Source: Bacteroidales bacterium
Lineage (GTDB): Bacteria; Bacteroidota; Bacteroidia; Bacteroidales; UBA932
Direction: 5' to 3'
Assembly (NCBI GenBank): GCA_028691975.1
Contig: JAQUYF010000008.1
Span: 2,341 to 50,506 of the forward strand
Length of the DNA: 48,166 nucleotides
Shown here in pieces: positions 1-48,166 of this stretch; within the stretch, counting starts at the first letter, position 1; the number at the start of each line of letters is the position of its first letter. The notes under the pieces are model-generated. The model was not told the DNA's origin and made no database searches. It saw only the letters and a list, made by a program, of their open reading frames with translations. The translations under genes were made by a program, and so were the position numbers.

Positions 1-66
1 AGATCGAGCGGTAATCCGCCGAAGGGCCGCCGCGATCCGGCGCTGGCCATCGGCCGCATCCATGTG

Positions 67-107
67 AAAAAAGAGAGCCGACTGATTCGTAAAATCGGCC
101 GGTTCTC
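67..107 (-). terminator. Rho-independent terminator on the minus strand, at a suspected contig junction
   Basis: Read on the minus strand, GAGAACCGGCCGATT (107-93) pairs with AATCAGTCGGCTCTC (87-73) across a 5-base loop, with 12 Watson-Crick pairs, one G-U and two mismatches. Six Ts (72-67) follow directly. This is a textbook intrinsic terminator, but the DNA it would terminate (to its right) is the plus-strand atp operon. The stretch is also far richer in GC than the rest of the window. Confidence 0.7.
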
Positions 108-493
108 AGGAAGAGGAAGCTTATACTCAGGTGCTGTCTATTCTCAAGGGCACGCCACAACGCCCGCTGTGCCAAAGCCTCGTCTCTTTCACTAAAATGG
201 TCATAAGGCGCAAGCGCGAGAAATATATCTCCTTTATCCTGTACTCTTACGTAGAACAGTACAAAAAGCGTAACAACATCATTGATGTAATTATCACAAC
301 GGCTCATCCCATAGAAGAGGCCACTGCATACAGGATAGCGGAATTTTCATCACCTGAGACTACAGGCAAGAAAGTTCAGCTCACCCAACTTGTAAATCCG
401 GCCATCATAGGAGGTTATACGTTGCGAATCAACAATATTCTGATAGATGCAAGCTTATCTCGTCAGATAGACGATCTAAAACAAATCTTATGA
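107..493 (+). CDS. atpH: ATP synthase F1 delta subunit, 5'-truncated
   Basis: Delta (OSCP) subunit of F-type ATP synthase, part of the peripheral stalk that holds the F1 head to the membrane b subunits. The C-terminal half is clear: an R-R-K-R-E-K-Y-I-S-F stretch as in the family's middle helices, then L-V-N-P-A-I-I-G-G-Y-T-L-R-I and I-D-A-S-L-S, the hallmark delta C-terminus. Family members are about 180 residues. Only about 128 are readable here, with no ATG; the frame is open from base 86 but those codons overlap a GC-rich hairpin unlike coding sequence of this genome. About 50-60 N-terminal residues are therefore missing, apparently because the left edge is chimeric. The stop overlaps the atpA start (ATGA). 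The family call is firm; the start given is only where homology becomes believable. Confidence 0.85.
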   Translation, partial: QEEEAYTQVLSILKGTPQRPLCQSLVSFTKMVIRRKREKYISFILYSYVEQYKKRNNIIDVIITTAHPIEEATAYRIAEFSSPETTGKKVQLTQLVNPAIIGGYTLRINNILIDASLSRQIDDLKQIL

Positions 494-2073
494 GTAGAAC
501 AGACAGTATTAAGCCGGAGGAAATATCCGAAATCCTGCTTTCCGAATTACAGGACATCAAATTATCTTCAAAATATGAAGAAGTGGGCACCGTATTGCAG
601 GTTGGAGACGGAGTAGTACAAATATACGGACTTGACCACGCAGAATCCCAAGAGGTGCTCATGTTCGACAACGGAACGAAAGCCGTAATTATGAATTTGG
701 AAGAGGACTATGTCAGTGCCATTCTTTTAGGTCCGACTGACCTTGTAGAAGAGGGTGACACAGTTCACAGAACTAAACGGACTCCGTGCATTGCCGTAAG
801 TGAGAAGATGTTGGGCCGCGTCATCAACTCCTTTGGAGAGCCTATTGACGGTCATGGACCAATTGAGGGAGAAAGTGTCATGATGCCTGTTGAGCGAAAG
901 GCACCGGGGGTTATTTTCCGCCAGCCGGTAAAAGAACCTCTCCAGACAGGTCTGATCGCAATTGACTCAATGATCCCTATCGGAAGGGGCCAGAGAGAGC
1001 TTATAATTGGGGACCGCCAGACAGGGAAGACAGCTATCGCCATCGATACAATCATCAATCAGCGATACGGCTTTGAACATGGAGACCCTGTATATTGCAT
1101 CTATGTGGCTATCGGCCAAAAGGCCTCAACAGTAGCCTCCATTGTAGAGACGCTCCGTCAGAAGGGTGCTCTCGAATATACCGTTGTCGTCACAGCAGGT
1201 GCCGCAGACTCTGCTGCAATGCAATATTTTGCTCCATTCTCAGGGGCTGCAATAGGAGAATATTTCCGTGACACCGGACGACATGCTCTTGTAGTTTACG
1301 ACGATCTCTCCAAGCAGGCCGTGGCATATCGTGAGGTCTCCCTCCTGCTGCGCCGCCCTTCGGGAAGAGAGGCATACCCGGGGGATATATTCTATCTGCA
1401 CTCACGTCTGTTGGAGCGTGCCGCAAAATTAATTGACCAACAAGAACTTATCGTTCACATGAATGACCTTCCTGAAAGCTTGAAAGGGAAGGTAAAGGGA
1501 GGAGGCTCGCTTACTGCCCTGCCTATTATTGAGACCCAGGCCGGAGATGTCGCAGCCTATATTCCTACGAATGTGATTTCCATCACAGATGGTCAGATCT
1601 TCCTTGATACCAACCTCTTCAATCAGGGTAACCGTCCCGCAATAAATGTCGGCATCTCCGTTTCCCGTGTGGGAGGAAATGCCCAAATCCCCGCAATGAA
1701 AAAGGTGGCGGGTTCCGCCAAAATCAACCAGGCTCAATACAGTGAACTGGAAAGTTTCTCCCGCTTCAGCGGAGATCTTGATCCTGTTACAGCCAGGACT
1801 TTGGATACCGGACGTAAAAACACTAAGCTTATGGTGCAGCCGCAATACTCTCCCTACAAGGTGGGAGAACAGATTGCCCTGCTCTACTGTTCAATGCATT
1901 CTCTGATGTCAAACATCAAGATTACACAGGTACCGGCCTTCATTAATAAGATGTTGGAGAGGCTGGCGGGCACTGAGGCCATTGCCTCACTGCAGAAAGG
2001 GCTGATTACAGATGAGATCGGAAAGAGTATTGAGACAATTGCCGCAGATGTCACTGCCGAATTAAGTAAATAA
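490..2073 (+). CDS. atpA: ATP synthase F1 alpha subunit
   Basis: Non-catalytic nucleotide-binding subunit of the F1 head, at the cytoplasmic face of the inner membrane. It has 527 residues (about 513 in E. coli). It shows the N-terminal beta-barrel, the Walker A sequence G-D-R-Q-T-G-K-T at about 174-181, the V-V-Y-D-D-L-S-K-Q segment that contains the Walker B strand, and the alpha signature P-A-I-N-V-G-I-S-V-S-R-V-G-G. The start overlaps the atpH stop by four bases, so translation is probably coupled; atpG follows after six bases. The beta and epsilon genes are not in this window, which fits the split atp arrangement known in Bacteroidetes. Confidence 0.98.
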   Translation: MSRTDSIKPEEISEILLSELQDIKLSSKYEEVGTVLQVGDGVVQIYGLDHAESQEVLMFDNGTKAVIMNLEEDYVSAILLGPTDLVEEGDTVHRTKRTPCIAVSEKMLGRVINSFGEPIDGHGPIEGESVMMPVERKAPGVIFRQPVKEPLQTGLIAIDSMIPIGRGQRELIIGDRQTGKTAIAIDTIINQRYGFEHGDPVYCIYVAIGQKASTVASIVETLRQKGALEYTVVVTAGAADSAAMQYFAPFSGAAIGEYFRDTGRHALVVYDDLSKQAVAYREVSLLLRRPSGREAYPGDIFYLHSRLLERAAKLIDQQELIVHMNDLPESLKGKVKGGGSLTALPIIETQAGDVAAYIPTNVISITDGQIFLDTNLFNQGNRPAINVGISVSRVGGNAQIPAMKKVAGSAKINQAQYSELESFSRFSGDLDPVTARTLDTGRKNTKLMVQPQYSPYKVGEQIALLYCSMHSLMSNIKITQVPAFINKMLERLAGTEAIASLQKGLITDEIGKSIETIAADVTAELSK

Positions 2074-2079
2074 AGACAA

Positions 2080-2943
2080 ATGGCTACACTGAAAGAGATA
2101 AAAACACGTATCGGAAGTGTGCAGAACACACTGAAAATCACCTCTGCAATGAAGATGGTCTCTTCGGCCAAGCTGCATCAGGCTCAAAATGCAGCCGTCT
2201 CTTTCAAGCTATACGATGATGCTGTCAATTCTCTCGTCGGCACGCTCAGAAGCGACACACCCTATGAATTGACATCTGTCTTTACCGACAGCCATGAAGT
2301 GAAACAACACGCCACAATAGTAGCCTTTGCCTCCGACAGTTCGCTGTGTGGAGCGTTCAATACCCTGTCGATACATAACTTCACAAAGGAGTTTGAAAAG
2401 ATGCAGCATAGCGGCTATACCGATATCACCGTCTATCCTGTCGGGGAAAAGATGGTTCAGGCAGCCACAAAAGCGGGATACACCTTATGCAAGGATTACA
2501 GTACCCTCTCCTCCAAATTCAGTTACGAAAAGACCTCCGCATTGGCAACTCACCTGACAGAGTTGTATGTAAGCGGGCGGACGGACAATGTCGCCATCGT
2601 TTACAGCCACTTCAAATCGATTGGAAAGCAGATTCCAACTCATATAACTCTATTGCCGATATCCCAATTTGAAAATAAGGCGGTTGAATTTAAGAACAGT
2701 TTTATTCGTGAACCACAGGCATCCGATCTTTACCACCAACTGCTCACAAAACTGATATCAACAAGACTTCACTCTATCCTTATTGACAGCATTATGGCAG
2801 AACAGGCAGCTCGAAGCGTGGCGATGCAGATAGCCACAGACGAAGCGGAGAAGCTGCTCAACGAACTCACTCTAACTTACAATAAATTGCGTCAAAAAGC
2901 CATTACAGACGAACTTTCGCTTCTTGCACAAAGCGATTACTAA
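2080..2943 (+). CDS. atpG: ATP synthase F1 gamma subunit
   Basis: Central rotor shaft of F1, linking the alpha3beta3 head to the c-ring. It has 287 residues, the usual length. The long N-terminal helix (L-K-E-I-K-T-R-I-G-S-V-Q-N-T-L-K-I-T-S-A-M) and the C-terminal coiled-coil helix with A-R-S-V-A-M-Q-I-A-T-D and N-K-L-R-Q-K-A-I-T-D-E-L are diagnostic. It is the last gene of the atp operon; its stop lies two bases from the stop of the convergent phosphohexomutase gene, with no obvious intrinsic terminator between them. Confidence 0.97.
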   Translation: MATLKEIKTRIGSVQNTLKITSAMKMVSSAKLHQAQNAAVSFKLYDDAVNSLVGTLRSDTPYELTSVFTDSHEVKQHATIVAFASDSSLCGAFNTLSIHNFTKEFEKMQHSGYTDITVYPVGEKMVQAATKAGYTLCKDYSTLSSKFSYEKTSALATHLTELYVSGRTDNVAIVYSHFKSIGKQIPTHITLLPISQFENKAVEFKNSFIREPQASDLYHQLLTKLISTRLHSILIDSIMAEQAARSVAMQIATDEAEKLLNELTLTYNKLRQKAITDELSLLAQSDY

Positions 2944-2945
2944 TA

Positions 2946-4295
2946 CTATTTTGCGAAACCCTCTATAATCTCACGGGCTTGAGCTACTTTTTCTTCAAGC
3001 AGTTCGATGGTCGTAGCTTCGCAAATAAATCTCAAGTAAGGTTCAGTATTTGACGGGCGGATATTAAACCACCAGTCAGGAAATTCAACTCGGTAACCGT
3101 CAAAATCGAAAACGGCCGCAGGTGTCTCTTTTGAGATAAAATACTTCTTCACAGCATCCATTGCCTCCTGTTTTCTCTCAAGACGGAAATTAATCTCACC
3201 TGAGTTTTGATAAGTTCTTATGGTTGACATCAATTGCGAAAATGATACGCCTTTCCTCTTGAAGTCTGCTATCACATCCAATATCAAGAGTGACGCAAGA
3301 AGACCGCTGTCTGAATAGAAGAAATCTCTAAAATAGTAATGTCCGGCAAGTTCTCCTCCATAAATTCCGTCAAGCTCCCTGAGCTTGCGTGCTGCAAAGG
3401 CCCGTCCCACTTTCCATGTCTCCATCTTTGCTCCCATAGGAGTCAAATATTCCCCTATCGCTTTCGAGCTGCGGATATCCTGAAGTACAATGCCCTTTTC
3501 TTTTTTCGTTTTGAAAAAATAGTTACCAAGCACAGCGATCATAAGATCCGGAGAAATAAACCCTCCCGTATCATCCACAAACATAACTCTATCCGCATCT
3601 CCGTCAAAGATCAACCCGACATCGCATTTATTGTTGATAACCAACTTCTGAAGATCAGCCACATTCTCCGGAATCAGAGGATTGGCTTCATGGTTGGGAA
3701 ACGTTCCATCCATCTCATCATAAATGTAAAGCGGCTGATCTCCGTATATCTTTTTAACAAAAAGTGCTGCCATACCATTGGATATGTCCATCCCTATCTT
3801 AAGGTTGGAATAATCCTTTTTGTACTGTAGAAGAAAATCAACGTACTCCTGATGAATGTTGAAATCATAAACATTCCCCCTCTTTGCAACAACCGGAGTC
3901 GGCTTTTTCTGCTGAATCCACTGCTCAACAGTACCAAGTCCCGTGTCATATCCTACAGGCAAGGCATCTTCTCTTGACACTTTTAATCCATTGTACTCTT
4001 TGGGATTGTGCGAAGCGGTAATTTGAACCGAAGCCTTGAATCCATGACGTGCCGTAGCATAATAAACCAGCGGAGTAGTACTCAATCCAAGATCATAAAC
4101 ATCTGCACCGGCATCTGTAATACCTTGTACGAGAGAATCCCTAATCTCTTGTGAGGAGACACGTACGTCTCTTCCAACCACAACTTTTGATGCCTGCAAA
4201 AGTTCAGGAATAAAATATCCGACCTTATAGGCCAAATCCTTATCAAAATCGACATTGTAGATACCTCTGATGTCGTATGCGTGAAAAGCTCCCAT
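2946..4295 (-). CDS. manB: Phosphomannomutase/phosphoglucomutase (alpha-D-phosphohexomutase)
   Basis: Interconverts hexose 6-phosphates and 1-phosphates (mannose and/or glucose) to feed GDP-mannose and other glycan precursors; cytoplasmic. At 449 residues it matches bacterial PMM/PGM. Seen: active-site loop T-A-S-H-N-P with phospho-Ser95, Mg-binding D-G-D-A-D-R at 231-236, the sugar-specificity loop G-E-L-A-G-H at about 314-319 and the phosphate-binding loop R-P-S-N-T-E-P at 413-419, so all four domains are intact. It lies two bases downstream of def and is probably co-transcribed. Substrate preference cannot be read from sequence, and the symbol is the conventional one for this family. Confidence 0.92.
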   Translation of the reverse strand: MGAFHAYDIRGIYNVDFDKDLAYKVGYFIPELLQASKVVVGRDVRVSSQEIRDSLVQGITDAGADVYDLGLSTTPLVYYATARHGFKASVQITASHNPKEYNGLKVSREDALPVGYDTGLGTVEQWIQQKKPTPVVAKRGNVYDFNIHQEYVDFLLQYKKDYSNLKIGMDISNGMAALFVKKIYGDQPLYIYDEMDGTFPNHEANPLIPENVADLQKLVINNKCDVGLIFDGDADRVMFVDDTGGFISPDLMIAVLGNYFFKTKKEKGIVLQDIRSSKAIGEYLTPMGAKMETWKVGRAFAARKLRELDGIYGGELAGHYYFRDFFYSDSGLLASLLILDVIADFKRKGVSFSQLMSTIRTYQNSGEINFRLERKQEAMDAVKKYFISKETPAAVFDFDGYRVEFPDWWFNIRPSNTEPYLRFICEATTIELLEEKVAQAREIIEGFAK

Positions 4296-4297
4296 AG

Positions 4298-4858
4298 TTA
4301 TTTTTTATCAGTTTTTACCTTGTAAGATGTGCGAACGCAACCCTTTGAAATGCCGACAAGTTTGGCGGCAAACATCTTTTTCCGAATAGGGGCAGCATGG
4401 TCTGTAAAGAGTATTCCGTCGAGATGGTCCATTTCGTGCTGAATCATGCGCGCGGCAAACAAATCGAATTCCTCTTCCATCTCCTTGAACTCTTCATTAA
4501 CATATTTAACTTTGATGACTTTTGGTCTGGTGATCTCCGCATCAAGATTGGGAACGCTCAAACATCCCTCTGAATATTCAATCTGCTCTTCGCTCCTGTA
4601 TGTAAACACGGGATTGATCATTACGCGTTTGAATCCCTTCAAATATGGATAGGTTTCGGCAAAATCGTCTCCATCTACTATGAGAACACGTATGGAACGG
4701 CCGACTTGAGGAGCAGCGATACCACATCCGTCAGCATGCTTCATCGTCTCATACATATCGTCAATAAACTGTTTAAGCCCCTCTTCTTTCTCAATATCCA
4801 CCTCACGGGCAACTTCCCGCAGCACTTGTGAACCATACAAATAAATAGGCAGTGTCAT
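4298..4858 (-). CDS. def: Peptide deformylase
   Basis: Removes the formyl group from the N-terminal methionine of new proteins; an Fe/Zn metallohydrolase of the cytoplasm. It has 186 residues. All three motifs are intact: G-C-G-I-A-A-P-Q at 44-51, E-G-C-L-S at 97-101 (Cys99 metal ligand) and H-E-M-D-H at 141-145 (two His ligands and the catalytic Glu). The phosphohexomutase follows after two bases. A TACCTTTG -7-like box (4891-4884, minus) lies inside the last codons of ruvX, but a TTTG at 23 bases is not ideally spaced, so def may also be read from the ruvX promoter. Confidence 0.97.
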   Translation of the reverse strand: MTLPIYLYGSQVLREVAREVDIEKEEGLKQFIDDMYETMKHADGCGIAAPQVGRSIRVLIVDGDDFAETYPYLKGFKRVMINPVFTYRSEEQIEYSEGCLSVPNLDAEITRPKVIKVKYVNEEFKEMEEEFDLFAARMIQHEMDHLDGILFTDHAAPIRKKMFAAKLVGISKGCVRTSYKVKTDKK

Positions 4859-4878
4859 ATCTTGTTTAAAATTTTATA

Positions 4879-5313
4879 TTATACAAAGGTAACCATTTTA
4901 CTGTTACTTCTGTCCAAATATGTCTGGAGTATAAGAGCGGCACTCACTTTGTCAACAGCACCCTTCTCCCTGCGATCCATCTTTTTCACTCCACTGTCAA
5001 TAAGAGACCGTTGAGCAAGAACAGAAGTAAACCTTTCATCTTCAAGTGTCACAGGAGTATCTGCAAATTGCTTTTTCAGCAAGTTGAGAAAGGCATCCAC
5101 GAAACGGGCGGCCTCTGACGGAGTGTTGTCCAAGTTCATCGGATACCCCACAACAAAACGCTCAATGTGCTCATTTTGGGAGTACTTTTTAAGATATTCT
5201 ATTATCTTTGCAGACGGAATCGTATCCAACGGAGAGGCAAAAATACGGAGCGGATCGCTAACTGCGACTCCCACTCTTTTCTTTCCATAATCAATTCCTA
5301 TTATTCTATCCAT
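4879..5313 (-). CDS. ruvX: Putative Holliday junction resolvase / pre-16S rRNA nuclease
   Basis: YqgF/RuvX family with an RNase H fold; in other bacteria it trims the 5' end of 16S pre-rRNA and was earlier assigned to Holliday junction resolution. It has 144 residues, the normal length. Candidate metal ligands are Asp8 (in G-I-D-Y-G-K-K-R-V-G), the acidic group at 91-93 in E-D-E-R-F-T-S, and Asp121 (D-K-V-S-A-A). It heads the minus-strand unit ruvX-def-mutase and starts only 21 bases from the start of the divergent M23 peptidase gene. Confidence 0.93.
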   Translation of the reverse strand: MDRIIGIDYGKKRVGVAVSDPLRIFASPLDTIPSAKIIEYLKKYSQNEHIERFVVGYPMNLDNTPSEAARFVDAFLNLLKKQFADTPVTLEDERFTSVLAQRSLIDSGVKKMDRREKGAVDKVSAALILQTYLDRSNSKMVTFV

Positions 5314-5317
5314 AACG

Positions 5318-5325
5318 CAAAGTTA
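5318..5325 (-). promoter_or_regulatory. -7 box of the ruvX promoter, almost touching the start codon
   Basis: TAACTTTG on the minus strand matches the Bacteroidetes TAnnTTTG -7 element. Only four bases separate it from the ruvX ATG (5313), so transcription would begin at or within a base or two of the start codon. Confidence 0.55.
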
Positions 5326-5334
5326 ATTTTTTAT

Positions 5335-6204
5335 ATGGCAAAACAAGCAAGACGGCAAAAAGAAAAGAGATCGAACAACAATTTGCGCATCAACATTATC
5401 AACAGCGATTCGCACAAGGCTCTGTTCTCTGTCAAGTTTACCAAATTCACTCTCATACTGGTGCTTTCGCTGTTTATCCTGCTGCTAATAGTCGGAACAT
5501 ACCTTGTAACTTCCCGCACTGCGGTAAAATATACTATTCCCGGATATCCTTCAGCCGCAACCAAGCAGATGGCAGTTGAAAATGTCATCAAAATAGATTC
5601 CCTTGAGAGAATAATCGAGATGTGGTCAATGCAGCTGACCAATATCCAGAGAATTGTATCGGGAAGAGAACCTGTCGCCATGGACAGTATTGCTCAGAGA
5701 AAAAATGACGGTACCATTGACGCAGCTTCACGCGAGATGTACGCCAAAGATGACTCCATCCTTCGGGAGGAAATCCTGAAGCAGGAAAGATTCAACATCT
5801 CTTACAACACAAAGAAAAAGATTGAGCAGATAGAGGGACTGCACTTCTTTACGCCCGTAAAGGGGATAATAACGGAGGATTACAACAAGGCCATCAACCA
5901 TCCGTTCGTGGATATTGCGGCAGCCGTTAATACTATCGTCTATGCAGTACTCGACGGAACTGTAGTATATGCAGGATGGAACGACGATACCGGATATACA
6001 ATTCAGATACAGCATGACAACGATATCATTTCAACCTACAAACATAACGAAAAACTCCTCAAAAGCGTTGGTGATAAAGTGACAGCCGGCACTCCTATTG
6101 CATTAGTCGGAAATACCGGAAATCTGAGCACGGGCAGCCACCTCCACTTCGAACTGTGGCACAAAGGTGAGGCTGTGGACCCTACCCTGTACATCAAATT
6201 CTGA
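5335..6204 (+). CDS. M23-family (LytM-type) peptidase, membrane-anchored
   Basis: Probable peptidoglycan endopeptidase or regulator, anchored in the inner membrane and acting in the periplasm. It has 289 residues: a basic N-terminus, one membrane segment (about 37-58), a helical linker, and a C-terminal M23 domain. The domain keeps H-P-F-V-D (first zinc His and Asp), Y-K-H-N and the H-L-H-F-E-L HxH motif, so it may be catalytically active. The frame is open to 5167, but that extension runs through ruvX; ATG 5335 followed by Lys/Arg-rich residues is the better start. dxr follows after six bases. Confidence 0.9.
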   Translation: MAKQARRQKEKRSNNNLRINIINSDSHKALFSVKFTKFTLILVLSLFILLLIVGTYLVTSRTAVKYTIPGYPSAATKQMAVENVIKIDSLERIIEMWSMQLTNIQRIVSGREPVAMDSIAQRKNDGTIDAASREMYAKDDSILREEILKQERFNISYNTKKKIEQIEGLHFFTPVKGIITEDYNKAINHPFVDIAAAVNTIVYAVLDGTVVYAGWNDDTGYTIQIQHDNDIISTYKHNEKLLKSVGDKVTAGTPIALVGNTGNLSTGSHLHFELWHKGEAVDPTLYIKF

Positions 6205-6209
6205 TTGTA

Positions 6210-7379
6210 ATGACTACTGCTGAACAGAAAAGGCACCTCGCAATCCTCGGCTCGACCGGATCAATAGGGACTCAGGCCTTAGATGTGATAGGACAGCATC
6301 CGGAGCTATTTGAGGTTGAGTTGCTTACCGCAAACACTAACAGTTCTCTTCTGATAGAACAAGCCATCAAATTCAAGCCCAACGCTGTTGTGATATGCGA
6401 TGAAAGCAAGTATGAGGAAGTATCTCAAGCTCTTGATCCTCACTATATTAAAGTCTTCACGGGGATTGACTCAATTTGCGATCTTGTTAAGGGGAGCAAC
6501 ATTGATATGGTGCTGACTGCTATGGTTGGCTTTAGCGGACTGAAGCCGACTGTTTCTGCCATTAAGGCCGGCAAAATCATAGCTCTGGCCAATAAAGAGA
6601 CTCTTGTCGCTGCAGGCAAGATTATCATCTCTCTTGCAAAGCAGTACGGGGCATCCATCATTCCTGTAGATTCTGAACATTCCGCTATCTTCCAATGTCT
6701 TCAGGGAGAGCATGCCAAGATTGAAAAATTGCTTCTGACAGGCTCAGGAGGCCCATTTTTGCATTCTACAAAGGAAGAACTTGCCAAAGCCACCAAAGCT
6801 GAAGCATTGAACCATCCCCGCTGGAAAATGGGCGCGAAAGTCACAATAGACTCTGCGAGTCTGATGAACAAGGGTCTCGAAATTATTGAAGCAAAGTGGC
6901 TGTTCAACATCGATCCTAAAGAGATTGAGGTGGTTATTCATCCTCAGAGTATCATTCACTCAATGGTACAGTTTTCGGACGGATCTGTAATAGCACAACT
7001 TAGCCACCCGGATATGCGCATTCCCATACAATTTGCTCTCTCCTACCCCTACCGCGTAGATCTGGACTCCGTGCGTCTCAATTTTGCACAACTTGGACAA
7101 ATGACATTTTTCTCTCCGGATTTAGATAAATTTCCGTGTCTGAGGCTTGCCTACAAAGCCCTTGAAATGGGCGGAAATGCACCCTGCATTATGAATGCAG
7201 CCAATGAGGTCGCCGTTCATGCCTTTCTCAGTGAGAAAATACGGTTTATGGAGATTCCCGAAGTCATTTTCAACACTTTGGAAAAAGCCTCTTTTGTCCT
7301 CAATCCTGATATAGATGCAATTTATAGCACGGATTTTGAAGCAAAACAAATTGCCTTAAAACTGATAAAAACAAAATAA
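6210..7379 (+). CDS. dxr: 1-deoxy-D-xylulose 5-phosphate reductoisomerase
   Basis: First committed enzyme of the MEP isoprenoid pathway: NADPH-dependent conversion of DXP to MEP in the cytoplasm. It has 389 residues. Seen: NADPH-binding G-S-T-G-S-I-G at 14-20, A-N-K-E-T-L at about 127-132, metal-binding D-S-E-H-S with Asp154 and Glu156, the G-S-G-G-P-F loop near 180, and N-K-G-L-E in the metal/substrate site. The spacing to rseP is five bases; this dxr-rseP pairing is common. ispF of the same pathway is also in this window, at 37648-38130. Confidence 0.98.
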   Translation: MTTAEQKRHLAILGSTGSIGTQALDVIGQHPELFEVELLTANTNSSLLIEQAIKFKPNAVVICDESKYEEVSQALDPHYIKVFTGIDSICDLVKGSNIDMVLTAMVGFSGLKPTVSAIKAGKIIALANKETLVAAGKIIISLAKQYGASIIPVDSEHSAIFQCLQGEHAKIEKLLLTGSGGPFLHSTKEELAKATKAEALNHPRWKMGAKVTIDSASLMNKGLEIIEAKWLFNIDPKEIEVVIHPQSIIHSMVQFSDGSVIAQLSHPDMRIPIQFALSYPYRVDLDSVRLNFAQLGQMTFFSPDLDKFPCLRLAYKALEMGGNAPCIMNAANEVAVHAFLSEKIRFMEIPEVIFNTLEKASFVLNPDIDAIYSTDFEAKQIALKLIKTK

Positions 7380-7384
7380 CAATA

Positions 7385-8818
7385 ATGGTTATACTGATCA
7401 AGATTATTCAAGTCATCTTTGCCCTTTCGTTACTGGTGTTAATCCACGAGTTCGGGCACTATTTATTCGCAAAACTATTTAAAACAAGAGTTGATAAGTT
7501 TTACCTCTTTTTTAATATAAAGTTCTCGATTATGAGAGCTAAAAAGATCAACGGAAAGTGGCAATTCAAGTTCTTTACAAAGAATTTGCCCGATTACGAA
7601 GGAGAGACTCCCATTGATATAAACACCTTGCCGGAAGATGACTGGAGAAGATATCCCGAACATACGGAGTATGGAATAGGCTGGCTGCCGCTTGGCGGCT
7701 TCTGCAAAATTGCAGGTATGATTGACGAGTCTATGGACAAAGAGGCAATGAAACAGCCACCTCAACCATGGGAATTTAGAACAAAACCTGCGTGGCAGCG
7801 CTTCTTTATCATGTTTGGAGGTGTTCTGTTTAACTTCATCCTTGCAATCGTACTTTACGGAGCCATCCTGCATACATGGGGTGAACAATACCTTAAAAAT
7901 GAAGATGCTACATACGGTATAGCTGTCAATGATCTCTCATACGAGATAGGTTTCCGTGACGGAGACAAGGTATTGTCGCTTGACGGTGAGGTACCGAAAG
8001 ATTTTCACCAGATTCAAGTCGATATAGTCCGTTCTCAAGTAGAGAAAGTTGTGGTACTGCGTGGAGCAGACACTGTCACCGTAAATATTGATCCCATCTA
8101 TATTCCTGCAATACTGAATACTCCCGGCATGTTCGATTTGGCGTTCCCGTTTATCGTAACAGATGTACCTGAAGGCTCTATCAATGAACATTCGGGCATC
8201 ATGGCCAATGATGAGATGACTGCTCTGAACGACTCTTCCATGTTTATTGTTCAGGCCATCCAGAGAGAACTGCTCAAGCACAAGGCCGATTCCGTTGCCG
8301 CCACTTTCAAAAGAGGAGAAGAGTCGGTAGTCGTGCCACTGCTGGTTGATACATCCGGGCTGATTCAAGTCCACATTCAAAATGATCTGACCAAACTTTT
8401 CAACGTTACCGAAAATGATTACTCCCTGCTAAGTTCAATCCCTGCCGGTTGTGTGAAAGCATGGAATGTGATCAAAAATTATATCAAGGAGCTGGGACTC
8501 ATTTTCTCACCGAAAACGGAAGCATACAAATCTGTAGGAAGTTTCATTTCCATAGGAAAAATATTCCCTGGAACATGGGACTGGTACAGGGTATGGAGTC
8601 TGACAGCGATGCTCTCAATTATGCTTGGGGTGCTCAACATTCTCCCTATTCCCGCCCTTGACGGAGGACATATTCTCTTCCTGCTAATTGAGATTATCAC
8701 GGGACACAAGCCGAGCGACAAAGCACTTGAGATAGCACAGACTATCGGTATGATTCTACTCATAGCACTTATGGTACTTGCCTTTGGAAATGATATTAGA
8801 GGACTATTTATAAAATAA
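7385..8818 (+). CDS. rseP: RIP metalloprotease RseP (site-2 protease, M50)
   Basis: Inner-membrane zinc protease that cuts transmembrane segments, classically of anti-sigma factors and signal-peptide remnants. It has 477 residues. H-E-F-G-H at 21-25 sits in the first membrane helix, and the second metal motif N-I-L-P-I-P-A-L-D-G-G-H is at 418-429 (Asp426) in a late helix. Between them are two PDZ-like stretches, about 190-260 and 270-330. The insertion between the first helix and P-L-G-G-F-C-K-I is longer than in E. coli, which is usual for Bacteroidetes. Its substrate is not encoded here. Confidence 0.96.
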   Translation: MVILIKIIQVIFALSLLVLIHEFGHYLFAKLFKTRVDKFYLFFNIKFSIMRAKKINGKWQFKFFTKNLPDYEGETPIDINTLPEDDWRRYPEHTEYGIGWLPLGGFCKIAGMIDESMDKEAMKQPPQPWEFRTKPAWQRFFIMFGGVLFNFILAIVLYGAILHTWGEQYLKNEDATYGIAVNDLSYEIGFRDGDKVLSLDGEVPKDFHQIQVDIVRSQVEKVVVLRGADTVTVNIDPIYIPAILNTPGMFDLAFPFIVTDVPEGSINEHSGIMANDEMTALNDSSMFIVQAIQRELLKHKADSVAATFKRGEESVVVPLLVDTSGLIQVHIQNDLTKLFNVTENDYSLLSSIPAGCVKAWNVIKNYIKELGLIFSPKTEAYKSVGSFISIGKIFPGTWDWYRVWSLTAMLSIMLGVLNILPIPALDGGHILFLLIEIITGHKPSDKALEIAQTIGMILLIALMVLAFGNDIRGLFIK

Positions 8819-8825
8819 TACATAT

Positions 8826-9836
8826 ATGAAACAGATTAAATTATTACTAATGACGCTCATCGGCATCATTACAATTGCTGCCTGTTCAGACAAAAAGGCT
8901 GAAAAAGAGCCCTCCCTCCCTTCCATCAGCGGTAAGGCGGGAGAAATAGCTGTGGTTTCTACCAAATCGCAGTGGGAGGCCGAGCCCGGCACTTCCATTA
9001 GGACCGTTCTTGCTCAGGACTGCCCGTATCTACCACAGAAGGAGCCTCTTTATACTCTCTTTAATGTGCCGCAAAGCGCATTCAACAAGGTATTTCAGGT
9101 GCATCGCAATCTGATGTATATCAGTATTGACCCAACGAAAGATACCATCGGAATGCAAGTCAGAAAAGATATTTGGGCACGTCCTCAGACCATGCTTACA
9201 ATCTTCGCTCCGAATGAGGAGTCTGCAGGAAAATATATCATCGACAATTCCGAGATTATCATTTCGATATTTGAACAGGCCGAAAGAGACCGCGTTATCC
9301 GCAATTCAAAGCGCTATGAAGAGAAGGATTTGAGAGATTTTATCAACGGCAGAATAGGTGGCTCTCCGTATTTTCCAAGCGGCTATGCATTAAAGAAACA
9401 AACTCCGACATTTATGTGGATTTCATACGAAACCTCATATACCAATCAAGGCATCTTTATTTACAGATTTCCTTATAAAAATGCCACTCAATTTACTCCA
9501 AAATACATTGTCGAAAAAAGAGACGAGGTATTGAAAGAGAATGTACCGGCCAGCGGAGAAAACAGTTATATGATTACCAACCCTACGATTATCCCGGGAT
9601 TCAAATGGATTAGCTATAAGGGTAGAGATTTTGCCGAACTTCGCAGCCTTTGGGATACCCATAATGACTTTATGGGCGGACCTTTTGTTTCCCATTCCTT
9701 TTTAAACCGAGACAGTACGGAAGTGATCGTGGTCGAAGGCTTTGTCTATGCTCCTAAGTATGACAAACGCAATTATTTACGTCAGGTAGAGTCCATAGTT
9801 TACTCTTTCGAGTGGAACAATCCCGTCGGTAAATAA
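8826..9836 (+). CDS. DUF4837 family lipoprotein
   Basis: A 336-residue protein with a lipoprotein signal peptide (I-T-I-A-A-C, lipidated Cys20), then a charged linker and a single globular domain that I recognise as DUF4837, a Bacteroidetes family of unknown function. It is probably held at the periplasmic face of the outer or inner membrane. It starts seven bases after rseP and is the last gene of the M23-dxr-rseP unit, which suggests a link to envelope homeostasis, but this is only context. No catalytic motif is visible. Confidence 0.8.
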   Translation: MKQIKLLLMTLIGIITIAACSDKKAEKEPSLPSISGKAGEIAVVSTKSQWEAEPGTSIRTVLAQDCPYLPQKEPLYTLFNVPQSAFNKVFQVHRNLMYISIDPTKDTIGMQVRKDIWARPQTMLTIFAPNEESAGKYIIDNSEIIISIFEQAERDRVIRNSKRYEEKDLRDFINGRIGGSPYFPSGYALKKQTPTFMWISYETSYTNQGIFIYRFPYKNATQFTPKYIVEKRDEVLKENVPASGENSYMITNPTIIPGFKWISYKGRDFAELRSLWDTHNDFMGGPFVSHSFLNRDSTEVIVVEGFVYAPKYDKRNYLRQVESIVYSFEWNNPVGK

Positions 9837-9845
9837 TATAAAAAA

Positions 9846-9876
9846 TTTGTATTCGTAAAAACTTTTTCTACCTTTG
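9846..9876 (+). promoter_or_regulatory. Bacteroidetes-type promoter for tRNA-Glu and rpsT
   Basis: TTTG (9846-9849), 19 bases, then TACCTTTG (9869-9876) is a full match to the TTTG-N19-21-TAnnTTTG promoter. It lies 42 bases before the tRNA and directly after the DUF4837 gene. Confidence 0.85.
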
Positions 9877-9918
9877 CACTCCCAAACTCGGAGATAATGA
9901 AAGTTTTGGGTGTATGAG

Positions 9919-9989
9919 GTGGGTTCGTCTAAAGGCTAGGACTCAAGATTTTCATTCTTGCAATAGGGGTTCGATTCCCCTACCCACTA
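9919..9989 (+). tRNA. tRNA-Glu (anticodon TTC)
   Basis: The cloverleaf folds well: acceptor GGTGGGT with ACCCACT (one G-U pair) and discriminator A; D stem GTC/GAC; anticodon stem CAAGA/TCTTG around loop TTTTCAT giving anticodon TTC; T arm AGGGG-TTCGATT-CCCCT. CCA is not encoded. It appears to share a transcript with rpsT, 25 bases downstream. Confidence 0.95.
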
Positions 9990-10013
9990 CAAGAAATATA
10001 AAAATATATTATA

Positions 10014-10268
10014 ATGGCAAATCACGCATCAGCAGACAAGCGTTATCGCCAAAGCGAGAAACGCAGATTGCATAACAAGTATTATGCAAAAACAACAAGA
10101 AACGCTATCAGAGCGATTCGAAACACCACAGACAAGGCAGCAGCGGAAGCTTCTATGCCTAAAGTTTTTTCTATGATTGACAGGTTGGCAAAGACCAACG
10201 TTATTCACAAGAATAAAGCAGCAAATTTAAAAAGTGGTATTGCAGTCTATGTAAACAAATTGGCATAA
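10014..10268 (+). CDS. rpsT: 30S ribosomal protein S20
   Basis: Primary 16S rRNA-binding protein of the 30S subunit. It has 84 residues, Lys/Arg-rich and all-helical, with the typical start [10 protein letters not shown] and the [10 protein letters not shown] segment near the C-terminus. It is read with tRNA-Glu from the promoter at 9846-9876 and is followed 26 bases later by an intrinsic terminator. Confidence 0.97.
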
Positions 10269-10294
10269 TTTGTTCTTTTTGCTGCACAGAATAG

Positions 10295-10325
10295 AAAAAC
10301 TTTCCAATCTTTGGAAAGTTTTTTT
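10295..10325 (+). terminator. Intrinsic terminator after rpsT
   Basis: The stem AAAAACTTTCC / GGAAAGTTTTT closes a seven-base loop and continues into a run of Ts. It separates the tRNA-Glu/rpsT transcript from radC, and the A-rich left arm lets it work in both directions. Confidence 0.9.
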
Positions 10326-10345
10326 ATTTATGGAGGACGAGAGCA

Positions 10346-11023
10346 ATGACAGGCATAAGAACCTTACGGGAAGAAGAGAGACCCCGCGAAAAAATGGCAC
10401 TCAAAGGTGCTGAATCTCTGACAATCACTGAACTTTTGGCAATTATTATCCGAACGGGAGACAGGGGCAAATCAGCTATAGATCTCGCCAGAGAGCTGTT
10501 AGATCGCTCGGACAACAGACTTTCCGAACTTTCGAAGATGTCTCATGAGAAATTTATGACAATCGGAGGTATGGGGTCGGCTAAAACCTTCTCCATTTTA
10601 GCGGCATTTGAAATAGGCAAACGACTTTGCAGCGAAGTTCCTTCGGATCAGTTACAGATTAGAACTTCTAACATGGCGGCTCAGATCATTTCTCCTTTTA
10701 TTAAAAATCTGTCGCACGAAGAGTGCTGGGTCCTATATCTTAACCGCGCCAACAAGCTTATTGGTAAGGAAAAAATCAGTAAGGGAGGTGTATCCGCCAC
10801 AATTATGGATATTAAAATAATCGTTAAAAAAGCTGTTGAGAAGCTGGCGAGTTCGATAATTCTTGTACATAATCATCCGTCAGGCAATCCCTACCCAAGT
10901 GAGCAGGACCGCGCACAAACGACAGCACTGAAAGAGGCCGCCGCCTATTTTGATATCACTCTTTTGGATCATATTATTGTAGCCGAAAATAAATTTTTTA
11001 GTTTTTCCGATGAAAATTATTAA
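10346..11023 (+). CDS. radC: RadC family protein (JAB/MPN domain)
   Basis: A 225-residue member of the UPF0758/RadC family, with an N-terminal helix-hairpin-helix part and a C-terminal JAB1/MPN metalloprotease-like domain carrying H-N-H-P-S-G-N-P-x-P-S-x-x-D (His175, His177, Asp187). The old role in repair of radiation damage is not supported by later work, and the true function is unknown. The start has GGAGGA 11 bases upstream. upp follows after 29 bases. Confidence 0.93.
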   Translation: MTGIRTLREEERPREKMALKGAESLTITELLAIIIRTGDRGKSAIDLARELLDRSDNRLSELSKMSHEKFMTIGGMGSAKTFSILAAFEIGKRLCSEVPSDQLQIRTSNMAAQIISPFIKNLSHEECWVLYLNRANKLIGKEKISKGGVSATIMDIKIIVKKAVEKLASSIILVHNHPSGNPYPSEQDRAQTTALKEAAAYFDITLLDHIIVAENKFFSFSDENY

Positions 11024-11052
11024 CTTCGTAGATCAAACCAATATTAATCCTC

Positions 11053-11706
11053 ATGAAAGTCATAAACCTCGGTGAAAACAATTCCGTCTTAAATCAGTAC
11101 ATCTCTGAAATACGTGATAAGACTATTCAGAAAGACAACATGAGATTTCGCAGAAATCTCGAAAGAATAGGAGAAATCTTTGCGTACGAGATAAGTAAGA
11201 CACTCGAATACAAAACAAAAGAAGTGGAAACACCTCTTGGCATAGCAAACTGCAACGTGATAAGCGACACCATTGTGCTTGGGACTATATTGCGAGCAGG
11301 TCTGCCGTTACATCAAGGCTTGTTAAATGTTTTCGATGGCGCACAAAACTCTTTTATTGCCGCCTATCGCAAATACGGCAAGGATAACAAGTTCAATATT
11401 CAACTTGAATATGCAAGCACGCCGGCTATTGAGCGTAAAACTCTTATTATCGCCGATACAATGTTGGCTACGGGAGCGTCAATGGTCCTTGCATACGACA
11501 GATTGATTGAAAGTGGAGAGCCTTTACACGTCCACATTGTTTGCCCTGTTGCCTGCGTTACGGGAATCGATTATCTGGCAAAAAACTTACCTCACAAAAA
11601 GGTAACCTTGTGGGTAGGAACTGTTGATGAAGAACTTACCAACAAATCATACATCATCCCGGGTTTGGGAGATGCCGGAGATTTGGCTTACGGAAGTAAA
11701 ATTTAA
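11053..11706 (+). CDS. upp: Uracil phosphoribosyltransferase
   Basis: Salvage enzyme making UMP from uracil and PRPP. It has 217 residues with the type-I PRTase fold. The PRPP-binding loop I-I-A-D-T-M-L-A-T-G-A-S lies at about 131-142, and the C-terminal uracil-binding segment Y-I-I-P-G-L-G-D-A-G-D is complete. It resembles the Bacteroidetes form of Upp. Its stop lies five bases from that of the convergent rpoN. Confidence 0.95.
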   Translation: MKVINLGENNSVLNQYISEIRDKTIQKDNMRFRRNLERIGEIFAYEISKTLEYKTKEVETPLGIANCNVISDTIVLGTILRAGLPLHQGLLNVFDGAQNSFIAAYRKYGKDNKFNIQLEYASTPAIERKTLIIADTMLATGASMVLAYDRLIESGEPLHVHIVCPVACVTGIDYLAKNLPHKKVTLWVGTVDEELTNKSYIIPGLGDAGDLAYGSKI

Positions 11707-11711
11707 TCGAA

Positions 11712-13109
11712 TTACAACTCTTTTCGAAGTCTTGCTATCGGGATATTGAGCTGTTCCCTGTACTTTGCAACTGTACGGCGAGCGACTTTGTAGCTCTGTT
11801 TGTCGAGAACTGCAACAAGTTCCTCGTCTGTCAGAGGTTTGCGTTTATCCTCCTCGTCAATACTCTTTGCAAGTATGTTTTTGATCTCACGGGTAGAAAC
11901 CTCCTCCCCGTCATTAGTCATCAGTCCCTCGGAAAAGAAATACTTTAACGGATAGATGCCGAAATGTGTCTGAATGTATTTGCAGTTTACCACACGGGAA
12001 ATAGTAGATATGTCCAGGCCCGTCTTTTCAGCAATATTTTTGAGCACCATTGGCTTCAACTTTGTCTCGTCACCGTCTATAAAATAGTCATGCTGAAAAT
12101 CTATGATTGCATTCATGGTATTCTGAAGCGTATTCTGCCTCTGCTTAATGGCTTCAATAAACCACTTGGCCGAGTTGAGCTTCTGCTTTACAAAAACCGC
12201 AGCATCCTTATCCTGTCTGGCGGAGCCTTGAGGAGTAGTTAAAATATCGGCGTAGCGCTTATTGATCCTCAGCTCCGGTACTGAAAACTTAGGCATAGTC
12301 ATTACTAACTCTCCATCCTTCATCTCAAGTAAAAAGTCAGGTACAACCTGCTGTGCCTGATCCATATATGAATCATCAATCTGCCCTCCCGGTCGAGGAT
12401 TGAGCTTCACGATCTCATCAATCGCCCCCTTTAGCTCATCTTCAGTGATGTTCATCTTGGATATTATCTTTGTGTAGTGTTTCTTTGAAAATTCAATAAA
12501 AAATTCATCCAAAATCTTCTCTGCGATCTGCTGCTCCTTAGAGTGATTCTTTGCACGAATTTGAAGCAGAAGGCACTCTCGTAAATCTCTGGCACCGATA
12601 CCGACCGGCTCAAACTCTTGAATAACCTTTAAAATCTTCTCAAGCTCTTCTTCAGAAGTCTCGATGTTGAGTCTGAAAGAAATATCATCGGCAAGAGAGT
12701 CTAAATTACGCCTCAGATAACCGTCATCATCAAGCATTCCTATCATGAAAAGAGCTATTTGCTTTGAACGCTCATCCAAACTACTGTATCCCAACTGCAT
12801 CTCAAGACTCTGATGAAAACTCTCTCTGACGGAAAAAGTATTGTACTGAGGCTTCAAATCTTTGCCCTGATTGTTAACATAGAGCTTATAGGAAGGTGTC
12901 GGATCGTCGGTACCATACTCACTCAATGACACATTCTTATTCTCTTCGTCAGAATCATCCACCACTTCATCAAGCACAGGATTTTCTTCAAGTTCCTTTT
13001 TGATTCTTTGCTCCAATTCCAAAGTGGGCAATTCCAGCAACTTGATAGTCTGAATCTGAAGAGGCGATAAACGCTGAATCTGTTTTTGTTGGAGTCCTTG
13101 CTTTAACAT
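11712..13109 (-). CDS. rpoN: RNA polymerase sigma-54 factor
   Basis: Alternative sigma factor recognising -24/-12 (TGGCAC/TTGC) promoters, which need an AAA+ activator to open. It has 465 residues. Region I is Gln/Leu-rich (L-S-P-L-Q-I-Q-T-I-K-L-L-E-L); then come an acidic region II (about 52-62), the core-binding region and the helix-turn-helix, and the RpoN box A-R-R-T-V-A-K-Y-R-E at 443-452 is intact. No bEBP activator gene is nearby. A candidate -24/-12 site is at 34359-34374. Its own promoter looks like the housekeeping type. Confidence 0.97.
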   Translation of the reverse strand: MLKQGLQQKQIQRLSPLQIQTIKLLELPTLELEQRIKKELEENPVLDEVVDDSDEENKNVSLSEYGTDDPTPSYKLYVNNQGKDLKPQYNTFSVRESFHQSLEMQLGYSSLDERSKQIALFMIGMLDDDGYLRRNLDSLADDISFRLNIETSEEELEKILKVIQEFEPVGIGARDLRECLLLQIRAKNHSKEQQIAEKILDEFFIEFSKKHYTKIISKMNITEDELKGAIDEIVKLNPRPGGQIDDSYMDQAQQVVPDFLLEMKDGELVMTMPKFSVPELRINKRYADILTTPQGSARQDKDAAVFVKQKLNSAKWFIEAIKQRQNTLQNTMNAIIDFQHDYFIDGDETKLKPMVLKNIAEKTGLDISTISRVVNCKYIQTHFGIYPLKYFFSEGLMTNDGEEVSTREIKNILAKSIDEEDKRKPLTDEELVAVLDKQSYKVARRTVAKYREQLNIPIARLRKEL

Positions 13110-13116
13110 ATTGCTA

Positions 13117-13124
13117 CAAAGATA
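13117..13124 (-). promoter_or_regulatory. -7 box of the rpoN promoter
   Basis: TATCTTTG on the minus strand, seven bases before the rpoN ATG, giving a leaderless or near-leaderless transcript. No good TTTG -33 element is seen at the expected distance. Confidence 0.55.
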
Positions 13125-13162
13125 CGTTTTTTATTTAACTTCGCACTCTAAAATAAGCAACA

Positions 13163-13996
13163 ATGGCAACCGAAGAACCTATCCTTATTGATGTTGAAAA
13201 AGTTATTGCGGCCAAAAGCCCTTCATTATCAAAACGTATTCCAAAATTTATCATCCGATATCTGAAGAAAATTGTCCATCAGGACGAAATCAATGATATG
13301 CTTACGCAGTTCGGTGACACTAAAGGAGTTGAATTTGCCGCCAATGTACTGAAATATCTTAACGTTACCTATACTCCTCATAATATTGACCGTCTCGACC
13401 CTGACGGAAGATATATTTTTGTTTCAAATCATCCGCTTGGAGGTTTTGACGGAATGGTTCTTATCACCATTATTGGAGCAATTTATCCTGATGTAAAGTT
13501 CGTAGTAAATGATCTTCTGATGTTTATCAAACCTTTGGAGCCAATCTTTCTGCCTGTCAATAAATTTGGGAAGATGTCAAAAAACTATGCTGACCTTATT
13601 AATTCGTCATATTCATCCAACACACAAATCTTGAACTTTCCCGCCGGCCTTTGTTCAAGGCTCATCAAAGGTAAGATCACAGACTTGGAATGGAAGCCGA
13701 GTTTTATAAAAAAGGCTACAGAATACAATCGAGATATAGTCCCAATATACTTTTCGGGGCGCAATTCCGGCTTTTTCTATCGCCTGGCCAAACTTAGAAA
13801 ATTCTTGGGAATAAAATTTAATATTGAGATGATGTACCTTCCAAATGAACTCTTTAAGCAAAAAAACCGTAACTTTGACGTTTATTTTGGAACTCCGATC
13901 CCCGTGGAAACGTTGACAAAAGATAAAACGGCAGCACAGTGGACAGAGTATATTAGAAATATTGTATATAATGGAGCCCATAATTCAACCGATTGA
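13163..13996 (+). CDS. Lysophospholipid-type acyltransferase, GlsA-like
   Basis: PlsC-superfamily O-acyltransferase, probably at the inner membrane. It has 277 residues. The catalytic block reads S-N-H-P-L-G-G-F-D-G (His90, Asp96): five residues sit between His and Asp instead of the classic four, a variant I associate with the Bacteroidetes OlsA/GlsA-like group. A later F-P-A-G block would bind the glycerol or amino-acid lipid acceptor. It overlaps the next gene, a GNAT N-acyltransferase of GlsB type; together they resemble the two-step glycine-lipid (commendamide) pathway described in Bacteroides, where GlsB N-acylates glycine and GlsA adds the second fatty acid. The assignment rests on the pair, not on a database match. 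Confidence 0.8.
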   Translation: MATEEPILIDVEKVIAAKSPSLSKRIPKFIIRYLKKIVHQDEINDMLTQFGDTKGVEFAANVLKYLNVTYTPHNIDRLDPDGRYIFVSNHPLGGFDGMVLITIIGAIYPDVKFVVNDLLMFIKPLEPIFLPVNKFGKMSKNYADLINSSYSSNTQILNFPAGLCSRLIKGKITDLEWKPSFIKKATEYNRDIVPIYFSGRNSGFFYRLAKLRKFLGIKFNIEMMYLPNELFKQKNRNFDVYFGTPIPVETLTKDKTAAQWTEYIRNIVYNGAHNSTD

Positions 13997-14939
13997 TAGA
14001 AAGCTGCTTCTTGATGAGCTTTCCCCTGAAAAATTTGTCCGCAACACTAATCGCGGATCTAGTCAACTTTATGAAGTCACAGCCGCCGACTCTCCCAACA
14101 TCATGAAAGAAATCGGCAGACTGAGAGAGATTTCGTTCAGGACGGCCGGCGGAGGAACAGGTAAGAGTTTCGACATTGATGATTATGACATTGATCCGGA
14201 GCACCCATACAAGCAGCTGATTGTCTTTGATCCGGACCAGACGGAGATCCTTGGCGGGTATCGCTATATCGTATGCGGACCTGGTTTTGACACAAAGAAA
14301 ATGGCTACCGATGAGTTGTTTAAGTTTTCGGACAAATTTATAACCGATTATCTTCCGACTACTATCGAACTTGGGAGATCCTTTGTACAGCCAATGTACC
14401 AGAGACTCAATCTCAGACGTAAGGGGATCTTCGCCCTGGACAATCTTTGGGATGGTCTTGGTGCCCTGATTGTAAAATATGATGCGTTTGAGTATTTCTT
14501 TGGCAAAGTAACAATGTACACCTCTTACAACTATAAGGCTCGCAACATATTACTCAACTTCATGAATAAATATTTCGTTGACGAAGAGCAATTGGTTACT
14601 CCTATCAAACCTCTCGATTTTGATAATTCAAATCCTTATTACATAAATCTGTATGACGGATTGAGCTACAAGGAAGCTTATAAGGTAATGGTCTCCAAAC
14701 TGAAGGATAATGGAGAGCTTGTACCGCCGCTTATCAACTCATACATGAATATTTCTCCCAATATGAGAGTGTTCGGTACTGCATTGAACAAGGATTTCGG
14801 AGGTGTTGAAGAGACCGGTATTTTAGTCTCCATCAAGGATATGTACCCCGAAAAGACAGAACGCCATATCAAGACTATCAACGATATTATTAAAAGGCGC
14901 CTCTGGTGGAGAAGGTCTTCAAAGAGATTACCTATTTAG
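13971..14939 (+). CDS. GNAT N-acyltransferase, GlsB/OlsB-like
   Basis: Acyl transferase of the family often labelled 'hemolysin' or ornithine/glycine-lipid N-acyltransferase; it would attach a 3-hydroxy fatty acid to the amino group of glycine. It has 322 residues from ATG 13971; an upstream TTG (13962) is less likely. Seen: I-L-G-G-Y-R-Y near 99-105, E-L-G-R-S-F-V at about 130 and D-N-L-W-D-G-L-G near 160, all typical of the group. The start lies inside the last 26 bases of the GlsA-like gene, so the two are translationally coupled. Its 3' end overlaps the convergent zinc-ribbon gene by 12 bases. Confidence 0.8.
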   Translation: MEPIIQPIDRKLLLDELSPEKFVRNTNRGSSQLYEVTAADSPNIMKEIGRLREISFRTAGGGTGKSFDIDDYDIDPEHPYKQLIVFDPDQTEILGGYRYIVCGPGFDTKKMATDELFKFSDKFITDYLPTTIELGRSFVQPMYQRLNLRRKGIFALDNLWDGLGALIVKYDAFEYFFGKVTMYTSYNYKARNILLNFMNKYFVDEEQLVTPIKPLDFDNSNPYYINLYDGLSYKEAYKVMVSKLKDNGELVPPLINSYMNISPNMRVFGTALNKDFGGVEETGILVSIKDMYPEKTERHIKTINDIIKRRLWWRRSSKRLPI

Positions 14940-15308
14940 AGAGATATGGGCTATGCCGCTCAGAGTAATGTAATAGGCATAGTCGTAACAACAGTAGATA
15001 GTCCGTCCGGTAGCTTTCCTGCTGACGGATGTGCAGTATTTAAAATTGAAGTAATTCTCACGTAACACGCTGACAGGTAGTGTACTTTTGGGTGTTTTGC
15101 ACAATTTGGCAAGAATTCTCCTGTTGCGTGAAAGAATATTGTTGATCCTTATAACCTCCCGATCCCTCCTGTTCCTCAACCTGTTGTTATAGCTATTGCG
15201 ACACATATCGCAACAAAACTTTTTGTCGCTTCTCCCGACAAATTGCTTTCCGCATTCCATACATTTACCGCTGTTAATCGTGCCCACGACATCTATCAGA
15301 TCATTCAT
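14928..15308 (-). CDS. Small zinc-ribbon protein of unknown function
   Basis: A 126-residue protein, not assigned to a named family. Near the N-terminus C-x-x-C (16, 19) and C-C-x-x-C (32, 33, 36) form a treble-clef/zinc-ribbon site with C-M-E-C-G-K-Q-F-V-G-R and K-K-F-C-C-D-M-C-R. A very basic helix R-N-R-R-D-R-E-V-I-R follows, suggesting binding to RNA or DNA. The C-terminal half has no visible motif. Similar short proteins recur in Bacteroidetes genomes. TATTTTTG lies ten bases ahead of the start (15326-15319, minus). Confidence 0.7.
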   Translation of the reverse strand: MNDLIDVVGTINSGKCMECGKQFVGRSDKKFCCDMCRNSYNNRLRNRRDREVIRINNILSRNRRILAKLCKTPKSTLPVSVLRENYFNFKYCTSVSRKATGRTIYCCYDYAYYITLSGIAHISLNR

Positions 15309-15318
15309 TTTTTTGTTT

Positions 15319-15326
15319 CAAAAATA
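15319..15326 (-). promoter_or_regulatory. -7 box ahead of the zinc-ribbon gene
   Basis: TATTTTTG on the minus strand fits TAnnTTTG and ends ten bases from the ATG. No clear -33 element is seen. Confidence 0.4.
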
Positions 15327-15535
15327 GCCAAAGAAACCTGTCATGCGGAGGCCCCAATATATGTTTTGCTGTATTTGTAAAAGATTTACTTTTTCTCGAG
15401 AAAAAAAGTCAAAAATCCGTAAATATTCCTACACACTTACACGTAATTATAATCGAATCTAAGTGTTTAAAGTATGGTTGAAAGACGAAAACCTGATTTA
15501 TTTTGTCCTCGAAACATTTTTAAAATACATCATTT

Positions 15536-15874
15536 ATGGAAATTACATCAATTAATCGGGTTGAGCTGCGCGGCAGATTGGGGCAGGACCCGAAAATCAC
15601 GAAAGTGGGAGATTCGCAGGTCTCAAGATTTTCAGTTGCAACCAATGAAACATTTAAAGACAAGAAAGGAGAATTGAAGGAGGAGACGACATGGCACAAT
15701 GTCGTAGCATGGGCCGGTAAATCAATCGAAGATTGCAGCAAACTAAAGAAAGGGACATTAGTTTCGGTAATCGGAAGACTTAGAACTGCAAAGTATGTTT
15801 CTGCAGCAGGAGAGGATAAGCAATTTGTCGAAATTGTCGCTACCAAGCTCAATTCGGTGGAGCAAAATGAATAA
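15536..15874 (+). CDS. ssb: Single-stranded DNA-binding protein (short form)
   Basis: OB-fold protein with the core N-R-V-E-L-R-G-R-L-G-Q-D-P, S-V-A-T-N-E and E-T-T-W-H-N-V-V-A-W. It has 112 residues, so it is essentially the OB domain alone. The Gly/Pro-rich linker and acidic C-terminal tip (D-D-x-I-P-F in E. coli), which recruits partner proteins, are absent; it ends S-V-E-Q-N-E. It may be a second Ssb, or the short form used in Bacteroidetes. The 227 bases upstream hold no full consensus promoter I can defend. cysS follows after 57 bases. Confidence 0.93.
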   Translation: MEITSINRVELRGRLGQDPKITKVGDSQVSRFSVATNETFKDKKGELKEETTWHNVVAWAGKSIEDCSKLKKGTLVSVIGRLRTAKYVSAAGEDKQFVEIVATKLNSVEQNE

Positions 15875-15899
15875 TCGCTGATTATTTACAAAAAAGGCT

Positions 15900-15907
15900 T
15901 AAATTTG
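15900..15907 (+). promoter_or_regulatory. Possible -7 box for cysS
   Basis: TAAATTTG fits TAnnTTTG and lies 24 bases before the cysS ATG, in the ssb-cysS gap. The -33 region is weak. Confidence 0.4.
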
Positions 15908-15931
15908 TAATTTGGGTTAAAGATAAACATC

Positions 15932-17407
15932 ATGCGAGACTTTTATTTGTACAACACACTTACAAGAAAAAAAGAAAAATTTACGCCTGTTCATCCCAAT
16001 ATGGTAGGGTTATACGTATGCGGCCCTACCGTATATGGTGATGCTCACCTGGGACATGCACGTCCGGGCATCACATACGATGTACTGGTAAGACTTCTGC
16101 GGAAGATAGGCTATAAAGTGCGATATGTAAGAAACATTACGGACGTAGGACATCTTGAAAACGACTCTGACACGGGAGAAGACAAGATCGAAAAGAAGGC
16201 ACGCCTGGAGCAACTTGAGCCGATGGAAATTGTACAAACATATACTTTGCGCTACCATGATGCCATGCGAAAGCTGAATGTGCTTCCGCCAAGTATCGAG
16301 CCAAGGGCTTCCGGACATATCATTGAGCAGATTGGTTTGGTACAGAAGATACTGGATGCCGGTTTTGCGTACGAAAGCAATGGCTCCGTATATTTTGATG
16401 TGGCAAAATACGACCTGCAGCACAAATACGGCATTTTGTCCGGCAGGACTGTAGATGATATGATTTCCAATACACGTACTCTTGAAGGGCAGGATGACAA
16501 GCACTCCCCTTACGATTTCGCATTGTGGAAAAAAGCTGCTCCGGAGCATATTATGCACTGGCCTTCACCATGGAGCGAAGGTTTCCCCGGCTGGCATCTT
16601 GAGTGCTCCGCAATGAGCGAAAAGTATCTCGGAGAGGAGTTTGATATTCACGGCGGAGGAATGGACTTGCTCTTCCCGCATCATGAGTGCGAACTTGCGC
16701 AAAATACTGCATCAAGGGGAAAGGGAGGCGTTCACTATTGGATGCACAACAATATGATTACCATCAACGGCAGAAAAATGGGCAAATCTTTGGGCAACTT
16801 TATCACACTTGAAGAGTTGTTTAAAGGCACACACAAAGAACTTGCTCAAGCCTACTCACCGATGACCATAAGGTTTTTCATACTTCAGGCCCACTACCGG
16901 AGCACATTAGACTTCAGTAATGAAGCATTGCAGGCTGCCGAAAAGGGACTGAAGAGGCTTATGCAGGCATCCAAAGATGTAAAAAGCCTCGCTACTGATG
17001 AAAAAGCGGCCTCTTTGAATGAGATTGCCGAAATTGAAAATCATATCTATGATGCTTTGTGCGATGATATGAATACACCTGTTGCCGTATCTTACCTGTT
17101 TGAAGCGGTGAAGATCATCAATAGCATCAAAGACAAAAGCATCTCTATCAACAGCAGCGACAAAGCGGCACTTGAGAAGCTGTTCCTGGATGTGGCCACA
17201 GATATTCTCGGCCTTGAAGATGAACAGTCCGAATCCACCTCGGAAAAAGTGATAGACGGACTGGTCAATATGGTCCTGGATGTTCGCAAGCAGGCTAAGG
17301 CCAACAAAGAATGGGCCACCAGTGATAAGATCAGAGACGACCTGAAAGCCATCGGTATCGGTATTAAGGATACCAAAGATGGCTGCGAATGGACTTTGAA
17401 CGAATAG
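15932..17407 (+). CDS. cysS: Cysteinyl-tRNA synthetase
   Basis: Class I aminoacyl-tRNA synthetase charging tRNA-Cys. It has 491 residues. Seen: zinc ligand Cys30 in Y-V-C-G-P-T-V-Y, the HIGH motif as H-L-G-H at 39-42, the W-H-L-E-C-S and F-P-H-H-E-C-E zinc ligands, and the KMSKS loop as K-M-G-K-S. The helical anticodon-binding part is complete to the end. The stop is inside a palindrome shared with the convergent osmC gene. Confidence 0.98.
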
Positions 17408-17422
17408 CCTTTTTGCTATTCG
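17401..17422. terminator. Palindrome spanning both stop codons of cysS and osmC
   Basis: CGAATAGC (17401-17408) and GCTATTCG (17415-17422) form a perfect eight-base stem with a six-base loop. Both genes end in GAA-TAG, so each arm holds one stop codon. The hairpin could end transcription from both sides, although a U-tract is missing. Confidence 0.5.
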
Positions 17423-17826
17423 TAGATAAAGTTTATGGTCTTTTTGAGTGCCGGATCGAGACTGTTTGCCACAGGACAGGTCTTAGCAGAATTCTCAATT
17501 AAAGCTTTCTCTTTGGCTGAGTAGTTGCTCCCTTTCGGAAACTCTACGTCAAGGATAAGTTCTGCTACACGACGAGGGTTGGCAGCCATAACCTTTTCCG
17601 TATGAATTGTTGTGCCGTCTATCGAAAAGCCGTGAGTCTTTGCTGTCATGCCTATGATGGTGAGCATACAGCAGCCAAGTGCGGACGCAAACAGATCTGT
17701 CGGAGAGAATAAAAGCCCGTCCCCATTATTGTCTTTCGGTGCGCTGGTCATTATTTTGCTGCCTGAGTCAAGATGCTCAACTTCAGTGCGCAAATTTCCA
17801 AGATAAGTAGTCTTTATAAGTGTCAT
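17416..17826 (-). CDS. OsmC family protein
   Basis: OsmC/Ohr-fold protein, likely a thiol peroxidase-type enzyme or stress protein. It has 136 residues. The two redox cysteines of the fold are in A-L-G-C-C-M (Cys52 or 53) and K-T-C-P-V (Cys117), with P-T-D-L-F-A-S-A just before the first. It lies 17 bases downstream of miaB and may be read with it. Whether it reduces organic hydroperoxides cannot be told from the sequence. Confidence 0.88.
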   Translation of the reverse strand: MTLIKTTYLGNLRTEVEHLDSGSKIMTSAPKDNNGDGLLFSPTDLFASALGCCMLTIIGMTAKTHGFSIDGTTIHTEKVMAANPRRVAELILDVEFPKGSNYSAKEKALIENSAKTCPVANSLDPALKKTINFIYE

Positions 17827-17843
17827 GATTTTATATATTAAGA

Positions 17844-19223
17844 TTAATTCTCAACTATCTTAGCGTGCAATGTGGCTGATGAACATGATGTTACCTCTAC
17901 CATGACATATTCACCGGCATGGTGTCCCTCAGCAGCAAATACACACATCTTATTTTGCTGATTACGACCGACCATCTCATCCGCAGAGCGTTTTGAAGTC
18001 CCTTCGATAAGCACTTCGTAAATTTTACCGATAGATTCCCTATTCCTTTCCAACGATATTTCGTTCTGCAAATCAATGATTTCCGTAAGGCGAGCAGTCT
18101 TAACTTCAACAGAGACATCATCCTTGAACTGACGGGCTGCCTTGGTATTCGGCCTTTCAGAGTACATAAACATAAAAGCCCCGTCAAAACGCACTTCTTT
18201 AAACAGAGAGATGGTCTGATCGTGATCTTCTTGAGTTTCCCCGCAGAAGCCGGCTATCACATCTGTGGTAATGGCACAGTCCGGCAAAATCTCTCTGATC
18301 TTGGCAATCCTCTCAAGGTATCCCTCGCGAGTATATTTTCTATTCATCCTGTCAAGCATCACTGTGCTTCCCGACTGAACCGGAAGGTGAATATGATTGC
18401 AAATATTTGAATACATTGCCATAGTGTAGAGGACACCGTTGCCCATATCCTTGGGGTGTGAAGTTGAAAATCTCACCCTCAGCTGTGGACTGATAAGTGC
18501 CACTAATTCAAGTAATTGGGCAAAATTAACGGTTTTAGTGGGATTGTCCCGATCCACCCACAGATAAGAATCCACATTCTGTCCGAGCAGATTGACCTCT
18601 TTATATCCATTGCTGAAAAGCTCTTTGGCCTCACGAATGATGCTTTGCGGATCACGGCTTCTCTCGGCCCCGCGAGTATAAGGCACTACGCAATACGAAC
18701 AGACATTATTGCACCCACGCATGATGGAAATATATGCAGAGACCCCATTGCTGTCCATTCTGACCGGAGAAATATCTGCATAAGTCTCTTCGTGCGAGAG
18801 AATTGTATTAATCTGCCTGCCATCGGAAGCAACAGCCGCAATCAACTTCGGCAAATCCCTATATGCATCCGGTCCTGCCACGATATCAACCGTATTAGTT
18901 TCGAAGAGTGAATCTTTCATCCTCTCTGCCATGCAGCCAAGCACTCCTATTACCAATCTCTTCTTTTTCTTCTTTTCCTGACGGAACACCTCCAGCCGGC
19001 CAAGTACCCTCTGCTCGGCATTATCCCTGATTGAACAGGTATTGATAAGGATTATATCCGCATTTGTCATCTCATTGCAAAGGGAATACCCTGCATCCTG
19101 CAAAATGGAAAGCACTACTTCGCTGTCATTTACATTCATTTGACAGCCGTAAGTCTCTATAAAAACTTGAGGCTTGTGTGTGTCAAAAACAGGCTTCACA
19201 TTGCGGTATTGTTCTTGCTTCAT
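17844..19223 (-). CDS. miaB: tRNA-2-methylthio-N6-dimethylallyladenosine synthase
   Basis: Radical-SAM methylthiotransferase acting on i6A37 of tRNAs that read UNN codons. It has 459 residues. The N-terminal UPF0004 domain holds Cys27, Cys63 and Cys97, which bind the auxiliary [4Fe-4S] cluster; the radical-SAM motif is C-N-N-V-C-S-Y-C (171, 175, 178); a TRAM domain ends the protein. The G-C-Q-M-N and length favour MiaB over MtaB or RimO. It has a -7 box facing the divergent lipoprotein operon. Confidence 0.95.
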   Translation of the reverse strand: MKQEQYRNVKPVFDTHKPQVFIETYGCQMNVNDSEVVLSILQDAGYSLCNEMTNADIILINTCSIRDNAEQRVLGRLEVFRQEKKKKKRLVIGVLGCMAERMKDSLFETNTVDIVAGPDAYRDLPKLIAAVASDGRQINTILSHEETYADISPVRMDSNGVSAYISIMRGCNNVCSYCVVPYTRGAERSRDPQSIIREAKELFSNGYKEVNLLGQNVDSYLWVDRDNPTKTVNFAQLLELVALISPQLRVRFSTSHPKDMGNGVLYTMAMYSNICNHIHLPVQSGSTVMLDRMNRKYTREGYLERIAKIREILPDCAITTDVIAGFCGETQEDHDQTISLFKEVRFDGAFMFMYSERPNTKAARQFKDDVSVEVKTARLTEIIDLQNEISLERNRESIGKIYEVLIEGTSKRSADEMVGRNQQNKMCVFAAEGHHAGEYVMVEVTSCSSATLHAKIVEN

Positions 19224-19254
19224 ATTTTTAATGTTCCTGTCATCTAATTCTGTG

Positions 19255-19262
19255 CAAAGATA
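19255..19262 (-). promoter_or_regulatory. -7 box of the miaB promoter
   Basis: TATCTTTG on the minus strand, 31 bases ahead of the miaB ATG. It is back to back with an identical plus-strand box nine bases away. Confidence 0.6.
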
Positions 19263-19271
19263 AGTTTTTTA

Positions 19272-19279
19272 TATCTTTG
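19272..19279 (+). promoter_or_regulatory. -7 box of the envelope operon promoter
   Basis: TATCTTTG on the plus strand, 31 bases ahead of the lipoprotein start at 19311. It forms a perfect inverted pair with the miaB -7 box. Confidence 0.6.
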
Positions 19280-19310
19280 TAAGTTAATTGGCAATCAAAT
19301 TATGTGAAAA

Positions 19311-19796
19311 ATGAAAAGAGTCCTCATTCTCTCCCTCCTGTTGACGGTCGTGCTTAGCAGCTGTCAAAACTACAAAAAACTTTCCGTTGAGTCATACTCT
19401 ATTGATCAGGTAGAGAGTTTCGCCATGGAAAAAGGAAAAATGGCATCGAAAATGGTAATAAAGGTTGTCGTCAACAATCCTACTTCGTCAAAATATACTA
19501 TCAAAAAGCTTGATGCAGTGCTATATACGGGCAATCAAAAAAGATTTGCGGAAATTTCCGCTCTGGAAAATGCGGTCATCACTCCTAACAGTAATGGTGA
19601 AGTACCGGTATTGATGAATGTTACCCTTCTTAATGCTCTGTCCGCCCTCTCTGCCGGCCTTATTTCTAAAGACAGCCTCAATTTGGATGATATGACCGTT
19701 GATATAGATATGATCATTCATTCAGGCATCTTCTGCAAAAGGATAAAAGAAGCAGGAATACCTGTTGACCAGCTACTTAATCAAATACAAAAATGA
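19311..19796 (+). CDS. LEA14-like lipoprotein
   Basis: A 161-residue lipoprotein: signal peptide ending V-L-S-S-C with lipidated Cys18, then one beta-sandwich domain with K-V-V-V-N-N-P-T-S-S-K-Y-T-I-K-K-L, the pattern of the LEA type 2 / water-stress-hypersensitive fold. Family function is poorly known. It is first in a four-gene envelope operon and overlaps the SPOR gene by four bases (ATGA), so the two are probably made together. Confidence 0.75.
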   Translation: MKRVLILSLLLTVVLSSCQNYKKLSVESYSIDQVESFAMEKGKMASKMVIKVVVNNPTSSKYTIKKLDAVLYTGNQKRFAEISALENAVITPNSNGEVPVLMNVTLLNALSALSAGLISKDSLNLDDMTVDIDMIIHSGIFCKRIKEAGIPVDQLLNQIQK

Positions 19797-20302
19797 AACG
19801 ATTGATTATAGCAGCCATGCTGCTGATTTGTGCCGATTATGCATTTGCACAATACGATTACGAAATGAGAATTGATACAATTCCTTCATTCAGGCAAAGC
19901 CTTGAAATTGATACACTACTGATGGGCCGAAACATATACGATCTTCTCAATGAAAAGGGAATAATCTCCGGAAGAGTGAAAATTACGCAGTCCGGTACAC
20001 TCACAAAAGCCATGAGGCAGCACTCTACGGACAACGCTTCAAAGAGAATCAATGGATACCGTGTGAGAATCTATTTCGATAACAGCCAGAATGCGCGGTA
20101 TCAGTCTGAGAGGATCCTTGAGAGATTTGCGGAAGAGTATCCGAATATCAGAGTATACAGGAGCCATGTCAGCCCCTATTTCAAGGTGACAGTGGGGGAT
20201 TTCCGCACCCGCGGAGATGCTTATATGCTCGCGGACAAGCTGAAGTCAAGCTATCCGGCTGCATTTATTGTAAAAGAAACAATTAATTACCCAAGTTTTT
20301 AA
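19793..20302 (+). CDS. SPOR domain protein, exported
   Basis: A 169-residue protein with a signal peptide (cleavage probably after A-Y-A-F-A) and a C-terminal SPOR domain (about 90-165) with Y-R-V-R-I-Y-F-D, Y-F-K-V-T-V-G-D-F-R-T and a late K-E-T-I-N-Y. SPOR domains bind denuded glycan strands of septal peptidoglycan, so this is likely periplasmic and recruited to division or remodelling sites. It overlaps the LEA-like gene; the M3 peptidase gene begins three bases after its stop. Confidence 0.85.
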   Translation: MKRLIIAAMLLICADYAFAQYDYEMRIDTIPSFRQSLEIDTLLMGRNIYDLLNEKGIISGRVKITQSGTLTKAMRQHSTDNASKRINGYRVRIYFDNSQNARYQSERILERFAEEYPNIRVYRSHVSPYFKVTVGDFRTRGDAYMLADKLKSSYPAAFIVKETINYPSF

Positions 20303-20304
20303 AT

Positions 20305-22398
20305 ATGAAACATTTGATTTATACAGCAATTTTGTCTGTATTATTATTTTCATCCTGTAATATGAATAATGACAACAATCCTCTTCTGGAGCAATCAATC
20401 AATCCTTTTGGCGCTCCGGCTTTTGATAAGATCAAAACGGAAGATTACAAGCCGGCTTTTTTGGCTGCCATCGACTCTGCCAAAGTAGAAATTAACGCTA
20501 TCACCACTAATGAAGAGGCTCCAACTTTTGAGAATACCATCGAAGCCTTACAGTATGCCGGACGGGATCTCACATCTATCGGTAGTATATTCTTCAATTT
20601 ATTAGAGAGTTGCACCAATGAACAGATGCAACAGATTGCTGAAGAGATATCTCCTTTGATGACGGAATACAGCATGTCCATCATTCTTAATCCCGACCTG
20701 TTTAAACGTGTAAAAAGCATTTATGACAATCGGGCCGGCCTTTCTCTCAATCAGGAGCAGTCCAAACTTCTCGAGGAGACATACAAGTCTTTCGCCGATA
20801 ACGGAGCCAATCTTAATGATGAGGATAAAGCCAAATATGCCAAGATTCAGGAGGATCTCTCCCTTGCTTCATTAAAGTTCGGGAAGAATGTACTTTCAGC
20901 TACCAATGCCTTCACCATTAACATCACTGATGAAAATGATCTTGCAGGTCTGCCACAGTATGTAAAAGAGATGGGTATGGCTGACGCAAAGCAGCGCAAC
21001 AAGGAGGGATATGTATTCACTTTGGAGGCTCCGAGTTACGGGCCATTCATGAAATACAGCGAAAATCGGCCTGTGAGAGAGAAAATGTGGAAGGCATACA
21101 ACAGCAGGTGTATAGGAGGCGAATTTGACAACACTGAAACAATCAGACAGATTGTCGATTTAAGGTTGCAGGAAGCCATTATCCTGGGATATAAGGATTA
21201 TGCCGAATATGCAATCAAGGACAGGATGGCAAAAACTCCTGAAACTGTGAACAGCTTTATTGCCAATCTTATGGAGAAATCACTTCCTTTCGCAAAGAGA
21301 GATGTCTCCGAAGTTCAGCAGTATGCAAACGAAAATGGCTTTGAAGGCCAATTAATGCCATGGGACTTCTCTTACTGGTCTGAAAAATATCAGGAAGAAA
21401 AATTTTATCTCAACGAAGAGCTTCTCAAACCCTATTTTGAGCTTAGCAGCGTTCAGGGGGCAATCTTTGACCTTGCAAACAGACTCTACGGGCTCAACTT
21501 TAAGGAAAATAAGGATATTCCTGTTTATCACCCCGACGTAAAAGCTTTTGAAGTCACAGATAAAGACGGACGCTTCATGGCTTTGCTCTATATCGACTAC
21601 TTCCCTCGTGAAAGCAAAAGAGGAGGCGCATGGATGACATCTTTCAGAGAGCAGGGAGTGTACAAGGGTGTGGAAGAGAGACCTTTTGTCTCTCTTGTAA
21701 CAAACTTTACCAAACCTACGGAAAAAGATCCGTCCCTCTTGACTTTTGATGAATTTACCACCATTCTCCATGAATTTGGCCATGCCCTTCACGGGATGCT
21801 TGCAGAGGGCACATACAGCACACTGACCGGTACAAATGTGCCGCGCGACTTTGTAGAATTGCCGTCTCAGATCATGGAAAACTGGGCATACGAACCGGAA
21901 TATCTTCAATCTTTTGCAAAACACTATCAGACAGGCGAAGTAATTCCTCAAGAGTTAATTGACAAGATTATAGCTGCCAAAAATTACCTTGCAGGCTACG
22001 GCAGCGTCCGACAACTTCAATTCGGCACTATCGATATGGCCTGGCACACCGCCACATCCGTTCCGACCGGATCAATTGTTGAATATGAACACAACTCCTT
22101 ACAGCCATCTGCCATCATGCCTTTTATTGATTCAACTGCCACTGCTCCCGCTTTTACTCATATCTTTTCGGGTGGCTATGCAGCCGGCTATTATTCATAT
22201 AAATGGGCTGAAGTACTTGAAGCTGACGCTTTTGCCCTATTCAAGGAGAAAGGTATTTTCAATAAAGAAGTAGCTGAATCCTTCAGAAAAAATATCCTTT
22301 CACGTGGGGGAATTGAGGATGCAGATGTGCTTTACCGTAACTTCAGAGGAAGAGACCCTCAGGTTGATGCACTTCTCGAGAAACTTGGAATGAAATAA
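20305..22398 (+). CDS. M3 family peptidyl-dipeptidase, lipoprotein
   Basis: Zinc oligopeptidase of the Dcp/OpdA/thimet family. It has 697 residues. The zinc motif is H-E-F-G-H at 489-493, followed by A-L-H-G-M. The N-terminus is a lipoprotein signal (L-F-S-S-C, Cys18), so this copy acts outside the cytoplasm, unlike E. coli OpdA. It probably cuts short peptides in the periplasm or at the surface. It is third in the operon with the LEA-like and SPOR genes; the nitroreductase gene follows after 21 bases. Confidence 0.93.
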   Translation: MKHLIYTAILSVLLFSSCNMNNDNNPLLEQSINPFGAPAFDKIKTEDYKPAFLAAIDSAKVEINAITTNEEAPTFENTIEALQYAGRDLTSIGSIFFNLLESCTNEQMQQIAEEISPLMTEYSMSIILNPDLFKRVKSIYDNRAGLSLNQEQSKLLEETYKSFADNGANLNDEDKAKYAKIQEDLSLASLKFGKNVLSATNAFTINITDENDLAGLPQYVKEMGMADAKQRNKEGYVFTLEAPSYGPFMKYSENRPVREKMWKAYNSRCIGGEFDNTETIRQIVDLRLQEAIILGYKDYAEYAIKDRMAKTPETVNSFIANLMEKSLPFAKRDVSEVQQYANENGFEGQLMPWDFSYWSEKYQEEKFYLNEELLKPYFELSSVQGAIFDLANRLYGLNFKENKDIPVYHPDVKAFEVTDKDGRFMALLYIDYFPRESKRGGAWMTSFREQGVYKGVEERPFVSLVTNFTKPTEKDPSLLTFDEFTTILHEFGHALHGMLAEGTYSTLTGTNVPRDFVELPSQIMENWAYEPEYLQSFAKHYQTGEVIPQELIDKIIAAKNYLAGYGSVRQLQFGTIDMAWHTATSVPTGSIVEYEHNSLQPSAIMPFIDSTATAPAFTHIFSGGYAAGYYSYKWAEVLEADAFALFKEKGIFNKEVAESFRKNILSRGGIEDADVLYRNFRGRDPQVDALLEKLGMK

Positions 22399-22419
22399 CC
22401 AAAACCAACCACATATCAA

Positions 22420-23055
22420 ATGCAACGCTTATTATTATTTGCTACAGCCGCACTGCTCCTGGTGAGCGGATGCTGCAACAAAGAGAAAAATGAAACCGTG
22501 AGTATGGAAAATGACGTAATCAGTACCATTATAGCTCGCCGCAGCATCAGGGCTTATAAACCTGAACCTGTTGACAGAGCAATTATGGATAAAATCGTTA
22601 AGACGGCTATCCACGCACCAAACGCAATGAACGCACAGCCATGGGAGATCAGGGTTGTAGATAATCCTGATTTTATAGAAGGGACTACGAAGATTTACGT
22701 GGAAAAAATGAAAGCAGATCCACGCGGAGCACGCATGATTGACTCCACATTTGTCAATATGTACAGAAATGCTCCGACTGTAGTATTCATTGCCATAAAT
22801 GACGGAAGGTTCTCCCAAATTGACTGTGGAATACTTTCGGCAACCATGATGCTTGCAGCCAAATCCCTGGGTGTCGGATCAGTCCCTCTTGGAGGGCCGG
22901 TTGACTTCTTTAAGAGTGAGGAGGCCTCTGAATATTACGCAAAACTCAATATTCCCGAGACTCATCATCTTGCCCTTATCATTGGGTTCGGCTATCCGAA
23001 TCAGTCTCCGGAAACCAAACCAAGAGACGAATCCAAGATTCAGTGGATTGACTAA
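22420..23055 (+). CDS. Nitroreductase family protein with a lipoprotein signal
   Basis: FMN-dependent NAD(P)H oxidoreductase fold, 211 residues. The FMN phosphate-binding R-R-S-I-R-A-Y at 40-46, N-A-M-N-A-Q-P-W near 70 and G-V-G-S-V-P-L-G-G are intact. The first 18 residues form a lipoprotein signal (L-L-V-S-G-C), which is odd for an enzyme with non-covalent FMN. An internal ATG at 22504 (Met29) would give a cytoplasmic form starting right before the fold, but the signal-like segment and the operon of exported proteins argue for the longer start. The stop overlaps the stop of the convergent serine hydrolase. Confidence 0.85.
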   Translation: MQRLLLFATAALLLVSGCCNKEKNETVSMENDVISTIIARRSIRAYKPEPVDRAIMDKIVKTAIHAPNAMNAQPWEIRVVDNPDFIEGTTKIYVEKMKADPRGARMIDSTFVNMYRNAPTVVFIAINDGRFSQIDCGILSATMMLAAKSLGVGSVPLGGPVDFFKSEEASEYYAKLNIPETHHLALIIGFGYPNQSPETKPRDESKIQWID

Positions 23056-24566
23056 CCTATTTTGTGAAACTCTCCTATCGGATCTCCGATATTGAAAGTA
23101 AGTGACTGTACCCTCCCTTCCTTTACTGTGAAGGTGAGGGTAAATTTTCCTGCACCTGGCACACGAAATCTGAAATCATTGCCACTCACATGCTCAAGCA
23201 TCGAGTCAACCTTATTGAGCTTGAAGTAGAGCACTCCCCCCTTTTCATATACGGTCGCTGTCCCGAAAACAGGCTTGTCATATTTGCCCGTATATGCGCC
23301 GTTCTTTAGAGGCTGGGGTATAATTTCCTCCTTCTTCTCAGGTTCACTCTGCTCTTTTGGTGTTGAATCTTCCTTAAACTGAGCGAGGTACTTTTCACTC
23401 CAGTCGCTTCCCTTTACACCAAGGTACATATCAATCAATTCTCGGGCAATAGCCGCCTGAGGATCTGAAGTTTTACCATTGTTTGTCAGAATGGCAATAC
23501 CCATATTAAGTTCGGGAACCAACCCGACCAGAGAAGTGTAGCCATATCCAAGCCCTGTATGCCTTATATACTGACATTTTGTACTCTGCTCTATTGTCCA
23601 GCCTTGGGCGTATGCACAGATACGGGTCGAATCGTAAGCTGTAATTGTCTGAGGATAGAAGAGATAATCATGATTCTTACGGGAAATAACCTGTTTGCCG
23701 TTAAACTCACCGTGATCAAGATTCATCTTCAGCCAATTGGCCATATCGCTTGCGGTAGTCATCACAAAGGCTGCCGGGGCCACAGCGGAGAGCCAGGTGA
23801 AAGCATCTTCTCTGTCATCGCGAGGCGAAATAACAAGAGAATCGACATCACTCTTATAATCAACTCTGCATCCGAGAGCCAGGTCAGGTGAACTGAAAAA
23901 AGCCTTGTTACCTGTCGTACTGTGCTTCATTTCGAGAGGTTCAAACAAATATTTAGCAATTGCATCATCCCAACTCTCTTGGTTGTATTTCTCGATAATC
24001 TTTGCTATTACGGTGTACATCTCATTGTTGTAGGCATATCTTGTACGAAAACTGTAAGTCGGCTCGAGTACACTGAAAAGACAGTAAAGATCATCTCTGT
24101 CATAGCCGAAAAAAGGCATATCATCCATGGCGTAAGTCTTGAATCCTGTCTTATGAGTCATAACTTCTTTAACGAGAAGATTTGCCGTTGCCCATTTGTC
24201 GTAAAGCCTGAAATCGGGCAGATGATTGACTACGGTATCCCCCCATTTTACATCGTATTTGTCCATGGTAATGGCCAAAAGAGCAGCAGTCATGGCCTTT
24301 GTCGTAGATGCTATCACAAACTGGGTGTTTTCCGGATCAACCGGCTTGGCATCAGGCTGTAAAGAGGTCTTTCCATAACCCTTTAAAAAAACGGTACGGC
24401 CGTCCTTGACAACAACGACAGCCATTCCGGGAAGATTCCATTCGTCAAATGTTTTTTGACAGTATTCTCCAAATTGCGGAGGAATTTGAGCCGTATAATC
24501 TCTCTTGCAACTCTGAAGTGAGAGTAAAGCGGCAGCGATAAGAAGGGTAATAAGTATGCGTTTCAT
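23052..24566 (-). CDS. Beta-lactamase-fold serine hydrolase, lipoprotein
   Basis: A 504-residue protein of the class C beta-lactamase / penicillin-binding-protein-like group (PF00144). It has a lipoprotein signal (L-Q-S-C, Cys20), the S-x-x-K motif S-T-T-K at 87-90, Y-A-Y-N-N as the Tyr motif and H-T-G-L-G as the third motif; the C-terminal ~110 residues form a separate beta domain like DUF3471. Such proteins are usually D-amino-acid peptidases or esterases, and nothing here shows antibiotic resistance. It follows the exporter genes on the same strand but has a good promoter of its own. Confidence 0.88.
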   Translation of the reverse strand: MKRILITLLIAAALLSLQSCKRDYTAQIPPQFGEYCQKTFDEWNLPGMAVVVVKDGRTVFLKGYGKTSLQPDAKPVDPENTQFVIASTTKAMTAALLAITMDKYDVKWGDTVVNHLPDFRLYDKWATANLLVKEVMTHKTGFKTYAMDDMPFFGYDRDDLYCLFSVLEPTYSFRTRYAYNNEMYTVIAKIIEKYNQESWDDAIAKYLFEPLEMKHSTTGNKAFFSSPDLALGCRVDYKSDVDSLVISPRDDREDAFTWLSAVAPAAFVMTTASDMANWLKMNLDHGEFNGKQVISRKNHDYLFYPQTITAYDSTRICAYAQGWTIEQSTKCQYIRHTGLGYGYTSLVGLVPELNMGIAILTNNGKTSDPQAAIARELIDMYLGVKGSDWSEKYLAQFKEDSTPKEQSEPEKKEEIIPQPLKNGAYTGKYDKPVFGTATVYEKGGVLYFKLNKVDSMLEHVSGNDFRFRVPGAGKFTLTFTVKEGRVQSLTFNIGDPIGEFHKIG

Positions 24567-24584
24567 TGTAATTGCTTTTCCTTA

Positions 24585-24617
24585 CAAAGGTAAGCAATAA
24601 AAACGATTCTACTCAAA
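24585..24617 (-). promoter_or_regulatory. Bacteroidetes-type promoter for the serine hydrolase gene
   Basis: On the minus strand, TTTG (24617-24614), 21 bases, TACCTTTG (24592-24585), 18 bases before the ATG. The -33 element lies inside the end of the upstream TolC-like gene. Confidence 0.65.
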
Positions 24618-25967
24618 ACTCTCTGCTATCGGCATTCCTTCATAAAAAGCCAATATCTTGGAACGAAGCAGAAATTCAAACTTTGCACGAGCCTCTTCGG
24701 AAAGTGAAGATGCCAAACGTGCGCGCACCTGACTGTACTGATAGGTATTTGAACGTCCTGACAGATATTTCTCCTCCTCAAACTCAAAAGCCTTCTGAGA
24801 TGCCTCAACACCCTTTTGAGAGCTGATGAACTTCTGATATGCTCCTTGAGCGTTAACCCACGCCTGCTGTACCTCTTTGTAAAGATCCTGTTTGGTCTTA
24901 TCGAGAGACAGTTGCTGATTGCGAATGCCCAATTTTGCGCTACGCACACTGTTGCGGGTTGCCATCTTGTTGAAAATAGGTATACTCAGGGAAAGTCCGA
25001 TGGATGTAGCACCATTCTGGCTAAGCTGATCAGCCATAGATGTGTTATTGAGTCCCGTCGCCAGTTTATGCACGTAATAGTATGAATTGCTGTAAGATGC
25101 TCCAAGAGAAAGAGTCGGATAGTATGCCGATTTGGCCACCTCAAGACTCTTCTCGCTTTCGTTTACCCTCAACTGAGCCGCCTTTACTGCCGGCTTATTG
25201 GCAACATAAGAGCTGTAAATATTTGAAGGCTCGGAATATCTCACTTGGGAAGCAAGTAATGTCGCATCCACATCCGGCATATCTACATCAAATCCTTCCA
25301 TATCCTGAAGATTGATAGCCTGAGCCAGATCGAGCAGGGCTACCTGCAGATTGTTGGCGGCATCAGTTACATTCATCTCCTCTTTTGCCGCACTTGCCTG
25401 AGCATCACATAGCTCTGATTCCGGACTTTTACCGGCCTGTACAAGATCTTTGGTACGGTCAACAAGCTCTTTACTCAATTCCAGTTGGGTAATGGCTATC
25501 TTGTAAAGCTCTTTTGTGAAAAGTACCTGCAAATAATACCCGGTAATTTGGAGGGAAACATTTTCTTTAGCCTGATTTAAGTCCTCAACAGCCGCCTCAA
25601 GTTCAAGAGCATTTGCCTTAATTTGATTATTGATCCGAAATCCCGAAAAGATCGGAATACCGGCGCTCACGCCGAAATTGGAAGTTGACGATGTACGATC
25701 CTGATAGAGGCCGTCTCTATCCTGTGCTCTACCGAGGTAGAGATTCTGCCCGACATTAGCCGAAAGGGACGGCAATCGGGACAGTTGCGATGTTTGAAGA
25801 GTTATCTCCTGATTTTCCTTAATCAGGTCGTACTGTTGTACGGAAATATTATGCTCTACCCCAAACTCAATACACTTGCGCAAACTCCACGGCTCTTTTA
25901 CCTCCTGTGCAAAAACAGTTGCAGCGCAAAGTATTGATACTATTGATACTGTAAATATTTTCTTCAT
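24609..25967 (-). CDS. TolC-family outer-membrane efflux protein
   Basis: A 452-residue outer-membrane channel of the OEP family. It has a cleavable signal peptide (A-T-V-F-A-Q) and two repeats of the long-helix/beta pattern, with alternating heptad-like Leu/Ala helices and a Q-L-S-R-L-P-S-L-S-A-N-V-G beta-barrel entry that recurs as A-Y-Y-P-T-L-S-L-G-A-S. It forms the exit duct for the exporter encoded upstream, and starts six bases after the adaptor gene. Confidence 0.93.
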   Translation of the reverse strand: MKKIFTVSIVSILCAATVFAQEVKEPWSLRKCIEFGVEHNISVQQYDLIKENQEITLQTSQLSRLPSLSANVGQNLYLGRAQDRDGLYQDRTSSTSNFGVSAGIPIFSGFRINNQIKANALELEAAVEDLNQAKENVSLQITGYYLQVLFTKELYKIAITQLELSKELVDRTKDLVQAGKSPESELCDAQASAAKEEMNVTDAANNLQVALLDLAQAINLQDMEGFDVDMPDVDATLLASQVRYSEPSNIYSSYVANKPAVKAAQLRVNESEKSLEVAKSAYYPTLSLGASYSNSYYYVHKLATGLNNTSMADQLSQNGATSIGLSLSIPIFNKMATRNSVRSAKLGIRNQQLSLDKTKQDLYKEVQQAWVNAQGAYQKFISSQKGVEASQKAFEFEEEKYLSGRSNTYQYSQVRARLASSLSEEARAKFEFLLRSKILAFYEGMPIAESFE

Positions 25968-25973
25968 GTCTGC

Positions 25974-27077
25974 CTATTTATCGCTTTTCTTGTTACCTTT
26001 CAATTGATCTTCGGTGGTTACCCCTGACAAAATCTCAACATTGATACCGTCTGACAGACCAAGTTCGACATGTTTCTTTTCAAACTTCTGCGACTTGCCA
26101 TCCATTCCCGTAAAGACCTCAACGAATGTTGAATCTCCCGAAAATGAAATAGTACTTTCCGGAACGCTCATTACATTTTCTCTGCTGTCAAGGATAATCT
26201 CCGCATTAGCACTGTATCCCGCCCTGATAAATGTGTCATCCGGAATCTTAACAGCAGCCTTGATCTCAAACAAGATAGCACCGTTTTCTTCTGTGCTCTT
26301 AGGAGAAATGTACTCAAGTACTGCATTAAACTTCTCTCCCTGAATAGCACCTACGGTGATCAAAAGGTCCATTCCCTCTTTGATTCGACCGACTTCAGTC
26401 TCGTCAATATTGCCCCTGAAGATCATATTGCTCATATCGGCAACTGTTGCAATGGTCGTACCGGCATTAAATGTATTGGCCTGAATAACTGAATTACCTA
26501 CTTTTACAGGTATGTCTAAGATCATACCTGAGATGGTAGAACGGATATTGGTGGTACTGAATGACGCAGAACGCTTAGCGATACCGTCTCTTACGATCTC
26601 AAGATAATCCTGAGCCGTCTGAAGATCCTGTTTTGCGATAGCGAGATTTGTCTCTTCTTTCTCATATTCTTCTTTAGTGACAACCTTCTTTTCATACAGA
26701 GCCTTGGTTCTGTCAAATTCTCTCTGAGTCTGCTCTAAATTCAACTTAGCCTTTGTAACCTGAGCTTCCGCTGAATTGAGTGTTCCCATTTCCGGAATAA
26801 CCTGAATTTTAGCAATCAGCTCGCCTTCCTTCACATATTGACCTGCCTCTTTGTAAAGAGCCGATACGATTCCTGAAATTTGAGGTACAATTGCCACCTC
26901 GTCTCTCGGCTCCACTTTTCCCGTTGCAACGGTTTTTTTCTGAATAGTCATTGTCTGAGGGGTTACTATCTCATAACTTGTAACCTTTGGCTGAGACTTC
27001 TTCCACAAGAAGACAAATGTTCCTATGATTAAAAGGCCCAGCACTACAAATAAGATTGTTCTAAATACTTTTTTCAT
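25974..27077 (-). CDS. MacA-like periplasmic adaptor (HlyD/RND-MFP family)
   Basis: Membrane-fusion protein bridging inner-membrane permeases and the outer-membrane channel. It has 367 residues: N-terminal anchor helix (7-24), biotinyl-lipoyl half-motif E-V-A-I-V-P-Q-I-S-G, a coiled-coil hairpin (about 95-165) long enough for a TolC partner, second lipoyl half and beta-barrel. The order permease-adaptor-channel is the usual one for MacAB-TolC type systems. The substrate is unknown. Confidence 0.92.
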   Translation of the reverse strand: MKKVFRTILFVVLGLLIIGTFVFLWKKSQPKVTSYEIVTPQTMTIQKKTVATGKVEPRDEVAIVPQISGIVSALYKEAGQYVKEGELIAKIQVIPEMGTLNSAEAQVTKAKLNLEQTQREFDRTKALYEKKVVTKEEYEKEETNLAIAKQDLQTAQDYLEIVRDGIAKRSASFSTTNIRSTISGMILDIPVKVGNSVIQANTFNAGTTIATVADMSNMIFRGNIDETEVGRIKEGMDLLITVGAIQGEKFNAVLEYISPKSTEENGAILFEIKAAVKIPDDTFIRAGYSANAEIILDSRENVMSVPESTISFSGDSTFVEVFTGMDGKSQKFEKKHVELGLSDGINVEILSGVTTEDQLKGNKKSDK

Positions 27078-27115
27078 TTTACTATTATTTATATTTTTAT
27101 TATTATCAATTGTTG

Positions 27116-28378
27116 TTACTCTTCTCTAATGGCGTCTATTGCCTTGATCTGCAATGCTCTCCATGCCGGCAAAATACCTGACAGCAGGCCACAGACCACA
27201 ATAATCAGGGCTGCGACAAGTGCTGTTGTAAAGTCCATCTGCGGATTTTGAAAAAAGGCTCCACTGCTTGGATTGGCCGCCAGAATCTTCGACACTACGG
27301 CCATCGATCCAACTCCCGCCGCCAGCCCGAAAAAGCCTGCCACAACTGTCAGTACAAGGCTTTCGCTCATTATCTGAGAGATAATGCTGAATGGCTTCGC
27401 TCCCATAGCGCGTCTTACCCCTATTTCCTTGGTCCTCTCTTTTACCGTGATCATAACGATGTTACTTACTCCGATAGCACCTGCCAGCAATGTTCCTACC
27501 CCTACCAGCCATGTCAACAGGGAAATACCTATTGCCATTTTTTCAAATCTCTGCGCTATCTTCTCAATATCAACTACTTGTACAGCAAATTTATCTGTAG
27601 GAGAAATCGAGTGTCTACTTCTGATAAGAGCAGTGATCTCATCCTCCTTGTCCGAAATAGTAACACCTCTCTTAGCGGTAACCATCATCATATCCACAAC
27701 ATCACCTCTGTTATAAACTTGCTGAACCACTGAATAAGGAATTGCGACAGCCTCTCCGTCACGACCATTGAGGTTAATACCGGTTGGGATCTGATCAGTC
27801 ACTCCGATTATCTGATAATTGACTCCTCCTACTTTGATGTACTCTCCGATAGGATTTTCCCCCGGTATAAACAGTTCGTCATATATTTTCTTCCCCAGTA
27901 CACAAACTTTTCTTTTGGACAGGACGTCCATCTCATTGATGTATCTGCCATAATAGATGTTCTGCGCCACAATCTGAGGATATGTTGCCGGCAGACCTTT
28001 TACATTGTAACTCCCCGTCTTATCCTTTCTGACCAATTTGGTTGAATTGGCAAACATGACGGGAGAGACAATATCCATCTCAGGAAACTGAGCTTTCACT
28101 GCAGCGATATCATCCTGCTTCATATCCCAGTAGCGACCTTTTCTAAAGCCCATGTAAGCCTCAGTTGTGGAATTGGTCCAAATCATGCAGGCATTGTACG
28201 GTACATCTTCGATTTGAGAAGTGATTCCTGTCCACAGACCATTACCGGCACTCAACATTACAACCAGCATGAATATGCCCCAGAACACACCAAACGCGGT
28301 AATAAAACTCCTCCTTTTGTTGCGTGAGATGCTCATCCACACTTCACGCCAGCGATCTGCATCAAATATATTATTCAT
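27116..28378 (-). CDS. MacB-like ABC transporter permease (second)
   Basis: Type VII ABC permease of 420 residues without its own ATPase domain. It has one N-terminal membrane helix (about 23-45), a MacB periplasmic core domain, and three C-terminal helices with the FtsX/MacB segment I-G-V-R-R-A-M-G-A-K. It overlaps the first permease gene by eight bases and probably forms a heterodimer with it. Such transporters act as mechanotransmitters, driving substrate from the periplasm through TolC rather than across the inner membrane. Confidence 0.9.
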   Translation of the reverse strand: MNNIFDADRWREVWMSISRNKRRSFITAFGVFWGIFMLVVMLSAGNGLWTGITSQIEDVPYNACMIWTNSTTEAYMGFRKGRYWDMKQDDIAAVKAQFPEMDIVSPVMFANSTKLVRKDKTGSYNVKGLPATYPQIVAQNIYYGRYINEMDVLSKRKVCVLGKKIYDELFIPGENPIGEYIKVGGVNYQIIGVTDQIPTGINLNGRDGEAVAIPYSVVQQVYNRGDVVDMMMVTAKRGVTISDKEDEITALIRSRHSISPTDKFAVQVVDIEKIAQRFEKMAIGISLLTWLVGVGTLLAGAIGVSNIVMITVKERTKEIGVRRAMGAKPFSIISQIMSESLVLTVVAGFFGLAAGVGSMAVVSKILAANPSSGAFFQNPQMDFTTALVAALIIVVCGLLSGILPAWRALQIKAIDAIREE

Positions 28379-29627
28379 ATCTCAACGCCTCAATTGGTTT
28401 AATTTTAACTGCTTTTTTTGCCGGAATATACCCTGCAACCAAGCCGGCAACAATCAATACTATGGTTGCACTGATTACGATTCCCAGATCCACGGATGGG
28501 TTAAGAAATGTAACCATACTGTCCTGTGAGGCTCCGACTGTAGGCTTGGCTGTCATCATATTCATCACCTCAACTACACCCATACCGAGAAACATTCCCA
28601 CATATCCGAAGCATGCCGTAATCATCAAACACTCCGTAAGTATCAACTTTATGATAGACGATGGCCTTGCCCCGATAGACTTTCTTATACCGAACTCTTT
28701 GGTTCTCTCTTTCACCGTAATGAGCATAATGTTGCTGATACCCACAATCCCCGCAATCAGTGTCCCAACGCCGATAATCCAGATAAACAGGGTGATACCT
28801 CCGAAAATACCCTGAGCCTGATTATAATCCTTCCATGTATTGTAATAATAGACAGCTGAATTGTCCTTAGGGTCAAATTGCTTTTTATGCCCCATCTTTG
28901 ATTTCAGACTCAAGTCAAATTCATTAATATCATCCATATTACCTTTCAGATCTTCAATATAGAAGCCCAACTCGTTGTACCCGCGTTTGGCAGGATTATA
29001 TATCTTATCTGCCGTAGAGAGGGGTATCAGCGCAAAAGGTCTCTGTGCCATATCGTCATCCATATAGACTCCGACCACCTGATAAGAGACTTTATTAACC
29101 ACAACATATTTTCCCAAAGGATCCTCACCCTTAAATAAGATATCCACCGTACGCTTGTGCAATACTATGACCTTTCTGGTCTGGTCCATATCCATTTGGT
29201 TGATATTTCTACCCTTTATTATATGCATATATGTGATTTTCGTATAGTTCAGATCACATCCCTGAATCGGTGCTGCCACATACTCATTACCGTAAACAAT
29301 GTTGGCACCGTAAATTGTGTTTTTTGCCGAATATGCACCGATGTTGGGCAGTTCTTTCTGCAGATAAGGGCCATCAGTTGCATCGAACTTGATTCTACGT
29401 CCCACCTGCAAACCCTGATATGCTATAGATGTGCGTCCCGGCCACATTTGCGACACATTCATATTGCTGCTGCCGTAGTTATACTGAATACCGTTACGCA
29501 GTCCGTTACCGGCACCCAGCAATACTATAAGAATAAATATCCCCCATGCCATTGAAAATCCGGTCAGGAAGGTGCGGAGTTTATTTTTCTTAAGCGAACT
29601 TGCTATTTCATTTAACAGATCGAACAT
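28371..29627 (-). CDS. MacB-like ABC transporter permease (first)
   Basis: A 418-residue paralogue of the next permease, with the same four-helix layout, the MacB periplasmic domain and the I-G-I-R-K-S-I-G-A-R coupling segment near the C-terminus. The ATPase gene ends three bases upstream. Two different permease genes side by side, each without an ATPase domain, imply a heterodimeric transporter served by the single ATPase. Confidence 0.9.
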   Translation of the reverse strand: MFDLLNEIASSLKKNKLRTFLTGFSMAWGIFILIVLLGAGNGLRNGIQYNYGSSNMNVSQMWPGRTSIAYQGLQVGRRIKFDATDGPYLQKELPNIGAYSAKNTIYGANIVYGNEYVAAPIQGCDLNYTKITYMHIIKGRNINQMDMDQTRKVIVLHKRTVDILFKGEDPLGKYVVVNKVSYQVVGVYMDDDMAQRPFALIPLSTADKIYNPAKRGYNELGFYIEDLKGNMDDINEFDLSLKSKMGHKKQFDPKDNSAVYYYNTWKDYNQAQGIFGGITLFIWIIGVGTLIAGIVGISNIMLITVKERTKEFGIRKSIGARPSSIIKLILTECLMITACFGYVGMFLGMGVVEVMNMMTAKPTVGASQDSMVTFLNPSVDLGIVISATIVLIVAGLVAGYIPAKKAVKIKPIEALRYE

Positions 29628-29630
29628 GGC

Positions 29631-30302
29631 CTAAACTTTTTCAATTGAACCGATAATGCCATCCTTGATTCTGATAATCTTTTGGGCCATGGCCGCCATA
29701 TCAGGGTCGTGAGTCACCATCACAATTGTCATCCCCTCCCTATTAACACTCTTAAGTATCTCCATCACTTCGATGGAAGTGGTGCTGTCCAGGGCTCCTG
29801 TCGGCTCATCTGCCAATATCACTTGAGGACTGGTCACAAGCGAACGGGCAATTGCCACCCTCTGCTTCTGTCCGCCGGACATCTCGGAAGGCAAATGATC
29901 GGCCCAATCAGCTATTCCCATTTTATCAAGATATTCCATTGCTATCTCGTTTCTCTTCTTTCTGCCTACCCCCTGATAATAGAGAGGCAACGCCACATTT
30001 TCAACGGCCGTCTTGAAAGAGATCAGATTGAACGACTGAAAGACAAACCCGATGAGCCGATTACGATACTCGGCTGCGACCTTTTCAGAAAGATCTTTAA
30101 TCAATATATCATTAAGGTAGTATGTACCTGTATCGTATGTATCCAAGATTCCGAGAATATTCAACAAGGTTGACTTGCCGGAGCCGGATGCTCCCATAAT
30201 AGCCACGAACTCTCCTTTCTCAATCCTGAGATTCAGCCCTTTAAGTACATGCAGAGAGGTACCGTTAACGTAGCTTTTGTTGATGTTATCTAATTTGATC
30301 AT
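29631..30302 (-). CDS. ABC transporter ATPase (MacB/LolD type)
   Basis: Energy subunit of the exporter, 223 residues. Walker A G-A-S-G-S-G-K-S-T at 37-45, Q-loop F-V-F-Q-S-F-N, signature M-S-G-G-Q-K-Q-R, Walker B I-L-A-D-E-P-T-G-A-L-D and switch His in V-T-H-D-P-D are all intact. It heads a minus-strand set of ATPase, two permeases, adaptor, TolC channel and perhaps the serine hydrolase. A promoter candidate lies about 220 bases upstream. Confidence 0.95.
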   Translation of the reverse strand: MIKLDNINKSYVNGTSLHVLKGLNLRIEKGEFVAIMGASGSGKSTLLNILGILDTYDTGTYYLNDILIKDLSEKVAAEYRNRLIGFVFQSFNLISFKTAVENVALPLYYQGVGRKKRNEIAMEYLDKMGIADWADHLPSEMSGGQKQRVAIARSLVTSPQVILADEPTGALDSTTSIEVMEILKSVNREGMTIVMVTHDPDMAAMAQKIIRIKDGIIGSIEKV

Positions 30303-30522
30303 CTGTAAATTATAATGTATGCTATTATTGTTTATTCTGTTAAGTGTGTTCTACCGCCGCAACAATTATGCCCTCGCTAAAAATACTACTTTAATTAGAC
30401 GAATGAGCCGTTAATTCGCTGCAAAAAATCAAAATTTTATTCAAAAATTTCTCTCCACTCCCCAATTGTGCCTCTCTGTCCCCATCCTCGTCCCATCTCC
30501 CTCCTCTTCCCTAATTGCGCCG

Positions 30523-30554
30523 CAAAGATATAAATATTTTTTAGTATTTTGCAA
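30523..30554 (-). promoter_or_regulatory. Promoter candidate for the ABC exporter operon
   Basis: On the minus strand TTGC (30554-30551), 20 bases, TATCTTTG (30530-30523). The leader to the ATPase ATG would be about 220 bases, with a purine-rich stretch (30460-30515) and no open frame I trust. An imperfect inverted repeat, 30542-30566, overlaps the -33 element. Confidence 0.5.
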
Positions 30555-30634
30555 TACAAAGTACTATTTTTTATAAAAATGCATTTTTAACGAAAATATT
30601 TAGGATATCTGCTTCATCATGCTGAAAAAAAAGC

Positions 30635-30642
30635 TATCTTTG
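30635..30642 (+). promoter_or_regulatory. -7 box for the DUF4988 lipoprotein gene
   Basis: TATCTTTG, 87 bases before the ATG; no clear TTTG at -33. The leader ends with AGGAGGAG (30717-30724) five bases before the start, an unusually strong ribosome-binding site for this genome. Confidence 0.5.
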
Positions 30643-30729
30643 AAAATTATGTGTAACTTCTGTCAGGCATGCCCCGAAAAGGCATTGTTGTGAATGTGAA
30701 ATCATATCAATCCAAAAGGAGGAGAAAAA

Positions 30730-32793
30730 ATGAAAAAGATTTTGACTTTTATGTTAATGGTAGTTGTAACCCTTAGCAGTTGCGTAAAGGACGATCTGGC
30801 AGAAATTCGAGAGAGACTCGCCAACCTTGAAGCATGGCAGGCAAGTGTCAACAGCTCTATCACAGCCTTACAGGGTATAGTGTCAGCTCTCGAAAGCAAA
30901 GATTATGTAACAAGTGTTACCCCCCTTGCTGACGGCAGCGGATACATAATCAGTTTCAAAAACAGTGGAGCAATAACTATCAAGCACGGTACCACCGGCG
31001 ATACACCGATTATCGGTATCAGTCAATATACCGACGGCAAATACTATTGGACAGTAAATGGCGGATGGCTGCTCGACAACGGTAATATGATACCCACTAC
31101 CGGAGATGACGGACTGACTCCTTATATCGGAGAAAATGGTAATTGGTGGCTTGGAACTACAGATACAGGCATAAAAGCAAGTGGCGAGGACGGCAATAAT
31201 GGTTTGACTCCTTACATCGGAGAAAACGGTAATTGGTGGCTCGGCCCTACAGATACCGGCGTAAAGGCACGTGGCGAGGACGGTACCGATGGCCTGACTC
31301 CATTTATCGGAGCAAACGGTAATTGGTGGATCGGAATCACAGATACTGGTGTCAATGCACGTGGCGACAACGGCAGCAATGGACTGACTCCATTTATCGG
31401 AGCAAACGGTAACTGGTGGATTGGAACCACTGATACAGGCATGAAGGCACAGGGCGAGAATGGGACAAGTGTACCTGCACCGCGCGTGCGTATAAATACC
31501 ATAAGTGGAGAATGGGAAGTTTCAAACGATGGCGGTACAATATGGACAGCAACAGGAGTAAAGGCTTATGGCACTAATGGTTCAAGTGCTCAGGCTCCCC
31601 AGGTGCGTATCAACTCCACAAGCGGCAAATGGGAAATCTCAACCAATGGCGGCAGCAGTTGGGTATCCACCGGTGTACAGGCACAGGGAGATGCTATGTT
31701 TACCGCAGGTGGAATAGACAACTCAGACGCCGACTATGTTTCTTTGACTCTTGCAAGTGGGTCAACAATCCGACTGCCAAAATACAAGGCTATACAAATA
31801 GGAAATGCGGGGGACAGTAATGAGGCGGTTGAGATATCGAAAGTATCTACCAAGATAGCGTTGTACTTTCCCGGCTTGAAGCAGGAAAACTATAGGGCCC
31901 TTATGGCGCAGGTGATTAGCAATCAAGGGACAGGATCCGATATAAAAATAGCGGCCGCGACAACTCCGTGGACTGTTACAATAAAAAAGCCTACTTTTAC
32001 CTCAACCGGAGTATGCGACCAAAATGCAAGTGTCACAGTAAACGCTCCCGACCTTTTGTCTGTAGGAGAGACTGCCCTACTTAAAGTTTCTCTTGTTGAC
32101 AACAATGGTGGAATAGTAACTACAACACGCACTTTGGTAGCGCTTGACTTTTGGGATGGCACCATCGCCACAGCTTTTGCAGGCGGAAGCGGCACAAGTG
32201 CATCTCCGTTTGTCATTGAAGACGGCAGGCAACTTGCCTACCTTGCTCAGCAAATAAACAATGGCACCACAACATACGAAGGCATATACTTTAAATTGTC
32301 AAAAGATATTTTATTGGGTGAAAGGGCGTGGACTCCAATAGGTAACGACATTATGCATCCGTTTAAGGGAAACTTCGATGGAAATGGGAAAATAATCTAT
32401 GGCGTAAAAATCAATAAAACATATGCCGCCGCTACCGGTGAGAATTATTCAGGTTTGTTTGGATATGTCGGTGCCGGTACTGTTAAGGAGTTGAGAACGC
32501 AAGTTAACATATATTTAAGTGTGGAATTCGGTGATCCTATCAGCTATCTTGGAGGAATTGTCGGTAAATGTGCAACCGGAGTATCAGTGTCAAATCTCTC
32601 ATCTTACGGACAAATTAATGCCGAGTTTGGTTTAGACGTTTGGATGACTGGTTACTTTGGTAGCGTTATAGGCTGGATGGAAGACGGAGCTACTGCTACG
32701 CAAAGTATCAATACAAACGCTTTGAATCAAGTCTCCATATACTATCTTTATGAACATTATGTTACACATGTAGTCAATGGTGTTCTGCAGTAA
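30730..32793 (+). CDS. DUF4988 surface lipoprotein with 30-residue tandem repeats and a GLUG-like end
   Basis: A 687-residue lipoprotein. The signal ends L-S-S-C-V-K-D-D, and the acidic residues after Cys17 resemble the Bacteroidetes surface-export signal. A short coiled coil (about 20-55) and beta part to about 110 match DUF4988, the N-terminal domain also seen on PL29-type proteins. Four repeats follow (125-151, 152-181, 182-211, 212-241) of the type G-E-D-G-x-x-G-L-T-P-Y-I-G-x-N-G-N-W-W, then two 39-residue relatives (242-280, 281-319). Residues 487-640 carry GLUG-like repeats with F-D-G-N-G-K-I-I-Y-G-V. No lyase catalytic domain is present. It is likely an adhesin or glycan-binding spacer protein on the cell surface, although the ligand is unknown. 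Confidence 0.8.
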   Translation: MKKILTFMLMVVVTLSSCVKDDLAEIRERLANLEAWQASVNSSITALQGIVSALESKDYVTSVTPLADGSGYIISFKNSGAITIKHGTTGDTPIIGISQYTDGKYYWTVNGGWLLDNGNMIPTTGDDGLTPYIGENGNWWLGTTDTGIKASGEDGNNGLTPYIGENGNWWLGPTDTGVKARGEDGTDGLTPFIGANGNWWIGITDTGVNARGDNGSNGLTPFIGANGNWWIGTTDTGMKAQGENGTSVPAPRVRINTISGEWEVSNDGGTIWTATGVKAYGTNGSSAQAPQVRINSTSGKWEISTNGGSSWVSTGVQAQGDAMFTAGGIDNSDADYVSLTLASGSTIRLPKYKAIQIGNAGDSNEAVEISKVSTKIALYFPGLKQENYRALMAQVISNQGTGSDIKIAAATTPWTVTIKKPTFTSTGVCDQNASVTVNAPDLLSVGETALLKVSLVDNNGGIVTTTRTLVALDFWDGTIATAFAGGSGTSASPFVIEDGRQLAYLAQQINNGTTTYEGIYFKLSKDILLGERAWTPIGNDIMHPFKGNFDGNGKIIYGVKINKTYAAATGENYSGLFGYVGAGTVKELRTQVNIYLSVEFGDPISYLGGIVGKCATGVSVSNLSSYGQINAEFGLDVWMTGYFGSVIGWMEDGATATQSINTNALNQVSIYYLYEHYVTHVVNGVLQ
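31102..31686 (+). repeat. In-frame tandem repeats: four of 30 codons, two of 39
   Basis: Units start at 31102 (81 bases), 31183, 31273 and 31363 (90 bases each), then 31453 and 31570 (117 bases each). The 90-base units are very similar at DNA level around GGTAATTGGTGG. The 39-codon units keep the G-x-N-G start and W-x-x-T-G-V-x-A end but have a different middle. Confidence 0.9.
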
Positions 32794-32885
32794 CAGTTAA
32801 CCTTTATCTCTTATCGCTACACGCATACTGTATGTGTAGTGTGCCTTGTGTGTAGCTTGTATTTCCGACGATTTGTCTGATTGAT

Positions 32886-32918
32886 TTTGCGGAAGAAGCA
32901 AGAACTGTACTATCTTTG
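32886..32918 (+). promoter_or_regulatory. Bacteroidetes-type promoter for the creatininase-family gene
   Basis: TTTG (32886-32889), 21 bases, TATCTTTG (32911-32918), 28 bases ahead of the ATG at 32947. A strong match. Confidence 0.75.
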
Positions 32919-32946
32919 TGAAGTAACCTCTAATCCGATATCATCA

Positions 32947-33813
32947 ATGAAACAACTTTGTATTACTCTACTCCTTGTAATTCTTGCTCCATTCACGCTG
33001 TTGTCCCAAGAAATCCCCGTGATGTGGGAAGAGCTGACCTCTCCTGATTTTAAAGTAGCTGTTACCAAAAGTAAAGGCGTCTGCATAATACCCATGGGTG
33101 TTTTGGAGAAACACGGTCCTCATATGCCTCTGGGAACCGATGTAATAGTGGCAAGAGATGTGGCAATAAAGGCTGCAATGAAAGAGTACGCGATAGTCTT
33201 TCCCTTTTACTTCTTTGGGCAAATATTCGAGGCCAAACATCAGAGCGGCACAATAGCATACTCCCCGGAACTGTTATATAAGGTATTGGATGAGACCTGC
33301 CATGAAATAGCCAGAAACGGTATTAAAAAAATAATTCTGTACAGCTATCATGGCGGAAACAACAGCTTTCTGAAATACTTTTGTCAGACTCAACTTGCTT
33401 CGGAGAAAGACTATGTGGTCTATGTCGCAGAGCATGAGACTCCTGATGAAGTGTCTAAAGTAATTGACTCTAAGACAGTACATATTGAAGGTGGGCATGC
33501 TGACGAAACTGAGGCTGCAAATGTAATGCACATCAGGCCGGAGTTGGTGAAGATAGAACGTGCTAACGATGAGTCCGGAGAAGCTATGGGACGGCTTCCC
33601 CTAAAAAACCTTTACACCGGTATCTGGTGGTATGCCGACTATCCCAATCATTATGCAGGTAACGCCATCGCTGCGAAGCCCGAACTCGGAGAAATCATCA
33701 TAAACAACCGCGTTAACGTCCTCGTCGAAATGATTCAAACCGTCAAAGCAGACTCTGTCGCCGGTTCCCTGCAAAACGAATTTTATCGCCGCTCCTCTAA
33801 TCCAAACGAATAA
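32947..33813 (+). CDS. Creatininase-family amidohydrolase, exported
   Basis: Member of the creatininase/creatinine amidohydrolase fold (PF02633), zinc/manganese amidases that open cyclic amides; several act on cofactor or peptide precursors rather than creatinine. It has 288 residues from ATG 32947; a longer frame to 32881 would include the promoter. Metal and active-site residues: Glu54, His56 and Asp65 in G-V-L-E-K-H-G-P-H-M-P-L-G-T-D, H-G-G-N-N (His135) and E-G-G-H-A-D-E-T-E-A (His184, Glu187). The N-terminus is a signal peptide (L-L-S-Q after about 19 residues), which is unusual as most family members are cytoplasmic. The broken S41-like gene begins 11 bases after its stop. Confidence 0.85.
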   Translation: MKQLCITLLLVILAPFTLLSQEIPVMWEELTSPDFKVAVTKSKGVCIIPMGVLEKHGPHMPLGTDVIVARDVAIKAAMKEYAIVFPFYFFGQIFEAKHQSGTIAYSPELLYKVLDETCHEIARNGIKKIILYSYHGGNNSFLKYFCQTQLASEKDYVVYVAEHETPDEVSKVIDSKTVHIEGGHADETEAANVMHIRPELVKIERANDESGEAMGRLPLKNLYTGIWWYADYPNHYAGNAIAAKPELGEIIINNRVNVLVEMIQTVKADSVAGSLQNEFYRRSSNPNE

Positions 33814-33824
33814 TCAGCATAACG

Positions 33825-34127
33825 ATGAAAAGAACTCTTCTAATCATTATCTCTCTGTGCGCTGCAATGATAGCATCAGTACCTCAGGCCGATGCTCAGG
33901 ACTGCCTGTGGCTTAACGGCGACCGAGCAGGCAAAAGAAGACTTCGACATATTTATTGATGTCTTGCGTGACGCATACCCTGTCTTTACGATGTCATAAC
34001 AGAGGAGTAATTGCAAAAACTGACAACAGAGACTTGCACCACACTGATAATCTTAATTTGCTTCGTTGCCCTGATTGCCATTATCGTTGCAATCGTTCTC
34101 TCTCACAAGAGAAAATTAGATCAATAG
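33825..34127 (+). pseudogene. Wrecked S41-peptidase-like gene with signal peptide and C-terminal membrane helix
   Basis: ATG 33825 opens a good signal peptide (M-K-R-T-L-L-I-I-I-S-L-C-A, cut near A-D-A-Q). The reading then jumps frame: from about 33902 the next frame gives L-T-A-T-E-Q-A-K-E-D-F-D-I-F-I-D-V-L-R-D-A-Y-P, the pattern at the start of S41-family peptidases, and a second shift near 33980 gives C-L-Y-D-V-I-T-E-E. After a stop at 34008, bases 34011-34127 encode a hydrophobic helix, C-F-V-A-L-I-A-I-I-V-A-I-V-L, followed by S-H-K-R-K-L-D-Q and a stop: a typical C-terminal anchor. So both ends survive, the middle is gone, and at least two frameshifts remain. The S41 link is inference from one short stretch. 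Confidence 0.55.
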
Positions 34128-34146
34128 CCATAGCAAGATCTATACA

Positions 34147-34181
34147 AAAAGAGCCTTTAGCTTTCGCTGAAAGGCTCTTGA
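34147..34181 (-). terminator. Intrinsic terminator after tRNA-Met
   Basis: On the minus strand AAGAGCCTTTCAGC and GCTAAAGGCTCTT pair with one bulge around a four-base loop, followed by a T-run, just downstream of the tRNA. Confidence 0.85.
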
Positions 34182-34187
34182 TTTGTG

Positions 34188-34261
34188 TAGCGAGGCCCGG
34201 GATTGAACCGGGGACCTCATGATTATGAATCATGCGCTCTAACCAGCTGAGCTACCTCGCC
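34188..34261 (-). tRNA. tRNA-Met (anticodon CAT)
   Basis: Acceptor GGCGAGG with CCTCGCT (one G-U pair) and discriminator A; D loop with GGTTAGAGC; anticodon stem CATGA/TCATG around TTCATAA, anticodon CAT; T arm CCCGG-TTCAATC-CCGGG. No CCA encoded. The body fits elongator Met better than initiator (the acceptor's first pair is G-U, and the initiator's mismatched 1-72 and GGG/CCC anticodon stem are absent). The lysidine-modified Ile2 isoacceptor cannot be excluded from sequence alone. Confidence 0.9.
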
Positions 34262-34308
34262 ATCAAAAAATCCCTCTCCACGCACGAATCGTTTGCAGAT
34301 TGGGAGCG

Positions 34309-34339
34309 CAAAGGTATGTAAAATAATTTAAACAGCAAA
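34309..34339 (-). promoter_or_regulatory. Promoter of tRNA-Met
   Basis: On the minus strand TTTG (34339-34336), 19 bases, TACCTTTG (34316-34309): a full consensus match, 47 bases ahead of the tRNA. Confidence 0.85.
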
Positions 34340-34358
34340 AAAATATCCGTCTTCCATC

Positions 34359-34374
34359 TGGCACGTTTTTTGAT
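34359..34374 (+). promoter_or_regulatory. Sigma-54-like -24/-12 site ahead of the beta-helix lipoprotein
   Basis: CTGGCACG (34358-34365), four bases, TTGAT (34370-34374). The -24 half is a perfect match to YTGGCACG, the spacing is correct, and the -12 half differs from TTGCW only at the C. It lies about 85 bases before the ATG at 34458. The C is normally well conserved, so this is a candidate only. Confidence 0.4.
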
Positions 34375-34396
34375 TTTTCGTTGCAGGAACAACAAT

Positions 34397-34422
34397 GTAT
34401 TGAAGTAGTTGGAATTCAATAC
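34397..34422 (+). promoter_or_regulatory. Inverted repeat, possible operator or leader hairpin
   Basis: GTATTGAA (34397-34404), ten bases, TTCAATAC (34415-34422), a perfect eight-base dyad centred about 48 bases before the ATG of the beta-helix lipoprotein. Confidence 0.45.
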
Positions 34423-34457
34423 GATTATACTAAAACCCAACATAATTTATATTAATC

Positions 34458-36332
34458 ATGTCTATTAAATCATTTACAGCACTTAGTGCTGCTGCTATTC
34501 TTGTCGTTACAAGTTGCACATCAGGATGGGACCCATCCGACAACGATTCCGACAGTGATTGGACTGATAAGGCTTCAGCCACAGGAAGCGGTAAGACTGA
34601 AATCGTTATCCCCGATATTGCTTTATCAGACTCATATACGGATGGAAGCGAATCTATCCCCGAAGATGATGATGACTTCGTAGAAAATTCATCATTCGGT
34701 AAGTCTGTGGTCATCTCGTATGACGGCACCTCTGCAACAGTGTCAGGCTTGGTTGATGGAGTCACTGCAACTGTCAACGGCGCGGACGTAATCATCAATT
34801 CTACAATTAAAGCTGTGGAATATACACTATCCGGCACAACCACTAACGGCTCATTTAAAATCTACAGTAGCAACAAATTTAAACTCACACTTAACGGCAC
34901 AAATATCACAAGTACCACAGGCGCAGCGATAAATATACAGTCAACCAAACGTGTGTTTATCGTAATTGCAGACGGCACGACCAACTCTCTGACGGATGCG
35001 AGTTCCTACACTGCCACAGTCACCGGGGAAGATATGAAAGCCTGCCTGTTCAGCGAAGCTCAAATAGCATTTAGCGGCAGCGGAAAACTGTCCGTTAAAG
35101 GCAATTACAAGCACGCTATATGTTGTGACGACTACATCAGGATGAGAAAGAACACAAATATAACCGTTACCGGTGCTGCTTCAGACGGGATACACGTAAA
35201 TGACTACTTCATACAGGAGGGCGGAACACTTAAGATTACAAGTTCCGGAGACGGAATAGATGTGGAAAATGAGAAAATCGATATCAACGGGGGACAACTC
35301 TACATCACAACCAACGGCGCAGCCAAAAAGGGTATGAAGTGCGGAGCCAATATCAATATCAACGGCGGTACACTCATCATAAATACTTCCGGCTCCGGAG
35401 AATATGACTCAGACGAGAAAGATATCTCCTCTTGCGCATGTATCAAATGCGACAGCAATTTTGTATTCAAGAATGCCACAGCCGCCATCACCTCAACCGG
35501 TGCCGCCGGCAAAGGTATAAGTGTTGACGGTACAGCCACATTCGAATCCGGAACACTAATCGTCAAGACCACAGGTAAACAATATATCTATCAAAATCTC
35601 GACTCCTCTCCAAAAGGCATAAAAGCCGAAGGAGATCTGACCATCAACGGAGGTGAGATAAAGGTAGTGTGCTCAGGCGGAGAAGGCAGCGAAGGAATTG
35701 AAAGCAAATCCAACCTGACCATCAATGACGGTACAATTGAAGCGGAATGTTATGACGACTGTATCAATGCCGCAAGTTCCATCAGTGTAAATGGAGGAAA
35801 AATCTATTGCTACAGTTCCAACAATGATGCAATGGACTCAAACGGAACACTCTCATTTACAGGTGGTCTTACAATATGTTCAGGCACAACGACCCCTGAA
35901 GAGGGAATAGACTGCGACCAGAACAACTTCTCAATTAAAGGAGGTATTGTGATAGGCGTAGGAGGCGCATCAAGCACACCTACGGCCAACAGCTGTACCC
36001 AACGCTCCGTATTGTATGGAACTTCGGCAAGCGAAAAAGCACTGATCAGCATAGTAAACTCCAGCTCTAAGGCATTGATGACTTACGATATCCCTCGTAA
36101 CTACTCTCAGCAGATGACCATGCTGTACAGTTCACCGGATCTTGCCGCCAACCAATCCTACACATTTTGTGCAGGCGGGGTTATCAGCGGGGGCACCACA
36201 TTCCACGGATTTACCTACGGGCATACACTGACCAACTTTACTGAGGGTACGACATTTACCTCCGGCAGTGTTGTTACCACCATCAACACCACTACCGGAG
36301 GAGGCGGCGGACAACCAGGGGGCAGAATGTAA
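34458..36332 (+). CDS. Carbohydrate-binding beta-helix lipoprotein, Cthe_2159 family
   Basis: A 624-residue lipoprotein (signal V-V-T-S-C, Cys20) followed by a very acidic linker (D-N-D-S-D-S-D, E-D-D-D-D-F). The bulk is a right-handed beta-helix with many short N-G-G / I-N-G-G turns, matching the Cthe_2159-like carbohydrate-binding family (PF14262), whose founder binds polygalacturonate and calcium. The end is a Gly-rich tail (G-G-G-G-G-Q-P-G-G-R-M). It probably sits on the cell surface and binds acidic glycans. It stands alone between two tRNAs, with a sigma-54-like site and a dyad upstream. Confidence 0.85.
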   Translation: MSIKSFTALSAAAILVVTSCTSGWDPSDNDSDSDWTDKASATGSGKTEIVIPDIALSDSYTDGSESIPEDDDDFVENSSFGKSVVISYDGTSATVSGLVDGVTATVNGADVIINSTIKAVEYTLSGTTTNGSFKIYSSNKFKLTLNGTNITSTTGAAINIQSTKRVFIVIADGTTNSLTDASSYTATVTGEDMKACLFSEAQIAFSGSGKLSVKGNYKHAICCDDYIRMRKNTNITVTGAASDGIHVNDYFIQEGGTLKITSSGDGIDVENEKIDINGGQLYITTNGAAKKGMKCGANININGGTLIINTSGSGEYDSDEKDISSCACIKCDSNFVFKNATAAITSTGAAGKGISVDGTATFESGTLIVKTTGKQYIYQNLDSSPKGIKAEGDLTINGGEIKVVCSGGEGSEGIESKSNLTINDGTIEAECYDDCINAASSISVNGGKIYCYSSNNDAMDSNGTLSFTGGLTICSGTTTPEEGIDCDQNNFSIKGGIVIGVGGASSTPTANSCTQRSVLYGTSASEKALISIVNSSSKALMTYDIPRNYSQQMTMLYSSPDLAANQSYTFCAGGVISGGTTFHGFTYGHTLTNFTEGTTFTSGSVVTTINTTTGGGGGQPGGRM

Positions 36333-36359
36333 TCTCACCTTCGGTAAATAACAGCACTA

Positions 36360-36393
36360 AAAAGGCCACCCTTGTCACTGAGAGTGGCCTTTT
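36360..36393. terminator. Two-way intrinsic terminator
   Basis: AAAAGGCCAC (36360-36369) and GTGGCCTTTT (36384-36393) form a perfect ten-base stem between the convergent beta-helix lipoprotein and PHP genes. A-rich and T-rich flanks let it serve both strands. Confidence 0.88.
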
Positions 36394-36410
36394 CAGTATC
36401 ACGTTACAAC

Positions 36411-37499
36411 TTAAAGAGCCAATGTAAATGTAGGTACCGCATTCTCGTAGTAATACATATTGAGAACCGTCACATCCACACTTGAAGTGCCGTTGGGAAA
36501 AGAGAGTGCTATGCTGCTCATAGGCAAAATACGATACTCTTTGCCCTTAATCTTCACTTTGAAGGGTAAACTTGAAACGTTGGTCAAATTGTAGTGAGTA
36601 CTCTTATCGTTAGCTCCAACCTTTACAAAACTAACGCACGATGTGAAGAGTCTTTGAAGCAACTCTTTGTCCCCTATAACCTTACCGTCAAAAAAACCGA
36701 GAGTACGCCTGCTCTCCAAAGCCTCCCTGAAAGAGGCCTCTGTCCTCTCCCTGGCATAAACCAGTGTCATAGGACGGCAACGAACATTCTCCGGGCCGGC
36801 AGTATAAATCTTAAATGAATTGGAAATCACATCATGGGCGTCTGAAGCCGAAATCAAGGTCTTTTTCAGATCAATACACCACGAAAGTGCTCGCGCATAA
36901 TATTCATGGTTATTAACAGCCTCTATGCCGTCAATCAAACCCTCATCGAGCACTTCTTTCTGAAAAGGAGAAAACTTGCAGGTATCCATGGTCCATGCAG
37001 GATGGTTGAATGTGATAAAAGCTCCTTGAGCTCTCGCGGCAACCAAAGCTGCCTTGGGATCTTCGACATTCAGTAAATTTGCATCGTTGATAAAAATAGC
37101 ATTGAAATGGCCGATGACGCCCTGCTTACGGGTAATCTCAGCACCGTGAATAAGGATAATTCCCATCTTCTCCGCTTCGGGACGCGCAATCTCATACGAA
37201 GTATTTAGATCTGCATTAAGATACTGTTTGTTCGGAAGATACTCTATATGATCAGTCATTGCTATAACATCAAGACCGTCTCTCCATGCTTCCTGAACTC
37301 TGAAAGTTGGCCAAACCTGGCCGTCAGAAAACATCGTATGAATATGAAGATCTGCTTTAAACACCTGATATTCAGCATCAGGGATAACTATTTCAGTTCT
37401 GTGATTGTTGTACTTCGGAGGAAAGAATTGAATGTTTACATTCTGTGCAAACGTCATCTGGGCGATGCACAGCAATAGCGCAGCGAATAAGTGTCTCAT
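36411..37499 (-). CDS. Exported PHP-domain metal-dependent phosphoesterase
   Basis: A 362-residue protein with a signal peptide (A-Q-M-T-F-A-Q-N) and a PHP domain. The metal-site residues are present: D-L-H-I-H-T-M-F-S-D-G (His52, His54, Asp59), M-T-D-H-I-E, T-F-N-H-P-A-W and S-D-A-H-D. A small C-terminal beta domain follows (about 280-362). Most PHP phosphoesterases are cytoplasmic; the signal peptide makes this one periplasmic or secreted, with an unknown phosphate-ester substrate. It lies 31 bases downstream of tRNA-Gln on the same strand and may be read through from it. Confidence 0.85.
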   Translation of the reverse strand: MRHLFAALLLCIAQMTFAQNVNIQFFPPKYNNHRTEIVIPDAEYQVFKADLHIHTMFSDGQVWPTFRVQEAWRDGLDVIAMTDHIEYLPNKQYLNADLNTSYEIARPEAEKMGIILIHGAEITRKQGVIGHFNAIFINDANLLNVEDPKAALVAARAQGAFITFNHPAWTMDTCKFSPFQKEVLDEGLIDGIEAVNNHEYYARALSWCIDLKKTLISASDAHDVISNSFKIYTAGPENVRCRPMTLVYARERTEASFREALESRRTLGFFDGKVIGDKELLQRLFTSCVSFVKVGANDKSTHYNLTNVSSLPFKVKIKGKEYRILPMSSIALSFPNGTSSVDVTVLNMYYYENAVPTFTLAL

Positions 37500-37530
37500 A
37501 ATAAGTTTAATGGATTTAAAAAAAAGAAAG

Positions 37531-37601
37531 TTGACCTACCAGGGCTCGAACCTGGACTAGCAGGACCAGAATCTGCTGTGCTACCATTACACAATAGGTC
37601 A
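37531..37601 (-). tRNA. tRNA-Gln (anticodon CTG)
   Basis: Acceptor TGACCTA/TAGGTCA with discriminator A, D arm GTG...CAC with GGTA, T arm CCAGG-TTCGAGC-CCTGG. The anticodon loop TTCTGGT gives CTG. The anticodon stem GCAGA/CCTGC has an A31-C39 mismatch next to the loop. No CCA encoded. A T-rich run (37528-37519) follows on the minus strand. Confidence 0.88.
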
Positions 37602-37616
37602 GTCTGAATTGGACCG

Positions 37617-37647
37617 CAAAGGTATAAAAAATAGTTTTGCAAAGCAA
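37617..37647 (-). promoter_or_regulatory. Promoter of tRNA-Gln
   Basis: On the minus strand TTGC (37647-37644), 19 bases, TACCTTTG (37624-37617), 15 bases ahead of the tRNA. It sits directly behind the ispF stop. Confidence 0.7.
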
Positions 37648-38130
37648 TTATTTTTTAGTTTGTAACAAAACTGTCGCGTAGGCTGCCACTCCCTGCTCCT
37701 TTCCGATAAAGCCAAGCCGCTCTGTAGTAGTGGCTTTAATGGAAATTCTATCAAGATCAACACCTAAAATATCTGCAATAGCGCATTGCATTTGAGAGAT
37801 GTACGGAGCTATTTTCGGCCTCTGCATAAGCAGCGTCATATCTGCATTAACCACCTCATACCCCTTGGCGGATATGAGATCATTTACCCTGCGAAGCAAT
37901 ATTTTACTGTCAATCCCAAGAAACTCTTCCGATGTATCAGGGAAATGCTTGCCGATATCCCCCAAGGCAAGTGCTCCGAGCATGGCATCACACAGAGCGT
38001 GAAGCATCACATCCCCGTCAGAATGGGCAACACAACCTTTTTCATGCGGAATCTTCACTCCTCCTATAATAAGAGGATGCCCAAAGGCTAATTCGTGGAC
38101 ATCATATCCGTTTCCAACCCTAAGTTCCAT
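37648..38130 (-). CDS. ispF: 2-C-methyl-D-erythritol 2,4-cyclodiphosphate synthase
   Basis: MEP-pathway enzyme that cyclises CDP-ME-2-phosphate to MEcPP. It has 160 residues and forms a trimer with zinc sites at the subunit interfaces; ligands Asp10 and His12 in G-Y-D-V-H and His44 in V-M-L-H are present, as is A-H-S-D-G-D-V near 35-41 and the C-terminal E-R-L-G-F-I-G-K-E. It works three steps after Dxr, also encoded in this window. Confidence 0.97.
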   Translation of the reverse strand: MELRVGNGYDVHELAFGHPLIIGGVKIPHEKGCVAHSDGDVMLHALCDAMLGALALGDIGKHFPDTSEEFLGIDSKILLRRVNDLISAKGYEVVNADMTLLMQRPKIAPYISQMQCAIADILGVDLDRISIKATTTERLGFIGKEQGVAAYATVLLQTKK

Positions 38131-38154
38131 AATGATAGCATACAGTTTTCTCTA

Positions 38155-38162
38155 CAAAAGTA
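38155..38162 (-). promoter_or_regulatory. -7 box of ispF
   Basis: TACTTTTG on the minus strand, 24 bases ahead of the ispF ATG. The plus-strand -7 box of the next gene lies nine bases away. Confidence 0.5.
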
Positions 38163-38171
38163 AAAAATTGT

Positions 38172-38179
38172 TAACTTTG
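38172..38179 (+). promoter_or_regulatory. -7 box ahead of the small membrane protein gene
   Basis: TAACTTTG, 21 bases before ATG 38201. A TTTTC at 38146-38150 could serve as -33. Confidence 0.55.
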
Positions 38180-38200
38180 TCGCAACTAAAAAGACAAAAT

Positions 38201-38569
38201 ATGGGTTTAATAAGCTTTTTCAGAACTCCCGAGCATCGAGTATTCCACTATACGCCACGATACTATGATGAGAAGAAGGAGCATCTGCAGGAATTGTACA
38301 AAAAGTACGGCAAAGACAAAAACGGTAAACCTATAGAAGGTATTGCCCAAAACGAAGATCCCTCTGCCGCGAGAGAGATAGAAGAGGCTGAAAAAAAGTC
38401 GGAATATGTGCCTGGAGCAAGTATAAGAGGCTCATTTTCACGCGGCCATGAAGAGCATCTAAAGCAGGCAGGTAATCAGGGAGTTAAAAGAGTCATTACT
38501 CTTGTTACCCTTGTTATCATCCTAGTGGCCGTCTATTTTCTTGCTGAGGGATTGGCTAAAATACTGTAG
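38201..38569 (+). CDS. Small tail-anchored membrane protein of unknown function
   Basis: A 122-residue protein I do not recognise by name. The N-terminus M-G-L-I-S-F-F-R-T-P-E-H-R-V-F is followed by a charged, probably helical region rich in Lys and Glu, and a single C-terminal membrane helix (about 95-117). It could be a cytoplasmic protein anchored by its tail. It lies four bases ahead of mutL. ATG 38201 is chosen because the in-frame extension to 38132 would run through the promoter and into ispF. Confidence 0.75.
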   Translation: MGLISFFRTPEHRVFHYTPRYYDEKKEHLQELYKKYGKDKNGKPIEGIAQNEDPSAAREIEEAEKKSEYVPGASIRGSFSRGHEEHLKQAGNQGVKRVITLVTLVIILVAVYFLAEGLAKIL

Positions 38570-38572
38570 AGT

Positions 38573-40333
38573 ATGTTGCAAATCTTACCGAGCAGCATTT
38601 CCAATCTTATTGCGGCAGGTGAAGTTGTCGGACGCCCTGCTTCAGTGGTCAAGGAACTCCTTGAAAACGCCATTGATGCCGGAGGAAAGAACATAAGCGT
38701 CATCATTCTGGATGCCGGCAGGACCTTGATACAGGTCATTGACGACGGCTGCGGCATGACTGACGAAGAGGCAGCCCTCTGCTTCGAGCGTCACTCCACC
38801 TCCAAGATTGCCACTGCTCAGGATTTGGAACGAATCTCAACTTACGGCTTCAGGGGAGAAGCTCTGGCTTCTATCGCAGCTGTTGCTGAGGTTACCCTCA
38901 AAACGAGAAAACAGGAGGAGGAAATTGGCACACAGGTGATAATCTCCGAATCCGGAATTTCATCTCAAGAAGCTGTTTCTACTCCAGTCGGAAGCAATTT
39001 CGCAATCCGCAATCTCTTTTTCAATGTTCCTGCCCGCAGAAAATTTCTCAAGTCGGATAATGCGGAATTGCGTCATATAATCGCAGAGTTTACACGCGTA
39101 GCCATCACAAGACCAGGCATTGCAATGCGGCTTACGGTCAATGGAAAAGATATTTACAGCCTGAGAGCAGTAGCCGACGCCAAACACAGAATACACGATA
39201 TTTTCGGAAGAGAAGTGATAAATGAGCTGGTAGATGTAAAAACGGAGACTTCAGTTGTGCGAATTACCGGATACATCGGAAAGCCTGAAGATGCCCGAAA
39301 AACACTTGGTAACCAGTTTTTTTTCGTTAACGGAAGATATTTCCGCTCGCCGTATTTTCACAAGGCTGTATGCAAACCATACGATAAACTGATTCCGGAC
39401 GGGTACACTCCAACCTATTTTCTTTTCCTTGAGACTCCTTTCGACAAAGTTGATGTCAATATTCATCCTGCCAAGACTGAGGTTAAGTTTGAGGATGAAT
39501 CTATGATTTTTGAGATACTGATGGCCTGCATCAGGGAGGCTCTGGGTAAAAATTCTTTCATACCGAGCATTGATTTCGACACGGAAGGTGCTGTGGAAAT
39601 ACCCTCTATGTCTCACAAATATGATAGGGAAGGATACATTGCCCCTCCAAAAATAGATTATGACCCGCTATTCAACCCTTTTCGCGAAAGCGCATTCGAG
39701 AATGCACCGAAAGAGCCGATAATCGACCGCAGTGAGCAGTATGGTATCCTGTATGAGGAGCAGTCGGCCGCTGTGCAAAATAAGATTTTGGTAATACAGA
39801 AGAAATATATAGTCACTCCTGTCAAATCGGGGCTATTGGTGATAAATATCCGCAGAGCGAATGAACGTATTCTGTATGAAAGATATCTGGAATCTGTAGT
39901 TGAACAACAGCCGATCACTCAGCAGTCACTCTTCCCTCAAACGATTAAACTCAGTCATGAAGAGTATCTGATCATGATTGACAGTTTGTCCCTAACTGAG
40001 AAGTTAGGCTTTGATATTAGAGACTTCGGCAATGATTCTGTGATAGTTTACGGCCTGCCGGACGGATTCTCGGCTGATGATGAGGCTGTCAAAATAGCCG
40101 TTGACGCGCTCATCGCATCTCTCAAAGAAGACGAGTATTTATCTGACAACAAACCTGAAATTGCTGCAAATTTGGCAAAATCCGCTGCCGCAGGGGATAA
40201 AAAAGCCCTAAATCAAGAAGAGGCACAAATATTGGTAGATCAATTATTTGCCTGCCGAGAGTCTTCGACTGCTCCGGATGGACGGAAATGTATGTCGATA
40301 ATAACAATTGAAGAATTAGAGAAGAGATTATGA
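38573..40333 (+). CDS. mutL: DNA mismatch repair protein MutL
   Basis: GHKL-ATPase that couples MutS mismatch recognition to strand removal. It has 586 residues. The ATPase motifs are intact: K-E-L-L-E-N-A-I-D-A-G (Glu28, Asn32), D-D-G-C-G-M and Y-G-F-R-G-E-A-L. The C-terminal dimerisation domain is present, but the endonuclease signature expected near 425 (D-Q-H-x-A-H-E-R) reads N-I-R-R-A-N-E-R (425-432), and the terminal metal motif (C-P-H-G-R-P in other MutLs) reads A-P-D-G-R-K. It overlaps the rhomboid gene by four bases. Confidence 0.95.
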   Translation: MLQILPSSISNLIAAGEVVGRPASVVKELLENAIDAGGKNISVIILDAGRTLIQVIDDGCGMTDEEAALCFERHSTSKIATAQDLERISTYGFRGEALASIAAVAEVTLKTRKQEEEIGTQVIISESGISSQEAVSTPVGSNFAIRNLFFNVPARRKFLKSDNAELRHIIAEFTRVAITRPGIAMRLTVNGKDIYSLRAVADAKHRIHDIFGREVINELVDVKTETSVVRITGYIGKPEDARKTLGNQFFFVNGRYFRSPYFHKAVCKPYDKLIPDGYTPTYFLFLETPFDKVDVNIHPAKTEVKFEDESMIFEILMACIREALGKNSFIPSIDFDTEGAVEIPSMSHKYDREGYIAPPKIDYDPLFNPFRESAFENAPKEPIIDRSEQYGILYEEQSAAVQNKILVIQKKYIVTPVKSGLLVINIRRANERILYERYLESVVEQQPITQQSLFPQTIKLSHEEYLIMIDSLSLTEKLGFDIRDFGNDSVIVYGLPDGFSADDEAVKIAVDALIASLKEDEYLSDNKPEIAANLAKSAAAGDKKALNQEEAQILVDQLFACRESSTAPDGRKCMSIITIEELEKRL

Positions 40334-41004
40334 ATGAATATCAATACAACAGCAGACCGAACTTTTGGAATATGATGACTCCTGTCATCAAAAACCTGGT
40401 AATCATCAATGTTATCATGCTGATTGCCAGCTATATCATCGGAGATCCAATGTATAAATATCTGGCTCTGTTTCCGTTCGAGTCCCCTTTATATAAGCCA
40501 TATCAGCTTATCACACACTTGTTTATGCATGGAGGCTTCTGGCATCTGTTCTTCAATATGTACACTCTGATTATTTTCGGATCAATCCTTGAAAGAGTCT
40601 GGGGAAGTAAAAAGTTTTTGCTGTTTTACTTTGTCACAGGGTTGGGGGCAGCACTTTGTCACGATTTAGTGCTTCATTTCCAGATAGTTGCTGCGCAAAA
40701 TGCGGGAAATCTCTCGACTGCTGCCACTATCATGAGCACCCCGACAGTAGGTGCATCAGGTGCAATCTACGGAGTGTTGCTGGGGTACGGAATGCTCTAT
40801 CCAAACAATGTACTGCAACTCATCTTTCCTCCCGTCAGGCTGAAAGCAAAATGGTTTGTAGTCATATTCGGAGCGATTGAACTTGTTACCGGCCTTACAG
40901 GAATGGGCGGCAATGTAGCTCACTTTGCCCACTTGGGCGGTATGCTGTTTGGGCTTGTCCTGATTCTTTACTGGAAAAAACGTGATAAACTCTACCGAAA
41001 CTGA
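40330..41004 (+). CDS. Rhomboid family intramembrane serine protease
   Basis: A 224-residue six-helix membrane protease. The nucleophile is Ser143 in V-G-A-S-G-A-I-Y-G; the partner His is in A-H-F-A-H-L-G-G, most likely His201. The H-G-G-F-W-H-L-F-F-N-M oxyanion-loop motif (about 62-72) is present. The start overlaps mutL and the stop shares a base with the next start, so this is a tightly coupled unit. Its substrate is unknown. Confidence 0.93.
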   Translation: MNEYQYNSRPNFWNMMTPVIKNLVIINVIMLIASYIIGDPMYKYLALFPFESPLYKPYQLITHLFMHGGFWHLFFNMYTLIIFGSILERVWGSKKFLLFYFVTGLGAALCHDLVLHFQIVAAQNAGNLSTAATIMSTPTVGASGAIYGVLLGYGMLYPNNVLQLIFPPVRLKAKWFVVIFGAIELVTGLTGMGGNVAHFAHLGGMLFGLVLILYWKKRDKLYRN

Positions 41005-42071
41005 TGGCGCGTCGTCGTGATAAGAAATCTTCGGATGTATTTTTCAAGATAATTCTGATTATCTGCGCGGTAATGCTGTGCATTTCATATATTTCGATAT
41101 TCATTGATCCGGCTAAATTGTGGATTCCGATGTTCTTCGGACTCTATTACATTCCCATTTTTGCACTCAATGTGCTTCTGCTTATTATTGCCGTTTTCCG
41201 GAGGAAAAAGTCAATGCTGATACCTCTCATCGCACTTGTGCCGTCCCTCTTCTTTGCAGATCTGTTTGTCAAATTCGGGAGAGAGGAAAAGGTCTATCAA
41301 AGTGACGGTATCAAAGTGTTGACATACAACGTAGGACGATTTTCTGCCGGAGTCAGGGGAGAATCTGCAGACAAAACAGCGGCACATATTGTTGATTTCA
41401 TAGGGGATGAAAACGCGGATATTGTATGTCTCCAAGAGTTCTGTATTAAAGATACAGCATTAATATTCAATTATTTCCATCAGTACCCCTATCATGCCCA
41501 ATACTACTTTAAGGGAGAGAGTTACTGCGGCAATCTGACACTGAGTAAATACCCGATACTTGCAAGCGGAGTTATCAAGTTCGATAAAAGCACTAATCTG
41601 TGTATCTGGTCAAATATGCGTACAACTGACGGGATAGCGCGAGTTTACAACTGCCACCTGGAGTCTTACAGTCTCTCATTTACTTCTATGGTTAAGCGCT
41701 TGAGCAAAAAAGGAAACTTTACAGACGAGTTTATGGGAATACACAGCAAGCTTAAGGGGACTACCCAGAAGCGTTCTGCACAGGTAGCGACTCTTCTGAA
41801 TGATGTCGAAGAGTGCCAATATCCTTCCATTATTTGCGGAGACTTCAACGATACACCCATTTCGTATGCTTACCACAGGATAAAGAGAGGGGCAAAAGAC
41901 AGTTTTGTGGAGGGAGGAGAAGGCTTTAGCAGTACCTATTCGGTGCTGTGGCCTCTGCTCAGGATAGATTACATATTACTTCCGGACAAATACAGTGCCG
42001 ACAAACACAGAATCACAAGAATTCCTTTTTCGGATCACTATCCGGTAAGTACACTTATATTTTTTGAATAA
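41004..42071 (+). CDS. Membrane-anchored endonuclease/exonuclease/phosphatase-fold protein
   Basis: A 355-residue protein with three N-terminal membrane helices (about 12-34, 40-65, 70-88) and an EEP domain (103-355) with L-T-Y-N-V, C-L-Q-E-F, C-H-L-E-S, C-G-D-F-N-D-T-P, R-I-D-Y-I-L and S-D-H-Y-P-V. All core catalytic residues are kept. By helix count the domain probably faces the periplasm, where a nuclease or phospholipid/sugar-phosphate phosphatase role is possible; which one is not shown. Confidence 0.88.
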   Translation: MARRRDKKSSDVFFKIILIICAVMLCISYISIFIDPAKLWIPMFFGLYYIPIFALNVLLLIIAVFRRKKSMLIPLIALVPSLFFADLFVKFGREEKVYQSDGIKVLTYNVGRFSAGVRGESADKTAAHIVDFIGDENADIVCLQEFCIKDTALIFNYFHQYPYHAQYYFKGESYCGNLTLSKYPILASGVIKFDKSTNLCIWSNMRTTDGIARVYNCHLESYSLSFTSMVKRLSKKGNFTDEFMGIHSKLKGTTQKRSAQVATLLNDVEECQYPSIICGDFNDTPISYAYHRIKRGAKDSFVEGGEGFSSTYSVLWPLLRIDYILLPDKYSADKHRITRIPFSDHYPVSTLIFFE

Positions 42072-42078
42072 ACAGATT

Positions 42079-42642
42079 ATGACGGAAGAAATCAATGCAG
42101 CTATTGAAGTATTAAAGGCAGGAGGTATCATTCTCTACCCGACCGATACAGTATGGGGCATTGGCTGCGATGCTACAAACGAAGAAGCTGTGGCAAAAGT
42201 ATTTGCCATTAAAAAAAGAGAGGACTGCAAAAGCCTGATTACACTTGTCTGTGATGAAGATATGCTTTGCAAATATGTTCGGAAGATTCCGGAGATTGCC
42301 CTCAATCTGCTTGAGGTCAATGACAAGCCTATGACAATTATCTACCCTGAAGCCACAGGTCTGGCTTCTAATGTGATTGCCGGTGACGGAAGTGTCGGAA
42401 TCCGCATACCTGACAACGAATTTTGCAGGAAGCTGATCTATAAATTCAGAAAACCGATTGTCTCCACTTCAGCCAATATCTCTGGAGCACAAACTCCTTG
42501 CTTCTACGAGGATATCCCGATAGAAATCATCGATGCGGTGGACTGGGTAGCGGATCCATGTCTGCAGGAAGGCTCCACAGGCAAGGCTTCACAAATTATA
42601 AAAGTGGGTCTGACAGGAGAGATAGAAATTATACGTAAATAA
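42079..42642 (+). CDS. tsaC: Threonylcarbamoyl-AMP synthase
   Basis: Sua5/YrdC/TsaC enzyme making threonylcarbamoyl-AMP from Thr, bicarbonate and ATP for the t6A37 modification of tRNAs that read ANN codons. It has 187 residues from ATG 42079 (an in-frame TTG at 42064 lies inside the preceding gene). Y-P-T-D-T-V-W-G-I-G-C-D near the start and S-T-S-A-N-I-S-G near 135 are diagnostic. It lacks the Sua5 C-terminal domain, so it is the short form. Its stop abuts that of the convergent rsmE. Confidence 0.93.
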   Translation: MTEEINAAIEVLKAGGIILYPTDTVWGIGCDATNEEAVAKVFAIKKREDCKSLITLVCDEDMLCKYVRKIPEIALNLLEVNDKPMTIIYPEATGLASNVIAGDGSVGIRIPDNEFCRKLIYKFRKPIVSTSANISGAQTPCFYEDIPIEIIDAVDWVADPCLQEGSTGKASQIIKVGLTGEIEIIRK

Positions 42643-43374
42643 TTAAATACTAGTAAGATATATCGAACTAACAGCCACCAGGGCAGCTGTCTCGATGCGA
42701 AGTCGCGACTCTCCAAGTGAGACGCACTGCCATCCGCTCTTTAGTGCAAGTTCTATTTCGCTGCGCGAAAAGTCACCCTCAGGCCCGACCATAATTATGA
42801 CATCCTTACTTCCTAAAGTGCCAAGCGCTTCGGTAACAGGTATTTTTGTGGCTTCGTCTATCGTATTTACCTCATCACAATAGCAGATTAGTCTGGTACC
42901 CTGATAATCTTTCTGTTTCAAAAGAAAATCCCTGACTGTTACAGCCTCATTGAGAATTGGTATTGTTCCTTTGTGTGACTGCTTTGCAGCTGATATCATC
43001 AATCTCTCCACTCTCTCTCCCTTAAAAACTTTCCTTTCCGAATAATCTCCGAAGAGAGGGGTTATCTCATCTACGCCGATCTCTGTTGCTTTCTCTGCAA
43101 ACCATTCGAATCTGTCAATATTTTTTGGGGGAGCAACGGCCATACAGAGGTGATATGGATGGGTACCGTAGTTGTTAATTGTCTCCAATACCGTAAATAT
43201 CAACTTTTTGGGGTTATCGTCTATGATCTCGCATTTGTAGAGCGTACCCTGTCCATCGACTATATGAATAATATCCCCACACTTGTGCCTAAGCACTTTT
43301 ACGCAGTGCCCTGACTCATCGGCATCCAGACTTGTGCCTCCGGATGCTATATCTTTAGAATAAAACAGTTCCAT
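42643..43374 (-). CDS. rsmE: 16S rRNA (uracil1498-N3)-methyltransferase
   Basis: SPOUT methyltransferase of 243 residues, with an N-terminal PUA-like domain and a C-terminal knotted SAM-binding domain. I-M-V-G-P-E-G-D-F-S, then S-L-G-E-S-R-L-R-I-E-T-A-A-L, form the trefoil-knot signature. ATG 43374 (M-E-L-F-Y-S) is preferred to an upstream in-frame ATG at 43389 because the family begins there. Confidence 0.95.
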   Translation of the reverse strand: MELFYSKDIASGGTSLDADESGHCVKVLRHKCGDIIHIVDGQGTLYKCEIIDDNPKKLIFTVLETINNYGTHPYHLCMAVAPPKNIDRFEWFAEKATEIGVDEITPLFGDYSERKVFKGERVERLMISAAKQSHKGTIPILNEAVTVRDFLLKQKDYQGTRLICYCDEVNTIDEATKIPVTEALGTLGSKDVIIMVGPEGDFSRSEIELALKSGWQCVSLGESRLRIETAALVAVSSIYLTSI

Positions 43375-43446
43375 TGCAATATTTGTCAAAGTGCAATTAT
43401 AGCAAGAAAAAAGGGTAAATCAAATTGACCGTACTTCAAATTTATC

Positions 43447-43454
43447 TACCTTTG
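43447..43454 (+). promoter_or_regulatory. -7 box of the NagX-like gene, next to its start
   Basis: TACCTTTG with a TTGA (43425-43428) 18 bases upstream; only six bases separate it from ATG 43461, so the mRNA should be leaderless or nearly so. Confidence 0.6.
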
Positions 43455-43460
43455 TGGAAT

Positions 43461-44654
43461 ATGAATAACGTAAAGACACAAAGATATGTTGCCCTCGATG
43501 TTCTCAGAGGGATGACTGTCGCAGGTATGATCCTGGTAAACAATCCGGGGTCATGGAGTCATATTTTCAAACCTTTACAGCATGCACCATGGATAGGTTG
43601 CACGCCTACCGATCTGGTATTCCCATTCTTTTTGTTCTGCGTGGGAGTTGCATTAGCCTTCTCGTTTGCAAAGTATGGTGACTCGCTTAACGCATCAAGC
43701 TCGAAAAAGCTGATTAAAAGAGGAGTTCTGATATTCCTTATCGGGCTGGGTCTCAATATGTTTCCATTCTACCCTACCTCTCCCAATCCTGATTTGACCT
43801 TTGGTCAGAATTATGTTTACTGGCTGCAGCACATCAGAATATTCGGTGTCTTGCAAAGGATTGCTCTCTGCTACATTTTAGGCGGATTTCTCGCTCTGTG
43901 GCTCAAAACCCCGAAACGTATCCTTCTTGGTCTGGCAGGTGTGACGATTCTGCATTGGGTTATTCTTTTGATTTTCGGCGGTGAGCCGGGGTGGTCAACA
44001 CTTGAGGGTAATATTTCCGGCAAGATAGATATTGCTCTTCTCGGAGAAAACCATGTTTATCACGGATATGGGATTCCTTTTGATCCGGAGGGACTGCTCG
44101 GAGTGATCTCCGGTGCCGGCACCATCCTGCTTGGATATTATATCGGTCAGATGATCCGTCATACCGAAAATAAGATAGATGCTGTCGCGAAGCTCTACAC
44201 TACTGCCCTAATCTGCCTGGGGTTGGGATGTATCTGGAGTATCTGGCTGCCTATCAGCAAGCCGTTGTGGACAGGTTCCTACGTGCTTTATGCAGGTGGC
44301 TGGGCTATCATGATGCTTGCTTTCTTTATCTATTTTATTGATGTCAAGGGAAAGGAAAAGTATTTTGTCCCATTTAAAGCAATGGGGATGAATCCGCTCT
44401 TCGCTTTCGTGATGGCAGGGCTTATCGCCAAAATATTCGGCCGCATCATCAAATGGAAATATATGGCTCCGGCAGCAGACGGAAGCATGGTTGAGAAGAC
44501 TACGAGTGCTACGGGATGGTTCTACCAAAATTGTTGCGTCTCAATATTCGGCAACAACGAGTATGCATCTCTGATGTACGCTTTGGTATTCGTAGCCATT
44601 TTTGTACTTATGGCAATGTGGCTGTACCGCAAGAAAATAATAATTAAAATATAA
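43461..44654 (+). CDS. Membrane acyltransferase, HGSNAT/NagX (DUF5009) family
   Basis: A 397-residue multi-pass inner-membrane protein (about ten helices) related to heparan-alpha-glucosaminide N-acetyltransferase and bacterial NagX. It opens with R-Y-V-A-L-D-V-L-R-G-M-T-V-A-G-M-I, the family signature, followed by N-N-P-G-S-W and the loop H-A-P-W-I-G-C-T-P-T-D (candidate His) and ends with a helix plus K-K-I-I-I-K-I. It may acetylate glucosamine-type sugars across the membrane. ATG 43461 fits the family start; an in-frame upstream start (43425) would precede the promoter. Confidence 0.88.
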   Translation: MNNVKTQRYVALDVLRGMTVAGMILVNNPGSWSHIFKPLQHAPWIGCTPTDLVFPFFLFCVGVALAFSFAKYGDSLNASSSKKLIKRGVLIFLIGLGLNMFPFYPTSPNPDLTFGQNYVYWLQHIRIFGVLQRIALCYILGGFLALWLKTPKRILLGLAGVTILHWVILLIFGGEPGWSTLEGNISGKIDIALLGENHVYHGYGIPFDPEGLLGVISGAGTILLGYYIGQMIRHTENKIDAVAKLYTTALICLGLGCIWSIWLPISKPLWTGSYVLYAGGWAIMMLAFFIYFIDVKGKEKYFVPFKAMGMNPLFAFVMAGLIAKIFGRIIKWKYMAPAADGSMVEKTTSATGWFYQNCCVSIFGNNEYASLMYALVFVAIFVLMAMWLYRKKIIIKI

Positions 44655-44659
44655 CTGTT

Positions 44660-45172
44660 ATGGCATACATAGGACTGATCTCTGATACTCACTGTTACTT
44701 TGATGACAAGCTTCGGGACTTTTTATCTCCGGTGGATGTTATATGGCATGCCGGCGACTTCGGCAATCTTGAAACGGCTAACCAAATAGCCGAGTTTAAA
44801 CCTTTAATCGGTGTCTCAGGTAACTGTGACGGCTATGATACGAGGGTAATTTACCCTCTTGTACAGTGCTTTGAAGTTGAAGGAATGAAAGTTCTCATGA
44901 CTCATATCGGAGGTTATCCCGGGAAGTATGACGCACGGGCTTTTCTTCAAATAACCAAATATTCTCCCAATATCTTTGTATGTGGACATTCTCATATACT
45001 CAAGATCATTAATGACACAACATATAACATGATGACCCTGAATCCGGGTGCCGCAGGAATTTCCGGCTTTCATCAGGTAAGAACAGCCTTACGTTTTCGT
45101 ATTGAGAATGGGAAAATGAAAGACATGGAGGTGGGAGAATGGAATCGATTCATTAATAATTCAGATAACTAA
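44660..45172 (+). CDS. YfcE/MJ0936-type metallophosphoesterase
   Basis: A 170-residue calcineurin-like phosphoesterase. Metal motifs in order: S-D-T-H (8-11), H-A-G-D-F, G-N-C-D, M-T-H-I-G and G-H-S-H-I, covering the usual two-metal site. Relatives hydrolyse phosphodiesters in vitro with unknown natural substrate. It is cytoplasmic, five bases after the NagX-like gene and three bases before the S9 peptidase gene. Confidence 0.92.
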   Translation: MAYIGLISDTHCYFDDKLRDFLSPVDVIWHAGDFGNLETANQIAEFKPLIGVSGNCDGYDTRVIYPLVQCFEVEGMKVLMTHIGGYPGKYDARAFLQITKYSPNIFVCGHSHILKIINDTTYNMMTLNPGAAGISGFHQVRTALRFRIENGKMKDMEVGEWNRFINNSDN

Positions 45173-45175
45173 TTC

Positions 45176-47644
45176 ATGAAACGCTTATTACTTTTAACAA
45201 TCGGGGCATTATTCGCTTTTACGGCTGTAAATGCTCAACAAACTCCGGTCACAGAGCCAAACTACGAGCTGGCGGACCAGTTTTCGGCCAAAAAGATCAA
45301 TGCAATGGTCTTTTCGACCTATATTCGTCCTAACTGGTTTAAAAATTCCAACAAATTCTGGTATGAATGGAAATCTCCTGAGGGGACTCAATATTACATA
45401 GTCGATCCTGTCGCAAAGAGCAAGAAACCGGTATTCGATATGGACCTGCTCGCCATGCAAATAACTGAGATTGTAAAAGATCCTTTTGATGCACAGCATC
45501 TTCCTTTACGTAAGTTGAGGCTAAAAGATGACACAAAATTTACTTTCGAGATCCAAAGCACCGAAATGGTAGAAAAGAAAGATACTAAGAAAGAAAAAGA
45601 TTCTACCAAAGTAAAGAAAGGCCCTGCTCCAAAGGAAAAAAAGATTTTCAGATTTGAATATGACATTGCTACCGCAAATTTAACCGACGTCACTGAGAAT
45701 GAGGAGAAAAAAGAGTATCCTCGCTGGGCAGGTATTTCTCCGGACGGAAAGACAGCTGTCTACGAAAAAGGTTATAATGTGTTCTGGATGAACATGGAAG
45801 ACGTGAAAAAGCTAATGGAAGATGAGAAAGACTCTACCGTTGTAGAACACAGACTTACTTCAGACGGCACGAAAGAGTTTTATTATGGAGGTAGCAATTA
45901 CAGGGCTGACGATCAGTCGGATACCACCAAGAGAAACTCCGTTATGGCCTTGTGGTCTCCGGATTCGAAGCATTTTGTGCTGCCTAAATATGATATGACT
46001 AAAGTTAAAGATCTTTGGGTTATCAATTCGGTATCTCAACCACGTCCTACCCTGCAAACCTACAAGTATCAGCTTCCTGGAGAACCTGGGCCTACCGATT
46101 ATCTCTATATATTCAATATGGAAGATTACAGTGCCAAACAGATCAAGGTTGCTGCTTTTAAAGATCAGGCCGTCAACACAATGATGAAACCTTTTAAAAA
46201 CAGTGCCGTATATGATGATTACCGAGTTACCGAATGGTTGGGAGACAACGGCAAATTCTACTTTAGCCGCATGAGCCGTGATCTCAAGAGATTTGACATA
46301 TGTGAGGTAGAGGTTGGCGTTGATACCGCAAAAGTAGTGATTGCAGAGAGATCCAACACTTACATCGAAGATCGTGAAGTCAAACTGATAAATGGAGGTA
46401 AGGAATTGATTTTCTGGTCAGAACGTAATGGATGGGCCCATCTTTATCTCTATTCTGCAGATGGCACTTTGAAAAATGCCATAACTGCGGGAGCTTTCCA
46501 TGTTGAAGATGTTGAAGGTGTTGACGAGTCTGCCAGGGTAGTATACTTTACCGCTATGGGTGTGAATCGCAATGAAAGTCCTTACAACGGACATGTTTAC
46601 AGGATAAACCTGGATGGTACAGGAATGAAGCAGATTGACGATGTTGACTATAACTCATCTTTGACCGGCTTCTGCGATGACAATAAATTCTTTGTAAGCA
46701 CATATTCAAGAGTTGATGCAGCTCCAAAAGTAGCTTTGTTTGACAATACCGGGCGTAAAGTCATGCCTCTGGAAGAGACTGACCTTTCACTGTTGATTGC
46801 TGCCGGCTACAAATATCCGGAGACCTTTAAGGTTAAGGCAGCTGACGGTATAACAGACCTGTACGGTGTAATGTACAAGCCTTATAACTTTGACCCTGAT
46901 AAGAAATATCCTATTATTGATTACGTATACCCTGGGCCTCAGGTTGAAGGCAATAGTGTGGTATGGAGCAAAAACTTTACCCGTACCGACCGTCTTGCTC
47001 AGATCGGTTTTATAGTCATTACCGTAGGCAACAGAGGTGGTCACCCAAACAGATCCAAATGGTATCACAATTTCGGGTACGGCAATCTTCGCGACTACGG
47101 TTTGGAGGATCAAAAGTATGCTATCCAGCAGCTTGCAGCGCGCTACAACTTTATCGATATCAACAGAGTCGGTATCCACGGCCACTCAGGCGGAGGATTT
47201 ATGTCAACAGCGGCTATCCTGCAATATCCTAATTTCTTCAAAGTAGCAGTTTCCTGTGCAGGTAACCACGACAACAGCATCTACAACAGATGGTGGAGTG
47301 AGCAGCACCATGGTATTCTGGAAGAAATTACCGCTGCAGGTGATACTACTTTCAAGTACAGTGTGGACAAAAACCAGGATATTGCAAAGAATCTTAACGG
47401 ACACTTGCTCCTGGTACACGGAGATATTGATGACAATGTTCACCCGGGCAATACTATCAGAGTCGTTAACGCACTCATCAAAGCCAATAAGAGATTTGAC
47501 ATGCTGATTCTTCCAGGACAGCGCCATGGCTTCGGCGATATGAATGAATATTTCTTCTGGAGAATGGCCGACTACTACAGCGAGTGGCTCCTCGGAACAT
47601 CCCGCCGCGACCAAATCGACATCCGTGAGATGAACAACGACTGA
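45176..47644 (+). CDS. S9 family prolyl oligopeptidase / DPP-IV-type peptidase
   Basis: An 822-residue exported serine peptidase: signal peptide (A-V-N-A-Q-Q), an eight-blade beta-propeller (about 60-530) and an alpha/beta-hydrolase domain. The catalytic residues are Ser671 in G-H-S-G-G-G-F, Asp in H-G-D-I-D-D-N-V-H, and His in G-Q-R-H-G-F. Residues 132-155 are a Lys/Glu-rich insert (K-K-D-T-K-K-E-K-D-S-T-K) within the propeller, probably a surface loop. It likely releases dipeptides from peptides in the periplasm. Downstream lies a hairpin at 47760. Confidence 0.95.
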   Translation: MKRLLLLTIGALFAFTAVNAQQTPVTEPNYELADQFSAKKINAMVFSTYIRPNWFKNSNKFWYEWKSPEGTQYYIVDPVAKSKKPVFDMDLLAMQITEIVKDPFDAQHLPLRKLRLKDDTKFTFEIQSTEMVEKKDTKKEKDSTKVKKGPAPKEKKIFRFEYDIATANLTDVTENEEKKEYPRWAGISPDGKTAVYEKGYNVFWMNMEDVKKLMEDEKDSTVVEHRLTSDGTKEFYYGGSNYRADDQSDTTKRNSVMALWSPDSKHFVLPKYDMTKVKDLWVINSVSQPRPTLQTYKYQLPGEPGPTDYLYIFNMEDYSAKQIKVAAFKDQAVNTMMKPFKNSAVYDDYRVTEWLGDNGKFYFSRMSRDLKRFDICEVEVGVDTAKVVIAERSNTYIEDREVKLINGGKELIFWSERNGWAHLYLYSADGTLKNAITAGAFHVEDVEGVDESARVVYFTAMGVNRNESPYNGHVYRINLDGTGMKQIDDVDYNSSLTGFCDDNKFFVSTYSRVDAAPKVALFDNTGRKVMPLEETDLSLLIAAGYKYPETFKVKAADGITDLYGVMYKPYNFDPDKKYPIIDYVYPGPQVEGNSVVWSKNFTRTDRLAQIGFIVITVGNRGGHPNRSKWYHNFGYGNLRDYGLEDQKYAIQQLAARYNFIDINRVGIHGHSGGGFMSTAAILQYPNFFKVAVSCAGNHDNSIYNRWWSEQHHGILEEITAAGDTTFKYSVDKNQDIAKNLNGHLLLVHGDIDDNVHPGNTIRVVNALIKANKRFDMLILPGQRHGFGDMNEYFFWRMADYYSEWLLGTSRRDQIDIREMNND

Positions 47645-48166
47645 CAGCACTGACAGCAGTGACCACTGTTGTTGCCGTTGTTGCCGTGGGCGCACTTCCA
47701 CGTTATCAAGATAGCAGCAGGAACAGCGCGGTCGCAACGGCTGATACATCAACAAACAACAAGTAGAGAAGTAGCGATATTTCTCTACTTGTCGTTTTAC
47801 ACAATAGATAAGCTATCAGTACTCTAATAGATAATGTATTAATACCGGTAATTGACGCTTGCCGCTGGGTTACAATATACTATACTAAAATTCAACTGTA
47901 TCGGTGATGATATCTGCAGAAAGACCGTCACTGCCGGAATGTTGTAATAAGTATGCCCAGTACAATAATTGTCAGCCGATTACTCCCCAGTGCCTCTCTT
48001 CTTCTTGTCGGATCCTCCGCGCTTTCCCCAAGGAGTGACCCCCAAAAACAAAGAAGGCGTCTGTTAAATTTGCCAAATTATTGAGAGAGGATACATCAAC
48101 AAGATTTTCTGGGCACATTATCATGTATATCATGTTGTAAATTCAGAAGATTTTGCCTTCAGAGAC
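47645..48166. other. Right-end stretch without a convincing gene
   Basis: Contains the hairpin at 47760-47791 and two weak frames. One, with no ATG (47629-47766, plus), has a hydrophobic stretch A-V-T-T-V-V-A-V-V-A-V-G; the other (48133-47972, minus) would encode 53 residues. The minus strand beyond 47972 also looks protein-like in another frame. I call none of these a gene. Confidence 0.5.
47760..47791 (+). terminator. Probable terminator after the S9 peptidase
   Basis: CAAGTAGAGAA (47760-47770) and TTCTCTACTTG (47781-47791) form a perfect 11-base stem with a ten-base loop; the tail TCGTTTT is only moderately T-rich. It lies 116 bases after the stop. Confidence 0.7.

Follow-up and report, generated by a model that had tools for sequence, protein, structure and literature searches.

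The mutL locus

The window (the whole stretch of DNA analysed, 48,166 nucleotides) belongs to a draft genome of 2,010,678 bases in 106 contigs, which is 86.94% complete, so that genes not found in this genome may be unassembled. MutL is encoded by an open reading frame of 586 aa on the forward strand (38,573–40,333). Pfam matches to HATPase_c_3, HATPase_c, DNA_mis_repair and MutL_C, all over the cut-offs, are combined in one chain, and by these domains the protein is certainly a MutL. Three ATPase motifs are intact, as stated in the original prediction for the ATPase half: the N-box E-N-A-I-D-A-G (aa 31–37; 38,663–38,683, forward strand), D-D-G-C-G-M (aa 57–62; 38,741–38,758, forward) and G-F-R-G-E-A-L (aa 92–98; 38,846–38,866, forward). 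The C-terminal dimerisation and former endonuclease domain (aa 396–586 as modelled with AlphaFold2 and searched with Foldseek; 39,758–40,330, forward) keeps a clamp-binding-type motif, Q-Q-S-L-F-P (aa 450–455; 39,920–39,937, forward); motifs of the form Q-x-x-L-x-P bind the sliding clamp.

Directly before mutL lies an open reading frame of 145 aa (38,132–38,569) whose product is hydrophobic over a stretch close to its C-terminal end and matches no Pfam family; a homologue is present at 77 of the 80 mutL loci of named records. Downstream of mutL are located genes for a rhomboid-family membrane protein (Pfam PF01694; 40,330–41,004, forward) and a membrane-anchored protein of the endonuclease/exonuclease/phosphatase fold (Pfam PF03372; 41,004–42,071, forward).

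Loss of the metal ligands

The active site of yeast Pms1 consists of five metal ligands, which are common to the MutL of B. subtilis and Neisseria (available part of PMC3814310). The equivalent residues are named in the accessible text on Aquifex MutL modelling (PMC4047009), and two of the ligands are H464 and E468 in the B. subtilis numbering used in the portion of PMC2965676 at hand. In a HMMER alignment with the B. subtilis MutL C-terminal domain (3gab), D-Q-H-A-A-Q-E-R stands opposite N-I-R-R-A-N-E-R of the window protein (aa 425–432), and C-P-H-G-R-P opposite A-P-D-G-R-K (aa 567–572). Motif I as a whole (aa 425–436; 39,845–39,880, forward) reads N-I-R-R-A-N-E-R-I-L-Y-E for D-Q-H-A-x-x-E-x4-E, motif II (aa 535–537; 40,175–40,183, forward) reads A-K-S for A-C-K/R, and motif III (aa 567–572; 40,271–40,288, forward) reads A-P-D-G-R-K for C-P-H-G-R-P. 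The remaining three ligands are presumably C573, C604 and H606 in B. subtilis numbers; H464 is then replaced by R427, C573 by K536, C604 by A567 and H606 by D569, and E468 corresponds to E431. Of the five ligands with which MutL-type endonucleases bind metal, the window MutL keeps E431 alone, and none of motifs I, II and III is intact. The degeneration of motifs I and III, on which the original prediction was built, is confirmed by the alignment to 3gab and by this ligand count; the break in motif II, with K536 in the Cys position, had escaped it. Judged by its sequence, the window protein is almost certainly no canonical metal-dependent endonuclease, and its ligands would place it outside the endonuclease MutL group.

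Distribution in genus, class and phylum

A mutL gene was detected in 29 of 31 relatives (the exceptions are G001, 78% complete, and G028, 61% complete), in 61 of 61 genomes of the phylum sample and in 59 of 59 family genomes. Genus, family, order and class labels of the MutL rows are kinship codes, and the records of 80 relatives, many from ruminants and horses, bear titles such as Bacteroidales or Bacteroidia bacterium, from which the class is taken to be Bacteroidia. Alignment of 214 MutL rows gave 207 distinct sequences, only identical ones being removed, and some close or near-identical organisms, drawn from two collections, remain among them; L030, a further fragment of a gene already represented, and L001, which is the window's own MutL, were excluded. 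Two sequences are gapped at ligand columns, L010 (contig end; its duplicate is L042) and L212 (frame split). A MutL with at most two of the five ligands is termed lost, and one with all five kept or canonical. The ligand states are bimodal: among 205 distinct fully readable MutLs, 185 have none to two ligands, 20 have all five, and none has three or four.

One ligand is present in 11 and none in 6 of the 18 other MutL rows of the genus, the last row ending at a contig end before motif III. The corresponding numbers are 37 and 16 among 54 family rows (one gapped), 66 and 13 among the 80 MutLs of named records (one gapped), 7 and 2 among 11 order rows (two rows with two ligands) and 7 and 6 among 14 class rows (one with two). 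The 35 phylum rows outside the class comprise 20 with all five ligands, 11 with one, one with two and three with none. These rows were read from 46 outside-class genomes of the phylum sample; of the 11 left unread, 10 belong to family f27, whose three read members are canonical, and one to f22 (3/3 read members canonical), so that the 35-row sample probably underestimates how common canonical MutLs are outside the class.

Counted over the 169 distinct lost MutLs of the class, that of the window among them, C573 and H606 are never present, H464 is found in 4, C604 in 8 and E468 in 121. Eight family MutLs (L194, L195, L196, L198, L215, L219, L221 and L223) carry motif III in the form C-P-x-G-K/R-P; they hold the C604 cysteine (8/169), and the other Cys/His ligands are absent from them. 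The MutL of one genome of the window's genus (L029 in G009), which lies on a possibly contaminating contig, has one ligand and is 35% identical to that of the window. In a relative assembled as a single contig (L212, G378:C1:447989-450008) MutL is split over two frames of 428 and 270 aa, for which a pseudogene, a frameshift and a sequencing error are all possible.

A degenerate DNA pattern for C-P-H-G-R-P was searched for in 396 class genomes. It recovered 20 of 20 phylum MutLs known to contain the motif, a positive control of the codons and the extra two bases, and variants such as C-N-H-G-R-P escape it. The pattern matched 17 genomes at 19 places, 16 of them outside mutL, in line with the approximately 21 matches of a reversed control pattern in the same search. 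Matches within mutL were restricted to 3 of the 396 genomes, all of one genus, whose MutLs keep all five ligands; within the collection used, the order of this canonical genus consists of these three genomes. As read from the ligand columns and the motif search, MutL ligand loss spans almost the whole class sampled.

History of the loss

The history of the site was reconstructed on a midpoint-rooted tree of 78 MutL N-terminal domains, built with the ligand columns excluded and including 15 family rows (the window among them) and one long branch, L151. The tree requires six changes between kept and lost states, at least five of which are forced by well-supported branches. Lost rows of the class form one clade (100/95) and are placed beside the canonical genus within a clade supported at 100/98; the remaining changes are found elsewhere in the phylum. 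On this tree the loss arose several times in the phylum. The direction would be loss rather than gain, given that the ligands are common to distant MutLs. Motifs II and III appear to have been lost first and motif I to have decayed further in the window's family, an order suggested by the class-wide absence of C573 and H606 and the greater variability of motif I.

The original prediction attributed the loss to this organism, which is correct as far as it goes; its single-organism scope is not, the loss being nearly class-wide and repeated in the phylum. Decay peculiar to this organism is thereby ruled out by the class-wide spread and the tree. Sequencing or assembly error, which the prediction had named as a possible refutation, and chance are ruled out too, because relatives have the same loss.

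Fold and selection

The C-terminal domain (aa 396–586) was modelled as an AlphaFold2 monomer with a mean pLDDT of 92.6. Its best Foldseek matches are the MutL C-terminal domains of B. subtilis and Neisseria (3gab, 3kdk, 3kdg and 3ncv), with 1x9z, which we take to be E. coli MutL, further down; a canonical phylum MutL domain modelled as a control gave a pLDDT of 96.0 and similar matches. The model, the fold matches and the ligand loss together describe a domain whose fold is kept and whose known chemistry is gone.

Pooled over 30 pairs of lost class MutLs that do not overlap, dN/dS values by the simple Nei-Gojobori method are 0.057 for the N-terminal part, 0.144 for the linker, 0.097 for the C-terminal domain and 0.079 for the region of the former site; in several pairs the synonymous sites approach saturation. 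The former endonuclease domain is under purifying selection. Of the 185 lost MutLs, 157 carry the motif Q-x-x-[LIMVA]-x-P and the other 28 depart from the pattern; among the 20 kept ones it is present in 18.

Under the same alignment procedure E. coli MutL, too, retains only one ligand, the same glutamate (E468), a hint that this residue is conserved for structural reasons. The arginine next to it forms a salt bridge with a later Glu of the motif, according to the accessible part of PMC2965676. At the A465 position 154 of the 185 lost MutLs have arginine and none of the 20 kept ones does, and the mean net charge of residues 425–436 shifts from −2.0 in kept to +0.9 in lost MutLs.

Partner proteins and incision enzymes

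A MutS_I match is present in 79 of 80 genomes, the exception being G400 (93% complete). MutS of the window genome (881 aa) contains G-D-F-Y-E and G-P-N-M-A-G-K-S, which we take to be the mismatch-reading motif and Walker A, respectively, and, towards its C-terminus, Q-L-S-L-Y, similar to a clamp-binding motif. MutL_C has exactly one match in each of the 80 genomes; a second MutL paralogue, as in an MLH1/PMS-like pair with an intact site, was found in none of them.

The genome-wide search for mutH that the original prediction had proposed gave no profile matches in the window genome (86.94% complete), the E. coli control search being positive. Its statement that strand nicking would need another explanation if MutH is absent therefore stands. 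MutH-family matches in relatives are confined to 9 of 295 order genomes and 3 of 198 phylum genomes, two partly overlapping samples. Eleven such loci, each from a different genome, were read. Open frames of 463–514 aa, the length of two-domain Sau3AI-like enzymes, contain seven of them, and three of these seven frames hold a second MutH-type match. Shorter frames with a match measure 282 aa (L140), 169 aa (L141, second match in a frame of 192 aa), 111 aa (L146, second match in a frame of 136 aa), 203 aa (L147) and, in the twelfth genome, 216 aa (G308); these may represent true MutH in a few order genomes.

NucS_C gave no match at E ≤ 0.001 in the window genome or in 14 class genomes outside the family. 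In the set of 80 genomes 13 were matched, five of them over the cut-off and all five outside the class; two family genomes have matches below the cut-off. NucS as a replacement was rejected, with no match in the window genome and none of the five over-cut-off matches in the class. The large subunit of exonuclease VII was found in 32 of 39 genomes (30 over the cut-off, window genome included, and two below it). It had no match in the other seven, five with lost and two with canonical MutL, and with these gaps and the two sub-cut-off matches exonuclease VII is not a general excision enzyme here.

Possible routes of mismatch repair

With a nuclease-dead MutL and without MutH, the strand break must come either from replication ends or from another nickase. 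The absence of nicking by MutL, its matchmaker role and, above all, the source of the break are inferences. Mismatches would be found by MutS, which loads MutL; MutL would act as an ATP-driven dimeric matchmaker, nuclease-dead and E. coli-like, bound to the sliding clamp via Q-Q-S-L-F-P. Like E. coli MutL it would recruit exonucleases and a helicase, but neither MutH nor MutL would make a nick. Strand choice and entry would most likely rely on ends, such as Okazaki ends and gaps, that the new strand already carries behind the fork and that are read via the clamp. This reading as a whole, a matchmaker with a dead domain, no MutH and breaks from pre-existing ends, is held with moderate confidence. 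Of its parts, a continued role of MutL in mismatch repair is very probable, and the chances that pre-existing ends are the main source of the break are about even. Several points count against it. Metal-site mutations in yeast pms1 result in a complete mismatch-repair defect in vivo (available part of PMC3814310), and pre-existing ends are thus insufficient in yeast. The E468 retained in most lost class MutLs could also allow residual metal binding. Further points are the patchy presence of exonuclease VII, the 28 lost MutLs with a departing clamp-type motif and the draft state of the window genome.

Recruitment of another nickase by the nuclease-dead MutL, in place of MutH or the MutL endonuclease, could operate in the class, though this is rather unlikely. 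The assessments overlap and need not sum to one, since this explanation shares the dead matchmaker with the reading above. It would account for the retention of MutS and of a MutL under selection where neither known incision enzyme was found, and the shared direction of change at the former site (Arg at A465, the charge shift) is what a remade binding surface might show; but the arginine gain may equally be inheritance in one clade, and the search produced no nickase candidate, NucS_C included. The product of the PF03372 gene, two genes downstream of mutL, has the fold of a nuclease, and its position gave it some interest as the replacement. A rhomboid homologue stands by mutL at 11 of 14 class and 7 of 11 order loci, at none of 35 phylum loci (only 16 with at least 1 kb downstream) and in neither of two canonical class genomes with flanks, and in some lost class loci the PF03372 gene follows. 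However, a PF03372 homologue is near mutL in only two of four lost class genomes with wide-flank loci and is absent from the lost outside-class genome L283. At its N-terminus the PF03372 protein has three hydrophobic segments; basic residues precede the first of them and also separate segments two and three. Basic residues flanking such segments indicate the orientation of a membrane protein, and the catalytic domain is predicted to face the periplasm, outside the cytoplasm. Its predicted topology and patchy presence disfavour this neighbour, which is most improbable as the nickase. The grouping of mutL with the rhomboid gene, sometimes together with the PF03372 gene, recurs across the class and is absent in two canonical class and three phylum wide-flank genomes.

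Incision by MutL itself through a different metal site, built of other residues, is improbable. Across 18 rows of the window's genus, that of the window among them, C561 and E436 never vary and D569 is present in 94%. Two of these residues, C561 and D569, belong to the former motif III or its close surroundings, and the aspartate could replace the H606 ligand. Such a site (C561, D569, E436) may be private to the genus, within which 7 of the 18 other rows have Gln at the E431 position and C573 is replaced variously by A, E, I, R, Q or H. A shared alternative site, which the original prediction had allowed for, was not seen at the class level: no Cys/His column reaches 80% in the 169 lost MutLs, and the only acidic columns to do so are 436, 481, 581 and 583, in contrast to the kept MutLs (n = 20), where H409, H427, H430, C536, C567 and H569 are at 100%. 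Only slightly less improbable is that MutL is kept for another job, such as blocking recombination between diverged sequences, with mismatch correction weak or absent. Anti-recombination by MutS and MutL does not obviously require a nick, and among the open-access papers listed, mostly their titles and shown abstracts, none was found to describe a mutator phenotype of mutS or mutL in the class. Against it, a MutS that carries the mismatch-reading motif is retained as well as MutL, and most of these MutLs still have the clamp-type motif, a feature coupled to replication.

Returning to the nuclease-dead matchmaker, nearly the whole class might run MutS-MutL repair without MutH or the MutL endonuclease by a third route, either another nickase recruited by the dead MutL or replication ends alone; the odds of this are evenly balanced.

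Relation to known systems

A survey of MutL conservation was reportedly made in 2010. Reports of the present MutL loss were not found among the titles and shown abstracts of the open-access literature, and the available parts of PMC9425974, PMC8744996, PMC13256674 and PMC3477668 hold nothing bearing on MutL ligand loss. A dichotomy, in which bacteria use either MutH or MutL for incision, is stated in the accessible part of a 2025 review (PMC12733681). If the class-wide pattern holds at the bench, this dichotomy would fail for one of the largest gut and environmental bacterial groups. Bacteroidia, as the class is identified here by record titles, dominate the human gut. Strand discrimination without a dedicated nick would, if true, be testable in tractable laboratory strains, and the canonical genus beside the loss clade, together with the further losses in the phylum, would be a natural experiment for finding the third route.

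The window MutL shares its domain order and C-terminal fold with the endonuclease MutLs of MutH-less organisms (B. subtilis, Neisseria, Aquifex; yeast Pms1, human PMS2) and, like them, has a clamp-type motif and no MutH match beside it; it differs in the absence of four of the five ligands and in broken motifs I–III. It resembles E. coli-type MutL in lacking the endonuclease site, in the single ligand E468 and in the fold match to 1x9z. However, E. coli-type MutL works with MutH, of which the window genome has no match and its relatives few (12 genomes, 7 with frames of Sau3AI-like length). Eukaryotic MLH1, too, is a MutL homologue that lacks an endonuclease site of its own. In the MutL heterodimer the endonuclease motif is carried by one subunit only, as described in the part of PMC2965676 at hand. 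MLH1 has an active partner, whereas only one MutL_C match is seen in each of the 80 genomes here. EndoMS/NucS is presented in the accessible portion of PMC8228993 as a way of doing without MutS-MutL incision; the window genome differs in the presence of MutS and MutL and the absence of a NucS_C match. In five phylum genomes (G080/L250, G053, G077, G082 and G086) an over-cut-off NucS_C match is found alongside MutS and MutL.
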